From NCBI RefSeq assembly GCF_001274875.1, contig NZ_CP010899.1:1-64000 (forward strand): DNA of 64,000 bases, read 5' to 3'. Made by a program: the position numbers and the translations under genes. Positions 1 through 64,000 of the stretch are shown here, in pieces (within the stretch, counting starts at the first letter, position 1; the number at the start of each line of letters is the position of its first letter). The DNA is from Spiroplasma kunkelii CR2-3x (GTDB lineage: Bacteria > Bacillota_I > Bacilli_A > Mycoplasmatales > Mycoplasmataceae). Under the pieces are notes generated by a model, which saw only the letters and a program-made list of their open reading frames with translations, was not told where the DNA came from and made no database searches.

Positions 1-57
1 TTTTCCACATCTTTTATTTATAATTAATAACGATAAAAACTATTGGAGATGAAATTA

Positions 58-1410
58 ATGAACACAAAAGAATTATGGATTGAAGTTAAAGAAATATTAT
101 CTCGTGATGAATCAGTTTCCCCAGAAATTTACAACTACTATATTAGTGACACAAATTTATATACTGTATCTGATAATAACTGCTTAATTACAACAAAATC
201 AGAAATTGCAATTGGTGTTTTTGAAGCAGGATTAAATGAAAAAATTAAAAATATCTTAAAAAAACTGACTGGAATCCAATATAATATTTCTTTTGAATTA
301 GAAAAAAATATTAATAAACAAGCATCTGTAATTAGTAAAATTGATACATTAACAGAAAACAATAACATTGCTTATTATGAAAATTATACTTTTGAAAATT
401 TTGTTCGTGGAGATTCTAATCATGAAGCAATGCAAGCAGCTTTAGCAGTTGCTCTAGATCTTGGAAAAAAATGAAATCCATTATTCATATATGGAGACTC
501 TGGACTAGGAAAAACACATTTATTACATGCAATTAAAAATAAGGTAAATGAAATTTATAAAACAAATAACCGAGTAAAATATTTAAAAGCTGATGAGTTT
601 GGAAAAATTGCTATGGATATTTTAAATCAAGGACATGAAATTATTGAAGCTTTTAAAACATCTTATGATATTTACGACTGTTTATTAATTGATGACATAC
701 AATTATTAGCAAAACGCAATAAAACAAATGAATTATTTTTTCATATTTTTAACTCATATATTGAAAAAAATAAACAAATTGTAATTACTTCTGATAAATA
801 TCCTGATGATCTAGGTGGTTTTGAATCTAGAATTATTTCTCGTTTTTCATATGGTTTAAGTATTGGTTTAGATTCACCAGATTTTGAAACAGCTCTTAAA
901 ATATTAGAACAAAAACTAAAACATCAAAATAACTTAGGATTATTTTCAGAAGAATCACTAGAATTTATTGCTTTAAATTTTAACAGTGATGTTAGAAAGT
1001 TAGAAGGAGCAATTAAGCGATTATTATTTTTAGCTGTTATGAACAAAAAACCAAATGAAATTATTACATTAGCTGATGTTGAAAAAGCATTTAAAAATGC
1101 TCCTCTGCAAAATAACGAAAAAATTACCCCTAAAAAAATTAAACAAATTGTTGCTGATAATTATAATATTACTATCAAAGCAATGATGAGTAAATCACGA
1201 GTTAGTAATGTAATGCAAGCACGACAATTAGCAATGTATTTTTGTCGAACATTATTAGATGAACCATTTACAAGAATTGGAAATGAGTTTGGTGGTAAAG
1301 ACCACACAACTGTTATGAATAGTGTTAAAAAAGTTGAAACACATATTAACACAAACAAAGAATTTAAACATTTAGTAAATGCAATTCGTAGAAAAATTGA
1401 AGGAAAATAA
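58..1410 (+). CDS. dnaA: Chromosomal replication initiator DnaA
   Basis: The 450-residue protein binds DnaA boxes and opens oriC. An AAA+ Walker A (GDSGLGKTH) lies near residue 146, a Walker B (LLIDDIQLL) near 209, and a C-terminal DNA-binding domain with the DnaA signature (GGKDHTTV) near 420. ATG at 58 is chosen because GGAG lies 9 bases upstream; an upstream in-frame TTG/ATG would place the ribosome site inside the gene. A TGA at 472 is read as Trp just before Walker A. A DnaA box (TTTTCCACA) at 1-9 immediately upstream suggests autoregulation. Length and domain order are normal for the family. Confidence 0.97.
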
Positions 1411-1580
1411 CACAATGTTTTCCACACTTTTTTTTTAATAAAAAATAATATTATTTAAAACTTTATCAAGTTTTCCACATTATCTACATTATAATACTAA
1501 TAAATAAAAAAACAATATTTTAACAATAGTATATAATTATTTATATATTACAAAATATACAAAAGAAAGGAGTAAAAAAA
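1411..1580. other. oriC, dnaA-dnaN intergenic DnaA-box cluster
   Basis: DnaA boxes are seen at 1418-1426 (TTTTCCACA), 1471-1479 (TTTTCCACA) and, directly abutting, 1480-1488 (TTATCTACA). The rest is nearly pure A/T, as expected for an unwinding element. Further boxes lie at 1-9 and a perfect TTATCCACA at 1931-1939 inside dnaN. The location between dnaA and dnaN is the usual mollicute origin; function is inferred from position and boxes. Confidence 0.85.
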
Positions 1581-2699
1581 ATGATTGTAAACATTAAAAG
1601 AGAAAAAATATTAGATGAATTATTGAAAGTAAGTCGAATAATTTCTCAAAAAACTTTAATTCCTTCATTACTAGGAATTTTAATTGAAGTTAAAAAAGAC
1701 AAAATTACTTTTACTACTTCTGATGGTGACACATCAATTAAATCAGAAATTATGGGCACTGATTTAAGTATTACTCAAATTGGAAGTGTCTTAATTAAAA
1801 ATAAATTTATTGTTGAAGTTATTCGTAAAATTGAAGATGAATTTATTACTTTGGAAGTAGTTGAGGGTAATTTAATTAAAATCAAAGCAAGTAATTTTGA
1901 TTCAGTTTTAAATACATTAAACTCAGCAGATTATCCACATTTATCATTTGAAACAGAGGGTAAAGAAATAAATTTTACAAGTATAGTATTAAAAGAAATT
2001 ATTTCACAAACAAGTTTTGCAATTGGAGAAAAAGAAAAAAGAATAGTTTTTAATGGTTTAAATATTAAAACAGATCAAAATAATAAAAAATTAATAATTA
2101 CTGCCACTGATTCATTTCGATTATCATGTAAAAAGATTGCTTATAGTAATAATTATAATTTTGATGTTATTATTCCTGGAAAATTTATTAATGAAATTGG
2201 CCGTTTAATTTCAGAAAATGACCAAGAAATTAAAATGAAAATTACTGATAAATCAGTTAGTATTATTATTAATAATACAATTGTTCAAACAAAAATTATT
2301 GAAGGAAAATATCCTGATACAAGTAAAGTTATTCCAACTTCCTTTAATACTTCATTAACAATCAATAATCGTGAACTAATTAAAATTATTGAGCGAGCTA
2401 GTGTTTTATCAAATGAGGTGATGACAACAATTGTTACATTAAAAATAAAAGAACAAAAAGTTTTAGTTACTTCATTTACGCAAGAAATTGGTAACACAGA
2501 AGAAGAAATTAAAGATTTTAAAGTTGAAGGAGCAGACCAAATAATTGCTTTTAATTCAAAGTATATTTTGGATGCTTTAAAAGCCTTTAAAACAAAAGAA
2601 ATTACAATTAAAATGATTGATGAAACAAAACCATTAATTATTTCTGCTAATGATGATTTAACATTACAACAATTAGTTTTACCAATTCGATTATATTAA
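1581..2699 (+). CDS. dnaN: DNA polymerase III beta subunit (sliding clamp)
   Basis: The 372-residue ring clamp tethers PolC to DNA. Length matches the family, as do the three-fold clamp pattern and the C-terminal ending [11 protein letters not shown], which resembles the usual LPMR-type clamp terminus. AAAGGAG sits 10 bases before the ATG. It follows oriC in the conserved dnaA-dnaN order and is followed at once by an intrinsic terminator, so it is not co-transcribed with gyrB by default. Confidence 0.96.
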
Positions 2700-2722
2700 A
2701 AACTAATTATTTAGTTTTTTTT
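2699..2722 (+). terminator. Intrinsic terminator after dnaN
   Basis: Stem AAAACTAA / TTAGTTTT with a 4-base loop followed by a T run; the stop codon lies in the 5' arm. Confidence 0.8.
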
Positions 2723-2798
2723 ATTTTATAACTTTTTTATAGGGTTAAATTAGACACTAAAAATATAAAAATATTTTTTATAATATTTAAAAATATAT

Positions 2799-7266
<4,468 letters not shown>

Positions 7267-7268
7267 AA

Positions 7269-8567
<1,299 letters not shown>

Positions 8568-8588
8568 GTCAAGGAAAAGAAAAACCAA

Positions 8589-8626
8589 AAAAACTGCAAT
8601 GTTTCACGTGAAACATTGCAGTTTTT
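8589..8626. promoter_or_regulatory. parS-type site 2 within a 38-bp palindrome, terminator-like
   Basis: The same 16-bp core at 8600-8615 sits inside a perfect 38-bp palindrome with A-run and T-run flanks. As RNA it would be a strong intrinsic terminator on either strand, so it probably ends the gyrB-gyrA-serS transcript as well as being a parS-like site. Confidence 0.8.
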
Positions 8627-8660
8627 AATAAATAAAGATATGCAAAATAAAATTATATGA

Positions 8661-8666
8661 TATAAT
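8661..8666 (+). promoter_or_regulatory. ffs promoter, extended -10
   Basis: TGA followed by TATAAT, about 6 bases before the 5' end of the SRP RNA; no good -35 is visible. Confidence 0.65.
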
Positions 8667-8671
8667 TACTT

Positions 8672-8757
8672 ATGTCATTACAATAGTTACATTTGAAATT
8701 GGTCAGGACCGGAAGGTAGCAGCCATAAGACTAAGGACTATGTGTAATGACATTTTT
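8672..8757 (+). ncRNA. ffs: Signal recognition particle RNA (4.5S type)
   Basis: Contains the universally conserved SRP domain IV loop (GGTCAGGACCGG...AAGGTAGCAGCC region, 8700-8724). Closed by a long terminal stem (TGTCATTACA at 8673 with TGTAATGACA at 8743) and followed by a T run. It pairs with Ffh for membrane targeting. Short bacterial form, about 86 nt. Located between serS and tadA/dnaX, a familiar position in Firmicutes. Confidence 0.93.
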
Positions 8758-8775
8758 TATGATAAAGGTGAATTT

Positions 8776-9219
8776 ATGACAGATACTACATTAATTTTCA
8801 ATAAATTATATAAGTTATCACAACGAGCATATAAGAAAAAACATGTTCCAATTTCTGCATTAGTTGTTGACCAAAATGGTAAAATTATTGCCATTGGATA
8901 TAATAAAACAACAAAAAATTCAATAACAACACACGCTGAGATTTATGCTTTAAATCAAGCATGTCGAAAAAAACGAACAAATAAAATTAGTGATTGTTCA
9001 ATATGAGTTACTGTTGAACCATGTATGATGTGCCTAGGAGCAATAATTAATTCAGGAATTAAAGTTATTAATTATTATTTATCAAATGAAAAATATGGTT
9101 TTTTAAAGTCTAATCATACTTTTGATGTTTCAAAATTAAAAGTTCAACATGTTATAAAACATGAGAAAAATATTATTTTAAAAGATTTAATGAAGAAATT
9201 TTTTGAACAATTAAGATAG
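8776..9219 (+). CDS. tadA: tRNA-adenosine(34) deaminase TadA
   Basis: The 147-residue zinc deaminase makes inosine at the wobble position of tRNA-Arg(ACG). Zinc ligands and catalytic Glu are seen in HAEIYALNQA (near residue 57) and PCMMCLGAI (near 82). ATG 8776 is preferred over an upstream in-frame ATG because AAAGGTG lies 6 bases before it and the upstream option falls inside ffs. A TGA Trp lies between the two motifs. Confidence 0.92.
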
Positions 9220-9285
9220 AATATTTGTAATTAAAGGAGTAAAATAAAGTTATTATAACAATAATATTGGGCGGGAGCATAAAAA

Positions 9286-11310
9286 ATGGATTATATTTCT
9301 TTATATCGTAAATATCGACCAAATAATTTTGATAAAATTGTTGGACAAATTGAAATTAAAAAAGCTTTAAAAAATGCAATTATAAATAATACATTTTCGC
9401 ATGCATATTTATTTTCAGGACCACGTGGAACAGGGAAAACTTCGATTGCAAAAATATTTGCAAAAGCAATTAATTGTATTAATTTAGATAAAGGGAATCC
9501 GTGCAATGAATGTGCTAGTTGTCAGGAAATAAACCGCTCCGGAGCAGTTGATGTATTTGAAATTGATGCTGCTTCAAATAATGGTGTTGATGAAATTCGA
9601 GAAATTAGAAATAACGTTCAGTTACTTCCTACTATGACAAAATATAAAGTTTATATTATTGATGAAATTCATATGTTAACTAATTCAGCTTTTAATGCAT
9701 TATTAAAAACATTAGAAGAGCCACCACAACATGTTGTTTTTATTTTAGCAACAACTGAAAGTCATAAAATTCCTGCAACAATTATTTCACGTTGTCAACA
9801 ATATAATTTTCGTAAGATCTCAAAAGTTGAATTAGAAAATAATATTATTAATATTTTACAAAAAGAAGAAATTAAATATGATTTGGTTGCGATTAAAGAA
9901 ATTGCTCTTTTGGCTGATGGTAGTGCTCGCGATTCATTAAGTATTTTAGAACAAGTAATTATGTTTTCTGATCGAAATGTTACCTTAGAAAATGTAAATA
10001 TTATTTTTGCAACAGTTTCAAAAACCATTAAATTAAAATTATTAAAAGATATTTTAGAATATAAAACAGCAGAAGTTTTAATGGCTAGTAAAAAAATTTA
10101 TAAATCAGGTTCTGATTTTGAAATTTTAACATTAAATTTATTAGATATTTTAAAAGAAATTTTTGAGTTTAAACAAACAAATAATTCATTTTTTTTAAAT
10201 TTATTATCAGAAGAACAAGCAAAAGAATTTGTTGAACAATTAAGTTCAAAAGAATTAATTATGTTACTTGATTTGTTTACTGAAGCAGCAAGCAAAATGC
10301 GAAATAGTAAAACACAAGAAATGTATTTTGAATTAATTTTATTAAAAGCTTTAGCAATTTTTGAAAATAATACTAAGAATTTACAGAATTTAAAATTAAG
10401 TGATTTAGTGATTTTAGAGCATACAGAGGAAAGAAAAATTAATCATGATAAAATAGAACAAATTTATAAAAATATAGAAATGATAGAAAATAATTATGAA
10501 AAAGATCAAGTTATATCATTAAAAAACAATGATGAAATAATTAATTTAAAAGAACCGAAATTACCTAATAACCAACCATTATTTAATGATGAAAAACCTA
10601 ATGATAGTTCTTTTAGTAACATAGAACAACAACAAGATAAAATAATATTAGATAAAAATGATCTTCAAACTAATTTTGAACAAAAAAAGGAAAAAGAAAG
10701 TTTTCAGTCAGTTGGATCAGAGCAAATTTCTTATGGAAAAGAATTAGAATGCATAACTAACTTACAAAAATATCGTGACGATATGAAAAATAAAGTTAAT
10801 ATCTATGAATTTTCTAATATTAATTATTCTAATAATCAAATTTTTAATATTTTAATTAAAGCTAGTAAAGAAAAGAGAGAAAAATTTAAAAATAAATTTA
10901 TGGAATTAATTAACGAAAAAGGTAAAGTAGTTCAATTAGATAAATTAATTAGTTTCTATGATGTTAAATATGTGGCTGCATCAGAACAAGGACTGATTAT
11001 TGTAACTAATACAAAACCAGAAGCAAATTGAATTAGTTTTGAAATGTGTAATTGAGAATTTCGCAATAAGATTTTCCAAGCATTTGATTTTGATTTTATT
11101 ATTATTGCCTTAAGTGAAACTGAGTGAACTAGTGTTCGCAATGATTATGTTAAAATTAGACAAGAAAATAAATTACCAAAACCAACATTAATTGATATTG
11201 AAGATTTTTACCAAAATTTATTAGTTAAACAAATTGATAACTATGAAGAATATAAAGATGTTCTTGAAACTGGTAAACAGATTTTTGATAACATTAAGAT
11301 AGTAGAATAA
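9286..11310 (+). CDS. dnaX: DNA polymerase III subunit gamma/tau
   Basis: The 674-residue clamp-loader ATPase. Walker A GPRGTGKTS is near residue 45, followed by a four-cysteine zinc module (CNECASC...), Walker B (YIIDEIHML) and the SRC sensor motif (IISRCQQY). Residues about 370-500 are a low-complexity Lys/Asn/Glu linker, then a C-terminal tau-like domain. Three TGA Trp codons lie in the last quarter. GCGGGAG precedes the ATG. It heads a cluster with recR, tmk and holB. Confidence 0.95.
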
Positions 11311-11327
11311 TTGATTGGAAATTTGAA

Positions 11328-11909
11328 ATGAACTATGAAGAATTAATTATGGAATTAAAAACTATTTTAGGTGTTGGTAAAAAAACTGCGGAAAGGATTT
11401 TTAATAAATTAATTATTAAACCATCATTATTGGAATCATTAGAGCATGTTTTAATGAAATCAAAAATAATTATCATCAATGCTCAATTTGTTCAACATTA
11501 ATGTAAAATAATGTTTGTTTGTTTTGCCATAATAATTTATGTGAACAAAAAAAGTTTTGTGTTGTTAGCAATTTTTTTTATATTATAAAAATCGAACCAA
11601 CAAAAGTTTTTAATGGAGTTTATCATGTTTTAAATGGTGAAATTAATGTAAAAAATGGCATTACACCAGATAAATTGACTTTTTCTGCGTTAGAATCCCG
11701 AATGAATGATAAAATTATAAAAGAAGTGATTATTGCTGTTGGTGCTACTTTTGAAGGAGAAGTAACAGCTCAATACTTAAAAATATTTTTGCAACCTTTT
11801 AATATAAAAATATCACGTTTAGCCCAAGGGATACCAATTGGTGGCTCCTTAGATTATATTGATGAAGGTAACATTAAAACAAGTTTTAGAGGGACGTAAA
11901 GATGTTTAA
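11328..11909 (+). pseudogene. recR: Broken recR, recombination mediator
   Basis: RecR-family segments are clear but in different frames: N-terminal helix-hairpin-helix (ELKTILGVGKKTAER), a zinc-finger region (CSICSTL then CLFCHNN), a TOPRIM part (GVYHVLNGEI, EGEVTAQY) and C-terminal GIPIGGSLDYIDEG. Three lesions are visible: a frameshift near 11465 (frame 1 stops at 11499-11501), an in-frame TAA at 11504-11506, and a second frameshift near 11882 that throws the normal end (VLEGRKDV) out of frame. An intact gene would be about 193 residues. Context between dnaX and tmk is the ancestral one, so this is decay in place. Confidence 0.88.
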
Positions 11910-11923
11910 GAACAGGGAGTGTA

Positions 11924-12571
11924 ATGATGATATTTATAACATTAGAAGGAATTGATGGTTCTGGAAAAACAACGATTTCAAAATTATTAAAAGAAAAATT
12001 ACGGTCAGAAGGATATCAAGTTGTTTTAACACGAGAACCAGGAGGCAATGAAATTGCTGAGCAAATTAGAAATGTTATTTTAAGTAAACATAATTTAGGA
12101 ATGGACCCATGAACAGAAGCTTTATTATATATTGCTGCTCGTAGGCAACATGTTGTTGAAGATATTTTGCCGGCGTTAAAACGAGGAGAAATTGTAATTT
12201 GTGATCGTTTTATGGATTCTACTTCAGCATACCAAGGATATGCTCGTGGATTAGGAATTCGAACATTAGATGAAGTACAATCTATTGTTTTGGGCACAAC
12301 AAAGCCAGATTTAACTCTTTTTTTTGATATTCAACCAACAATGGCAAGTGAAAGAATGAAAGTTCGAAATGAGGTTGAAATGAACCGTCTTGATTTAGAA
12401 AAAAATTCGTTTCACAAGAAGGTATATGAAGGATATCAAGTTTTAATTAGTGAAAATGCAGATCGCATTAAAGTTATTGCTGCTAGTAAACCAGTGAATG
12501 AAGTATTAGAACAAGTATATTATTATGTTGATGAAATTATTCAAAAAATAAAGGACAAAGAAAATGGATAA
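11924..12571 (+). CDS. tmk: Thymidylate kinase
   Basis: 215 residues; phosphorylates dTMP to dTDP. The P-loop [10 protein letters not shown] is at residues about 8-17, the DR(Y/F) nucleotide motif is [12 protein letters not shown] near 90, and a LID-like stretch follows. GGGAG lies before the ATG pair at 11924/11927; the first is used here. The 3' end overlaps holB by 8 bases, implying coupled translation. Confidence 0.95.
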
Positions 12572-13400
12572 TTTATTTACAAAAAATGATGTTGAGAAAA
12601 TGACACTATTTAAAAATTTAATTTTAAAAAATAATTTATTAAATCAACTTTTGATTTCTTGCAATAATAAAGTTAAATTAGAAAAATTTACAACAGAAGT
12701 TATTAAATTTTTATTGTGTTTTAAAAAACAAGAAGTAGATTGTGAATGTGATATTTGTCACCGCATTAATAATAAAACTTATTATGATTTAAAAATTAAA
12801 GGTGATTTTGAAACAACAATCAAAAAAGAAGAAATTCAAGAAATTATTCAAACATTTAATTATTCTGCGTTAGAACAAACAGGAATAAAAGTATATGTTA
12901 TTAATGGTATTGATTTATTAACATTAGAAGCGGCTAATTCATTATTAAAATTTTTAGAAGAGCCTAGTAAAAATACATACGCTTTTTTGTTAACAACTAA
13001 TAAAACAAATGTTATTGATACTATTAAATCACGTTGTTTAAATATTATTTTAGAAAATACAACTGATTTATTAGAAGTTGATGATTTTAAAAATGAATTT
13101 ATTTCTACCTTTTTTAACAATTTTGCAAGTAACTCGATAAATAACTTTATTCATATGCGTCAGTTAAATAATTATGATAGTGTTGAATGCCGCCAATTTT
13201 TTTTAGCAATTGCTAATGTTTTAAAAAAGAAAGAATGAGAAAAATATCAAATTACAAATCAAGATTTAATTCAAAAACTAAATCATAAAAATAGCAAGTT
13301 AATTGAAATTTGTTATACTATTGCCAATTTATTATTGGAAAATTTAAATAAAGAATTAATTTTAGAAAAGGGATTTATTGATTGATATAACGAGGTGTAA
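12564..13400 (+). CDS. holB: DNA polymerase III delta prime subunit
   Basis: 278 residues. It has the clamp-loader fold with a cysteine cluster (CECDIC), the delta-prime signature LEAANSLLKFLEEPS near residue 118 and an SRC motif (IKSRCLNI), but no Walker A, as expected for delta prime. It overlaps tmk (tmk-holB is a conserved Bacillus pair). TGA Trp codons fall at 13236 and 13383. Confidence 0.9.
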
Positions 13401-13401
13401 A

Positions 13402-14124
13402 GTGAAAGTTTTAAATGATTTATTAGATTATGAGGGAATTAAAATTAACCAACGAACTGATATGTTTAATTTTTCATTGGATACAGTCCTACTGGCTCGT
13501 TTTGCAACATTAAATACAAAAATAAAAAATATTTTAGATATTGGTACTAATAATGCGGTAATTCCGTTAATTTTATCAACTTTAACTTCAGCACCAATTA
13601 CTGGCATTGAATTGCAAAAAGAAGCTGTACAATTAGCAGAGGAAAATGTTGCATTAAATCATAAAATTGAACAGATTAAAATTATTCATAATGATATTAA
13701 TGAATATATTAAAACTAATGCTAATGTTAAATATAATTTAATTGTCTGTAATCCTCCATTTTTTAAAGTTAATGGAGCAAAATTAAATGAAAAAAATAAA
13801 TTATTAATTCCAGCACGCCATGAAACAGATGTCACATTAGAAGAGATTATTTTTGCTGTTAAGAAATTAGTTGCAAATCGAGGGTATTTTGCAATTATTC
13901 ATCGTACAACAAGATTATTAGAAATTACTGCATTATTAATTAAGTATGGTTTTAATATTAAACGCCTACAATTTATTCATCCTTTTGTAGAAAGTAAAGC
14001 AAATAATGTTTTAATTGAAGCTCGTTTTCAAAGTGGGGCAGGCCTTATTGTTGAAAAACCAATCATTGTTCATAATAAGAATTATCATTATACAGAACAA
14101 GTTTTAAAATTATTTCGAAAATAG
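13402..14124 (+). CDS. tRNA1(Val) adenine-N6 methyltransferase-like (TrmN6/YabB family)
   Basis: 240 residues with a class I SAM-binding fold: motif I ILDIGTNNAVIPL near residue 49 and catalytic motif IV NPPF near 116. The neighbourhood after holB matches Bacillus yabB. The GTG start at 13402 is preceded by GAGGTG; an upstream in-frame TTG lies inside holB and is unlikely. Target base not provable from sequence. Confidence 0.8.
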   Translation: MKVLNDLLDYEGIKINQRTDMFNFSLDTVLLARFATLNTKIKNILDIGTNNAVIPLILSTLTSAPITGIELQKEAVQLAEENVALNHKIEQIKIIHNDINEYIKTNANVKYNLIVCNPPFFKVNGAKLNEKNKLLIPARHETDVTLEEIIFAVKKLVANRGYFAIIHRTTRLLEITALLIKYGFNIKRLQFIHPFVESKANNVLIEARFQSGAGLIVEKPIIVHNKNYHYTEQVLKLFRK

Positions 14125-14133
14125 GTGATAGAA

Positions 14134-15441
14134 ATGGAAACTAAACTTTTAAAAAAGAATGAAAAATATGTTATTGGGGTGTCTGGTGGTCCTGATAGTA
14201 TGTTTTTACTTGACAATATTTATAATAATTCAGAGTTTGATATTAATAATTTCATTGTATGTTTGGTAAATTACCAGAAGCGAAAAGATAGTGACTATGA
14301 TGAACAAATTGTTGTTGAATATTGCCAAAAACGAAATATTAAGGTATATGTAAAAAAAGTGACAGCGAAACACTATGAACAGTATCAGACTAATTCTCAT
14401 AATTTTCAAGCAGTTGCTCGTAGCATACGATATGATTTTTTTTTACAAATTAGTGAAAAAAAATGTTTCCAGGGTGTTTTAATTGCCCATAATTTGACTG
14501 ATCATATTGAAACATATATTTTGCAAAAACAACGAAATGGGATTGTTGAATATTATGGTCTAAATAAAACTAGTTATTATTATTCTCAATTATTTAACAA
14601 AAAACTAAAAATATTGAGGATTATGTTAAAAATATCAAGAGAAGAAATTATTGAATATTTATTTCATCAGCAAATTAATTATGCAATTGATTCAACTAAT
14701 ATCTTAGCGATTTATAATCGAAATATTATTCGTAATGAAATTCAGGATATTAATTTACAAGATATGTTATTAGAAATTGAGGAAAAAAATAAGGAAAATG
14801 AACAATTAAAGTTAGTTGCAAAAAAATATTTGATTGAAAATTTTGGGCAAATTAATGTTACTAGTTTTAATGCTCTTAATAATATTCATTTGCAAAAAAT
14901 TATTATTTTTAATTATTTTAAAATTAATAAGTTTGTTTATTTAATTAGTAATAAAAAAAGAAAGTTTTTAGATGAAATAATTAAGGAATTAAAAAGTTTA
15001 AAACCAAATATTATTCTTAAAATTAATTCAAGATATTCTTTAATTAAATCATATGATAATGTTGAAATTGTTAATAATGAACTTTTAGAATTAACAACAA
15101 TTCAAATAACACCAACAATTGGATTACCAATAAAATGAAAAGAAAATATTATTAATTCGGGAACTAAAAATAATTATGATTTTATGATAGCAGCAGCACA
15201 ATGACCAATCACAATTACCAACGATTTATCTTTGCTAAGAAATGCAATGATTAATAAGATGCGTTTAAATCGTTTATTTATCAAAAATAAAGTACCGCTT
15301 TTAGCACGAAAAAGTTATTTTGTATTAGATAAGGATAATAACCTTATTTATGCGAATAATTTAGTTGATTTAAAAATTAATAAATTTATTAATAATACTT
15401 TAGCGGAAAAATACAATTTATTTTTTTTTATGATAAAATAG
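14134..15441 (+). CDS. tilS: tRNA(Ile)-lysidine synthetase
   Basis: 435 residues; modifies C34 of tRNA-Ile(CAU) to lysidine so it reads AUA, an essential activity. The PP-loop SGGPDS lies near residue 15, and the family N-terminal ATPase is followed by weaker central and C-terminal substrate domains. ATG 14134 is chosen over GTG 14125 because GGTG sits 6 bases upstream. It abuts ftsH, an order conserved in Firmicutes. Confidence 0.9.
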
Positions 15442-15514
15442 TCTAGAATTGGGTCAATATTTAAAATGACCGAAAAAGATTAATTTTAAAAGTCTTAATA
15501 GAAAGGAAATAGTT

Positions 15515-17533
15515 ATGAATAAAAAAAGAATGTGATTTGCAATTATAAGTTCATTAATTTTTATTGGTTTGATTATTTTAACAATTGTATTATGAACAAA
15601 ATCAGATATTACAAAAATTAGCGAAGGAGAAATGCAAAAAATTGGTAATACTAAAAATTATAACAATCAAAATATTGATGAAATTACTATTAAGGCTAAT
15701 GTTGGTAAAAATACTGTAGTTATGGAAGGGGTAATTCGATATTCTGAGGATAGTGTTATCAAAACTGTTCGTTATAGTTCGGAATGAAATCTTGAAGGTT
15801 TTAGAGCTTATACTTACAAGGACGAAATACCAACAAATACATGAGATGAAAATTTTAAAAATAAATTAAAAGGTGGTCTTGTTTCAGTTGACCGTGAGTT
15901 TGTTCCAATGTGACAAGCGATGTTAATACAATTAGTACCATGATTATTAATAATGGGAATCGCCGTCTTTATGATTGCTCGTTTATCAAAAATGTCTGGT
16001 GGGATGTCAGGTGCTAATCCCTTTTCAATGGGGAAAAATAAAGCACGCCAAATTCAATCTACTGTTAAATTTTCTGATGTTGCAGGAATTAATGAAGAAA
16101 AAACAGAGTTAGTTGAGTTAGTTGATTATTTAAAGAATCCACAGAAATATTCAAGTATGGGTGCTCGTGCTCCAAAAGGAGTTCTAATGGAAGGACCACC
16201 AGGTACAGGAAAAACTTTGTTAGCAAAAGCTGTTGCTGGAGAAGCTGGTGTCCCATTCTTTTCAATTTCAGGTTCTGAATTTGAAGAAATGTTTGTTGGA
16301 GTTGGTGCTTCAAGAATTCGTGAAATGTTTATTGCAGCTAAAAAAGCTGCACCATGTATCATTTTTATTGATGAAATTGATGCTGTTGGTCGAAAAAGAA
16401 CTGTTTCAATTGGGAGTGGTGCTAATGAACAAACATTGAACCAATTATTAGTTGAAATGGATGGTTTTGGAACTAATACGGGAGTTATTGTTATGGCAGC
16501 AACAAATCGAGTTGATGTATTAGACTCTGCCTTATTAAGACCGGGGCGTTTTGACCGTCAGATTCAAATTTCATTACCAGATATTAATGAACGAGAAGCA
16601 ATTTTAAAATTACATGCTCGAAATAAAGTAGTTTCAACAGAGGTTGATTTTAGACGAATCGCGGAAAGAACGCCAGGATTTTCTGGAGCTCAATTAGAGA
16701 ATGTTTTAAATGAAGCAGCAATTTTATGTGTTCGTAATAATTTAAAAATTATTACTGTTAATATTATTGATGAAGCGATTGATCGTGTTGTTGGGGGACC
16801 AGCAAAAGAATCACGTAAATATTCAGTAATGGATAAAGATATTGTTTCTTATCATGAAGCTGGTCATGCTCTAATTGGTTTACGTTTAGAAGCAGCTAGC
16901 AAAGTTCAAAAAGTTACTATTATTCCACGTGGACAAGCAGGTGGTTATACAATTATGACACCAAAAGAAGAAACAATGTTTCATAGTAAAGAAAACTTAT
17001 ATGCGACAATTACTGGTTATTTAGGTGGGCGTGCATCAGAAGAGATTATTTTTGGAAAAACAAAAATAACAACAGGAGCACATGATGATTTAGAAAAAGC
17101 AACTAATATTGCACGTCATATGGTTACTGAATATGGAATGAGTTGTTTAGGATTAGTTCAATTTGAATCACCAAAAGATGAATATACTGGAACAAGAAAA
17201 CGTTATTCAGAAAATATTGCGGCTAAAATTGATACTGAAGTTCGTAAAATTTTAGATGATTGTTATGTAACAGCAAAAGCATTAATTTCTGAAAATCGTA
17301 GTTTATTAAATTTAATTGCTGAAAGTTTAAAAATATTAGAAACAATTACGGCAGAACAGATTGAATATATTGATAAATATCATAAATTACCTGATGAAGT
17401 AATTCATGAAAAAGAACGTGCAGCAAAGCATAAAGAAAAAGAAGCAAAAGGTGAAATTTTAGAAGTTAAACCAAAAGAACGAAAAAAAGATCACCCAGAA
17501 GATTATAAAAATAATAATACAAATAAGAAGTAG
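15515..17533 (+). CDS. ftsH: ATP-dependent zinc metalloprotease FtsH
   Basis: The 672-residue membrane AAA+ protease does quality control of membrane proteins. Two N-terminal membrane helices (about residues 5-25 and 130-155) flank an extracytoplasmic domain. Then come Walker A GPPGTGKT near 227, Walker [15 protein letters not shown] (LRPGRFDRQ) and the zinc protease motif HEAGH near 448. GAAAGGAAAT precedes the ATG. The C-terminal tail is Lys/Glu rich. A terminator follows directly. Confidence 0.96.
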
Positions 17534-17554
17534 GCTAATTAAGCCTACTTTTTG
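17528..17554 (+). terminator. Intrinsic terminator after ftsH
   Basis: Perfect 9-bp stem AAGTAGGCT / AGCCTACTT, 5-base loop, T tail; the ftsH stop codon is in the stem. Confidence 0.9.
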
Positions 17555-17578
17555 TTTTACTTTTAACGATGATTATAC

Positions 17579-17584
17579 TATAAT
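17579..17584 (+). promoter_or_regulatory. hslO -10 element
   Basis: TATAAT 37 bases before hslO and just after the ftsH terminator; the -35 is poor. Confidence 0.5.
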
Positions 17585-17620
17585 TGCAAAGGAAAGAAAT
17601 TTATAAAGGAGTTTAAAGAA

Positions 17621-18484
17621 ATGGACAAAGTAATGAAAGCAATTAGTAATGTTCATAATGTTAAAATGACAGTTGTTGATGCAACTAAATCATTAAACGA
17701 TATTATTAAATTACATGCAACTAATCCGCTTGCAACAATTGTGTTGTCAAGAGTTGTTCTAGCCACTATTTTAATTGGTAGTGTTATGAAAAATGCAACC
17801 GATAAAATGACAAGTATTATTAATGGAAATGGTCCAATTGGAACGATTATGGCAGAATATACTGGTCATAAAGTACGAGGATTTTGTGCTAATCCACAAT
17901 TTTATGTTGATGAAATTGATCGTGAACATAATGTTATTTCCCAAGTAGTTGGTACAAATGGTTATTTACGTGTAATGAAAGATTTAGGAATGAAAGAAAG
18001 TTTCTCAGGTCAAATTCAATTAATTTCTGGTGAAATTAATTTAGATTTTACTTATTATTTAGCACAAAGTGAACAAATTAAATCAGTTATTGCATGTTCA
18101 ATTAAAATGAATGAAGATAATACAATTGCAAAAGCAGTTGGTTTTTTCGCACAGTTGTTACCAGAACATAAAGAAGAAGATATTGACTATTTAGAAGAAA
18201 AAATTGAAAATTTAGAAAACATTAGTCATAAATTAATTGCTGAAGATAATTTAATTAATATTTTTAAACTAATTGATCAAAATGCCAAAGTGTTAGAAGT
18301 TGATGAAGTTAAATTTGAATGTAGTTGCTCATACGAAAAAGCTTTAGAATCAGCAAAATTATTAGGTAATGAGCAACTTAATGAAATTTTAATAAATAAT
18401 GGTGAAATTGAAATTGCATGTGATTTTTGCCGCAAAAAATATCATATTAGAGCAAGTGATTTAAAAAGTTTACTTAAAGAATAA
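17621..18484 (+). CDS. hslO: Redox-regulated chaperone Hsp33
   Basis: 287-residue holdase. The zinc/redox switch is the C-terminal pair CSCSYE and CDFCRKKYH, a CxC...CxxC arrangement typical of Hsp33. The N-terminal domain starts MDKVMKAISN. AAAGGAG lies before the ATG. It follows ftsH as in many Firmicutes and is the last host gene before the accessory region. Confidence 0.93.
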   Translation: MDKVMKAISNVHNVKMTVVDATKSLNDIIKLHATNPLATIVLSRVVLATILIGSVMKNATDKMTSIINGNGPIGTIMAEYTGHKVRGFCANPQFYVDEIDREHNVISQVVGTNGYLRVMKDLGMKESFSGQIQLISGEINLDFTYYLAQSEQIKSVIACSIKMNEDNTIAKAVGFFAQLLPEHKEEDIDYLEEKIENLENISHKLIAEDNLINIFKLIDQNAKVLEVDEVKFECSCSYEKALESAKLLGNEQLNEILINNGEIEIACDFCRKKYHIRASDLKSLLKE

Positions 18485-18858
18485 GGGCAAGGATGGCATA
18501 AATTATTCGGTTGGTGATACATCATTTTAATAAATATTTATCTACTAAAATAAAATTTCTAAGAAAAAGATAAATTTATTTTTTTTATTAATTTAATGAT
18601 AACATAAAATTAATAATTTACAATACAAAAATCAATAATTCGCAAATTATCTTAATAAATTTATTTTAAATTATTGATTTTTACTTTAAATTTTAAATAA
18701 AACCTTGTGCTTGGTGAGGAACATTTTTATTTATTAAAAATTGCTTATTATGCTTATCTTCATTTTTGTATTGTAAAGATGCAAGTAGGTCAATCAACCC
18801 TTATTAATTTGATAATATACTTTTTATTTTAAAATGCAATATTTTTTCAAAAAAAAAT
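18485..18858. other. Non-coding junction, host to IS
   Basis: No open frame of note. A perfect 14-bp inverted repeat (18627-18640 with 18669-18682, AATCAATAATT-type) could be a terminator for hslO. The stretch around 18778-18815 (CAAGTAG...CAACCCTTATTAATTTGATAAT) resembles one near 40240-40290 beside the second transposase, suggesting it belongs to the IS/virus flank rather than to the host. Confidence 0.5.
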
Positions 18859-18941
18859 AACTTTTTTAAATATAAATTAATATTTAAGCACGACAAAAAT
18901 AAAAATTTGTTACAAATATATAATTTATATTTAAAAAAGTT
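18859..18941 (-). terminator. 20-bp perfect hairpin at the transposase 3' end
   Basis: 18859-18878 and 18922-18941 are perfect reverse complements (AACTTTTTTAAATATAAATT-type arms) around a 43-base loop; the inner arm overlaps the transposase stop codon. Either a terminator or part of the element end. Confidence 0.6.
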
Positions 18942-19932
18942 AAATATTAGTATTTTGTAAAAATACCTCTCTGGAGGATAATCAACCTAAACTAGGTCGA
19001 GGCTTTTCATTAATAATTTTCATAACTTTATTAATTTCTTTTTGAGTAACAGTATTAAAATCAGTTCCTTTAGGTAAATATCATCTAATATCTCTATTTA
19101 TTCTTTCAACTTTTGCTTTTTGAGTTGGAGTTCCAGCATCACAAAAATAAACATTTGTATTAGTAATTTTCTCTATCTCTTTTCACTTACTAAATTCTTT
19201 ACCTTGATCTGTAATAATTCCTTTTATATTTACTTTATAAAGTTTATTTTTAAAAATACATTTAAGAGCATTATTAACCTCTTCTGAATTATGTTGATTT
19301 AATTTAAAACAAATAGTATATAAACTCTTTTCTTCCGTAAAAGTTAAACAAGCAGATTGATGATTTTTTCCAACAATACAATCCATTTGAAATCAACCAA
19401 AAGTACCTTTTTCATGTTTTGCTTCTTCAATAAATCTAATATTAGTTAATTGACCACGATCATCTTTTCTTTTTTTTGTTTTATATTTTTTACCTTTAAA
19501 TGGTAATTTTTTCTTAATTTCAATATTTTCATCATCAAAAACTTTATAATCAATATATTTATAAAGTGTCATATGTGAAAATGGAAACTTTTCACTATAT
19601 TTTTTTTCATATTCATAAATAATTAATCTTGGTGAATAACTTTTTTTACTTAAAATTTTTCTTATATAATTTACAACTTTTTTTGTAATTGTTGTATATT
19701 TAATAGATTTTTTACGCTTTCGTTTATAATCTTTATGTGCTTTTTCAGGTTCATATTCTTCTTTAAGTCTTTTAGCCTCTAATCTAATTGTATTACGACT
19801 TTTATTCATTACTTCTCCTATTTTAGAATAATTAGGTGTACCATTTTTCTTTTTAAATGTTTCGCATTCTAAATATTCTTTTAATTTATATCTTTTTTCA
19901 AGATTAAAATGTTTATATTTTTTCTTTTTCAT
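18940..19932 (-). CDS. IS30-family transposase, intact
   Basis: 330 residues, open once TGA is read as Trp (19393, and others near the C-terminus). An N-terminal helix-turn-helix region (KIGEVMNKSRNTIRLEAKRL) precedes a DDE integrase core: first Asp in FQMDCIVGKNHQS near residue 183, second in ITDQGKEF, Glu in KVERINRDIRW. The C-terminal end is NEKPRPSLGWLSSREVF. Such transposases occur both as free IS and inside SpV1 plectroviruses. A decayed relative lies at 40.4-41.95 kb. No frameshift is seen, so it may be active. Confidence 0.9.
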
Positions 19933-19987
19933 AAGATTTGTTCAACCCTTTCTTAATATATATTTATACATTAAAATTAAAATTTTA

Positions 19988-20022
19988 TTGACATTTTATT
20001 AAAAGATGTTAGGATGGTGATG
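19988..20022 (+). promoter_or_regulatory. Promoter with GGTGATG motif, outward from IS
   Basis: TTGACA (19988-19993), 16-base spacer, TAGGAT (20010-20015) followed at once by GGTGATG (20016-20022). The -35 lies in the IS end, so this looks like a hybrid outward promoter. Confidence 0.6.
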
Positions 20023-20106
20023 TAATTTAATACAAGTAGGATTATTCAACCCTTAATCTCTTGTTTAAAAATTACTAAGAATAAAGACTTGAAAAAGTCT
20101 TTTTTT
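20016..20106 (+). ncRNA. Candidate small RNA, about 90 nt
   Basis: Starts at the promoter above and ends in a textbook terminator at 20083-20106 (AAAGACTT, GAAA tetraloop, AAGTCTTT, T run). No open frame with a ribosome site is seen between. Could instead be an attenuated leader of the prophage late region. Confidence 0.45.
20083..20106 (+). terminator. Intrinsic terminator with GAAA loop
   Basis: 8-bp perfect stem, GNRA tetraloop, T run. Confidence 0.85.
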
Positions 20107-20131
20107 ATTGCAAATTATTTACATAATTAAA

Positions 20132-20198
20132 AAATTATCCGAATAGGATAATTTAGTAATAATAGATTAGTGGAGTGGTTAACTCTCACTTTTTTTTA
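20132..20198. terminator. Two further hairpins before the prophage
   Basis: 20132-20154 is a perfect 9-bp hairpin (AAATTATCC / GGATAATTT). 20169-20198 pairs AGTGGAG with CTC(T)CACT before eight Ts. Together they insulate the prophage from upstream transcription. 20199-20300 otherwise shows only a TTCACAA hairpin near 20240. Confidence 0.6.
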
Positions 20199-20307
20199 TG
20201 TCCAATTTAATATTATCATAAAAAATTATTTTTTGCATTCACAATTATTATTTTGTGAATTTTTATTTTCATTACATTTACAATTTTACTTTTTGATATT
20301 TTTTTTG

Positions 20308-20320
20308 TAGAATGGTGATG
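20308..20320 (+). promoter_or_regulatory. Late promoter motif before small terminase
   Basis: TAGAAT followed by GGTGATG, 19 bases before the terminase start codon; AGAGG follows as ribosome site. Confidence 0.6.
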
Positions 20321-20338
20321 ACAAAAGAGGTAAAAAAG

Positions 20339-20698
20339 ATGGCAAAAGTGGGAATTAATTGGTGAAAAGATGCAAAAAAGCGGAATATTGATGTAAAAAT
20401 AAGTAAATTTGATGATTATTGTATACAAAATAATTACAAACTTGCTACAAAAGAAACCTTATTAATATTTTGTGAATTAGAAGAAGGTGAATATGAAAAC
20501 CTTAAAAATAGCAATATTATTGCTTATAATACCTTAAAAATGAAAATACGAATATTAGAAAATAATATAAAATTACATCTCTTAAATGAAACTAAGGGGG
20601 GTGTATCAGTATATGCACAGTATTATGGTCGTGAAAATGAAACTGAAATAAATTATACTCCACCAGTAATTAATATAACGAATGGTCGTGATATATAA
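20339..20698 (+). CDS. Putative phage terminase small subunit
   Basis: 119 residues, starting MAKVGINWWKDAKKRNID with two TGA Trp codons. No motif is diagnostic; the call rests on size and on its position directly before the large subunit with a TAATG stop-start overlap at 20696-20700. The mid-part is helical and charged, as in DNA-binding small terminases. AGAGG lies 8 bases before the ATG. Confidence 0.6.
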
Positions 20699-22215
20699 TG
20701 GCAATGTTATATGAATATAGTTATTTTAATAAAATAGTAACTAGTCTATTGAATAGTACTGAATATATTGCTGATGAGATTAATTTAGCAGGTAGTCGTA
20801 AAGCAGGTAAAACATATTCTATTGATGAATTAATAGCATTATTAAGTTGTGTTGTATTAGCAAATAAAGATAAAAAAATAGCAATATATGGTTTTAGATT
20901 AAATAGTGCTGATACTGCTGAAATGCAACAAGATATTCAAGATGCCTTAGATAAAATAGGTTTAATATTAAATGATACTAAAAAATGAAAAGGTGGACAT
21001 TATCAATATAATGCTAGGTTTAATAAACCAACTTGATTATTCCCTAATGGTAGTTTTATTAAATTACAAGGAGCAAGAAAAAGTAATTCATCGCAAGTAT
21101 TAGGTAAAGGAACAGCACGAGCAAATGGTGCTGATTTATGTATTATTTGATTAGAAGAAGCAAATGAATTTAGTAAAGCAGAAAAAGAAGCAATTATGCA
21201 AGCAGTTCGTGATTATAAAAAATTAATATTAATTACTAGTACTAATCCTGATAGTATTTATCAAGATCATATCGATTATATAAATAAATTAATGCCATTT
21301 AATCGTAAAGAATTAGAAAGTAATGGTGAACAAATATCTAAAATTATAGTTCCAGTCTTAGATCCTAAAACAGGTCAAAAAGCATATGATAAAAAAGTAA
21401 TTAATCATTATACTAATTATTTAATTAATAAAGATAATTTAAATTATGATGAATTAATGAAATTATATGAATTAAAAGCAGAATGACCTAAAAAATATGA
21501 AGTTTGAGGAATTGGAATGCCCGGTGCATTAGATGGATCTATTTTTGCTAATTATTTATTTAGTAAATTATATGATTTTGAACTAGTTAATTTTAGAGCA
21601 GGATTAGATTTAGGTTATGCTGAATCACCATTAGGACATGCTACCCATGCAATTTTAATGGGAATAGATAACAATTATAAAAAAATGACACCATTAATGG
21701 AATATAAACATAGTAATGCTGAAATGGTACAAAAAGACATAATGAAAGTTTTACATGAAATAGTACACTTTTATATAATATGTGCTACACAATGAAATGA
21801 TTTATATAATGGTTTAGAGGTAAATGTTGATACTGGTGGTGGTCATTTAGTAGAGGTTGATACATTAAATAATATTAGGCGAAAATATTTTCCTGATGCT
21901 AATTGATTAATATTTAAACCAGTTAATAAAGAGATATGATATAGAACTGATAGAATTGATGCTATAATCATCCTGCTAAATAAGAATTATTTACAAATTA
22001 GTCAAAGATTAACACCAGAGTTATTTAAAGATATGTTAAAAATGGAATGGAAGAAACCACCAGCAAATAAATCTACTTATAAATTAGAAGATAATAAATT
22101 ATTTGATGATGGTTTTGATGCTATGACTTATGCTGTTATGGATATTATGGAATATTTTATAAAAACATTAGATAATCCATTTTTAATAAGTAAGCAATTT
22201 GGAAAGAGAAGGTAA
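20698..22215 (+). CDS. Phage terminase large subunit
   Basis: 505-residue packaging motor. Walker A-like GSRKAGKTYS is at residues 32-41; Walker B with catalytic Glu (IIWLEEANEF) near 150; coupling motif LITSTNPDS near 180; RNase H-like nuclease acidic residue in GLDLGYAESPLGH near 300 and a later TMAYAVMD-type Asp region near 480. The order resembles PBSX-like TerL. Many TGA Trp codons. A decayed homologue is at 42.5-43.7 kb. Confidence 0.85.
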
Positions 22216-22219
22216 AATT

Positions 22220-22519
22220 ATGGCAAAAAAACAAATTAAAAGAAATGTTGAAAAAATGCGAATGGATAAAAATATATGTTGAATGATTATAGATGGTAAA
22301 GAGTGTTTTAAAAGAGTAAGTAAAAATTGAAATGGTATTGGTGTTCCTGCTTGTGAAGAACATACTAAAATATTTCAAGAATTAATGAAAGAAACTTATG
22401 ATTATGGTGTTAATAATCAAAAAGAATATTTAGAACAATATGAAAAAGGTTTTAAAAAAGGTATTGAAGAAACTAGAACTGAAATTAAGAAAAAATATCC
22501 ACAAGTTTACAAAAATTAA
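22220..22519 (+). CDS. Small cysteine-containing phage protein, unknown
   Basis: 99 residues, ATG 5 bases after the TerL stop. Sequence is Lys-rich with CWMIIDGKECF and PACEEHTK, a possible metal-binding set of Cys/His (C, C, C, H), then a charged helix. Its place between terminase and scaffold suits an HNH-like or accessory packaging protein, but no catalytic motif is convincing. Function unassigned. Confidence 0.65.
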
Positions 22520-22527
22520 AATGATGG

Positions 22528-22540
22528 TAAGATGGTGACG
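22528..22540 (+). promoter_or_regulatory. Late promoter motif before scaffold/capsid
   Basis: TGG-TAAGAT-GGTGACG, one mismatch to GGTGATG; 47 bases before the scaffold ATG. Confidence 0.5.
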
Positions 22541-22586
22541 ATAGTTTTTGAAATTTTCTATAAAAAAATAATGGAGGGATTAAAGT

Positions 22587-23057
22587 ATGTCAAACTTTAA
22601 ATATGAATATAAAGAAAATATGACACAAGATGAAATTAATGCTTTATTAGAACAAAAAGAAAAGCAAATATTATCTAATGTCTTACCAAGTGTAGAAACT
22701 CGTATTAAAACTGAAACTGAAAAACAATATGAAGAAAAAATTAATAATTATCAGTCAAAAATAAAAGAATATGAGTTATCACAAGTACCACAAGAAAATC
22801 GTAAATTAGTTGAAGAACTATTAAATAGTGGTAAAGATATGGAATATATTAAAACTAACTTTAAAGATTTAATTGAGAAAAAACCACAATTAGATATGAA
22901 AAACCTAATGAATGGTGGAATTCAAATTAAAGATGAAAATATGTTTATTGAAGAATTATCACAAAAAATTAAAGAAAATTTACAAGATAATCATAATATT
23001 CCTATTAATGAAAGAATTAAAAACTTAGTTCAAAAAGAATATCAGAAAGGAAAATAA
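22587..23057 (+). CDS. Putative capsid scaffolding protein
   Basis: 156 residues, highly charged and predicted coiled-coil through residues about 10-70 (repeated Glu/Lys/Gln heptads), directly ahead of the capsid-like gene (3-base gap). ATGGAGGGATT supplies a strong ribosome site. The 3' two-thirds is duplicated at 46344-46711 in prophage 2 with near identity. Position and coiled-coil character indicate scaffold; no protease domain is seen. Confidence 0.65.
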   Translation: MSNFKYEYKENMTQDEINALLEQKEKQILSNVLPSVETRIKTETEKQYEEKINNYQSKIKEYELSQVPQENRKLVEELLNSGKDMEYIKTNFKDLIEKKPQLDMKNLMNGGIQIKDENMFIEELSQKIKENLQDNHNIPINERIKNLVQKEYQKGK

Positions 23058-23060
23058 AAT

Positions 23061-24908
23061 ATGGCATCAATTATAGGATTACATGAAGGGTTTGTTATTG
23101 GAAATGGAGTAGCAAACTTAACAAAAGAAGGACATTTATTATTATCAGCACAAGAAATGAGAGTAAAAGATATTTTATCAAATCCTGATTATTATACTTT
23201 TCATCGCTTAACAGCAACAGCACAATCAAGTCCTAATATGGAAAGTGCAGATTATGCAGTTGCAATTTATACAATACCTGAACGATTATTTTATGGTGAT
23301 AGTGAATGAAATCATGAAAAAGGAAATCCAAAACAAAATCAAGATGCTAAGCGTGGTCGTTTAGTAATTGATCATACAATCGGATTAAAAACACAATGAA
23401 GAAGATTTGATTTAGATCGTTTAAAAAATACTGATCCATCATTGCGAGGTGAATTAGTAGCAAAATGAACTGGTTCAATTACAGAAAATATGATGTTTAA
23501 TTTAGAATTATACTTTTTAAAAGGTGTAATTGATAATTATATTGCTAGATCATCATTTAATCCTGATTATGCTTTTGTTTATGATACAAGTACAATTAAA
23601 ACTCAACAAGATGCACTAGATTTAATGTATAAATTAGCACATCGTATGACTGATGAAACAAGAAAAATTAACGCATCTCAAATTGGTACAAATACTAGTG
23701 ACTGAGAAATAATTTGAGAACCACATTCATATTTAGATTTAACAAGAGCATATACTCAATTAGTTGGTGAAAGTATTTCGGCAAATACAATGGTAACAGG
23801 TACTTTATTCCAAGATAAAGTAATGGGTTATATGATTTCTAAATCATTATGATTAGGGCAAAATATTAAACCTTTATATGGTAAAACATCAGATGGAAAA
23901 TTACAAGTTAATTTAGAAGGAATGAATAGAACTCGTGGATTTGATTTATCTATTAGCAAAAAAATTGAAGGACTTGTAATTCATAGAGAAAATGCAGCAA
24001 TGATTACTATTTTTACTGAAAATATTAGTTATGTTGATAATGATACACAAGAACCAGCATTTACAAGTCGTGTATTATTTTCATTACCTGCTTTAACAAG
24101 ACCAGAATTAGGTTTTTTAATTGTTAAAGAAAAGTTTAATGATCAAGAAAAAAATGATGCCATTGCTCGTATGTGAGATAATACAAATACAACTGGTGAT
24201 TCATGACAAAAATATAATGAATTTACTGGGGAATGAGAAAATGAATTAACTTATCAATTATTAGATTATGATCCAAATTATAAAGATTTTTATAATCCTA
24301 CATTTAAAAATGCAATGCTAAATACTATTAATAATATTAATAATTTAGAGGTAGATCAAACATCATTAAATATGAATGTAAATAAAAAATATTATAAATT
24401 TTTTGGAATTAATCAATCTACTCCTGATGAAGCAGAAATTAAAAAATTATTTGATAAAGTATTAGATAATAATTTAACTACAAACCAGAAAGATAGAGTT
24501 ATAGCATTTATGCGTTCTGCTATGATATTAAGTGATGGTAAAAATGATTATCCAATTCAAATAAATTCAGCAGGTACTTATTTACCAGTTAATCAAATTG
24601 TAAATGGTAATATTTATTTACATATTAATGCTGGTATTATTGATAATCAAAATATTAATGATAAAAAAATATTAATTAATAAGACAATTCCTGCTTTATC
24701 AACAGTTATTACAGTACCTAATTTAGGTCAAATAACAATGGCAGGCAATACACCAACAACAGCAGAATTAGAAACTGCTATTAAAGTAAAAAATACTAAC
24801 TATCAAACTGGAGATGCAACATTCTCTACTATTACATCTACTGGCGCATTAGCAACTGGAAATCCAAATAAATATAGTGGAACAGTTAACTTAATTTATT
24901 CAAAGTAA
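23061..24908 (+). CDS. Putative major capsid protein with C-terminal beta-type domain
   Basis: 615 residues. The N-terminal 400 residues follow a scaffold gene and have the look of a capsid protein (GEGHLLLSAQ-like start, long helices, extended beta C-part). Residues about 440-615 form a separate Asn/Thr-rich part that ends SGTVNLIYSK and contains TTAELETAIKVKN, resembling the repeated beta domains of Spiroplasma surface proteins. The stop at 24906 is followed without a gap by an open -1 frame (next entry). A partial, broken copy lies at 46715-47565. Assignment as MCP is by synteny, not by a diagnostic motif. Confidence 0.65.
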
Positions 24909-25561
24909 GTAGCGCCATAGATATTCACGATAAGATTAAAAGTGTAGATAGTGTAACAGATGATGAAATAATTAAAGCAATTACTGTACCACAAAAAGTA
25001 GCAAGTGAAGATTTAAGATCATTGTTAAATGATAAAGCTTTAAAAGCAGTTAAAGCAGTTGATAATAGTTTAACAACTAATGATTTTGATTGATGACCTT
25101 TATATTATCAAGGTTCACCAGATACTTATGATATTACATCAACAGATATTGAAATTGATATTTATATTGCTGGTAAAAATAATGCAACTGGAACAGCACA
25201 AGTTCAATATTATAAAGTACAAAAAGTAAATAAAATTAGTATTAAACGATTTAGTAAAGATAATATTGGGTCTTTAATAACACCTTGATATAGTGATGTT
25301 CCTGATTTAACTAAAAAATCAGTTGTAATTGATGAAATGAATACAGGAATTATTAAAGCAATTCAAAAAATTAATGCTGGTTTAAGAACATCAGATTATA
25401 ATGTTAATATTTTAGATTATTCACATCAAATCTTTAATGATAGAGATGAAGGTGATTTTAGTAAAGATGTTGAAGTGCCATATAGTTTAAGTGGTACAAA
25501 TTGATTAACCGAAGAAACAACTGGAAAGCAAATTACAGTTCCTGCTGCTACTAGAAAATAA
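24905..25561 (+). CDS. -1 frame continuation of the capsid-like gene, about 218 residues
   Basis: The frame is open from 24890 and has no ATG/GTG/TTG with a ribosome site near its start; the first residues (VSSAIDIHDKIKSV) read as the next beta-repeat after SGTVNLIYSK. The overlap window is only 24890-24908, around TCA AAG TAA. Either a programmed -1 shift (an A-AAG tetramer is present) or a mutation has split one protein of about 830 residues. The C-terminal part contains PLYYQGSPDTYDI and ends VPAATRK. Confidence 0.6.
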
Positions 25562-25582
25562 AAAGGATTTATTTCCTTTTTA
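25561..25582. terminator. Bidirectional terminator between convergent genes
   Basis: AAAAGGA / TCCTTTT stem with 6-base loop, A run on one side and T run on the other. Confidence 0.8.
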
Positions 25583-26483
25583 TTTTATTTTTTGTTGTGT
25601 TTATTGGGTTTTTAATTATATTAAATCCTTTTTTAATTTCATTATAAAAATTAATTGTTTTTGGTTTTGATATTATTTTAGTATGTAATTTTTGATAACC
25701 TAATTTTAAATTAGTAGCATATTCTCGTTGTTGAATTAATCAATTTTTATTATCAATAAATTGCTTGTTTTTATTTAACTTAGCATCTTTTGTTTGATAA
25801 AAATTAGTACTATAACGATTTATTTCTTTATTTAATTCTAATAAGTTTTTATTAATACGACTTGCTCTTAATTTAACATCACCGCCGCCTTTATTTTGTT
25901 GTGTATATATTTGTCAATTAACATATTCTCTTAATTCACTGCGTAATCATACATGTAATCACATATTTCAAAATACTGATCCTGCCCCAGTTCCATTTTT
26001 ACCTATTGCTGATTTCATTGCTTGTCAAACTTGAATATGTACTTTTGGATAATTATATGGTCCATATCATCTTTTTTGTTTATCATTATCTGATTGAATT
26101 AAAATAGTTAAATTACCTATTAATTTTTGTTTATTAGTTATTTGAAAAAATCCTTTTTTACATCAACTACTAGATAATATAGTTCAATTATTTTCTGTTG
26201 GTGTTAATGAATTTATAATTTCTTTATATTTATTTTTATCTAAAAAACTAATATCTTTAAATAATTGTATTTCTAAATTTTTAGGTAATTTTATTAATAA
26301 ATCACTTAATATATTAGGATTTAAATAATATTGAATTTGTGTTAATTGATGTTCAATATCCTTTATACTTTGTAAAATTGATTTTATTTTAGAATTACCA
26401 TATTTTTCTAATAATTTTATAATTCTTAATGCTATTTTAGGGTTTTCTAAAATACTAGTAATTAATGTTAATAATTTTCACAT
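25569..26483 (-). CDS. Minus-strand prophage protein, unknown (304 residues)
   Basis: Visible only with TGA as Trp (eleven TGA codons). It starts MWKLLTLITSILENPKIALR, a helical start. The centre carries a Trp/Gly-rich block (RWYGPYNYPKV, GKNGTGAGSVFW, WLHVWLRSELREY) that loosely recalls KTSC-like small domains; the C-terminus is strongly basic. AGGAG lies upstream of the ATG. It lies opposite to all late genes, bounded by a terminator on one side and a divergent promoter region on the other, as cargo or regulatory genes often are. Confidence 0.75.
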
Positions 26484-26486
26484 ATT

Positions 26487-26524
26487 TTGACACTCTCCTT
26501 ATGGTGATTATATAATGGGTGATG
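26487..26524 (+). promoter_or_regulatory. Strong late promoter before portal
   Basis: TTGACA (26487-26492), 18-base spacer, TATAAT (26511-26516), then GGGTGATG. The best consensus member of the GGTGATG family; ATTATATAAT is palindromic and may also serve the divergent minus-strand gene. Confidence 0.8.
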
Positions 26525-26542
26525 ACAAAAAGAGGTGTAAAA

Positions 26543-27955
26543 ATGAATAATGAAATAGATTTTAAAGAATTAAATAAACAACCCGAATATTTAAATTATT
26601 TAGAAAAAGGAAAATACCCAATATTATCAGAACAAAAATATTATATTGATATTCCTTGAATTATTGCTAATAGAAAAGCAGCTCCATTAACTATTGGACA
26701 AGGTTTAATGTTTAATTGTGATAATGATGATACACAAGATTGAATAGAAGAATGATATGAAAAAAACTATGTTTATTCTAAATTATTTCAAAATGAATTA
26801 GCAAATAGTTTATATGGTCGTAGTGTAATGTATTTATTAAAAACAGAAACTGGTGATTTAACTATTGATGTTGCACCTATTGGTTCAAGTGTCCGTATTG
26901 CTAAATATTCAGAAATAGAACAATATGCAGAAATGTGAATATTACCTGCCCAAAGTGATTATATGTGATATCAAAAAGTACAATTTTATCCAAGAAAAGC
27001 AAAAATAACTTATTATACTGCAAAAGATTTAGAAATTGGTATTTGACAAACTTATGGAGAATTAGAAAGTAAATTAAGACCAGTATCTATAATGGAATAT
27101 GATACTGGAATAGAAATATTGCCTATTGTTGAATTTACAAACTTACCTAAATTAGCTCATGGAACAAAAACAACAGCAGATGCAGTTCCAGATTGTTTAC
27201 CTGTATTTAATTTAATTAAAGATGTACAAGATAATATTTATTATAAAAGAATTGAAAGAATTATAAATCGTACTCATTTTGTAGGACAAAAAAATACTAC
27301 TAATTCATTAACAGATACTGGTAAAGGTGATGAAGAATTAGTAAGTGCTGATGCTATTATTACTAGTACAGTTCAACAATATGCTATGACTGGTACTACT
27401 GGTGTTGGTTTAATTCATGCTCAACAAAATTATACTGAAATAACTATTGATAGTGATTATTCTATGAAAATGATATTTAATGGTGCTGGTTATGAATATG
27501 ATAATTTTTCAGGAAATAATTATACAAATAAAACAGAGTCATTAATGAATAATAAATTAGATATTCATACTACTTTACAAAAAAGGTCTTTACGATTTCC
27601 TAAATTATATCGCTTATTTGATTATATATTTAAACATTATAAAAAATGAGATAGTTTAGATGATAATAGTCAGAATAATGATAATTTTAGACCTTATACC
27701 TTAGAATTTATAGATATATCAATAGTTAATGAAATTACTCAATCTGAGGTAATTGATAGACAAATAAATAATGGAACTATTACTCATGTTAGAGCAATTC
27801 ATAAACAAGAAAAAGTAACAAATAAAAAAGCACGCATGATGTATGAAGAAGTTAAAAAAGAACAAAAAGAACAAAAAGAACAATTAGAGCAAGAAATGAA
27901 TTATATTGATTATAATCAAACAAGAGAAGAAGATATTAAAGGAGATATACAATAA
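26543..27955 (+). CDS. Phage portal protein
   Basis: 470 residues. Portal-like layout: N-terminal wing with IPWIIANRKAAPLTIGQGLMF, a mid region ELANSLYGRSVMYLL, and a C-terminal acidic coiled tail (KKEQKEQKEQLEQEM). The prophage 2 protein at 43956 has the same layout (about 465 residues) with low identity. AGAGGTG precedes the ATG. The stop overlaps the next start (TAATG). Unusually it follows, rather than precedes, the capsid gene. Confidence 0.7.
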
Positions 27956-30837
27956 TGCAAGTACCAAATATTAATAGTATTTTTAAAAACTTAAATGAAA
28001 GAATAATGGATAATAGTGTAAGATCTGATTTAACTAAATTAGATATTGATATTAAAAGTAATTATTTCTTTTTTCCATTTATTATTAAAACTGGTTTAGT
28101 AAATATTACAGATAAAGGTTTTCAACCTAATAATGGTGTTCCACAGAATTTTACACAAATGTCACAAATATTTACTGGGAAAGAAGGAATAATAGCACAA
28201 TGAAAAAATGCTATTAAAATTAGATCTCGTGCTATACCTGATATTTGAAATTATGATTTTTTTAAAAAAAATAAAGATTGATTTACTTATTCTATTAATG
28301 AATTTAAAAATAGTTTAACGGATAAAGTTAGTTATTTATATATTACTAGTACTGAAAAAATTTATTTATGAGATGCAACAAAACAAGTTTTTATTAATAA
28401 AGATAATCCTGATAATAATTATCCAGTTAATGATATTTGAGAAAAAATTAATAATGAAAATGGTTTTAATGTTTATGTTATAAATTTACAAAAAATTAAT
28501 AAAGCATTAGATAATTTTGCTATTAAAAGAAAATTTAAAGGTGATGCTTATAAATGTCATATTGTTAATATTAATGATACTGTTGAATTTTCTAAATTAG
28601 TTGGTGAAGAATATTTTGGTGAATATAATGCTTGATATCTTGATCGTACAATTACGATTGAAACTACCTATAATTTTCAACGAGAAGATTTTTTAAGGTT
28701 TTATTTAGTTCCTTTACAATCTGATAAAGAAGATGTTGATGATAATTTATTAATGTTTATTTCAAATGCTCAACCAAAATATAATGACTTAAATGAATTA
28801 GTATATTGAAATGTTACTTTTAGTTATGTTAAAGATTATATTAATACTACCGGACAAACTATTCAGCAATTTGTACAATTTTCAGCAGCAGGTGAAGGTT
28901 ATGTAATACCTAAAATAATATGAGATGATTTAGGTATTCCAAAAGATTATGAAATTAATGAAAAATTTACTGGTGATAATGGTATTAAAAGTATTCAATT
29001 AACATTATTAGGTAATAATGCTTTTTCAGCACCAGTTATTTTTGGTCGCCCTATTGAAAATTTAGGGAAATGAAATGAAAAAGTATATCCACAACGTAGA
29101 TTATTTATTGATGATTTAAAAATGCCAGTTGCTGATAGTCTAACAAAATCATCAAAACCATTAACTACTTATTTATTAACAAATGGAATACCTGCTATTA
29201 ATGGTCAGTATGATAACTGATTAAAAAGAAAACAAGGTCAAACAAACCAAGAAATTAAAAAGAATTATGAAGGTTATTTAAATACTAATAGAGATTTAAC
29301 AAAAGCAACTAATCTAAATAATTTAACTATTAAAGATGTTGCATTAAATTATAAAGGTAATGGTGTTATTAATCGTGATTATGATGTTAGAGCAAATGGT
29401 TATTTTAAATATAATTTTGATATTGGACATAATAAAATTAATCCAAGTAAAAATCGTGGGCAATTAAAAGATATGTTAAATTTATTTAGTGTTATGAATA
29501 ATCATATTATTAGTTTACCAATAGATGTAACAGAAAGTATTGCATGAACTCAAAGAGATATTCCAGTTGTTGGTAAATTTTTAAATGCAATAAGTTTGGG
29601 TATTCCGATTTATTGAAAAGAAATAAATAAAAATACTAATAATTTATATCCAAATATTAATAATGGAATACCTTTATTTATAGGAAAATCAAATTATACT
29701 TTTTATGATGAAAGTTATTGGCCTATTGTTGAAAGTGGTGGTACACAAGCAAAAAATCAAGGCAATATCCCGCTAGATGCTTTTAGATATAATACTCAAG
29801 ATGAGGTAAATGATATTATTGGTGCTAGTGCAAGTAATACAAGTTGAGCATTTACTTTAACTGATAAAATAACAGCATCGCTTTGATCTAAAAAAACAAA
29901 AAAAGAATTTGGTAAAAATTATAAAATTAGTAGTGTTGTGATCCCAGAAGCATTTAATAGTGAAGATAGTATTTATTTAATTAATGAAGAAACTGTATCA
30001 TTACCAACTATGGAAAGTAATAATATATTAACTGATATCATTGGTAGTGGTCGATATATAATTGATGCTATTGGGTTTTATAATTTAGGTAAAACAGCAG
30101 TTCGTATTTATATGTTTTCAGATGATATTGATATATATGACCCATATTCAATTATGAGTTATTTTGTTAGTTTACAAACAACATCTTTATATAATAATTC
30201 AGTTCGAGATTGATTAACTCTTTATTCACTTAGTTATTTAGATCAATATATAGATGATGATATAGTTCATGAATGACCAGTAAAATTACCAGACCCACCA
30301 CCAAGTATTAATTTCTATACAGTACAAATTAATTTAAGTAAAGCAAATACTGAATTAAATACTAACATTGATTATTCTAAACCTATTGAAAAAACATATT
30401 CACAAGATATAATATTATTTGATTTTGGTACATTTGGTGCTACTAATTGAAAACAAGTTCAAGATAATTATGATAGTTTTACAATTAGTACAAATTCTGG
30501 AAAAGTAAGAATATGAGCATATAAAGAATATATTAATGAACCATTAGGAGTAAATACTGAAATTAAAATTAAAGATATTAATAACTCTGGATTTACTGTT
30601 TTTGAATATTTAGAAGAAAAGGATTACCCTTGAATTGTAAGGTTATCAGGTTATTATTTTAAAACCAAAATTGTATTTTATAATGATGGTGTTAAATTAA
30701 AAATGCGAGTTTTATATGAATTGTTTGTTAAAAACATTAGTTATTGAGTTGGAAAACAACTTATTCAGACCAATATATTGGGTAATTTTAAAATTGAAAT
30801 TAACCCAATAGCAAATATTAAATTAAAAGAAAAATAG
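27955..30837 (+). CDS. Large virion structural protein, unknown (960 residues)
   Basis: Largest prophage gene, translationally coupled to portal. Asn/Ile/Tyr-rich, beta-strand-like throughout, with no coiled coil or enzyme motif recognised. A shorter, broken homologue sits at the same place after the portal in prophage 2 (45354-46343), sharing the N-terminal plan (FFPFIIKTG...GFQPNNG; AQWKNAIKI). Candidate for tail tube/hub or lower collar protein of a short-tailed phage. A strong terminator follows. Confidence 0.65.
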
Positions 30838-30857
30838 GAACTTATTCCTATTTTTTT
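30830..30857. terminator. Bidirectional terminator after the 960-residue gene
   Basis: 11-bp stem AAAAATAGGAA / TTCCTATTTTT, 4-base loop, T run; separates late genes from the convergent lipoprotein gene. Confidence 0.9.
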
Positions 30858-30859
30858 TA

Positions 30860-31372
30860 TTAAACATTAACTTTTATATTTCCTTCATTATCAATAATTA
30901 AATTAGGTTCTTGTATATCTAAATTTCAACGATAAACTTTAAAAAGTTTTCAAGTATTGTTATTATTGTTATTTCAAAAATGTTTATTACTACTACCCAT
31001 AAATGTTTTTAAAAGAATAAATAAACATCCCATTATATTTTTATTTAATACAAGTTCATATTCATTATAATTATCTAAAATTTTTAATTGTAAATCAGAA
31101 TGTTTAAAATTAACAATTCTTCAATTATCATTTTCATCACCACGCCATACTACATAATATCATTTATTATCATTCTCATTAAACGGCGTTTCTTGTGGTG
31201 CTATTCATTCTAAATTATCTTTAATTTCTTGGTTAGTAGTATTTATTTGGTTTTCTTGTTTTAGTTGTTGTAATTCATCCTCGCTATATTGTGGTTTATT
31301 ACAAGCAACTAAACTTGTTGTGCTTGTTCCCAATAATGTAATTGCACCAAATAAAGTTAATAATTTTTTCAT
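30860..31372 (-). CDS. Prophage lipoprotein A
   Basis: 170 residues. Signal peptide MKKLLTLFGAITLLGTS then lipobox LVAC, so the mature protein would be anchored on the outer face of the membrane. The rest is hydrophilic with WYYVVWRG and a shared C-terminal end YRWNLDIQEPNLIIDNEGNIKV. ATG 31372 follows GGAGG. A near-identical signal region and promoter occur in lipoprotein B at 31459-32022, so the two are a tandem duplication. Expressed opposite to the late genes; candidate lysogenic-conversion or superinfection-exclusion protein. Confidence 0.85.
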
Positions 31373-31383
31373 TGTAGAATTAT

Positions 31384-31415
31384 CCTCCCTTGTTGTCACT
31401 ATCATACCATATTAT
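31384..31415 (-). promoter_or_regulatory. Lipoprotein A promoter
   Basis: Minus strand reads ATGGTATGATAGTGACAAC with extended -10 TATGAT; the same sequence precedes lipoprotein B near 32034-32065. Confidence 0.5.
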
Positions 31416-31431
31416 TTTAATTTAATTAAAT

Positions 31432-31459
31432 AAAAAAGAGATAATTAAATCTCTTTTTT
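31432..31459. terminator. Terminator between lipoprotein genes
   Basis: 11-bp stem AAAAAAGAGAT / ATCTCTTTTTT. Confidence 0.85.
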
Positions 31460-32022
31460 TATCCTTCGTTAACTTTTATATTACCATCATTATCAATAAC
31501 TAAATTAGGTTCTTTTGTTTCTAAATTTCAACGATAAACTTCTTTAATATTTTTTTTATAAGTATAATCTGATGATATTCAATGATTAAAAATATAATCA
31601 TAACCATTGGGTTTAATACCTAAATATATTTTATTTTCTTTTAATTCTAAAGAAAGTGAATTACCAAAAATGTCGGTATCCAAAATTAAAGGACTAGAAT
31701 AATTATATTTAAACTTAATAATTCTTCATATTCCATATTCAACTCTTACATCTTCATCTGTTCCACCAATTTTAACACCACGCCATACTACATAAAAATA
31801 ATGATTATGATTATCAATAATATTAAATGGTTCTTCTTGTGGTGCTATTCATTCTAAGTTATCTTTAATATTTTTATCTGTTGTATCTATTTTCTTTTTT
31901 TGTTTTAGTTTTTTTAATTCATTTGGTGTATATTCTTGTTCTGTTTTATTACACCCAACTAAACTTGTTGCACTTGTTCCCAATAATGTAATTGCACCAA
32001 ATAAAGTTAATAATTTTTTCAT
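31459..32022 (-). CDS. Prophage lipoprotein B, paralogue of A
   Basis: 187 residues; signal peptide identical for the first 17 residues to lipoprotein A, lipobox LVGC. Central region differs (longer, FYVVWRGVKIGG), while the end YRWNLETKEPNLVIDNDGNIKV matches A. The stop lies in the terminator stem. Strong conservation of the signal/upstream region and C-terminal domain with a diverged middle suggests recombination or selection on the exposed part. Confidence 0.85.
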
Positions 32023-32082
32023 TGTAGAATTATCCTCCCTTGTTGTCACTATCATACCATATTATTTTAATTTAGTTAAATA

Positions 32083-32110
32083 AAAACAGAAAGTATTTAC
32101 TTTCTGTTTT
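32083..32110. terminator. Palindromic terminator
   Basis: 13-bp perfect stem AAAACAGAAAGTA / TACTTTCTGTTTT; on the minus strand it ends the small RNA candidate below. Confidence 0.85.
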
Positions 32111-32176
32111 CCTGCGTGCCTACTAACTTTTAAAAAGTTGCAGCGACTGTGTTTCCACAGTTTCTATCCCTAGGAC
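32083..32176 (-). ncRNA. Candidate prophage small RNA, about 95 nt
   Basis: Minus-strand promoter: TTGCAG (32210-32205), 16-base spacer, TATAAT (32188-32183). The transcript would carry a CUGUG-GAAA-CACAG hairpin (32060-offset region 32147-32160), an AACUUU/AAAGUU hairpin (32125-32139) and the 13-bp terminator. The GNRA loop exists only on this strand. No open frame with ribosome site. It is the only relatively GC-rich stretch in the module. Confidence 0.55.
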
Positions 32177-32182
32177 AATTTA

Positions 32183-32210
32183 ATTATATAATAAAAAATA
32201 ATATCTGCAA
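32183..32210 (-). promoter_or_regulatory. Promoter of the small RNA candidate
   Basis: TTGCAG-16-TATAAT on the minus strand. Confidence 0.6.
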
Positions 32211-32236
32211 CCATATTTTAATTTTTAATTTAATTC

Positions 32237-32271
32237 TTGATTATTTTTATCTTGATGCTAAGATGGTGATG
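32237..32271 (+). promoter_or_regulatory. Late promoter motif before membrane protein
   Basis: TTGATT (32237-32242), 16-base spacer, TAAGAT (32259-32264), GGTGATG (32265-32271). Confidence 0.65.
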
Positions 32272-32297
32272 TGAAAATTAAGAAAGGAAGATTAAAT

Positions 32298-32636
32298 ATG
32301 AGTTATGAGGTTTTAATTGGTATTGGAGCTGGGATTGCTTTTGTTGGAATTTTAGGTTATAAAGGTGTAGAACTTTTAATTAAAAAAATAATGAAAAATA
32401 AAGTTAAAGAATCTACAAATAAAGTGGTAGGACAAGAAACATTAGATGCTATTCATTTAGGTTTATTGCAAACTGCTAATACTTTAGGTCTTGGTAATAC
32501 AGAATGAGCACAAGTATTAGAAACAAATAAACCTATTAGTGAAGAAGAGTTTAATCATATTGTTAAATTACAAAGAGCCAAAAAATCAATTTCTAAAAAA
32601 GATATTAAATTATCAGATAAAACAATTAAAGTCTAA
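32298..32636 (+). CDS. Small single-span membrane protein, holin-like candidate
   Basis: 112 residues. One N-terminal membrane helix (about residues 4-22, LIGIGAGIAFVGILGY) followed by a Lys-rich cytoplasmic tail ending KKDIKLSDKTIKV. ATG 32298 is chosen for AAAGGAAG upstream. It forms its own unit between a GGTGATG promoter and a terminator. In a wall-less host a lysin is not needed, so a release or virion-membrane role is possible; holin is only a guess. Confidence 0.6.
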
Positions 32637-32650
32637 AAAAGACTTTTTTT
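32628..32650 (+). terminator. Intrinsic terminator
   Basis: AAAGTC / GACTTT stem with A-rich loop and T run, overlapping the stop codon. Confidence 0.8.
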
Positions 32651-32653
32651 GTT

Positions 32654-32666
32654 TATAATGGTGATG
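32654..32666 (+). promoter_or_regulatory. Late promoter motif before connector-like gene
   Basis: TATAAT immediately followed by GGTGATG, 14 bases before the start codon's ribosome site region (AGAGGTG). Confidence 0.7.
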
Positions 32667-32680
32667 CATAGAGGTGAATT

Positions 32681-33991
32681 ATGAATAAATTAGAAAGTTT
32701 TAAATTAATAACATTAGAAGAGTTTAAAAATTGAGAGGGTTTTGATAAATTAGTAGCACAATATGGTAAAAAACTTTATGATGATACTATTTCAAATTAT
32801 TTAATTGAAGGTATTACAAGAGCAAGTTTACAATTAGATAGTATTTGTGGTTATCGTTTAGAAACTGAGTTTCCTTTACTTGATCCTAATAGTGAAATTG
32901 ATAAAAAACGGATTAATTATGTAAAAATTGCTTGTTGTTTACAAACTCAATATTTAATAAGAACTGGGATTGAATATTCAACTGGTGGTGAAATTAGTAG
33001 TGATGGTATTACCAGTTATACATATCCTACTAATATGAAAATAGAATTTTCACCTGATATTATTAGTTTATTAGAAAAAGCAAAGTTTTATAAGTCTCAA
33101 ACATTAACTAAAATAAATCCAGATAATTATGGTTTTACAAATCAATATAATAATGGATTTGGGAAATCTGATACTAATCATAAAGATAGACCAATTATGT
33201 TAAGTGAAGCAGATGCTAAATATGTATGAAAAAAAAGTATGTTTACATCTAATACTTTATCAATTATTCCATGATCTAGTACTGAAAAAAGTGGAATATG
33301 ACAAATTGAAATATCACAACAATTATTAGAGAATTTTATTAATAATTATATAAAAAATATTTCCATTAAACTTGATAATAAAAGTATTGTATATAATTCT
33401 AATAATGCATTATCTGTTCCTTTTGATAATGATACGATTTATTATGAAAATAATGTTTGAAAAGCAAAAGAAAGTAAACCAGTAGAAGTTAATGTACCAT
33501 TATTTGTAGATGAAGATGATGGTAGTATAGGGTTATTAATATCAGATGATTTTGATATTGAAGAAAACAAGTTATCTTTGAGTAAAGTTTGGGAATTAAA
33601 ATTTACAGTTGAAGTTGTTCAAAAAATACTTGAGGGAATAGGTAAAAAAATTAGATGAGAATCAGTTCCAATACCATCATTTAAACCTGATAGTGCTAAT
33701 TTTATTGATATTCCTAATTTTTCAGAAAAATACCGTTATCAAGTTAGAATATCACCAACTAATCGGAGTACTGCCGAAGGTAACTTACGACTTGACCCAC
33801 CTTATTTTAAAGAACCAAAAGAAAATAAAACTTTATCAAAACGCCAAACAGTTGCTTTTATTGATGATATGGATAAAACCCACTATAGTATTGCCTTATA
33901 TAATACTACTGGCCGTATTTATTTAACTGATGGCAATACTGGTAGTAATGTAAAAATAAATAGTGTTCTTATTTTAAGACAAGAGGTGTAA
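32681..33991 (+). CDS. Head-tail connector-like / receptor-type structural protein
   Basis: 436 residues. The first 120 or so residues (SNYLIEGITRASLQLDSICG; IACCLQTQYLIRTG) have the all-helical plan of small head-tail adaptor proteins. The remainder is beta-rich with GRIYLTDGNTGSNVKIN near the C-terminus, as in a carbohydrate- or receptor-binding tail domain. This fusion reading is inferred from pattern, not from a match. AGAGGTG before ATG 32681. Confidence 0.5.
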
Positions 33992-33993
33992 AT

Positions 33994-34593
33994 ATGATAG
34001 ATAAAGAAAACATTATTATTAAAAATGAAAATGGTACTTATTGACAAAGATTAGGTTTTGAACAAAGAAATCCAAGTCAAAGTTTTAAAACTTGAAAAAA
34101 TCGTAAGTTTTTAAAATATGATAAATATCCATTTCATATTAAAAAAGCATATATTATGCGATATAATGCTTTATCAATTTTATATCATACTCCATTTTTA
34201 AGTTTATATGGATTATTTTTTACTAGCTTACATTTTAATTGAATTCAAAGTTTAGAACCAGTTAAAGAATTTATGTTTGGTCAACATGAAATAACTGATG
34301 GTGGGTTTTTTGGATATGCTGGGATTGTTATATCTTATCCAATATTACATGGTACTGCTTGATTAACAACTAAAATACCTAAAATACCAGCAATTAAATT
34401 ACCTATTGGTAAATGTTTAGAAAAAGTTTATAAAATTCCAAGTTATATCTTATATTTAATATTATTTGGTTGATTAATATTTCGTAAGTATTTAAAAAAA
34501 CATAATGTTAATATTTGTCATAATTGTAAACAAACAATAGAACAAGTAGCAAGTTGAAATCAATATTGTCTTAAAAAAAGATGAAATAAATAA
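33994..34593 (+). CDS. Polytopic membrane protein with Cys pair, unknown
   Basis: 199 residues with three or four hydrophobic segments (LYGLFFTSLHFNW; FFGYAGIVISYPIL; IPSYILYLILFGWLIF) and a C-terminal CHNCKQ...C cluster. The start is 3 bases after the preceding stop. Last gene of the late module. Its 3' third is also present, fused to the capsid remnant, at 47566-47783 in prophage 2. Confidence 0.7.
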
Positions 34594-34599
34594 CATTTA

Positions 34600-34627
34600 A
34601 AAAAATAACCCTAGTTGGTTATTTTTT
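34600..34627. terminator. Bidirectional terminator at late/early convergence
   Basis: AAAAAATAACC / GGTTATTTTTT, 6-base loop. A copy lies at 47790-47817 in prophage 2. Confidence 0.9.
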
Positions 34628-34828
34628 ATTTTGTAATATTAATTCTAATTTATTATCTTTACAAATAACTAAATTCTTTTCACCATATGTTTTAATTAAA
34701 TATTCTCAATCCCAAGTTAAATTTATATTAACATCTTCTACATCAATACCAGTTATATATTCACCAAGTCAGTTTTTACAAGGACGATTACCTTTTTCAG
34801 AACGATAACATAAAATAAATTTATTCAT
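34619..34828 (-). CDS. Small conserved prophage protein (69 residues)
   Basis: MNKFILCYRSEKGNRPCKNWLGE..., two Cys and several Trp; unknown. Overlaps the preceding gene by 8 bases and ends inside the convergence terminator. The prophage 2 copy (47809-48017) has a 1-base deletion and is out of frame. Confidence 0.6.
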
Positions 34829-34979
34829 TTTTATTATTTCCTTTATTGTGTTTTATATAAAAATTAATAATATGTTCTATTCGTTGTGAGTTGGTATATA
34901 ATTCAGGTAATTCATTTCAAACTTTTTCTTGTTTTTCATTTAAGTAAACATTAATATTACGAATTAATTTTCTTTTCAT
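34821..34979 (-). CDS. Ribbon-helix-helix-like small protein (52 residues)
   Basis: MKRKLIRNINVYLNEKQ followed by two helices (ELPELYTNSQRIEHIINFYIK) fits a MetJ/Arc-type DNA-binding fold, hence possible regulator. AAAGGAG precedes the ATG. An identical copy is at 48010-48168. Fold call is by pattern only. Confidence 0.6.
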
Positions 34980-34991
34980 AAATAATCTCCT

Positions 34992-35765
34992 TTAAAAAAA
35001 TAATGTAGTTTGGATGCTATTTAATCTTTGTTTTGCTAATTTATAATATTTTTTATTAATTTCTATACCAATTCAATGCCGACTTAATTGTTCACAAGCA
35101 ATAGCAGTTGTTCCACTTCCTAAAAAACAATCTAATACAGTATCGCCAACTTTACTATGTTTATTAATTTGTAATTTAATTAAATTAATATCTTTAACAG
35201 TAGGATGTTTAATTGTTCCTATAAATTGATTATTACTATTTGTTATTTGATAAACAGTCTGCATATCTTGATTTCAAACATTACTATAAGAAATTGGTTT
35301 ATTATAAATATATAAACATAATTCTTTATCTTTACGATATGCATTATTACTAGGTGCATCATTTGTTTTTTGATAAATTATTAATTCAAATTTTAAATTA
35401 TAATTTTCAATTTCAATTAAATATTCTTTTAATTGTTGTTTTGATAAATAAATTATAAAATTTGGTTTTTTAATAATTCGCATTCATTCTTTAAAATATG
35501 ATGGTATATCAAAACTATCAATAAATTCACCTTGTAAAAATTCAAGTTCTCTTTTCCGAATTTGATATTGAATATTAGAACAATTAGGATCTTGCATTTT
35601 TTTTAAATTATATTCAATATGCTTTTCTTTATTTTTTAATTTTTTAGCAATATCGGGGTAAAGGTAAGGTGGATCAGTTAATATTAAATCAATACTTTTA
35701 TTAGGTATTATTTTTAATATTTCTAAACTATCACCTAAATATAATTTACCTAAATTAGTTTTCAT
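34992..35765 (-). CDS. Orphan DNA methyltransferase (adenine-N6 or cytosine-N4)
   Basis: 257 residues. Catalytic motif IV DPPY (DLILTDPPYLYP near residue 35) comes before SAM motif I (VLDCFLGSGTTAIA near 215), the beta-class order. The N-terminus LGKLYLGDSLEIL is typical. Start ATG 35765 overlaps the resolvase end. No restriction partner is nearby, so it likely protects phage DNA or regulates. An almost identical copy is at 48181-48954. Target sequence unknown. Confidence 0.88.
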
Positions 35766-36208
35766 AATTAGCAATAATAATAGCATCACGAAGATGATTA
35801 CTTATTTTTTTCATTATTATAAAATCAACCTTTACGATATTCATAAGTTAATAAATTATCTTTTTCATAAATTGCTGTTATTTGTTGATATTTACTTAAA
35901 TTTTCCATATTTTTAACAACTGATTTAGTATAACGAGGTGATACTCATCAATTAATAGAATACAAAACACATAAAGAACCAAGCAATCTTAATAAATCAT
36001 CGCGGTCTTTTGAACCATTAGCATTTGTATATAAACAATCTTCAACATTAATAAATATCATTGTTTCTTTAATTTTATTATTAATAAACTTGTAGTGTTC
36101 TTTTCAATATTTATTAGTAAATTCATATTTTTTAATTAATTTATTATTTTCATATACAACAATACCTGTAGTACCAGTTCCTGATGGGTCAATACCTACT
36201 TTTATCAT
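35755..36208 (-). pseudogene. RuvC-like Holliday junction resolvase, frameshifted at an A7 tract
   Basis: The N-terminus MIKVGIDPSGTGTTGIV carries the first catalytic Asp; FINVEDC gives the Glu; the usual end NHLRDAIIIANYEN with the last Asp is present but in another frame. In the main frame translation ends at 35798 (136 residues) because seven As (minus strand, 35804-35810) replace the six in the prophage 2 copy (48944-49420), which is fully open. Could be a sequencing error, a phase-variable tract, or rescued by polymerase slippage. Start overlaps the ERF stop (TAATG). Confidence 0.75.
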
Positions 36209-36894
36209 TATCTTAAAAACCTTTCTTTAAATTTATTATAAAAATCTTCATTTTGTCTTCTAATTATAACTGGTGATAATTTTTCAACATTTAATTCTTC
36301 TTTTAATCAAGTTTTACCTCTTAAAATAATATCTTGCTTAATTGTTTTATTTGTAATAAAATCCTTAATATTATTGTAATGTTGATCACTCATTCAATTT
36401 GGATTTAAGTTACTAATAATTTCTTTATTAACTTCATTACTATTTTCTTTACTTATTTCAGTACTATCAGGGTCTAATTCATCAGTTGCTATTCCAAAAG
36501 TTTTACATAATCAATAACGAGCTCCATAAGTTAAAGCACTACCAACTGCTTTTGCCATATCATTATTTTGTGCTGATAAAGTAATTCCTAATTCAATTTT
36601 TTCATTTTCTTTATAAAGTGTTAATAAACCTTTTGAATAATAAGTTATTACTATTTTCTCACCATCTTTACTTTTAACAGTATTGTTAATAAATGTTGGT
36701 TCACCTATACTTTCTATTGTGTATGTTATCTTATGTTCTTTTAATTTTGGTTTTAAAACTTTATATAAATCACTTTCAGAAAAATAATTATATTTATTAA
36801 AATCATTTCGTGCATTTTTATTAACAAAAATGGTTATATCAGATTGTATTTCACCAATACTTTCAATTAATGTTTTTTTAGTTTCTTGTGGCAT
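36208..36894 (-). CDS. ERF-family single-strand annealing protein
   Basis: 228 residues. N-terminal helix and VLKPKLKEHKITYTIES; the ERF signature follows, GSALTYGARYWLCKTFGIATDELDPDS near residue 120. Promotes annealing during phage replication/recombination together with SSB and nuclease upstream. Replaced at the same locus in prophage 2 by RecT. Overlaps the nuclease gene by 17 bases. Confidence 0.85.
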
Positions 36895-37531
36895 TTTCTC
36901 ACTCCTCTTTTTCTTGTCATATTAAAATAGCATTTTTAATTTGTTCTAAATCTTGTTTAGTAATATTAACTTTTTCTTTAATTACTATTTTTAATTTTGG
37001 ATTAATAATTATCATTAATATTTTTTTACTATTTATACAAAAGTCTTTTTCTAATAAATAATAAAGTTTTAATTGTCAAATATAACGCTTAATATCAGTT
37101 TTTTCATTAGAACTAGTAATTTTTCAATCACATATTATATATTCATTATTTATTGTTATGCCAATAAAATCAGTTGTACCACACATTAAAGGATTATAAA
37201 GTGTTTTTTCAGTTTCATAATATTTAAAGTTAATATCTTTAAAAGTTTCTTGATATAGTTTTATAAAATTTTTAAATAATTCACGATGTGATTTTATATC
37301 ACAATCAATAAACTCAATTAATTCATTATCAAAATTATTTTTTATTCAATTATCAATCATATTATGTAAACATATTCCACGAGTTTGTGCTAATTTTAAA
37401 ATATTCTCATCAATTTGCGAATAATCTTTTGGTATTAAAATATTAACAATTTGACTAACACTTGGGATTAAAATGCTATATTTATGTAATTTATCATTAT
37501 AAATATATAAAGGTTTTAAATCTAATCTCAT
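36878..37531 (-). CDS. PD-(D/E)XK-type exonuclease (putative)
   Basis: 217 residues. Motifs seen: an N-terminal S-x-S-Q start, G-x-x-x-H (TRGICLHNMID) near residue 55, CGTTDFIG with Asp near 110 and CDWKIT near 123, matching the D...D/E-x-K core of RecB/Cas4-like phage nucleases. With ERF and SSB it forms a recombination cassette. Reading through TGA at the C-terminus gives the end EENATRN. Catalytic assignment is by motif only. Confidence 0.7.
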
Positions 37532-37968
37532 AAAATTGTATCATCCTGATTTTCAAATAATTCTTTTGTTTCTACTTCTTCTAAACGAATATTTCTTGGT
37601 ATTAATTGGGTTTGATCTGTTATGTTTGGTGTTATAGATTGTATATCATTATATGTATCATTATTTAAATTATTCTTAGTTTGTAAAAATTCATAACTAT
37701 AAACTCTTACCATTCAATGTATTTTATTATCTTTATCTTTAAAAGATTGTAAAATACCTTTAATTGCAATTTGACTACCTTTTTGACAATATTGTTGTAA
37801 TACACTTGCTTGTTTATTTCAAACTTGACAAGGAATAAAATCAGTTTCTTTTTTATTTGAGTGTGGTCTTGCCACTGCTAATTGAAAGATAGCATATTCT
37901 TTACCATTATTTGTTTTCTTAATTTCAATATCTTTTGTTGTTCTACCAATAGCAGTAAATTGATTCAT
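37522..37968 (-). CDS. ssb: Single-stranded DNA-binding protein
   Basis: 148 residues with an OB-fold SSB pattern: MNQFTAIGRTTKDIEIKKT, FIPCQVWNKQA, KGSQIAIKGILQS, then an acidic disordered tail ending DDTILWD. The tail lacks the classic DDIPF end, as in many phage SSBs. Overlaps both neighbours by a few bases, indicating tight coupling. Absent from prophage 2. Confidence 0.88.
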
Positions 37969-38246
37969 TATTTCACATCCTTATTAGGTAATTTTTTATA
38001 TAAAGATTTATCTTTTATAATAAAAGTATCTTCTCTTCGACCATTTACATATTGACAATATTCATCAAAATCTTCTTTATATAATTGTTGTTGTTTTAAT
38101 TCAGCAAGTTCATTTTCGTAATATAACATTTTATTTCTAATTTCATATAATTTAAATAATTTATCATCTACATTTGTTTGATGCTTAGAACAAATAAAAT
38201 CTATAATATCTTGTATTTGTTCTATTTCTTTAACTGTTTTTGTCAT
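37968..38246 (-). CDS. Small coiled-coil early protein (92 residues)
   Basis: Helical N-terminus (KEIEQIQDIIDF...) and a conserved C-terminal half YKEDFDEYCQYVNGRREDTFIIKDKSLYKKLPNK that is also found in the 89-residue prophage 2 gene at 51065-51334 with a different N-terminus. Function unknown. TAATG overlaps join it to both neighbours. Confidence 0.7.
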   Translation of the reverse strand: MTKTVKEIEQIQDIIDFICSKHQTNVDDKLFKLYEIRNKMLYYENELAELKQQQLYKEDFDEYCQYVNGRREDTFIIKDKSLYKKLPNKDVK

Positions 38247-39004
38247 TATTTATCCTCCTCAATAATAGTTAATTGGTTTAATTGTTTTTTGGTGATTTTA
38301 ATACCAAATAAATTAGCATCTTCTAAATTAGCACCAATTAAATAAGCATCTTCTAAATCAGCATCTTCTAAATTAGCACCATGTAAATAAGCACCATATA
38401 AATCAGCATCTTCTAAATTAGCACCCTTTAAATTAGCATCTTCTAAATCAGCATCTCCTAAATTAGCACCCTTTAAATTAGCACATCGTAAATCAGCTTT
38501 TTCTAAATTAGCACAGCGTAAATTAGATTTTTCTAAATTAGCACAGCGTAAATTAGCATCTTTTAAATTAGCATCTTCTAAATCAGCTTTTTCTAAATCA
38601 GCACAGCGTAAATAAGCATCATATAAATAAGCACCTTTTAAATTAGCACCTTGTAAATTAGCACCCTTTAAATTAGCATCTTCTAAATCAGCATCTCGTA
38701 AATCAGTATCTTTTAAATTAGCACCCTTTAAATTAGCATATTCTAAAACAGCCCACTCTAAATTAGCATCTTCTAAATAAGCATCTTTTAAATTAGCACC
38801 ATATAAATTAGCGCCATGTAAATTAGCACCAGCAAATCTAACAGCTTTTAAATTAGCACCCTTTAAATTAGCACCTTCTAAATCAGCATCTCCTAAATAA
38901 GCACCGCGTAAATCTAATATTTCACTTTCTAAATATTGATTTAATTTTTCTTGTTCAACTTCAATACTAGTTAAGTCTTTAATAACTTCTTTTAATGTTT
39001 TCAT
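38246..39004 (-). CDS. Pentapeptide-repeat protein
   Basis: 252 residues; after a 28-residue leader (MKTLKEVIKDLTSIEVEQEK) it is almost wholly A(D/N)L-x-x repeats, about 40 in tandem, which would form a right-handed quadrilateral beta-helix of roughly ten coils. The surface is unusually acidic (many Asp/Glu), as in DNA-mimic members MfpA and Qnr that act on gyrase. Whether it targets gyrase is inference. GGAGG lies before the ATG. Missing from prophage 2, where only its last bases survive. Confidence 0.92.
   Translation of the reverse strand: MKTLKEVIKDLTSIEVEQEKLNQYLESEILDLRGAYLGDADLEGANLKGANLKAVRFAGANLHGANLYGANLKDAYLEDANLEWAVLEYANLKGANLKDTDLRDADLEDANLKGANLQGANLKGAYLYDAYLRCADLEKADLEDANLKDANLRCANLEKSNLRCANLEKADLRCANLKGANLGDADLEDANLKGANLEDADLYGAYLHGANLEDADLEDAYLIGANLEDANLFGIKITKKQLNQLTIIEEDK
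38290..38930. repeat. Tandem 15-bp coding repeats
   Basis: About 40 near-identical 15-bp units (GCATCTTCTAAATTA-type on the + strand) encoding the pentapeptides; slippage-prone. Confidence 0.9.
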
Positions 39005-39005
39005 A

Positions 39006-39143
39006 TTATAATTCCTCCAAATTCTTTTTCATAATTAATGTCTCAATATAGTCATAAGCACTCTCTTCTGAATGACATTCTTCTAATGCTTCATTAAATA
39101 AATCTTCTTCAGTATAAATATTTCCATTTTCATCTTTTCACAT
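39006..39143 (-). CDS. Small acidic early protein (45 residues)
   Basis: MWKDENGNIYTEEDLFNEALEECHSEESAYDYIETL..., strong AAAGGAG 10 bases upstream. The open frame continues upstream without a standard start through a hydrophobic helix (ISSISSLFTLSFLIYGI), so a longer membrane form may once have existed. Confidence 0.55.
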
Positions 39144-39271
39144 ATTATTTATCTCCTTTAATTTTTTGATTGCTTTTTCAGTTCTAGTAATTTTGTTTAT
39201 TCCATATATTAAAAAAGACAATGTAAATAAGGATGAAATAGATGAAATAATATTAATGTTGGTGTACTCAT
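39144..39271 (-). other. Remnant small membrane ORF
   Basis: ATG 39271 with GGAAAT upstream gives 20 residues (MSTPTLILFHLFH...). One base shift gives a membrane helix plus basic tail running into the next gene. Likely a frameshifted small membrane protein. Confidence 0.3.
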
Positions 39272-39272
39272 A

Positions 39273-39437
39273 TTATTTATTTCCTTTTCATTCAATATCT
39301 TTTAAATCAATAATTGCCGTTGATAAGCCATAATTATTATTTTCAATTTTTTCTCGCACTTTTGCTTCTTCTAGTGTGTAATAAGCATAAGTAGTTAAAT
39401 ATTCATTTTTAATAATTAATAAGTATTTTTTAGTCAT
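39273..39437 (-). CDS. Small early protein (54 residues), unknown
   Basis: MTKKYLLIIKNEYLTTYAYYTLEEAKVREKIE...; beta-hairpin then helix. Preceded by AGGAGGAATTA. No homologue in prophage 2. Confidence 0.55.
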
Positions 39438-39450
39438 AATTTAATTCCTC

Positions 39451-39582
39451 CTAATTCTTTTTAGTATTTAATGCTCAATGTTCATCAGTAATTTCATCGT
39501 GTGTAATAATATATTTATTTTGTTTATTACATTTAAAGCAATAACCTCAATATCTTTTTTTAAAACATATTTTCTTTTTCAT
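39451..39582 (-). CDS. Small zinc-ribbon-like early protein (43 residues)
   Basis: MKKKICFKKRYWGYCFKCNKQNKY... with CFKC; first gene of the early operon. AAAGGAG lies about 15 bases upstream, somewhat far. Confidence 0.5.
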
Positions 39583-39613
39583 AGTTATTTTTAAATTCTC
39601 CTTTTTACAATTA

Positions 39614-39658
39614 ACTACAAAGTACTACAATGTTCTACATTTTGTAGTTACTTGTAGT
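39614..39658. promoter_or_regulatory. Operator-like dyad at the head of the early operon
   Basis: ACTACAA at 39614 and 39624, then TTGTAGT at 39642 and 39652: two direct copies on each arm, each 10 bp apart, symmetric about 39636. The spacing of one helical turn is typical of a dimeric repressor site. Confidence 0.55.
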
Positions 39659-39770
39659 ATTAAGTACCTCCTCATCAAGTCCCCACTAGTAGATTAATTA
39701 AGAAATCCCTGCCCAGTTCTTAAAAGTTATTCAACCTCTACGCACACGATTTTATTTTTATCCTTGCAAT
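39659..39770. other. Early leader region, no gene seen
   Basis: Between the operator dyad and the RNA candidate; contains TTGATGAGGAGG on the minus strand but no convincing start codon or frame. Confidence 0.4.
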
Positions 39771-39954
39771 TAATAGTTATGAATGCACCACTACGCGTCT
39801 ATCTTAATCAAAGTCATTAATTTACAAAATCGCAAAAAAACAAGTTAACAGCTCTAATGGTTTCATGCCGGCGGAAATGCCTTGTTGGGGAACCTTCCCT
39901 AAAAAATATGTAATTTTAAATTAAACACTTGTAGAGCCAATATATTTAATTTTT
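39771..39954 (-). ncRNA. Candidate structured leader/small RNA, copy 1
   Basis: 184 bases identical to 51364-51547. On the minus strand: possible promoter TTGAAA (39969-39964), 19-base spacer, TATATT; then GCUCUA (39937-39932) can pair with UAGAGC (39856-39851) around GC-rich hairpins (GGGAAGGUUCCC and GGC...GCC). ACAAGU (39932-39927) can pair with ACUUGU (39845-39840), which runs into seven Us. The two stems share base 39932, a switch-like or pseudoknot layout. No open frame. Confidence 0.5.
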
Positions 39955-39971
39955 AGAGTTAATTTTCAAAT

Positions 39972-40004
39972 AAAAAAACCAACCCAATAAGGGTCGGTTT
40001 TTTT
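39972..40004. terminator. Prophage-end terminator, copy 1
   Basis: AAAAAAACCAACCC, 5-base loop, GGGTCGGTTTTTTT. Pairing is complete on the minus strand (G-U), with one mismatch on the + strand. Copy at 51743-51775. Confidence 0.85.
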
Positions 40005-40031
40005 GTCCTACTTCATCCTTTATTCTACATT

Positions 40032-40229
40032 TTAAAATAATAATTTTATTATTTTTCATTTTTTTTTGTTTAATTTATTAAGATAAAAATCAATTAAATT
40101 AACACCATTTTTTTTCGCCATTTTTATTGCAATCATATTTTTAAAAACTTTTTCACTATATGATTTAGCACCATATCCTTTTAATCATTTTACATTATGC
40201 GAAATTTTTGGTTCGGTACAAGAACCCAT
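40032..40229 (-). CDS. Plectrovirus-type small protein (65 residues)
   Basis: MGSCTEPKISHNVKWLKGYG..., basic and helical; AGAGGA before ATG. It resembles small ORFs I associate with Spiroplasma SpV1-type filamentous viruses; it lies between prophage 1 and a ruined IS30 transposase. Specific function unknown. Confidence 0.55.
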
Positions 40230-40848
40230 ATATTAATCCTCTTGCATCAAGTATATTCAAGTAGCAAATTCTATCTCTTGTTAATTTGATGATAACATCA
40301 TTTTTAACAAATGCAACTATTTTTTAAAAAATAAAATTATTTTATAAATATACTTATTTTATAAATATACTTTAATTTAACCATATTTAAGCACACTAAA
40401 AAGGATTTATTAAGAATTTTAATAAATTTATTTAATATTCTGTAAAAATATTTCTTTTGCATTTATTCAATTTAAACAGGGCCGTATTTTTTCATTAATT
40501 ACATCATTAACTACTCAATTTAATCGTTTATGACTAACTTTATTAAAATCAGTTCCAAAAGGAAATCAGTGTCTTAATTCACTATTCATATATTAAATTA
40601 AAGGTTTTTGGCGAGGTTTACCAGCATCACAAAAATATATTTGTGTTTCAGCGAATATTTCTAATTCTCTTCATTTATAAAATTCTCTTCCTCTGTCAGT
40701 TATTACGTCTTTTATTTTACCTGTATACTGTAAAACTAAACGATAAAAAGTTAATAAAACTATAACAAATTAAAAATAATATTTTTAATATTTTAAAATT
40801 AAATATAACAAAAAAAATAGATTTTATTAACAATACACAAATATTAAT

Positions 40849-40932
40849 TTAATTTGAAAAAATTTTTTTAAAATATTGTCTTGATGTAAAATTTCCCAAA
40901 CAAGGTCTAATTGTAGTTAATCAAGTTGGCAT
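40849..40932 (-). CDS. Chimeric 27-residue ORF
   Basis: MPTWLTTI then RPCLGNFTSRQYFKKIFSN: a small viral-type N-terminus joined to what looks like the last residues of an IS30 transposase (compare NEKPRPSLG). AAAGGAG is upstream. Probably a recombination scar. Confidence 0.35.
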
Positions 40933-41054
40933 AATACATCTCCTTTCATAAATTAAAAAATTGAAATTTGTAAAATCGCTCCGCTCGTTATTGCTTTGCT
41001 CCATTAAAAAACACTATTTAATAAATTATCCGTTAATAAATTACGCGGAATAAT

Positions 41055-41174
41055 TTATTCTTTACTTTTTAATTTCAATATTTTTTTTGCAATCTTATTA
41101 ACAGTATTAATAACAATATCTTTACCATACTTTTTCACTAGCGACTGCAAAATAAAATATTGCTTTGTTTGCAT
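41055..41174 (-). CDS. Plectrovirus-type small protein (39 residues)
   Basis: MQTKQYFILQSLVKKYGKDIVINTVNKI..., perfect AGGAGG upstream. A paralogue of 36 residues lies at 51915-52025. The end is altered by a frameshift relative to that copy (KILKLKSKE versus KIEIKK). Confidence 0.65.
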   Translation of the reverse strand: MQTKQYFILQSLVKKYGKDIVINTVNKIAKKILKLKSKE

Positions 41175-42084
41175 AATTTCAACCTCCTATAATTAACTTA
41201 AAAAAGTTAATTAAATTAATAGTTAACTTTTTATCGGTTGGCATTTACAATTTACAACCCATTAAATTATTTATTTTAACTAATTCTTTAAACTTTTCAA
41301 AAACTTCATTAGCAGTATGATTTTCTAATTTTATTGCAAAGTATTTTTTACTTGATTGTTATACTAAAACTAAAAGAGAAGATTGATGATTTTTACCAAC
41401 AACAGTATCCATTTCAAATCATCCAACATTAGAAAATTTATTTTCAATGTTTCAAATTGACTTAAAATTAGTTAATTAACAAAGATTATCAGATTTTCCT
41501 TTTGTTTTATATTTTTTTACCACGATGACATAAATTTTCTTTTTTTAATCCAAACTCGCCCAAACGAACTCATTTATAAAAAGTTTTAACACAAGCAGGA
41601 AATTTAACACCAAATTTTAAAAAATAACGATAAATAAGTTGCTCAGGTGTATTACGATATTTATTAAATCTAATTTGAATAAAATTTAATTGTTCTTCTG
41701 TAAATTCAGGTATTTTTTTAATACATTTTTTTCGTTTTTTATAATAATCTTTATGTGATTCAACTGCTGTATAATCTTCTATTTTTTTAAATCTATTAAT
41801 TTCTCTTTTAACAATATTAATTCCACGATTTGTTTATCGTGCTATTTCTGACATATTAATTGTTCCATTTTTCTTTTTACAAGCATTAGAAAATAATAAA
41901 TCTTCAAATAAATATCTTTCATCAAATTTTACATGTATATATTTTTTCACTTTTTTCTGTCTCCAATCTTTTTAAAGTTATTTATACACTATTTTTTAAA
42001 AAACTATTGACAATTATTTTTAAAATTATACAATTAAATAATAAGTAAGTAATAAATTTTGTCTCTGAAATCTGTTTATATCAT

Positions 42085-42116
42085 AAAAAGAAAGTAATTA
42101 ATTTTACTTTCTTTTT
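42085..42116. terminator. Terminator before prophage 2
   Basis: 13-bp perfect stem AAAAAGAAAGTAA / TTACTTTCTTTTT. 41952-42268 otherwise holds a TTGACA at 42007 (same offset from the transposase as at 19988) and no gene. Confidence 0.75.
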
Positions 42117-42268
42117 ATTTTGATGTAAAATAAACATAATAAAAATAATGTTAAGTTCTTTAATACATTTTGCTACGTTTTTAGTTCTTGATAAGTTTGT
42201 TTTATAATCTCTTATTTAACCATATTGTTTAAATAATAGCAATTTTAATATGCAAAAAGGAGCAAAAA

Positions 42269-42478
42269 ATGAAAGAATTTAATCCAAAAACTGCAAGTTT
42301 ACGAACATTTTATCGTAAAATAGATGAATTTTGGCAAAATAAATCACCTGATGAACCATATACTTTAAATGATTTAACCAATAAATTAAGACTTTCTAAC
42401 AGATGACGATATGAAAATTACAAGATCGAAAAGATAGTTTCTTTGCTTGAACGACAAGTTGATAAAATTGAAAGTTAA
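42269..42478 (+). CDS. Small helical protein (69 residues), terminase-small-like or regulator
   Basis: MKEFNPKTASLRTFYRKIDEFW..., YTLNDLTNKLRLSNRWRY: a helix-turn-helix-like centre then a Lys/Glu helix. AAAGGAG 6 bases upstream. Sits where small terminase would be. Unrelated in sequence to 20339-20698. Confidence 0.55.
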
Positions 42479-42490
42479 TTAATTTGAAAT

Positions 42491-43685
42491 ATGTTAGATG
42501 AAAATCATATTCCTTATACTATTAATTTATCAAATTTTACTTTTACTTTATCAAATGGTAGCAAAATATATTGTAAAGGTTTACATTCACCAAGTCGAAA
42601 AGAAAAATTAAAAGCTTTTGCTGATTTGAATAAATATAAATTAGTTATTGATTGAAGAGAAGAATGTGACCAATTTTAACAAAAAGATTTAAATGATTTA
42701 GAATTTGCTATTCGTTGTTATCAAAATAAAATAACAATTAATACTTGTAATCCTGAAAGTTTAAAAAGATATATTGTTGGTTATTGTAATGAATTATTAC
42801 CTTTTAATGAAGAAATAATGCATAGTAAATATGAACAAATTAAATATATTGAAAAATGAAATATTAAAATCATTATTCTAATTGAAGACTTAATTATGAA
42901 TTACCACAAGATAAAGTTAATGAACAATTAAGATTATAACAATTAGATATTGAAAGAGCAAGAGTATGAAGTTGAGGTTTACCAGGTAATACTAGTGGTT
43001 CAATTTTTGCAAGATATATTGATATTATGCAAGCAACAGATATTATACAACCAACAAAATTATTGGGTGGAGTTGACTTAGCAAACTCTACTAGTCCAAA
43101 AGGACATACAACAGCAGCTAGTTTTTGAATATATAATTCATTTAATAAAAAAGCATATAAAGTAGCAGAATATACACATTCAAATGCTAACCAACAATTT
43201 AAAGGATCATTAGAACAAGTAAAAGATATTTTAGAGTTTTATAATAATCAATTAAATCAATATTTTATAATTTAATACAACAAGGTATATCAATTAATGT
43301 TGATGATAGTGCTTATGCAATATTAGAAAGTTTAAATCGAGAAAAATATAATTATAGTTTTGGTCAATATATGACATTTAAACCAGCACAAAAACAAAAA
43401 TTTAAAGTAAAGAATCGTATTGAAGCATTTACAATGTTAATAAATACTAATCAATTAAAATGATTATGAGAAAAATGTCCTGTAAGTAAAAATCAATATG
43501 AATTAATTCAATGAGAAGATAAAGAAGATTTAAGGGAAGAAAGAATGCTAGACTTATATGATGATACATTTGATAGTGATTTTTATGCTTTACATTTTGA
43601 ATTAATATCAATGGTTAAACATATGGTTAAACATAATAATTCATCAGATTATAAATTATGACAACAAAGGGAGTTAATAACTTAA
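42491..43685 (+). pseudogene. Decayed terminase large subunit
   Basis: Starts after the expected Walker A. Walker B-like KLVIDWREECDQF ends in TAA at about 42678. Later fragments in shifting frames include ITINTCNPESL, GLPGNTSGSIFARYID, nuclease motif GVDLANSTSPKGHTTAAS and LINTNQLKWLWEKCP. At least three stops and two frameshifts. The frame ends at 43685 overlapping the next start. Confidence 0.8.
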
Positions 43686-43963
43686 TGAAAAAAGATATTT
43701 ATGTAATACATGATGAGCGTGTAATAAATGCAAAAATACCATATATGTCTGTTTGTGGACAAGTTAAAAAAAGACTTTGTCAAGAATTAAAAAAAGATAA
43801 TATTGCAATATGTAAATTAAATTTATATAACGAATATATTAAAAAATATAAAAAAGTTAAAGTATGTGTAAAAGTTTTATCAAATGAACCCAGTTTATTA
43901 ACTGTAAATATAATTAATTATGGACTTATTTTAAAATTAAAGGAGCAAAATAATAATGAATAA
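43685..43963 (+). CDS. Small prophage protein (92 residues), unknown
   Basis: MKKDIYVIHDERVINAKIPYMSVCGQVKKRLCQELKK..., basic, beta-rich. TAATG overlap with the terminase remnant; overlaps the portal start by 8 bases. No motif recognised. Confidence 0.6.
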   Translation: MKKDIYVIHDERVINAKIPYMSVCGQVKKRLCQELKKDNIAICKLNLYNEYIKKYKKVKVCVKVLSNEPSLLTVNIINYGLILKLKEQNNNE

Positions 43964-45350
43964 TAATACATACCCTTCTTTACCAAACTTAAATGATATT
44001 AATAGTGTTTTAAAATATTATAATTATGATTGAACAATTAATTTAGCAAATATTATTGCTTGCCATCAAATGCGTTTAGTAAATGGTAAAGATATATTAT
44101 TTAAGTCCCATCGTAAAGACATTTTAGAAAAATTAAATTGATGATATGAAACTTATAAAATAAAAGAGAAATTAGATAAAAATGAATTAACAGCAAGTTT
44201 AATGGGTAAAACTATTTCTAATTTATTAGAAACTAGTGATGGTAATATTGATTTATGAATTAACCCATTTAACTTTACTTCAAGAGTAAGTAAAATAAAT
44301 GAAATTGAACAAGGTGCTGATATTTGATTAAATTATCATCAATCAGATAGTGGTTTTATTTTAAATTTAATTTGTACTAAAGATAAAATAATTATTAAAG
44401 GTTGACCTAAAAATAATGAAGTAGTTGTTTGTCAAAGTAAAACACAAATTAAAGATTATGTTAAACCTATTTTAGTACAAGAATTTAAAAATAAATTAGG
44501 TATTATTACTTTTTGAGAAATGATAAATGAACCTAATCAATTATTTTTATCAATATCAACTACATTAAATCCATGACCTACAATGTTAAATTGTTATAAA
44601 TTACAATTTGATTTAGAAGATAGTTTTAATATTAAATCAAAAGAAAGATATGCAAATCGTACACATTGATATGGTCAATTAGATGATAATTTAATGACTG
44701 CTTATAATAATGGTAATAAAAAAGTATTACAAGATGTATTTAGTGATATTTTTATTCAATCGGGTCAAACAGCAGCAGATGGAACATCATCTCAATCTTT
44801 ACAAGTAGTACAAGGTACACCAATTTTAGAAACATATACACAAGACCAAAAATCTATTATTGAACAAGTATATATAGCATGTAATTTTTCTAGTCCTTTT
44901 GGTGATGCTTCAGATAGTGAAGAAAATAAAACACAATCATTAATAAAAAAAACAAAAGACTTAGAAAAACAAGCTTATTTACAATCATATCGTAAACAAT
45001 ATTATACTAAGATGTTTGATATTGTTTTTAAATATTATGGTTTATGAGATGGAAATGGTGAATGTCCTTATGGTTTTGATTTTGTTAGTGCTAGTTTGGT
45101 TGACCAAATGCGACAAAATGAATTAATTACTGCTAGATTAGACAATGGAACAATGGAACCAATAAGAGCAATTACTGAATATGATAATATTGATAAATTA
45201 GAAGCAACTAAATATTATGAAAAAATTGAAAAATGACAAGATAAAATGCAAGCAAAAGAAATAGAAAATAATAATAAATTACTAGAATATGATGAAACTG
45301 GTAATAATCAAAATGCTTTTCAAGGTAGAACAGAAATTAAGGAGGATTAA
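43956..45350 (+). CDS. Phage portal protein, divergent from prophage 1
   Basis: 464 residues, fully open with Trp TGAs. Portal-like plan: WTINLANIIACHQMRLVNGKDILFK near the start, ELTASLMGKTISNLL, a mid beta part, then GQTAADGTSSQSLQVVQGTPI and a C-terminal coiled acidic tail. Lies directly after terminase as in standard phages, unlike the prophage 1 order. Low identity to 26543-27955, so the module was exchanged. AAAGGAGC precedes the ATG. Confidence 0.7.
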
Positions 45351-45353
45351 TAA

Positions 45354-46343
45354 ATGACAATTAGCCCAGCCGCTATGGCATATTTAAGAACAAGAGCAGG
45401 TGTTACTGCAATAGATATAAGGGAAAGTATAAAAGAATATCGACATTGAATGGTATTTCCTTTTAATGTTTATAGTTCATATATTCCTGATACAGAAACA
45501 GGTTGAAAACCTAATAATGCTAAAACAAGTGATTATGGAACTTATACTTGTATATTTGATAATATGGAAAGTACTATTGCACAATGACAAGGTAGTTTAA
45601 AAATAGTTCAAAAATATAAAGGTAAAGAAATTAATATTTTAACTATTGATGATTTTAAAAAGCAACCAGTTGACTCAACAATATGAGCAAATAATGAAAC
45701 ACCATTTGCTATAAAATTAAAAGATGAAAATTAAAATGATTATTGAAAATTAATTGATGGTGAAAATATTTATGATATTAATAGAATGTTAGAATATTTA
45801 AAACAATATAAATTAAGTTATTTTATAAATAATGATAATAAAGCAGATAATTTTTATACAAAAGAAGTTAAAGTTGGTAAATATTGAGATGCTTATATGA
45901 TTGATGATAGAAGTTTAATTCAGTTTGGTGATGCTAAATTTGAACAAGTATTTACTCAGCAATCAACAGAAAGACAATATACTTTATTAATTTTAGATGA
46001 AGATTCTTAAAAATTAAATATTAATGATTATTATAATTTTTATACTGTATTTAATGACTTTGGTTTAAATATTGGTGGTGATATTAATTCTGCCCCACAA
46101 GATAGGCAATTATTATATCCATCAAATGTTATTAATTATTATTCATTAGAAGATGGCAGTTTCTTATGACAAGAAATTACTTTTTCAAGTATTAATGACA
46201 AAATTAGTCATAGTGGTTTATCAGTAATACAATTTATACAAACAAGTGCTCCTGGTGAAGGTTATTGTTTTCCTAAAATAACTTATGATAAAAAACTAAA
46301 TAAAGGCATTGTTGAATTAGATAATATTTTAATAAAAGACCCT
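45354..46343 (+). pseudogene. Broken homologue of the 960-residue structural protein
   Basis: The same start plan as 27955 (HWMVFPFNVYSSYIPDTETGWKPNN; STIAQWQGSLKIV). In-frame TAA near 45732 and another near 46008 break it; the last part (GEGYCFPKITYDKK) matches EGYVIPKIIWDD of the intact protein. Cut at about 46343 by fusion to scaffold sequence. Starts 3 bases after portal stop with GGAGG upstream. Confidence 0.75.
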
Positions 46344-46711
46344 GTGTAGAAACTCGTATTAAAACTGAAACTGAAAAACAATATGAAGAAAAAATTAATA
46401 ATTATCAGTCAAAAATAAAAGAATATGAGTTATCACAAGTACCACAAGAAAATCGTAAATTAGTTGAAGAACTATTAAATAGTGGTAAAGATATGGAATA
46501 TATTAAAACTAACTTTAAAGATTTAATTGAGAAAAAACCACAATTAGATATGAAAAACCTAATGAATGGTGGAATTCAAATTAAAGATGAAAATATGTTT
46601 ATTGAAGAATTATCACAAAAAATTAAAGAAAATTTACAAGATAATCATAATATTCCTATTAATGAAAGAATTAAAAACTTAGTTCAAAAAGAATATCAGA
46701 AAGGAAAATAA
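46344..46711 (+). pseudogene. Scaffold gene fragment
   Basis: Near-identical to 22690-23057; the first third is missing, replaced by the structural-protein remnant. Frame continues to the normal stop. Confidence 0.85.
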
Positions 46712-46714
46712 AAT

Positions 46715-47565
46715 ATGGCATCAATTATAGGATTACATGAAGGATTTGTTATTGGAAATGGAGTAGCAAACTTAACAAAAGAAGGACATTTATTATTATC
46801 AGCACAAGAAATGAGAGTAAAAGATATTTTATCAAATCCTGATTATTATACTTTTCATCGCTTAACAGCAACAGCACAATCAAGTCCTAATATGGAAAGT
46901 GCAGATTATGCATTTGCAATTTATACAATACCTTACCTGAACGATTATTTTATGGTGATAGTGAATGAAATCATGAAAAAGGAAATCCAAAACAAAATCA
47001 AAATGCTAAGCGTGGTCGTTTAGTAATTGATCATACAATCGGATTAAAAACACAATGAAGAAGATTTGATTTAGATCGTTTAAAAAATACTGATCCATCA
47101 TTGCGAGGTGAATTAGTAGCAAAATGAACTGGTTCAATTACAGAAAATATGATGTTTAATTTAGAATTATACTTTTTAAAAGGTGTAATTGATAATTATA
47201 TTGCTAGATCAAAATTTAATTCTAATTATGCTTTTGTTTATGATACAAGTACAATTAAAACTCAACAAGATGCATTAGATTTAATGTATAAATTAGCACA
47301 TCGTATGACTGATGAAACAAGAAAAATTAACGCATCTCAAATTGGTACAAATACTAGTGACTGATAAATAATTTGAGAACCACATTCATATTTAGATTTA
47401 ACACGAGCATATACTCAATTAGTTGGTGAAAGTATTTCAGAAAATACAATGGTAACAGGTACTTTATTCCAAGATAAAGTAATGGTTTATATGATTTCTA
47501 AATCATTATGATTAGGGCAAGAAATTAAACCGTTATATGGTAAAACAACAGATGGAAAATTACAA
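46715..47565 (+). pseudogene. Capsid gene remnant
   Basis: Near-identical to 23061-23910. A 5-bp tandem duplication (TACCT, about 46930) shifts the frame and a G-to-T change makes TAA (about 47365, where copy 1 has GAA). Truncated at 47565 and fused to the membrane-protein tail. Confidence 0.88.
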
Positions 47566-47783
47566 TACCTAAAATACCAGCAATTAAATTACCTATTGGT
47601 AAATGTTTAGAAAAAGTTTATAAAATTCCAAGTTATATCTTATATTTAATATTATTTGGTTGATTAATATTTCGTAAGTATTTAAAAAAACATAATGTTA
47701 ATATTTGTCATAATTGTAAACAAACAATAGAACAAGTAGCAAGTTGAAATCAATATTGTCTTAAAAAAAGATGAAATAAATAA
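47566..47783 (+). pseudogene. 3' fragment of the polytopic membrane protein
   Basis: Nearly identical to 34376-34593 (IPAIKLPIGKCLEKVYKIPSY...); junction lies at a short AATACCT homology. Confidence 0.85.
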
Positions 47784-47789
47784 CATTTA

Positions 47790-47817
47790 AAAAAATAACC
47801 CTAGTTGGTTATTTTTT
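47790..47817. terminator. Convergence terminator, prophage 2 copy
   Basis: Same stem as 34600-34627. Confidence 0.85.
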
Positions 47818-48017
47818 ATTTTGTAATATTAATTCTAATTTATCATCTTTACAAATAATTAAATTCTTTTCACCATATTTATTTATTAAATATTCTCAGT
47901 CTCAGGTTGAATTAATATTTACATTTTTAACATCAATACCAGTTATATATTCACCAAATCAGTTTTTACATGGACGATTACCTTTTTTGTACGATAACAT
48001 AAAATAAATTTATTCAT
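47809..48017 (-). pseudogene. Frameshifted copy of the 69-residue protein
   Basis: Homologue of 34619-34828 with one base lost in the TTTTTT/GTACG region near 47988; reading frame lost after about 9 codons. Confidence 0.7.
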
Positions 48018-48168
48018 TTTTATTATTTCCTTTATTGTGTTTTATATAAAAATTAATAATATGTTCTATTCGTTGTGAGTTGGTATATAATTCAGGTAAT
48101 TCATTTCAAACTTTTTCTTGTTTTTCATTTAAGTAAACATTAATATTACGAATTAATTTTCTTTTCAT
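48010..48168 (-). CDS. Ribbon-helix-helix-like small protein, copy 2
   Basis: Identical in sequence to 34821-34979 as far as read; same ribosome site. Confidence 0.6.
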
Positions 48169-48180
48169 AAATAATCTCCT

Positions 48181-48954
48181 TTAAAAAAATAATGTAGTTT
48201 GGATGCTATTTAATCTTTGTTTTGCTAATTTATAATATTTTTTATTAATTTCTATACCAATTCAATGCCGACTTAATTGTTCACAAGCAATAGCAGTTGT
48301 TCCACTTCCTAAAAAACAATCTAATACAGTATCGCCAACTTTACTATGTTTATTAATTTGTAATTTAATTAAATTAATATCTTTAACAGTAGGGTGTTTA
48401 ATTGTTCCTATAAATTGATTATTACTATTTGTTATTTGATAAACAGTCTGCATATCTTGATTTCAAACATTACTATAAGAAATTGGTTTATTATAAATAT
48501 ATAAACATAATTCTTTATCTTTACGATATGCATTATTATTAGGTGCATCATTTGTTTTTTGATAAATTATTAATTCAAATTTTAAATTATAATTTTCAAT
48601 TTCAATTAAATATTCTTTTAATTGTTGTTTTGATAAATAAATTATAAAATTTGGTTTTTTAATAATTCGCATTCATTCTTTAAAATATGATGGTATATCA
48701 AAACTATCAATAAATTCACCTTGTAAAAATTCAAGTTCTCTTTTCCGAATTTGATATTGAATATTAGAACAATTAGGATCTTGCATTTTTTTTAAATTAT
48801 ATTCAATATGCTTTTCTTTATTTTTTAATTTTTTAGCAATATCGGGGTAAAGGTAAGGTGGATCAGTTAATATTAAATCAATACTTTTATTAGGTATTAT
48901 TTTTAATATTTCTAAACTATCACCTAAATATAATTTACCTAAATTAGTTTTCAT
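48181..48954 (-). CDS. Orphan DNA methyltransferase, copy 2
   Basis: 257 residues, one visible residue difference from the prophage 1 copy (Asn for Ser in the DAPxNNAY segment). Same DPPY and FLGSGT motifs. Conserved open although the surrounding prophage is decayed. Confidence 0.88.
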
Positions 48955-49420
48955 AATTAGCAATAATAATAGCATCACGAAGATGATTACTTATTTTTTC
49001 ATTATTATAAAATCAACTTTTACTATATTCATAAGTTAATGAATTATCTTTTTCATAAACTGCTGTTATTTTCTGATATTTACTTAAATTTTCCATATTT
49101 TTAACAACTGACTTAGTATGGCGTGGTGATACTCAATTAATTTCAAGTTGTAAATCATTTAATTTAATTTCTAATGCACCTACTAATCGTAATAAATCAT
49201 CTCTATCTTTTGAACCATTAGCATTTGTTGGTAAACAATTTTCAATACTAATTTCATATGAATTTTTATATCTAAATTCAGAAAATACATCTATTATAAA
49301 TTTTAATTGTTTTAATCAATTATTATATATAATTTCAATTTTTCTAATAACTTTATTATCTTCATATACAACAATAGCAGTAGTACCAGTTCCTGATGGG
49401 TCAATACCTACTTTTATCAA
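48944..49420 (-). CDS. RuvC-like Holliday junction resolvase, intact
   Basis: 158 residues from TTG 49420: IKVGIDPSGTGTTAIV (Asp), EISIENC (Glu), then WVSPRHTKSVVKNMENLSKYQ and the C-terminal NHLRDAIIIANYEN (Asp). A6 here keeps the frame that the prophage 1 copy loses. The frame is also open upstream to 49537, in line with a RecT-like C-terminal tail, so a fused product is possible. End overlaps the MTase start. Confidence 0.75.
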
Positions 49421-49533
49421 GTTGCTCAATCCTCATCGTTCGTTATTATTAACTACTGGTGTTACATTTGATATATCATCTTCTTTAACGACATTATCAT
49501 TTGTGTCTGCTATTTCTGGATAAGATGGGGTAT

Positions 49534-50274
49534 TTATTTATTTGATAATGGTTCATCGCTAATTTGCCCCTTATTTTTGGCGAAATTAATATCTTTAAAT
49601 GAAATATATTCAAAATTACCATCTTCTTTAATTTCTTTTTCATCTAAATCAATATCAGATATATCAAGCCCTATCTCTAATGCTAATTTACGATATAATT
49701 TTGCTTCAACCATTTCTTTTGGTCATTTATTTCAAGGTGAATATTCACTATTTCCACTCGGACTACTATTTTTTAATCGTTCAATATCTGCTTTTCTTAA
49801 TAAAATACCTTGATAATTACCATTTTTATCTTTTGCAAAAGCATAAGCACCAATAATCTCATTATAATCACTAGTATTTGCATTAAAATTAATTTCATGT
49901 ATTTTAGGACATGAATTTAAACTATCTCATTCAAATTTCTCACCTTTAAAAATAATTGCTTTTCTTGGACTATATCCTGCTTCTTCAATTCTTTTACAAT
50001 AAACTTTGCTATCAATAACAGTAGTTAATTTATTTTTAAATGGAATAATATTAAAATCTTTTCCAAAAATTAACCCTTTATTACTTAATTTAATAATACC
50101 TAATGCTGTAATTTTAGTATTATCAGCAGTATTAACTAACTGCATATAACTTTGTCCATTTTTCATTTTTAATTCTTCAAGTGCTAAAATATTTTCTTTT
50201 AAATATTTATCATTAACTTTTAATTCATATTTAATAATTGCACCTTTAATATATTGTTGTAATTCAGTTATCAT
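49534..50274 (-). CDS. RecT-family single-strand annealing protein
   Basis: 246 residues. Typical RecT plan: KYLKENILALEELKMKNGQSYMQLVNTAD near residue 25, ALGIIKLSNKGLIFGKDFNIIPFKNKLT and SPWNKWPKEMVEAKLYRKLAL near 185. Ends in TAA at 49534; the expected acidic tail continues in another frame toward the resolvase, so the C-terminus has probably suffered a frameshift. The gene before it ends 1 base upstream (TAA-A-ATG). Confidence 0.8.
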
Positions 50275-50275
50275 T

Positions 50276-51064
50276 TTATTTCACTCCTTTATTTATTTTG
50301 AATTTAATACCTTTAATACCAATAGTATTAGTATTTACATTACTATCTCATTGTGCTTTAATTTCATTTTTAACAATTTTTTCATCAATAACTAAATAAG
50401 TTTTAATTAATTGAACTAATTCATATTGATTAGCATTTTCTAAAAAATCATTATCAATGCCCAGTATTTCAATATCTTTTATTAATATTTTTTCTTTTAT
50501 TAAATTAATACCAACTTTTTTTAATTCTTTTTGTTCTAATGATTTATCAATTTGCTCAATTTGTTCCATTACACGAACTTGTTCATCTTGAATTTGGTCT
50601 ATATCAAGACCCATCTCAGGTGTTAAATTATTTGTTTTTTCAATTAATTCCTGTTTTTTTAATTCTTGTTCTTTTAAAAACTCTTGTTGCTTTTGTATGC
50701 GTGCTTGCGTCATATTATTATTAATTTCAACTCTATATCTTTCAATATAATTTCTATAATTAGTAATTATTTTTCCAATTCTATTATGTTCATCTAATAA
50801 TTTTTGAATAAGTTCTAATCATTCTTTAAAAACAAAATTATTTTTAGTAATAGCACTTGGAATATCTTTTAAATATACATTTTGATAACCATTTAAAGCA
50901 TAATGATTAATATGTCTAAAAATATACTCAGTTAATTCTTGTTTATTTTCTTCTTTAAATTTTTGAACATTATATGCTAAAATACTTTCATTTTTAAAAT
51001 CATCTACTTTTAAAGGAAAATGAAATGTAATATTATTTACTGTATTTTTTACAATATCACTCAT
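50276..51064 (-). CDS. RecT-associated early protein (262 residues), unknown
   Basis: MSDIVKNTVNNITFHFPLKVDDFKNES..., then a long Gln/Glu/Lys coiled coil (about residues 115-165, KQQEFLKEQELKKQELIEK). Genes of this size with coiled coils often precede recT in phages. AAGGAGG before the ATG. No counterpart in prophage 1, so it came with recT. Confidence 0.7.
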
Positions 51065-51334
51065 TTATTTCACCTCCTTATTAGGTAATTTTTTATATAA
51101 AGATTTATCTTTTATAATAAAAGTATCTTCTCTTCGACCATTTACATATTGACAATATTCATCAAAACCTTCTTTATATAATTGGCGTTGTTGTAAATCA
51201 TATATTTCTAATACAAGTTTTTCTCACTCTTTATCTTTTTCAGCAAGTTCTTTTTTAAGTGTTTCATTTTCTGCTTTAAGTGCATCATTTTCTTCTTGTA
51301 ATTTATCAAATTTAATTGATTCTGTTTTTGTCAT
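51065..51334 (-). CDS. Coiled-coil early protein (89 residues)
   Basis: N-terminal coiled coil (KLQEENDALKAENETLKKELAEK) fused to the same C-terminal block as the 92-residue prophage 1 protein (FDEYCQYVNGRREDTFIIKD). First gene of the prophage 2 early operon; stop overlaps the next start. Confidence 0.7.
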
Positions 51335-51363
51335 TATTTATCCTCCTCAATAGTTAATTGTTC

Positions 51364-51547
51364 TAATAGTTATGAATGCACCACTACGCGTCTATCTTAA
51401 TCAAAGTCATTAATTTACAAAATCGCAAAAAAACAAGTTAACAGCTCTAATGGTTTCATGCCGGCGGAAATGCCTTGTTGGGGAACCTTCCCTAAAAAAT
51501 ATGTAATTTTAAATTAAACACTTGTAGAGCCAATATATTTAATTTTT
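51364..51547 (-). ncRNA. Candidate structured leader/small RNA, copy 2
   Basis: Identical to 39771-39954 over 184 bases. Here it lies between a small zinc-ribbon gene and the early operon. Both possible long-range stems and the U7 run are retained. Confidence 0.5.
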
Positions 51548-51589
51548 AAAGTTGTTTTATAAAATTTAAGGTTTTAAAAAAACAAAATT

Positions 51590-51706
51590 TTAATATTCAG
51601 TGTAATAAACATCTTCAAATCATTCTGTTTTTTCACGATGGTTAACTGTATGAAACTGCTTTGGTGTTCCACATTTACTACATTTAATAAAAGTATTTTT
51701 AGACAT
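51590..51706 (-). CDS. Small zinc-ribbon-like protein (38 residues)
   Basis: MSKNTFIKCSKCGTPKQFHTVNHREK..., CxxC with downstream His residues; AAAAAGGAG upstream of ATG 51706. Present only in prophage 2, between the end terminator and the RNA candidate. Confidence 0.6.
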
Positions 51707-51742
51707 ATTTTTTTCATCTCCTTTTTATGGTTGTTTTTAAAT

Positions 51743-51775
51743 AAAAAAACCAACCCAATAAGGGTCGGTTTTTTT
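51743..51775. terminator. Prophage-end terminator, copy 2
   Basis: Same as 39972-40004. Confidence 0.85.
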
Positions 51776-51914
51776 GTCCTACTTCATCCTTTATTCTACA
51801 AACTAAAAAAATTGAAATTTGCAAACTCTCGATCCGCTCGTTGTCGCTTTGCTTCTTTAAAAACACTATTGAATAAATTATTCGCTAATAAATTACGCGG
51901 AATAATTTATTCTT

Positions 51915-52025
51915 TTACTTTTTAATTTCAATTTTTTTTCCAATCTTATTAACAGTATTAATAACATTATCTTTACCATACTTTTTCACTAGAGACCTCA
52001 AAATAATATATTGCTTTGTTTGCAT
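51915..52025 (-). CDS. Plectrovirus-type small protein (36 residues)
   Basis: MQTKQYIILRSLVKKYGKDNVINTVNKI..., AAGGAG 9 bases upstream. Paralogue of 41055-41174, here with the intact end KKIEIKK. A stem-loop with CGG/CCG-closed AATAATTTATT arms follows at about 51869-51912. Confidence 0.65.
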   Translation of the reverse strand: MQTKQYIILRSLVKKYGKDNVINTVNKIGKKIEIKK

Positions 52026-52139
52026 AATTTAAACTCCTTAATTAAAAATATTAAAAAAAAAATTACTTTCCAAAACTGTAAAAACCAAAAATACAAAATG
52101 TGTGTGGTTTATAGAAGGAAAATAATCCACAAACATACG

Positions 52140-52908
52140 ATTCTTTATTTTTAGGAAAAGAACGTCAATTTACTTTGGAAAAATATAGTTATCGAAAAAA
52201 ACTAATAGAAGGAGCAGAGTTTTTTGATCCAACTGAATTTTGATGAAAAGATATTAATAAATATTGATTTAGTTTTATAGCTGTTGGGTCTGATTATGCA
52301 TATACTATTTAAGGAAAAGACGACGCTGTAAAAATTTTAGTTGAGGTAGAAATAAAAAAAATGATGTTCTAACTGAAATTTATATTTTATAAGAACAATC
52401 AATTTCAGCTACTGAATTTAAAGATATGACTAAAAAGGTTTTTAGTATGACAAATAAAGTTAATGATTGATTTTTAAAATACCATAAATTAAAAGAAGAT
52501 TTAAAATATAGAATTGGGCATGATGCACAAACAGAAAAATTAATTATTAATCATAATTGAGATGAAAAAAAGTCTTGAAAATAGTATTAGTCGGATTTTG
52601 GTTATGGGTGAAAAAGGATGAAAAATAGTTGATCGAAATTTTACGATAAAACGCTAGTTATCTTCTGGAAGAATATATTTTTCAAAAAATTTAACTGTTA
52701 CTAAAAATATTAATGGTGAAGATATAATTACAAAAAATATGGTTACCTATATGATGAATTATATAAATGTCTTAATTACGAAAAAACGAATATTAGGGAC
52801 GAACGTCCTGGCTGAAATAAATTGGATGATATTAATGTATTTGAATGTACTTTGTCATTTTTTAGATTTAATTTAGTTGATTTAAAAATTAATAAAAAAG
52901 CTGTATAA
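52140..52908 (+). pseudogene. Decayed accessory gene, unknown
   Basis: Recognisable protein-like pieces with Trp TGAs in changing frames: YDSLFLGKERQFTLEKYSYRKK, FDPTEFWWKDINKYWFSFIAVG, SATEFKDMTKKVFSMTNKVNDWF, and an end ERPGWNKLDDINVFECTLSFFRFNLVDLKINKKAV. At least four stops/frameshifts. Likely remnant of a Spiroplasma-specific or viral protein of about 250 residues. Confidence 0.55.
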
Positions 52909-52972
52909 TTAATCTAACGATAGAACTGGTCTTAAATGTATATTATTTCCACAAAAATTATATATTTTATAC

Positions 52973-53002
52973 TTGAATTTATAATTTATTGTTTGATATA
53001 AT
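52973..53002 (+). promoter_or_regulatory. mnmE promoter
   Basis: TTGAAT (52973-52978), 18-base spacer, extended -10 TGA-TATAAT (52997-53002). Confidence 0.7.
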
Positions 53003-53034
53003 ATAACTAATTAATAAAAGAGGAGTTTTATAAA

Positions 53035-54384
53035 ATGATTGAGGATACAATAATTGCTCCAGCAACCGCAATGGTAAAGCAAGCAATTGCAATTATTCGC
53101 ATGTCTGGAGTGGATAGTTATAAAATTATTAATAAAGTTTTTTCAAAAAAAATTATTCCACACGGAAATCAAATTTACTATGGTTATTTAAGAGATGGCA
53201 AAGAGATTATTGACCAAGTTATTTTAGTTTGTTTTCAAAAACCTAATTCTTTTACTGGAGAAAATATTATTGAAATTAATTGCCATGGTGGTGTATTAGT
53301 TACAAATAATATTATTAAGTTATTACTAAAAAATGGAGCACGTTTAGCAAATAAAGGTGAATTTTCACAACGAGCGTTTTTAAATAAAAAACTTAATTTA
53401 ATTCAAACAGATGCTATTAATAACTTAGTTAATGCGACAAATGATACTAGTGCAAAAATAGCTTTGAATAATTTGCAAAATAAAAATACTTATTTAATTA
53501 TTACATATCGTGATGAATTATTAGATATCATTGCAAATATTGAAGTAAATATTGATTATCCTGAATATGATGGTGTTGGTGATTTAACTACACAAGAATT
53601 AAACCAGCGGTTATTAATTTTAGAACAAAAAATTAATGATTTAGTTAAAATTAGTAAAGTTGGAAAAATGATTGATGATGGTATTAATGTCTTAATTTTA
53701 GGAAAGCCAAATGTTGGAAAATCATCATTATTAAATGCATTAATGAACGAAGATAAAGCTATTGTTTCTGATTTGCCAGGAACAACAAGAGATATTGTTG
53801 AAGGAAAGATTAATTTAGGACCATTAACATTAAATATTATTGATACAGCTGGCTTACGTGAGACAGTTGATAAAATTGAGCAAATTGGAATTGATAAAGC
53901 ACGTCAACAAGTTATTAATGCTGATTTAATTTTAATTGTTGCTGATAATTATGCTGATTTAATGAATTTAAGTCCTGAACTTAAAAAACTAATTAAAAAT
54001 AAAGAATATTTGTTAGTTTTAAATAAAAGCGATTTGCTTAATATGCAAGTACAAAATGAAAATTTGCAACAAAATATTTTTTTAATTTCAGCATTAAACC
54101 GAGATATCAAGTCTCTTATTGATAAAATTTTAAATTTATATAAAACAGCGCAGATTACAAAAGATGATCAACTAGTTTTGTCAAATATAAAACAAATTTC
54201 TTTATTAGAGAAAGTAGCAAATTCAATAAAAAATGCATATAATAATAGTATGAGTGGATTTCCGGTTGATATTATTAATGTTGACTTACATGAGGCTTGA
54301 GAAATATTGGGTGATATTCTAGGTGAAAACTATGAAGAAGACTTATTAACAACAATTTTTAGTAAGTATTGCCTAGGAAAATAG
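53035..54384 (+). CDS. mnmE: tRNA modification GTPase MnmE
   Basis: 449 residues; with MnmG it modifies the wobble uridine of several tRNAs. N-terminal folate-binding domain (MIEDTIIAPATA), helical domain, G domain with GKPNVGKSSLLNAL near residue 225, DLPGTTRD, DTAGLRE and NKSD, and the C-terminal catalytic Cys motif (FSKYCLGK). AGAGGAG before ATG. First host gene after the accessory block. Confidence 0.95.
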
Positions 54385-54393
54385 GAGGAAAAT

Positions 54394-55164
54394 ATGCAAG
54401 GAATTTTTGATACACATTGTCATTTAATGTCACATGAATATGAGAACGAAGAAACATCAGCAATAATAGCTGATGCTAAAATTAGTGGCGTGTTTTGAAT
54501 TAATAATGTTGGTTATGATTTAGATTCTAGCCAAGCAGCAGTTCGTCATGCAATGCAGTATGATAATGTTTTTGCAACAATTGGGTTTCATCCAACTGAT
54601 GTTGGTAAATATGGGTTTTCAGATTTAGAGAAATTAGATCAATTATTAAATAGTGATAAAGTAATTGCTGTTGGCGAAATTGGTTTAGATTATTTTCATA
54701 AAACTGTTTCTCCAGATTTACAAAAGCATTGATTTATTAAACAAATTGAATTAGCAAAACAACATAATATTCCACTTGCCATTCATTGCCGTGATGCTTA
54801 TGAAGATTGTTATGAAATATTAAAAGAACAAAAAATAACACAAGGTTTGATGCATTGTTATAATGGAACAATTCAAATGGCTCAAAAATTCTTAGATTTA
54901 GGATTTTATCTTTCGTTTGCTGGTAATATTACTTTTAAAAATGCTCAGGAATTACGGGAAGTTGCTAAAATGGTACCATTAAATAAAATTTTAGTGGAAA
55001 CTGATGCACCATATTTAACTCCTGATCCATATAGAGGGAAAAAGAATTATCCTAAATTTATTATGTATACAGTTAAAAAATTAGCAGAATTAAAGAATAT
55101 GCCGGTTGAAGAAATGATTCGTATTACTAATAAGAATGCACGTAAGTTATTTAATTTTGATTAA
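54394..55164 (+). CDS. TatD-family metal-dependent hydrolase
   Basis: 256 residues. TIM-barrel amidohydrolase-type metal site: DTHCHL at residues 6-11, GEIGLDY near 100, AIHCRDA near 130, and ETDAPYLTP near 207. Family members are DNases involved in DNA repair. GGAGGAAAAT before the ATG, 9 bases after mnmE, so an operon. Confidence 0.9.
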
Positions 55165-55193
55165 TTTTTAATTTTAAATTTAAAAATTACAAT

Positions 55194-55228
55194 AAAAAAA
55201 ATATTAGGTTAACCTAATATTTTTTTTG
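55194..55228. terminator. Bidirectional terminator between tatD and mreB
   Basis: AAAAAATATTAGG / CCTAATATTTTTT palindrome closing convergent units. Confidence 0.9.
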
Positions 55229-55235
55229 CTTCAAT

Positions 55236-56294
55236 TTATTTTCTTTTTTTACCTAATGACGATAATAATCCTTTTTCCTGGAAATTATATAAACCATTTT
55301 CGATGTTTTTCTTAATTGTTTTTTCAAAGATTTTTGTTCCTTCGATAACACAATTTAATGGATCTGAAGCTATTTTGGTTGGTAATTGGAAAATATCAAA
55401 GAAATATTTATCAATATTTCTAATTAAAGCTCCTCCCCCACAAACTGTAATTCCATTTCTCATAATATCACCAGCTAATTCTGGTGGTGTATTTTCTAAT
55501 AATTCAATTACTAAATCTGTAATTTTAGAAAATGCATTTAATAAAACATTTCTAATTTCTTCTGAAGATATTTTTGCTTCTTTTGGTAATCCCGAAACAA
55601 TATCACGTCCGTAGATTTGCATTGATCTTTCGTTATGGTATTTAACTAATGAACCAATGAATTTTTTAACATCTTCAGCTGTTTTTTGCCCAATTGCAAT
55701 ATTATATTCTGAACGAATGTATTTACGAATGTCATCATCAAAATGATTTCCGGCAACTTTTATTGATCTTGAAACAACGATTTCACCTGATGAAATAATA
55801 GCTAAATCAGCTGTTCCTCCACCAATATCAATGATTAAATGACCTTGAGGTAATTCAACATTAATTCCTGCTCCTAAAGCAGCCATTTTAGCTTCTTCCT
55901 CAATGATAACTAATTCAGCGCCCATTTCTTTAGCAACATTTTTTAATGCTTCTCTTTCAAGTTCAGTAACTCCACTTGGACATGCTAATAATACAATAGC
56001 ATTTTTTCAAATGTTCATCATTTTCATTCTTGAAAAGATATGTTTTAATAAATCTTGTGCAGCTTCCATGTCTGCGATAACTCCATCTATTAATGGTGTT
56101 ACCATTCTAATATCTCCGTGTGTTTTTCCTACCATATCATAGGCAGCTTTCCCTAAAGCAATTAAACTATTAGTTTTATTGTTATAAGCCATTAATGATG
56201 GTTCATTGTAGACTACACCTTGTCCTGAAACATATGCTAAAACATTAGCAGTTCCTAAGTCAAGAGAAATAAATGGTCTAGTTTCTGGTCTCAC
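55236..56294 (-). CDS. mreB: MreB-family bacterial actin (paralogue a)
   Basis: 352 residues. Actin-type phosphate 1 (SLDLGTANVLAYV), phosphate 2 (IDIGGGTADLAII) and adenosine (CGGGALIRNIDKYF) motifs. GTG start with AAGGAGGAC upstream; second gene of a two-mreB operon (55 bases after paralogue b). C-terminal tail QEKGLLSSLGKKRK is basic. In spiroplasmas MreBs form the internal ribbon used for helicity and swimming rather than wall synthesis. Confidence 0.92.
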
Positions 56295-56349
56295 GTTTTT
56301 GTCCTCCTTAACAATTTAATAACTATTATATAATCAATTAATTATTATT

Positions 56350-57393
56350 CTAGTAATTTAATTCTTTTACATGCATTGATTCTAATCTTAAGATATCAAA
56401 GATGTCTGATTCGAATTTTTTAGTTCCATTAATAACAGCTAATATTGGTTGTTCTCCAATTTTTGATGGTAATTGTAATGTATCTACAAAGTAACGATCA
56501 ATCCCTTTTATTAAAGCTCCTCCCCCACAGATTGTAATTCCATTTCTGAAGATATCACCAGCTAATTCTGGTGGTGTTTCTTCTAACACTTGAACTGTTA
56601 GGTCAATAATTCTTGACACCGGTACTTTTAATACTTCTCTGATTTCTTCAGGTGTTACTTCAATTTCTCTTGGTAATCCTGAAACAACATCACGTCCATA
56701 AACTTTCATTCTTCTTTCGTCAGGGTATTTTGATAATGACCCAATTTCGATTTTAATTTGTTCAGCAGTTTTTGATCCAATTTCTAGACCATATTGTGAA
56801 CGAATGAATTTTTGTGCTTCATCATTTAAGTAATTTCCAGCAACTTTAACTGATTTTGATAATACGATATCTCCTGAGGCCATAACAGCAATATCTGTTG
56901 TTCCTCCTCCCATATCAATCACTAGGTTTCCAGCAGGTTTGTAAATATCAACCCCGCCACCTAATGCGGCCATTTTAACTTCTTCTTCTACAAAAACTTT
57001 TGATGCTCCTAAGTTCATAGCAATTTTTTTCAAAGCAGCTTTTTCTAATTCAGTAATTACTGATGGACAAGCCAATAACATAATTGAATGTTTTAATTGT
57101 TTTGTAATACGTAGTTTTGTAAAAATATATCTTAATTGTGCTTCTGTTGCACGAATATCTGTAATAACCCCGTCAACCATTGGTCTAACAATACGAATTG
57201 ACTTATTTCCTTTTCCGATCATTTTGTAAGCTTCGGCTCCTACAGCAATAATTCTGTTTTCTTTAATTCTGTAAGCAACAATTGAAGGTTCATTGTAAAC
57301 TATTCCTGAACCTGAAACATATACTAATGTATTAGAAGTTCCTAAATCCATAGAAACGAAAGCCGGTTTTTTTGCACTATTAAATAAAGCCAT
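56350..57393 (-). CDS. mreB: MreB-family bacterial actin (paralogue b)
   Basis: 347 residues, ATG 57393 with AGGAGGAC. Motifs SMDLGTSNTLVYV, IDMGGGTTDIAVM, CGGGALIKGIDRYF. Contains KQLKHSIMLLACPSVITELEKAAL; unlike the other three it has no Trp at the KN-type position before the second domain. Upstream 57394-57540 is AT-rich with no gene. Confidence 0.92.
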   Translation of the reverse strand: MALFNSAKKPAFVSMDLGTSNTLVYVSGSGIVYNEPSIVAYRIKENRIIAVGAEAYKMIGKGNKSIRIVRPMVDGVITDIRATEAQLRYIFTKLRITKQLKHSIMLLACPSVITELEKAALKKIAMNLGASKVFVEEEVKMAALGGGVDIYKPAGNLVIDMGGGTTDIAVMASGDIVLSKSVKVAGNYLNDEAQKFIRSQYGLEIGSKTAEQIKIEIGSLSKYPDERRMKVYGRDVVSGLPREIEVTPEEIREVLKVPVSRIIDLTVQVLEETPPELAGDIFRNGITICGGGALIKGIDRYFVDTLQLPSKIGEQPILAVINGTKKFESDIFDILRLESMHVKELNY

Positions 57394-57564
57394 GTAATTT
57401 TGTCCTCCTGTTTCTTGTTAAATTAATTAGTTAGATTAATATATTTTTGATTAATCAATAAAATGAATTGCAAGTCTCTATATTTATTTTCAGATATAGA
57501 ATACAATACAAAAATATTATAACATAAATCTTAATCTTTCCTAAAAATTATTCCATAATTAAGT

Positions 57565-58299
57565 TTAGTATCGGTTTGTATTAATGCTTAAAGGAATTAC
57601 AAAAGTGGGTGACATAATTGTTAAAATTCTAATTAAAATATTAACTAAATTTTCAATTCATTGCTTTGTTTCATCAATTGTTAAAAAGTATTTAGTTAAT
57701 TTTAAATATTTAACTTCAACTGTTTCTTTTAAAAAAGTTAAATATTTTTTAACTAATGTTGTAATATAAGTATTAATATCAGTTGGTGTTTTATATCGAT
57801 ATTCAATTTCAATTGCTGATTGCTCACGTTTATATTTATATTCAAAAATTTGTGTATTAGATAAAATTATAATTGGATTATAAATCGTCATATAAATAAA
57901 AAAAGTTTTTAAATCATAAATATTAATTTTGCCTTCTTCAATGCTGGTAATAGTTGAATTAAATCAATCACTATAGATTTCTTCAATATTTGTTGTACTA
58001 GGATAAGGCCAGGCAATACCACTATTATTATTTAGTAATTGATTTCAAGTTTTATCAATATTAATGTAACCAGACGAAGTCAAAATTTGTTGAATAAATC
58101 AATATGAGAAATATGGTTCATTAATTGTTTTGTCAGAATTAAAAACTGCTCCAAAAATTGGTTGATCAGTTTTTGACGTATAAGTTCAATTTGCCAAAGC
58201 TTGGCGAATTCGTACATCAATTGTTGAACAACTTACAACTGAATTAATTGTTGGAGTTATAAAAGTTAGTGCTGTTAAAAATGATAATACTTTTTTCAT
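57565..58299 (-). CDS. Lipoprotein between mreB genes, unknown
   Basis: 244 residues; signal MKKVLSFLTALTFITPTINS and lipobox VVSC. The mature part is Trp/Tyr rich (NWTYTSKTD, PYFSYWFIQQIL, WPYPSTTN) and ends in a hydrophobic helix (IENLVNILIRILTIMSP), which may be a second membrane contact. Visible only with TGA as Trp. Location within the mreB cluster could imply a surface or cell-shape role; unproven. Confidence 0.8.
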
Positions 58300-58376
58300 T
58301 ATTGCTTTACCTTATTATTATAATTTTATCATTTTTCTAAAAATTATAATAAAAAAATAGATAAGTAGTTTTAAAC

Positions 58377-59435
58377 TTATCTATTTTTTTTGTTTTCTTC
58401 AATTAAGTCGGTTCTAATTTTTTTCTCATAAGCAATACATCCATCAATAACAGATGTTTCGGCGTTTTTAGCTACACGAACAGGAATTTGAAAATAATCT
58501 GATAGAAATTCTTTAATTCCGGCAATTTGAACACATCCTCCAGTAACTAAAATTCCATTAGTAACAGTATCACCAGCTAACTCAGCTGGAGTTTTTTCTA
58601 AAACTTCGGCTATTAATTGTGTAATTGATGAAAAAATACTTATTAATAATTTCCTAATTTCTGAATCTAAAATTTCTGCTTCTTTTGGCATTCCTGTTAT
58701 AACATCACGACCGAAAATAATCATTTTTTTATTTTCTTTTGTTTTGTATAATGAACCAATTTGTTTTTTAATTTGTTCAGCAGTAACAACACCAATTGAA
58801 ATAGTATGCTTCGCACGAATATATTTTAAGATTTCTTCATCAATATAATTCCCAGCAGTTTTAATTGATTTACTTTTAACAATTCCACCAGCTGAGATAA
58901 TAGCACAACTTGATTTTCCACCACCAATGTCTAAAATAAAAGTTCCTTTTGGTGCAAAAATATTTTCACCCGCTCCTAAGGCAGCCATTAATGAATCTTC
59001 CTCAATTTTTACAAAGTCAGCACCAATATTTTTACACATCTTGATTATTGCTTGTTTTTCTAAGTCTGTAACATTTTTGGGACATGCAATTAAAACAATA
59101 GCATTTTTTCATAAATCAGTTACTTTTGCTTTTTTTCCTATTTGTTGAATAAATTTTTCTGCAATAGTTAAATTCGTAACTGCTCCATTACGTAATGGAG
59201 AGTAAATTTCAATTTTATCGTGTGTTTTGCCAATTAACTTTTTAGCATCATTACCTAATGCTATTAGTTTCTTAGTTCAGATTTCATATGCCATTACTGA
59301 TGCTTCATTGAAAATAATTCCTCTCCCAGCAACATAAGCAATCGAATTAGTAGTTCCTAAATCTATAGCAATGAATTTCCGGGGTGCTTTTGGCGAAATG
59401 TTAAATGTATTTTTCAATATGTCTGATATTGCCAT
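58377..59435 (-). CDS. mreB: MreB-family bacterial actin (paralogue c)
   Basis: 352 residues. Motifs AIDLGTTNSIAYV and LDIGGGKSSCAII: the second phosphate loop has Lys-Ser-Ser in place of the usual Thr-(T/A)-Asp, and the adenosine loop reads TGGCVQIAGIK rather than CGGGALI. It is the most divergent of the four, so nucleotide hydrolysis may be altered. ATG 59435 preceded by GGAAGGATAC; an upstream in-frame start lacks a ribosome site. Confidence 0.9.
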
Positions 59436-59708
59436 CTTTAAAATGTATCCTTCCGTTTTTTGCTTCGTTAAAAAACATAGCAATAATAATAACATAATAA
59501 TTTTCTTAAATATTAAACCCTTTATTTGTTATAAAACATTCAATATCAAGTAACTTTATTATATAAAATCTGGTATAATTTGCAATTAAAAATGATAATT
59601 TCAAGTAAAAATGATAATTTCAAGTTTCTTTTTTTTTAAAATTTTAGTTATTTTTTATGTTATTAGTTTTTTGAAAAATAAAAAAAATATATTTTAAAAA
59701 TATACTTT
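59436..59708. repeat. mreB c-d intergenic region with a short direct repeat
   Basis: AAATGATAATTTCAAGT occurs twice in tandem near 59589-59622; otherwise AT-rich with no gene. Confidence 0.5.
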
Positions 59709-60758
59709 TTATGAAATTTTGTATTCATTTGCATTAAGTAATTGAATTCTTTCAATTACAGCATTTAAATTTTTTTCATAAGTTTTAGCACCATCAATTA
59801 CACACATTAATGGATCATTTGCAGCTTTTACTTTTAATTGGAAAATTGATTCAAAATATTTTACAATTCCACGAATTAAAGCTCCTCCTCCACAGATGGT
59901 AATACCATTTCTAATAACATCACCAGCTAATTCTGGTGGTGTTTTTTCTAATACTTCTACTAATAAGTCTGTAATTCTTGAAAAAGGGGCTAATAAAACG
60001 TTTTTAATTTCTTCAGGTTTAATTAATACTTCTCGTGGTAATCCCGTAATAATATCACGACCAAAGGCACGAACTGGTTTTTCATTAATTATTTTAACTA
60101 ATGCACCAATTTCTTTTTTAATTTGTTCAGCCGTTCTAATTCCTACTAGCACATTGTATTCAGCACGAATATATTTTTGAATTTCTTGATCTAAGTGTTT
60201 TCCTGCAACTTTAACTGATTTTGAAATTACAATATCACCAGCTGAAATAATTGCAATATCTGTTGTTCCCCCACCAATATCAATTACTAAATTTCCTTGT
60301 GCTAGACCAATATTAATGCCAGCTCCTAATGCTGCTAGTTTAACTTCTTCTTCTACTAAAACGTGACTTGCTCCCATATCTTTTGCAATAGCTTTTAAAG
60401 CACCACGTTCTAATTCGGTAACTCCACTTGGGCACGCCAATATTACTAGTGAATTTTTTCAAATTCCTGATAATTTTAATCTACTAAAAATGTGTTTTAA
60501 CAAATCTTGAGCCGCTTCCATATCTGATATAACTCCGTCTACTAATGGTGTTACCATTCTAATATGATCATGCGTTTTTCCAACCATTTTGTATGCTTCA
60601 TTTCCTAAGGCAATTAATGAGTTACTTAAAGTGTCATATGCCATCATCGAAGGTTCGTTATAAACAATTCCCTGACTTGATACATAGGATACTGTGTTAG
60701 CTGTCCCTAAGTCTAATGCTAAAAACGAGTAGTCTTTTCCAAATTTATAATTAGCCAT
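59709..60758 (-). CDS. mreB: MreB-family bacterial actin (paralogue d)
   Basis: 349 residues. Motifs ALDLGTANTVSYV, IDIGGGTTDIAII, CGGGALIRGIVKYF are all standard. Very close to paralogue a in the HIRMVTPLVDGVISDMEAAQDLLKHIFSR segment, suggesting a and d arose by recent duplication. GGAGGC before ATG 60758. Divergent from rnmV. Confidence 0.93.
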
Positions 60759-60817
60759 ATTTCTTTTTGCCTCCTACTCCTATATTTAAAATTTATGATT
60801 ATTTTAATATAATAGTA

Positions 60818-60833
60818 TAGTATAATTATACTA
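60818..60833. promoter_or_regulatory. Palindromic divergent promoter region
   Basis: TAGTATAATTATACTA, a perfect 16-bp palindrome that contains a TATAAT on each strand, between mreB d and rnmV. Confidence 0.6.
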
Positions 60834-60886
60834 TAAAATCAAAATAAGTAAATGAAAAAGGTGTTTATTGGGGAGTAAAGGCTAAA

Positions 60887-61405
60887 ATGGGAGTATTTGT
60901 GATTGTTGAAGGTAAGACAGATTCAACAAAGTTAAAAAGTATTTTTCCTAATATTAAAACAATTGAAACTAGCGGTAGTGGGATTACAAAAGAAAAATTA
61001 TCATTGATTAAAAAAATTAGTTTAAATAATAAAGTAATTATTTTTACTGATCCTGATTATCCTGGACAAAAATTACGTCAAATTATTAGTGATTATTTAG
61101 AAAACAACTGCCTGCATGCTTTTATAAGTAAGAATGATGCAACCAAGGGTAAAAAAGTTGGAATTGCTGAGGCATCTGAAGATGCAATTAAAAATAGTAT
61201 TAATAATTTAATTAGTTTTTCAAACCAGCCAGCTGATAATTTACAATGAAGTGATTATATTAATTTAGTTGATTCAAAAGTAAAACGCGAAAAAATTATT
61301 AAGTACTATAACTTAATGCCAACTAATAATAAAACAACATTTAAATGACTAAATTATATTAATGTTAAAAAACAAGATTTAATTGATATTTTAAAGGATA
61401 AATAA
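60887..61405 (+). CDS. rnmV: Ribonuclease M5
   Basis: 172 residues; matures 5S rRNA. TOPRIM motifs VEGKTD near residue 7 and FTDPDYPG near 55, length normal. TAATG overlap with rsmA gives the conserved rnmV-rsmA pair of Firmicutes. Confidence 0.93.
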
Positions 61406-62253
61406 TGAAGAAACAAAATCAAGAAATGCGTGCCGAAGGAATAATAGCTAAAAAGAGTAAGGGACAAAACTTTTTAACAAATCCTCATTTTATTAATTTA
61501 ATTGTTGATAGTGTATTTGATTTACCAAACACAAATATTTTAGAAATTGGTCCAGGAATGGGTGCTTTGACGAATCCTATTTTATTAAAAGCAAATAAAC
61601 TTGTTTGTGTTGAAATTGATTCAACTTTAGTAGAATATTTAACATTAAAATTTAAAGATCAGGGTTTAACTGTTATACAGGCAGATGTTTTAACCATTGA
61701 TTTAGAAAAATTATTTTTAACAGAATTTTTAGATAATAATCCAATTAGTATTATTTCCAATATTCCTTATTATATTACTTCACCAATTATTTTTAAATTA
61801 TTAAAAATAAATAATCCAAAAGTAAAAGAAATTATTTTAATGATGCAAAAAGAAGTGGGTGAACGAATTATGGCTCAGCCAAATTCAAAAAACTATAGTA
61901 GTCTTTCTGTTGTTTGTCAATTTTATAGTGACATTGAAAAAGTTTCCTTAGTTGGTCATAATAATTTTGTTCCAGTACCAAAAGTTGATAGTATTGTTTT
62001 AAAATTTAAATTGAATAAAAAATATCCTTTATTAATAAATGATGAAGAATTTATTAGATTTATTCGAATGATGTTTGCAACAAAGCGAAAAACAATTTTA
62101 AATAACTTAGTAATTATTATTAAAAATAAAATTTTAGCCGAAGATATTTTGGTAAGATTAAACTATGCATTAAATTTACGTTCAGAAAATTTAAGTTTAA
62201 ATGATTTTTATTTTTTATATAATGAAATTAAACAAATTAAGGGAGAACTATAA
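61405..62253 (+). CDS. rsmA: 16S rRNA dimethyladenosine transferase
   Basis: 282 residues (KsgA). SAM motif ILEIGPGMGALT near residue 48 and catalytic NIPYYITSP near 115; N-terminal KKSKGQNFL motif present. Dimethylates the two adjacent adenines near the 3' end of 16S rRNA. 2 bases before ispE. Confidence 0.95.
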   Translation: MKKQNQEMRAEGIIAKKSKGQNFLTNPHFINLIVDSVFDLPNTNILEIGPGMGALTNPILLKANKLVCVEIDSTLVEYLTLKFKDQGLTVIQADVLTIDLEKLFLTEFLDNNPISIISNIPYYITSPIIFKLLKINNPKVKEIILMMQKEVGERIMAQPNSKNYSSLSVVCQFYSDIEKVSLVGHNNFVPVPKVDSIVLKFKLNKKYPLLINDEEFIRFIRMMFATKRKTILNNLVIIIKNKILAEDILVRLNYALNLRSENLSLNDFYFLYNEIKQIKGEL

Positions 62254-62255
62254 AA

Positions 62256-63002
62256 ATGAAAATTAGATCATATGGTAAGTTTAATTTAACTTTAGAGGTT
62301 TTTCACAAACATAAATTTAAAAAAATGCACCATATTAAAAGTATTATTTTTCCTTATAAGAAAGAATATGATTTTGTTGAGTTATTGCCTTATCAAGGTA
62401 AACAAACAATTTTTACTTGTAATAAAAAAGAACTAGATTCAAATAATAATACTATTTTGGAAGCATATAATAAATTTGTTGTTATGTTCCCTAAGTTTAA
62501 ATCAACCCCAGTTGATATTAATTTAATTAAAAATACAACTATTGGTTCTGGTCTTGGTTATTCTGCTAGTAATGCTGTTGCAATGATTAAACTTATTTGT
62601 TATTTTTTTAATATTAATTATTATTCTTGGAAAATTAAAAAGTTAATTCAAAGTCTTAGTTCCGATGCTTTATTTTTTTATTTAGAAAAACCAGCAATAA
62701 TCTCTGGTTATGGTCATAAAATTAAGTATTTAACAATGCATAAAATTAATAAGTATAAAATTCCAAATCTTAAAATTATTGATTCAAGAATATCATCAAT
62801 CACAAAAGAGGTTTATCAAGAATTTGACCATAATTATCAATACTATAAAACAAAAAAAATAATTAATAATCTTTATTTTAATATGTTACAACAGCCCGCT
62901 TTTAAAATTAATCCAGAGTTAAAAAAATTTTATCTTACACTAAAGCAAAAATATTCAAATGTAATGCTTTCTGGTAGTGGCGGTGCTTTTTTGGCTTGAT
63001 AA
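62256..63002 (+). CDS. ispE: 4-diphosphocytidyl-2-C-methyl-D-erythritol kinase
   Basis: 248 residues, GHMP kinase of the MEP isoprenoid pathway. The GHMP motif is SGLGYSASNAVAM near residue 97; start KIRSYGKFNLTLEV; C-terminal LSGSGGAFLAW closes the substrate loop. Somewhat shorter than the usual 280-290 residues. Follows rsmA as in Bacillus, supporting the call. Confidence 0.85.
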
Positions 63003-63038
63003 TTTAGTTTTAAAGTATATTTTAAAATTAAATTAGGC

Positions 63039-63044
63039 TATAAT
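63039..63044 (+). promoter_or_regulatory. polA -10 element
   Basis: TATAAT 25 bases before polA; no clear -35. Confidence 0.5.
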
Positions 63045-63069
63045 TGAACGTAAATGAGGAGATTGTAAA

Positions 63070-64000
63070 ATGAAAAAAGTATTGTTAATTGATGGAAATT
63101 CTTTGCTTTTTAGAGCATTTTATGCCACAGCGTATAATGGCGAGATGTTAAAGAGTTTCGATGGAACACCAACAAATGCTGTTTATGCATTTGCCAATAT
63201 GTTGAATAAAATATTAAAAACAAATAACTACTATAGTGTTGTTGTTGCTTTTGATAAAGGAAAAAAGAATTTTCGTCATGATTTATTATTTGACTACAAA
63301 GATGGTCGGAGTAAAACGCCAAATGAATTAATTGTACAATTTCCAATTGTAAAAGAATTTTTAGATAGTTATCAAATTCCATATTTAGAGCAAGAAGGAT
63401 ATGAAGCTGATGATTTATTAGGATGTTTAGCAGTTCTGGCTGAAAAAGAAGATTTTTATGTTGATATTTTTTCAAGTGATAAAGATTTATATCAATTAAT
63501 TACTAATAAAACAAATATTTTAGTGCCACGTCAAGGCGACAGTGCTGATGTTATTGATGAAACAGCTTTAATAACAAAATGGGGAATTACACCATTACAA
63601 GTTCCTGATTTAAAAGGGCTAATGGGTGATCCTTCTGATAATTTAAAGGGTGTTCCAAAGGTTGGTAAAAAAACAGCAATAAAATTAATTAAGGAATATC
63701 ATTCAATTGAAAATTTATATGATAATATTGAGCAGATTAAGGGTGCATTACGACAAAATTTATTAAATCATAAGGAAAGTGCATTATTATGCAAAAAGAT
63801 AGCTACTATTTTTTGCGATATTAATTTAGAACATTTTACTTTTACTCATTTTTCACCAAATCAAGAAAAATTAATGCAATTTTATTTAAAATATAATATG
63901 AATTCATTTGTAACAAAGTTGTTTAATAATCAAGATAATAGTACCGAAAACTCAAATATAACAGTAAAAATTATTGAAGAATGATGTTCCGAATTTAATG
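63070..64000 (+). CDS. polA: DNA polymerase I, N-terminal part (runs off the window)
   Basis: The first 310 residues are seen. The 5' nuclease domain has LLIDGNSLLFRAF at the start, GYEADDLLG near 115, SSDKDLYQL near 138 and the helix-3-turn region GDPSDNLKGVPKVGKKTA near 195. The frame continues through TGA Trp at 63982 to the window edge, past the nuclease domain, so this is a full PolA rather than a stand-alone exonuclease. ATGAGGAG lies upstream. Confidence 0.9.

What the first reader, a model, noticed from the sequence alone, without database searches (positions are those of the whole stretch)
39771..39954. Identical 184-bp switch-like RNA candidate at both prophage early operons
39771-39954 and 51364-51547 are identical although their flanks have been rearranged. 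On the minus strand, upstream of the early genes, GCUCUA/UAGAGC and ACAAGU/ACUUGU can each form, share base 39932, and the second 3' arm runs into U7. That is the layout of a terminator/antiterminator switch or a pseudoknot. Internal hairpins are GC-rich in a very AT-rich genome. No riboswitch or phage RNA class I know fits.
Basis: partly seen in the sequence, partly recalled or inferred. Interest (0 to 1): 0.62.

Follow-up and report, generated by a model that had tools for sequence, protein, structure and literature searches.

The report
Swappable RNA leader in Spiroplasma prophages
The repeated 184 base pairs are part of a roughly 300-base-pair control region at the start of the early genes of a common Spiroplasma phage, a slot in which related phages carry either this sequence or an unrelated, clearly folded RNA that is in no RNA catalogue; the folding switch first proposed is not supported.

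Summary
Confirmed: 39771-39954 and 51364-51547 are identical. But the genome holds 16 copies, and the conserved unit is larger, about 39979-39560, standing out from diversified prophage flanks (mean pairwise identity 0.88-1.00 inside, 0.45-0.85 outside). It lies between a hairpin at the prophage end and the first early gene of a tailed phage related to Spiroplasma phage MaM-2019a.

The proposed GCUCUA/UAGAGC and ACAAGU/ACUUGU switch fails: across 14 variants no compensatory change, every change breaks a pair, and the 5' arms lie in a promoter-like sequence. Other hairpins (GGGA/UCCC, AACAA/UUGUU before U7) vary almost only by G-U-keeping changes, suggestive only.

The stronger result is around it. 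Related prophages carry in exactly this slot, between homologous flanks, an unrelated leader ('type A') with a covariation-supported pseudoknot (98% paired; score 0.265 against 0.092 shuffled), in more than 100 copies, including phage-particle genomes and absent from Rfam. Best reading: the window element ('type B') is the alternative allele of an exchangeable early-operon leader RNA, probably regulatory. Function is untested.

The parts
39560..39979 (-). island of high identity among 12 of the 16 genome copies (mean pairwise identity 0.88-1.00, 1.00 at 39800-39859)
39660..39960 (-). type B leader module: the stretch replaced by unrelated type A RNA in related prophages (limits approximate, from where homology of the flanks ends)
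39771..39954 (-). the reported stretch, identical to 51364-51547
51364..51553 (-). second window copy, lacking the 3' part of the module (39770-39660) and the small early genes that follow elsewhere
39969..40005 (-). bidirectional terminator-like inverted repeat (AAAAAACCGACCCTTATTGGGTTGGTTTTTTT) between the variable outer flank and the module
   Evidence: sequence directly (the strict terminator scan does not list it)
   Evidence: the number of such matches in the region is not above chance
39888..39899 (-). candidate 5' hairpin GGGA/UCCC of the leader RNA; all its changes keep pairing through G-U
39834..39886 (-). candidate terminator-like stem AACAAG/CUUGUU with inner GGC/GCC hairpin, followed by U7
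   Evidence: no compensatory changes
39676..39842 (-). 3' half of the module; also found on its own (84% identity) in another genome, upstream of an ORF that looks like a different phage's terminase
   Evidence: proposed helices show no covariation
39614..39658 (-). ACTACAA/TTGTAGT inverted-repeat array, the right flank shared by type A and type B leaders
39451..39582 (-). first small early gene (43 aa), the usual next gene after either leader type
34992..39437 (-). rest of the early operon: 54 aa, 71 aa, pentapeptide-repeat protein, 92 aa, SSB, exonuclease, ERF, RuvC-like, DNA methylase
   Evidence: RuvC-like by resemblance to the annotated MaM-2019a gene

Best explanation
The repeat is part of an exchangeable leader module of about 300 bp at the head of the early operon of a tailed Spiroplasma phage of the MaM-2019a kind. 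It contains the early promoter and encodes an untranslated leader RNA ('type B') read on the minus strand. Related prophages carry in the same slot an unrelated, pseudoknotted leader RNA ('type A'). The module most likely controls early-gene expression: transcription starts near 39900-39912, the first 65-70 nt fold into a short hairpin plus a terminator-like stem ending in U7, and most transcripts would stop there until conditions change. Shown: copies, position, conservation island, sharp slot exchange, covariation-supported structure of type A. Inferred: promoter use, that type B is transcribed and folded, the attenuation step, and equivalence of function between A and B.
For: 16 copies, those with recognisable genes beside them mostly at the head of early genes; conservation peak centred on the leader, not on the genes; left and right flanks of type A and type B leaders are homologous (e.g. 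89% and 100%; 84% over 242 nt and 96%) while the 300 nt between show no match; all 19 early-operon loci of this phage kind fetched through an exonuclease or RecT gene contain type A; type A pseudoknot with 30 cells changed on both sides, covariation 0.265 against 0.092 shuffled, 98% paired against 23-66% when slid, and further covarying stems such as CGCUU/AAGCG, CACUU/AAGUG, CGCAA/UUGCG and a variable terminal hairpin; in the type B hairpins 11 of 12 variable cells keep pairing by G-U on the minus strand; the -10-like hexamer varies only at its third base among the copies compared, apart from a 4-nt insertion in the two S. citri-like copies.
Against: No double compensatory change in any type B helix; folding energies ordinary; the strict terminator scan does not flag the AACAAG/CUUGUU stem; in some variants other folds are slightly more stable; promoter-like matches are as frequent as in shuffled sequence; no transcript data.
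Confidence: 0.5

Rival explanations
1. RNA immunity module: the two leader types are alternative immunity specificities. A short RNA released from the leader by early termination acts in trans on leaders of the same type, as CI RNA does in phage P4, keeping early genes off in lysogens.
For: Sharp allelic exchange of the leader between otherwise homologous flanks is how immunity regions behave; the 5' part of type B resembles a 65-70 nt RNA ending in U7.
Against: One chromosome carries 16 type B and about 9 type A leaders together, which tolerant or decayed prophages could explain; no complementary target pairs were tested; no expression data.
Confidence: 0.17
2. A stand-alone structured phage RNA with a role unrelated to the operon below it, comparable in kind to ROOL or GOLLD, that merely sits at this locus.
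For: Type A is large, pseudoknotted and has optional peripheral domains; ROOL and GOLLD are structured RNAs of phages and prophages with unknown function (PMC12286853).
Against: Type A and B are 300-400 nt, not in Rfam, with no tRNA genes in the window; the constant position directly ahead of early genes suggests a link to them.
Confidence: 0.15
3. A DNA element, such as a replication origin, packaging site or operator region, conserved as DNA; the hairpins are incidental.
For: Very high identity without compensatory changes in type B; an ACTACAA inverted-repeat array adjoins it; the 3' half occurs alone upstream of another terminase-like gene.
Against: The alternative in the same slot is clearly an RNA; type B variable cells are G-U-keeping on the minus strand.
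Confidence: 0.13
4. One reading: GCUCUA/UAGAGC competing with ACAAGU/ACUUGU.
For: The arms are complementary in most copies and the second is followed by U7 (sequence directly).
Against: Zero covariation, every change breaks a pair, arms overlap a promoter-like sequence.
Confidence: 0.05

Closest known systems
Spiroplasma phage MaM-2019a (OL689226, OL689227, OL689230; phage-like particles of S. poulsonii)
   Same: Same kind of genome: early operon with SSB or RecT and RuvC-like protein, opposed late genes, IS30-type transposase near the leader; type A leader at the equivalent place.
   Different: Carries type A, not type B; the RNA is not annotated and hypothetical proteins are drawn over part of it.
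Phage P4 CI RNA / P1 c4 RNA immunity leaders (from memory)
   Same: Untranslated leader of a replication or early operon, possible early termination giving a short RNA.
   Different: No complementary targets or trans action tested here; no known sequence relation.
ROOL and GOLLD RNAs (PMC12286853)
   Same: Phage and prophage encoded, complex structure with pseudoknots in type A, function unknown.
   Different: Smaller, no Rfam match, no tRNA neighbours in the window, fixed place ahead of early genes.
HK022 put antiterminator RNA (from memory)
   Same: Structured leader of a phage early operon.
   Different: No terminator to read through was found inside the early operon apart from one match inside a coding gene; no sequence or structure relation tested.

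Membership tests
Any Rfam 15 family | covariance score at or above the gathering threshold | tested here: not met
   for type B; for type A
Terminator/antiterminator switch as proposed | two mutually exclusive helices maintained by compensatory change | tested here: not met
Intrinsic attenuator leader | promoter upstream, GC-bearing hairpin followed by a U run, before the first gene | tested here: inconclusive
   elements present in sequence but the strict terminator scan does not flag them and transcription is unknown
Type A Spiroplasma phage leader RNA (defined here) | pseudoknot core Pa/Pb/Pc, model R1 | tested here: not met
   window type B has no significant R1 match and no profile match
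P4-like immunity RNA | short trans-acting RNA complementary to sites in its own leader | not tested
   no transcript data; no target search made
ROOL/GOLLD | match to the family covariance models | tested here: not met

The most novel reading that the evidence does not exclude
Spiroplasma phages of the MaM-2019a kind control the early operon, and perhaps lysogeny and superinfection immunity, through an RNA-only leader locus with at least two unrelated, freely exchanged RNA alleles, one of them a new pseudoknotted RNA family with more than 100 copies in eight genomes.
Probability: 0.25. Interest if true: 0.78.

Novelty: new variant of a known kind. Interest (0 to 1): 0.55.

Why it matters
How tailed phages of Spiroplasma, which fill the genomes of plant pathogens and insect symbionts, control their genes is to my knowledge unknown. 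A locus where two unrelated RNAs replace each other ahead of the same early genes would be a natural experiment on what the RNA does, and type A is a well supported structured RNA family, absent from Rfam, over part of which a phage record now draws hypothetical proteins.

Tried and rejected
Rfam scans of both leader types (no match). Folding-energy z-scores: uninformative, since the covariation-supported type A leaders also score near or above zero. My own five-helix model for the 3' half of type B: pairs well but shows no covariation. Type A model R1 on type B copies: two weak matches in L020 and L033 fall inside a methyltransferase-like gene and are taken as chance. R1 on pattern hits outside named Spiroplasma records: only weak matches (23 bits or less), except L249, a viral contig at 71 bits whose source I did not look up. 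Possible shared architecture of A and B by eye: not convincing. Antitermination of internal terminators: none convincing found. Type B pattern in viral contigs: none. First regular-expression count of type A stems failed through a faulty pattern and was redone.

Full report
Observation. The two stretches 39771-39954 and 51364-51547 are identical. A search of the whole genome finds 16 copies, 15 of them at 97% identity or more, and further copies in three other genomes of the genus and on a Spiroplasma citri plasmid.

Anatomy. On the minus strand the order is: variable outer flank, terminator-like inverted repeat (39969-40005), in many copies a 38-aa zinc-ribbon-like gene, the module, an ACTACAA inverted-repeat array (39614-39658), then small genes and an early operon with pentapeptide protein, SSB, exonuclease, ERF, RuvC-like protein and methylase, or RecT in place of the SSB-exonuclease-ERF set. 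Late genes (terminase, portal and others) run the other way. The closest phage record is Spiroplasma phage MaM-2019a, whose contigs were assembled from phage-like particles according to PMC12453411.

Limits of the element. Among 12 copies of this genome the mean pairwise identity is 0.69-0.73 outside 39979, 0.88-1.00 from 39979 to 39560, and 0.85-0.45 below (0.00 in one bin where the first copy has an insertion). The 184-bp figure comes from the second window copy being broken at 51364. One copy (L016) has lost the stretch from the -35-like hexamer to the T run.

The proposed switch. Their 5' arms lie in TTGGCT-16-TAAAAT (39940-39913). Such promoter-like matches are no more frequent here than in shuffled sequence; the argument for this one is its position and the variation of the -10-like hexamer at its third base. 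Alternative hairpins (GGGA/UCCC at 39899-39888; AACAA/UUGUU at 39886-39839 before U7; GGC/GCC) have 11 of 12 variable cells kept by G-U pairs on the minus strand; relatedness makes the number of independent events smaller, perhaps five against one by eye. Helices proposed for the 3' half pair in 98% of cells but do not covary.

The slot. Fetching other early operons of the same phage kind through exonuclease and RecT genes showed another leader in the same place, with the same flanks. BLAST between type B and type A leaders gives matches to the left (e.g. 84% over 242 nt, 89% over 65 nt) and to the right (96% over 53 nt, 100% over 55 nt, 86% over 259 nt) and nothing over the roughly 300 nt between. 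Of the 20 loci fetched, 19 are of this phage kind and all 19 carry type A; the twentieth, L151, is not the same phage. Some further loci around broken RecT genes had no type A match; I did not examine them.

Type A. Twenty-six distinct gapless cores of 59 nt support three helices forming a pseudoknot: GUSGU/ACSAC, AAGUS/SACUU (also GUGUC/GACAC) and YAUC/GAUR, with 98.1% of cells paired, 30 cells changed on both sides, covariation score 0.265 against 0.092 for shuffles, and 23-66% paired when slid. The structure was chosen on these sequences, which favours it over the slid versions; and the counts of pairs with double changes and of pair types do not exceed shuffles clearly (111 and 73 of 500), so the weight rests on the cells changed on both sides and the score. 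Four cores with insertions of one or two bases were left out to keep the alignment gapless. Further stems covary: CGCUU/AAGCG, CACUU/AAGUG and CGCAA/UUGCG; terminal hairpins AGAGAG/CUCUCU, AGACAUA/UAUGUCU, GGUGUA/UACAC (read by eye, without a shuffled control). A model of the core finds more than 100 matches in eight genomes of the genus at E below 1e-8 (10 listed for the own genome, 9 of them strong) and one marginal match (E 0.009) elsewhere in the family. Rfam has no match for it.

What it does. Position, conservation and allelic exchange with an RNA make a regulatory leader RNA the best reading of type B. I commit to early-operon control by attenuation at the U7 run as the single most likely mechanism, at about even odds for the leader-RNA statement as a whole, and less for the attenuation step itself. 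An immunity RNA, a stand-alone phage RNA and a DNA site remain open.

Known kinds. It works like a leader regulatory RNA; it is not a member of any Rfam family tested, nor of the type A family. P4 CI and HK022 put are comparisons from memory, not tests.

Noticed in passing
L154:3036-3094 (-), L168:1946-2382 (-), L199:19547-19605, and about 100 further places: Type A: a pseudoknotted RNA family not in Rfam at the head of early operons of MaM-2019a-type prophages.
   Followed up: yes
L198:667-1050 (OL689226): The phage record draws hypothetical proteins over part of the type A RNA.
   Followed up: partly
L080:8930-9110 (-): The 3' half of the type B module alone, upstream of an ORF that looks like the terminase of a different phage (by eye; the family search for it failed), whose relatives are very numerous in these genomes.
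   Followed up: partly
L020:1896-2600 and L033:1897-2400: In S. phoeniceum PmM2021 the type B leader is followed directly by what looks like a C5-cytosine DNA methyltransferase gene instead of the 43-aa gene.
   Followed up: no
window 38219-39000: Pentapeptide-repeat protein gene with a 15-nt DNA period, 34 registered copies.
   Followed up: no
window 35798-37968 against 48944-51064: Exchange of SSB/exonuclease/ERF for RecT modules between prophages that share the same leader.
   Followed up: partly
window 18940-19971; L199:17566-18741: IS30-type transposase beside the prophage and inside the MaM-2019a genome, a possible integrase.
   Followed up: no
window 39614-39658: ACTACAA/TTGTAGT inverted-repeat array between leader and first gene, possibly operators.
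   Followed up: no
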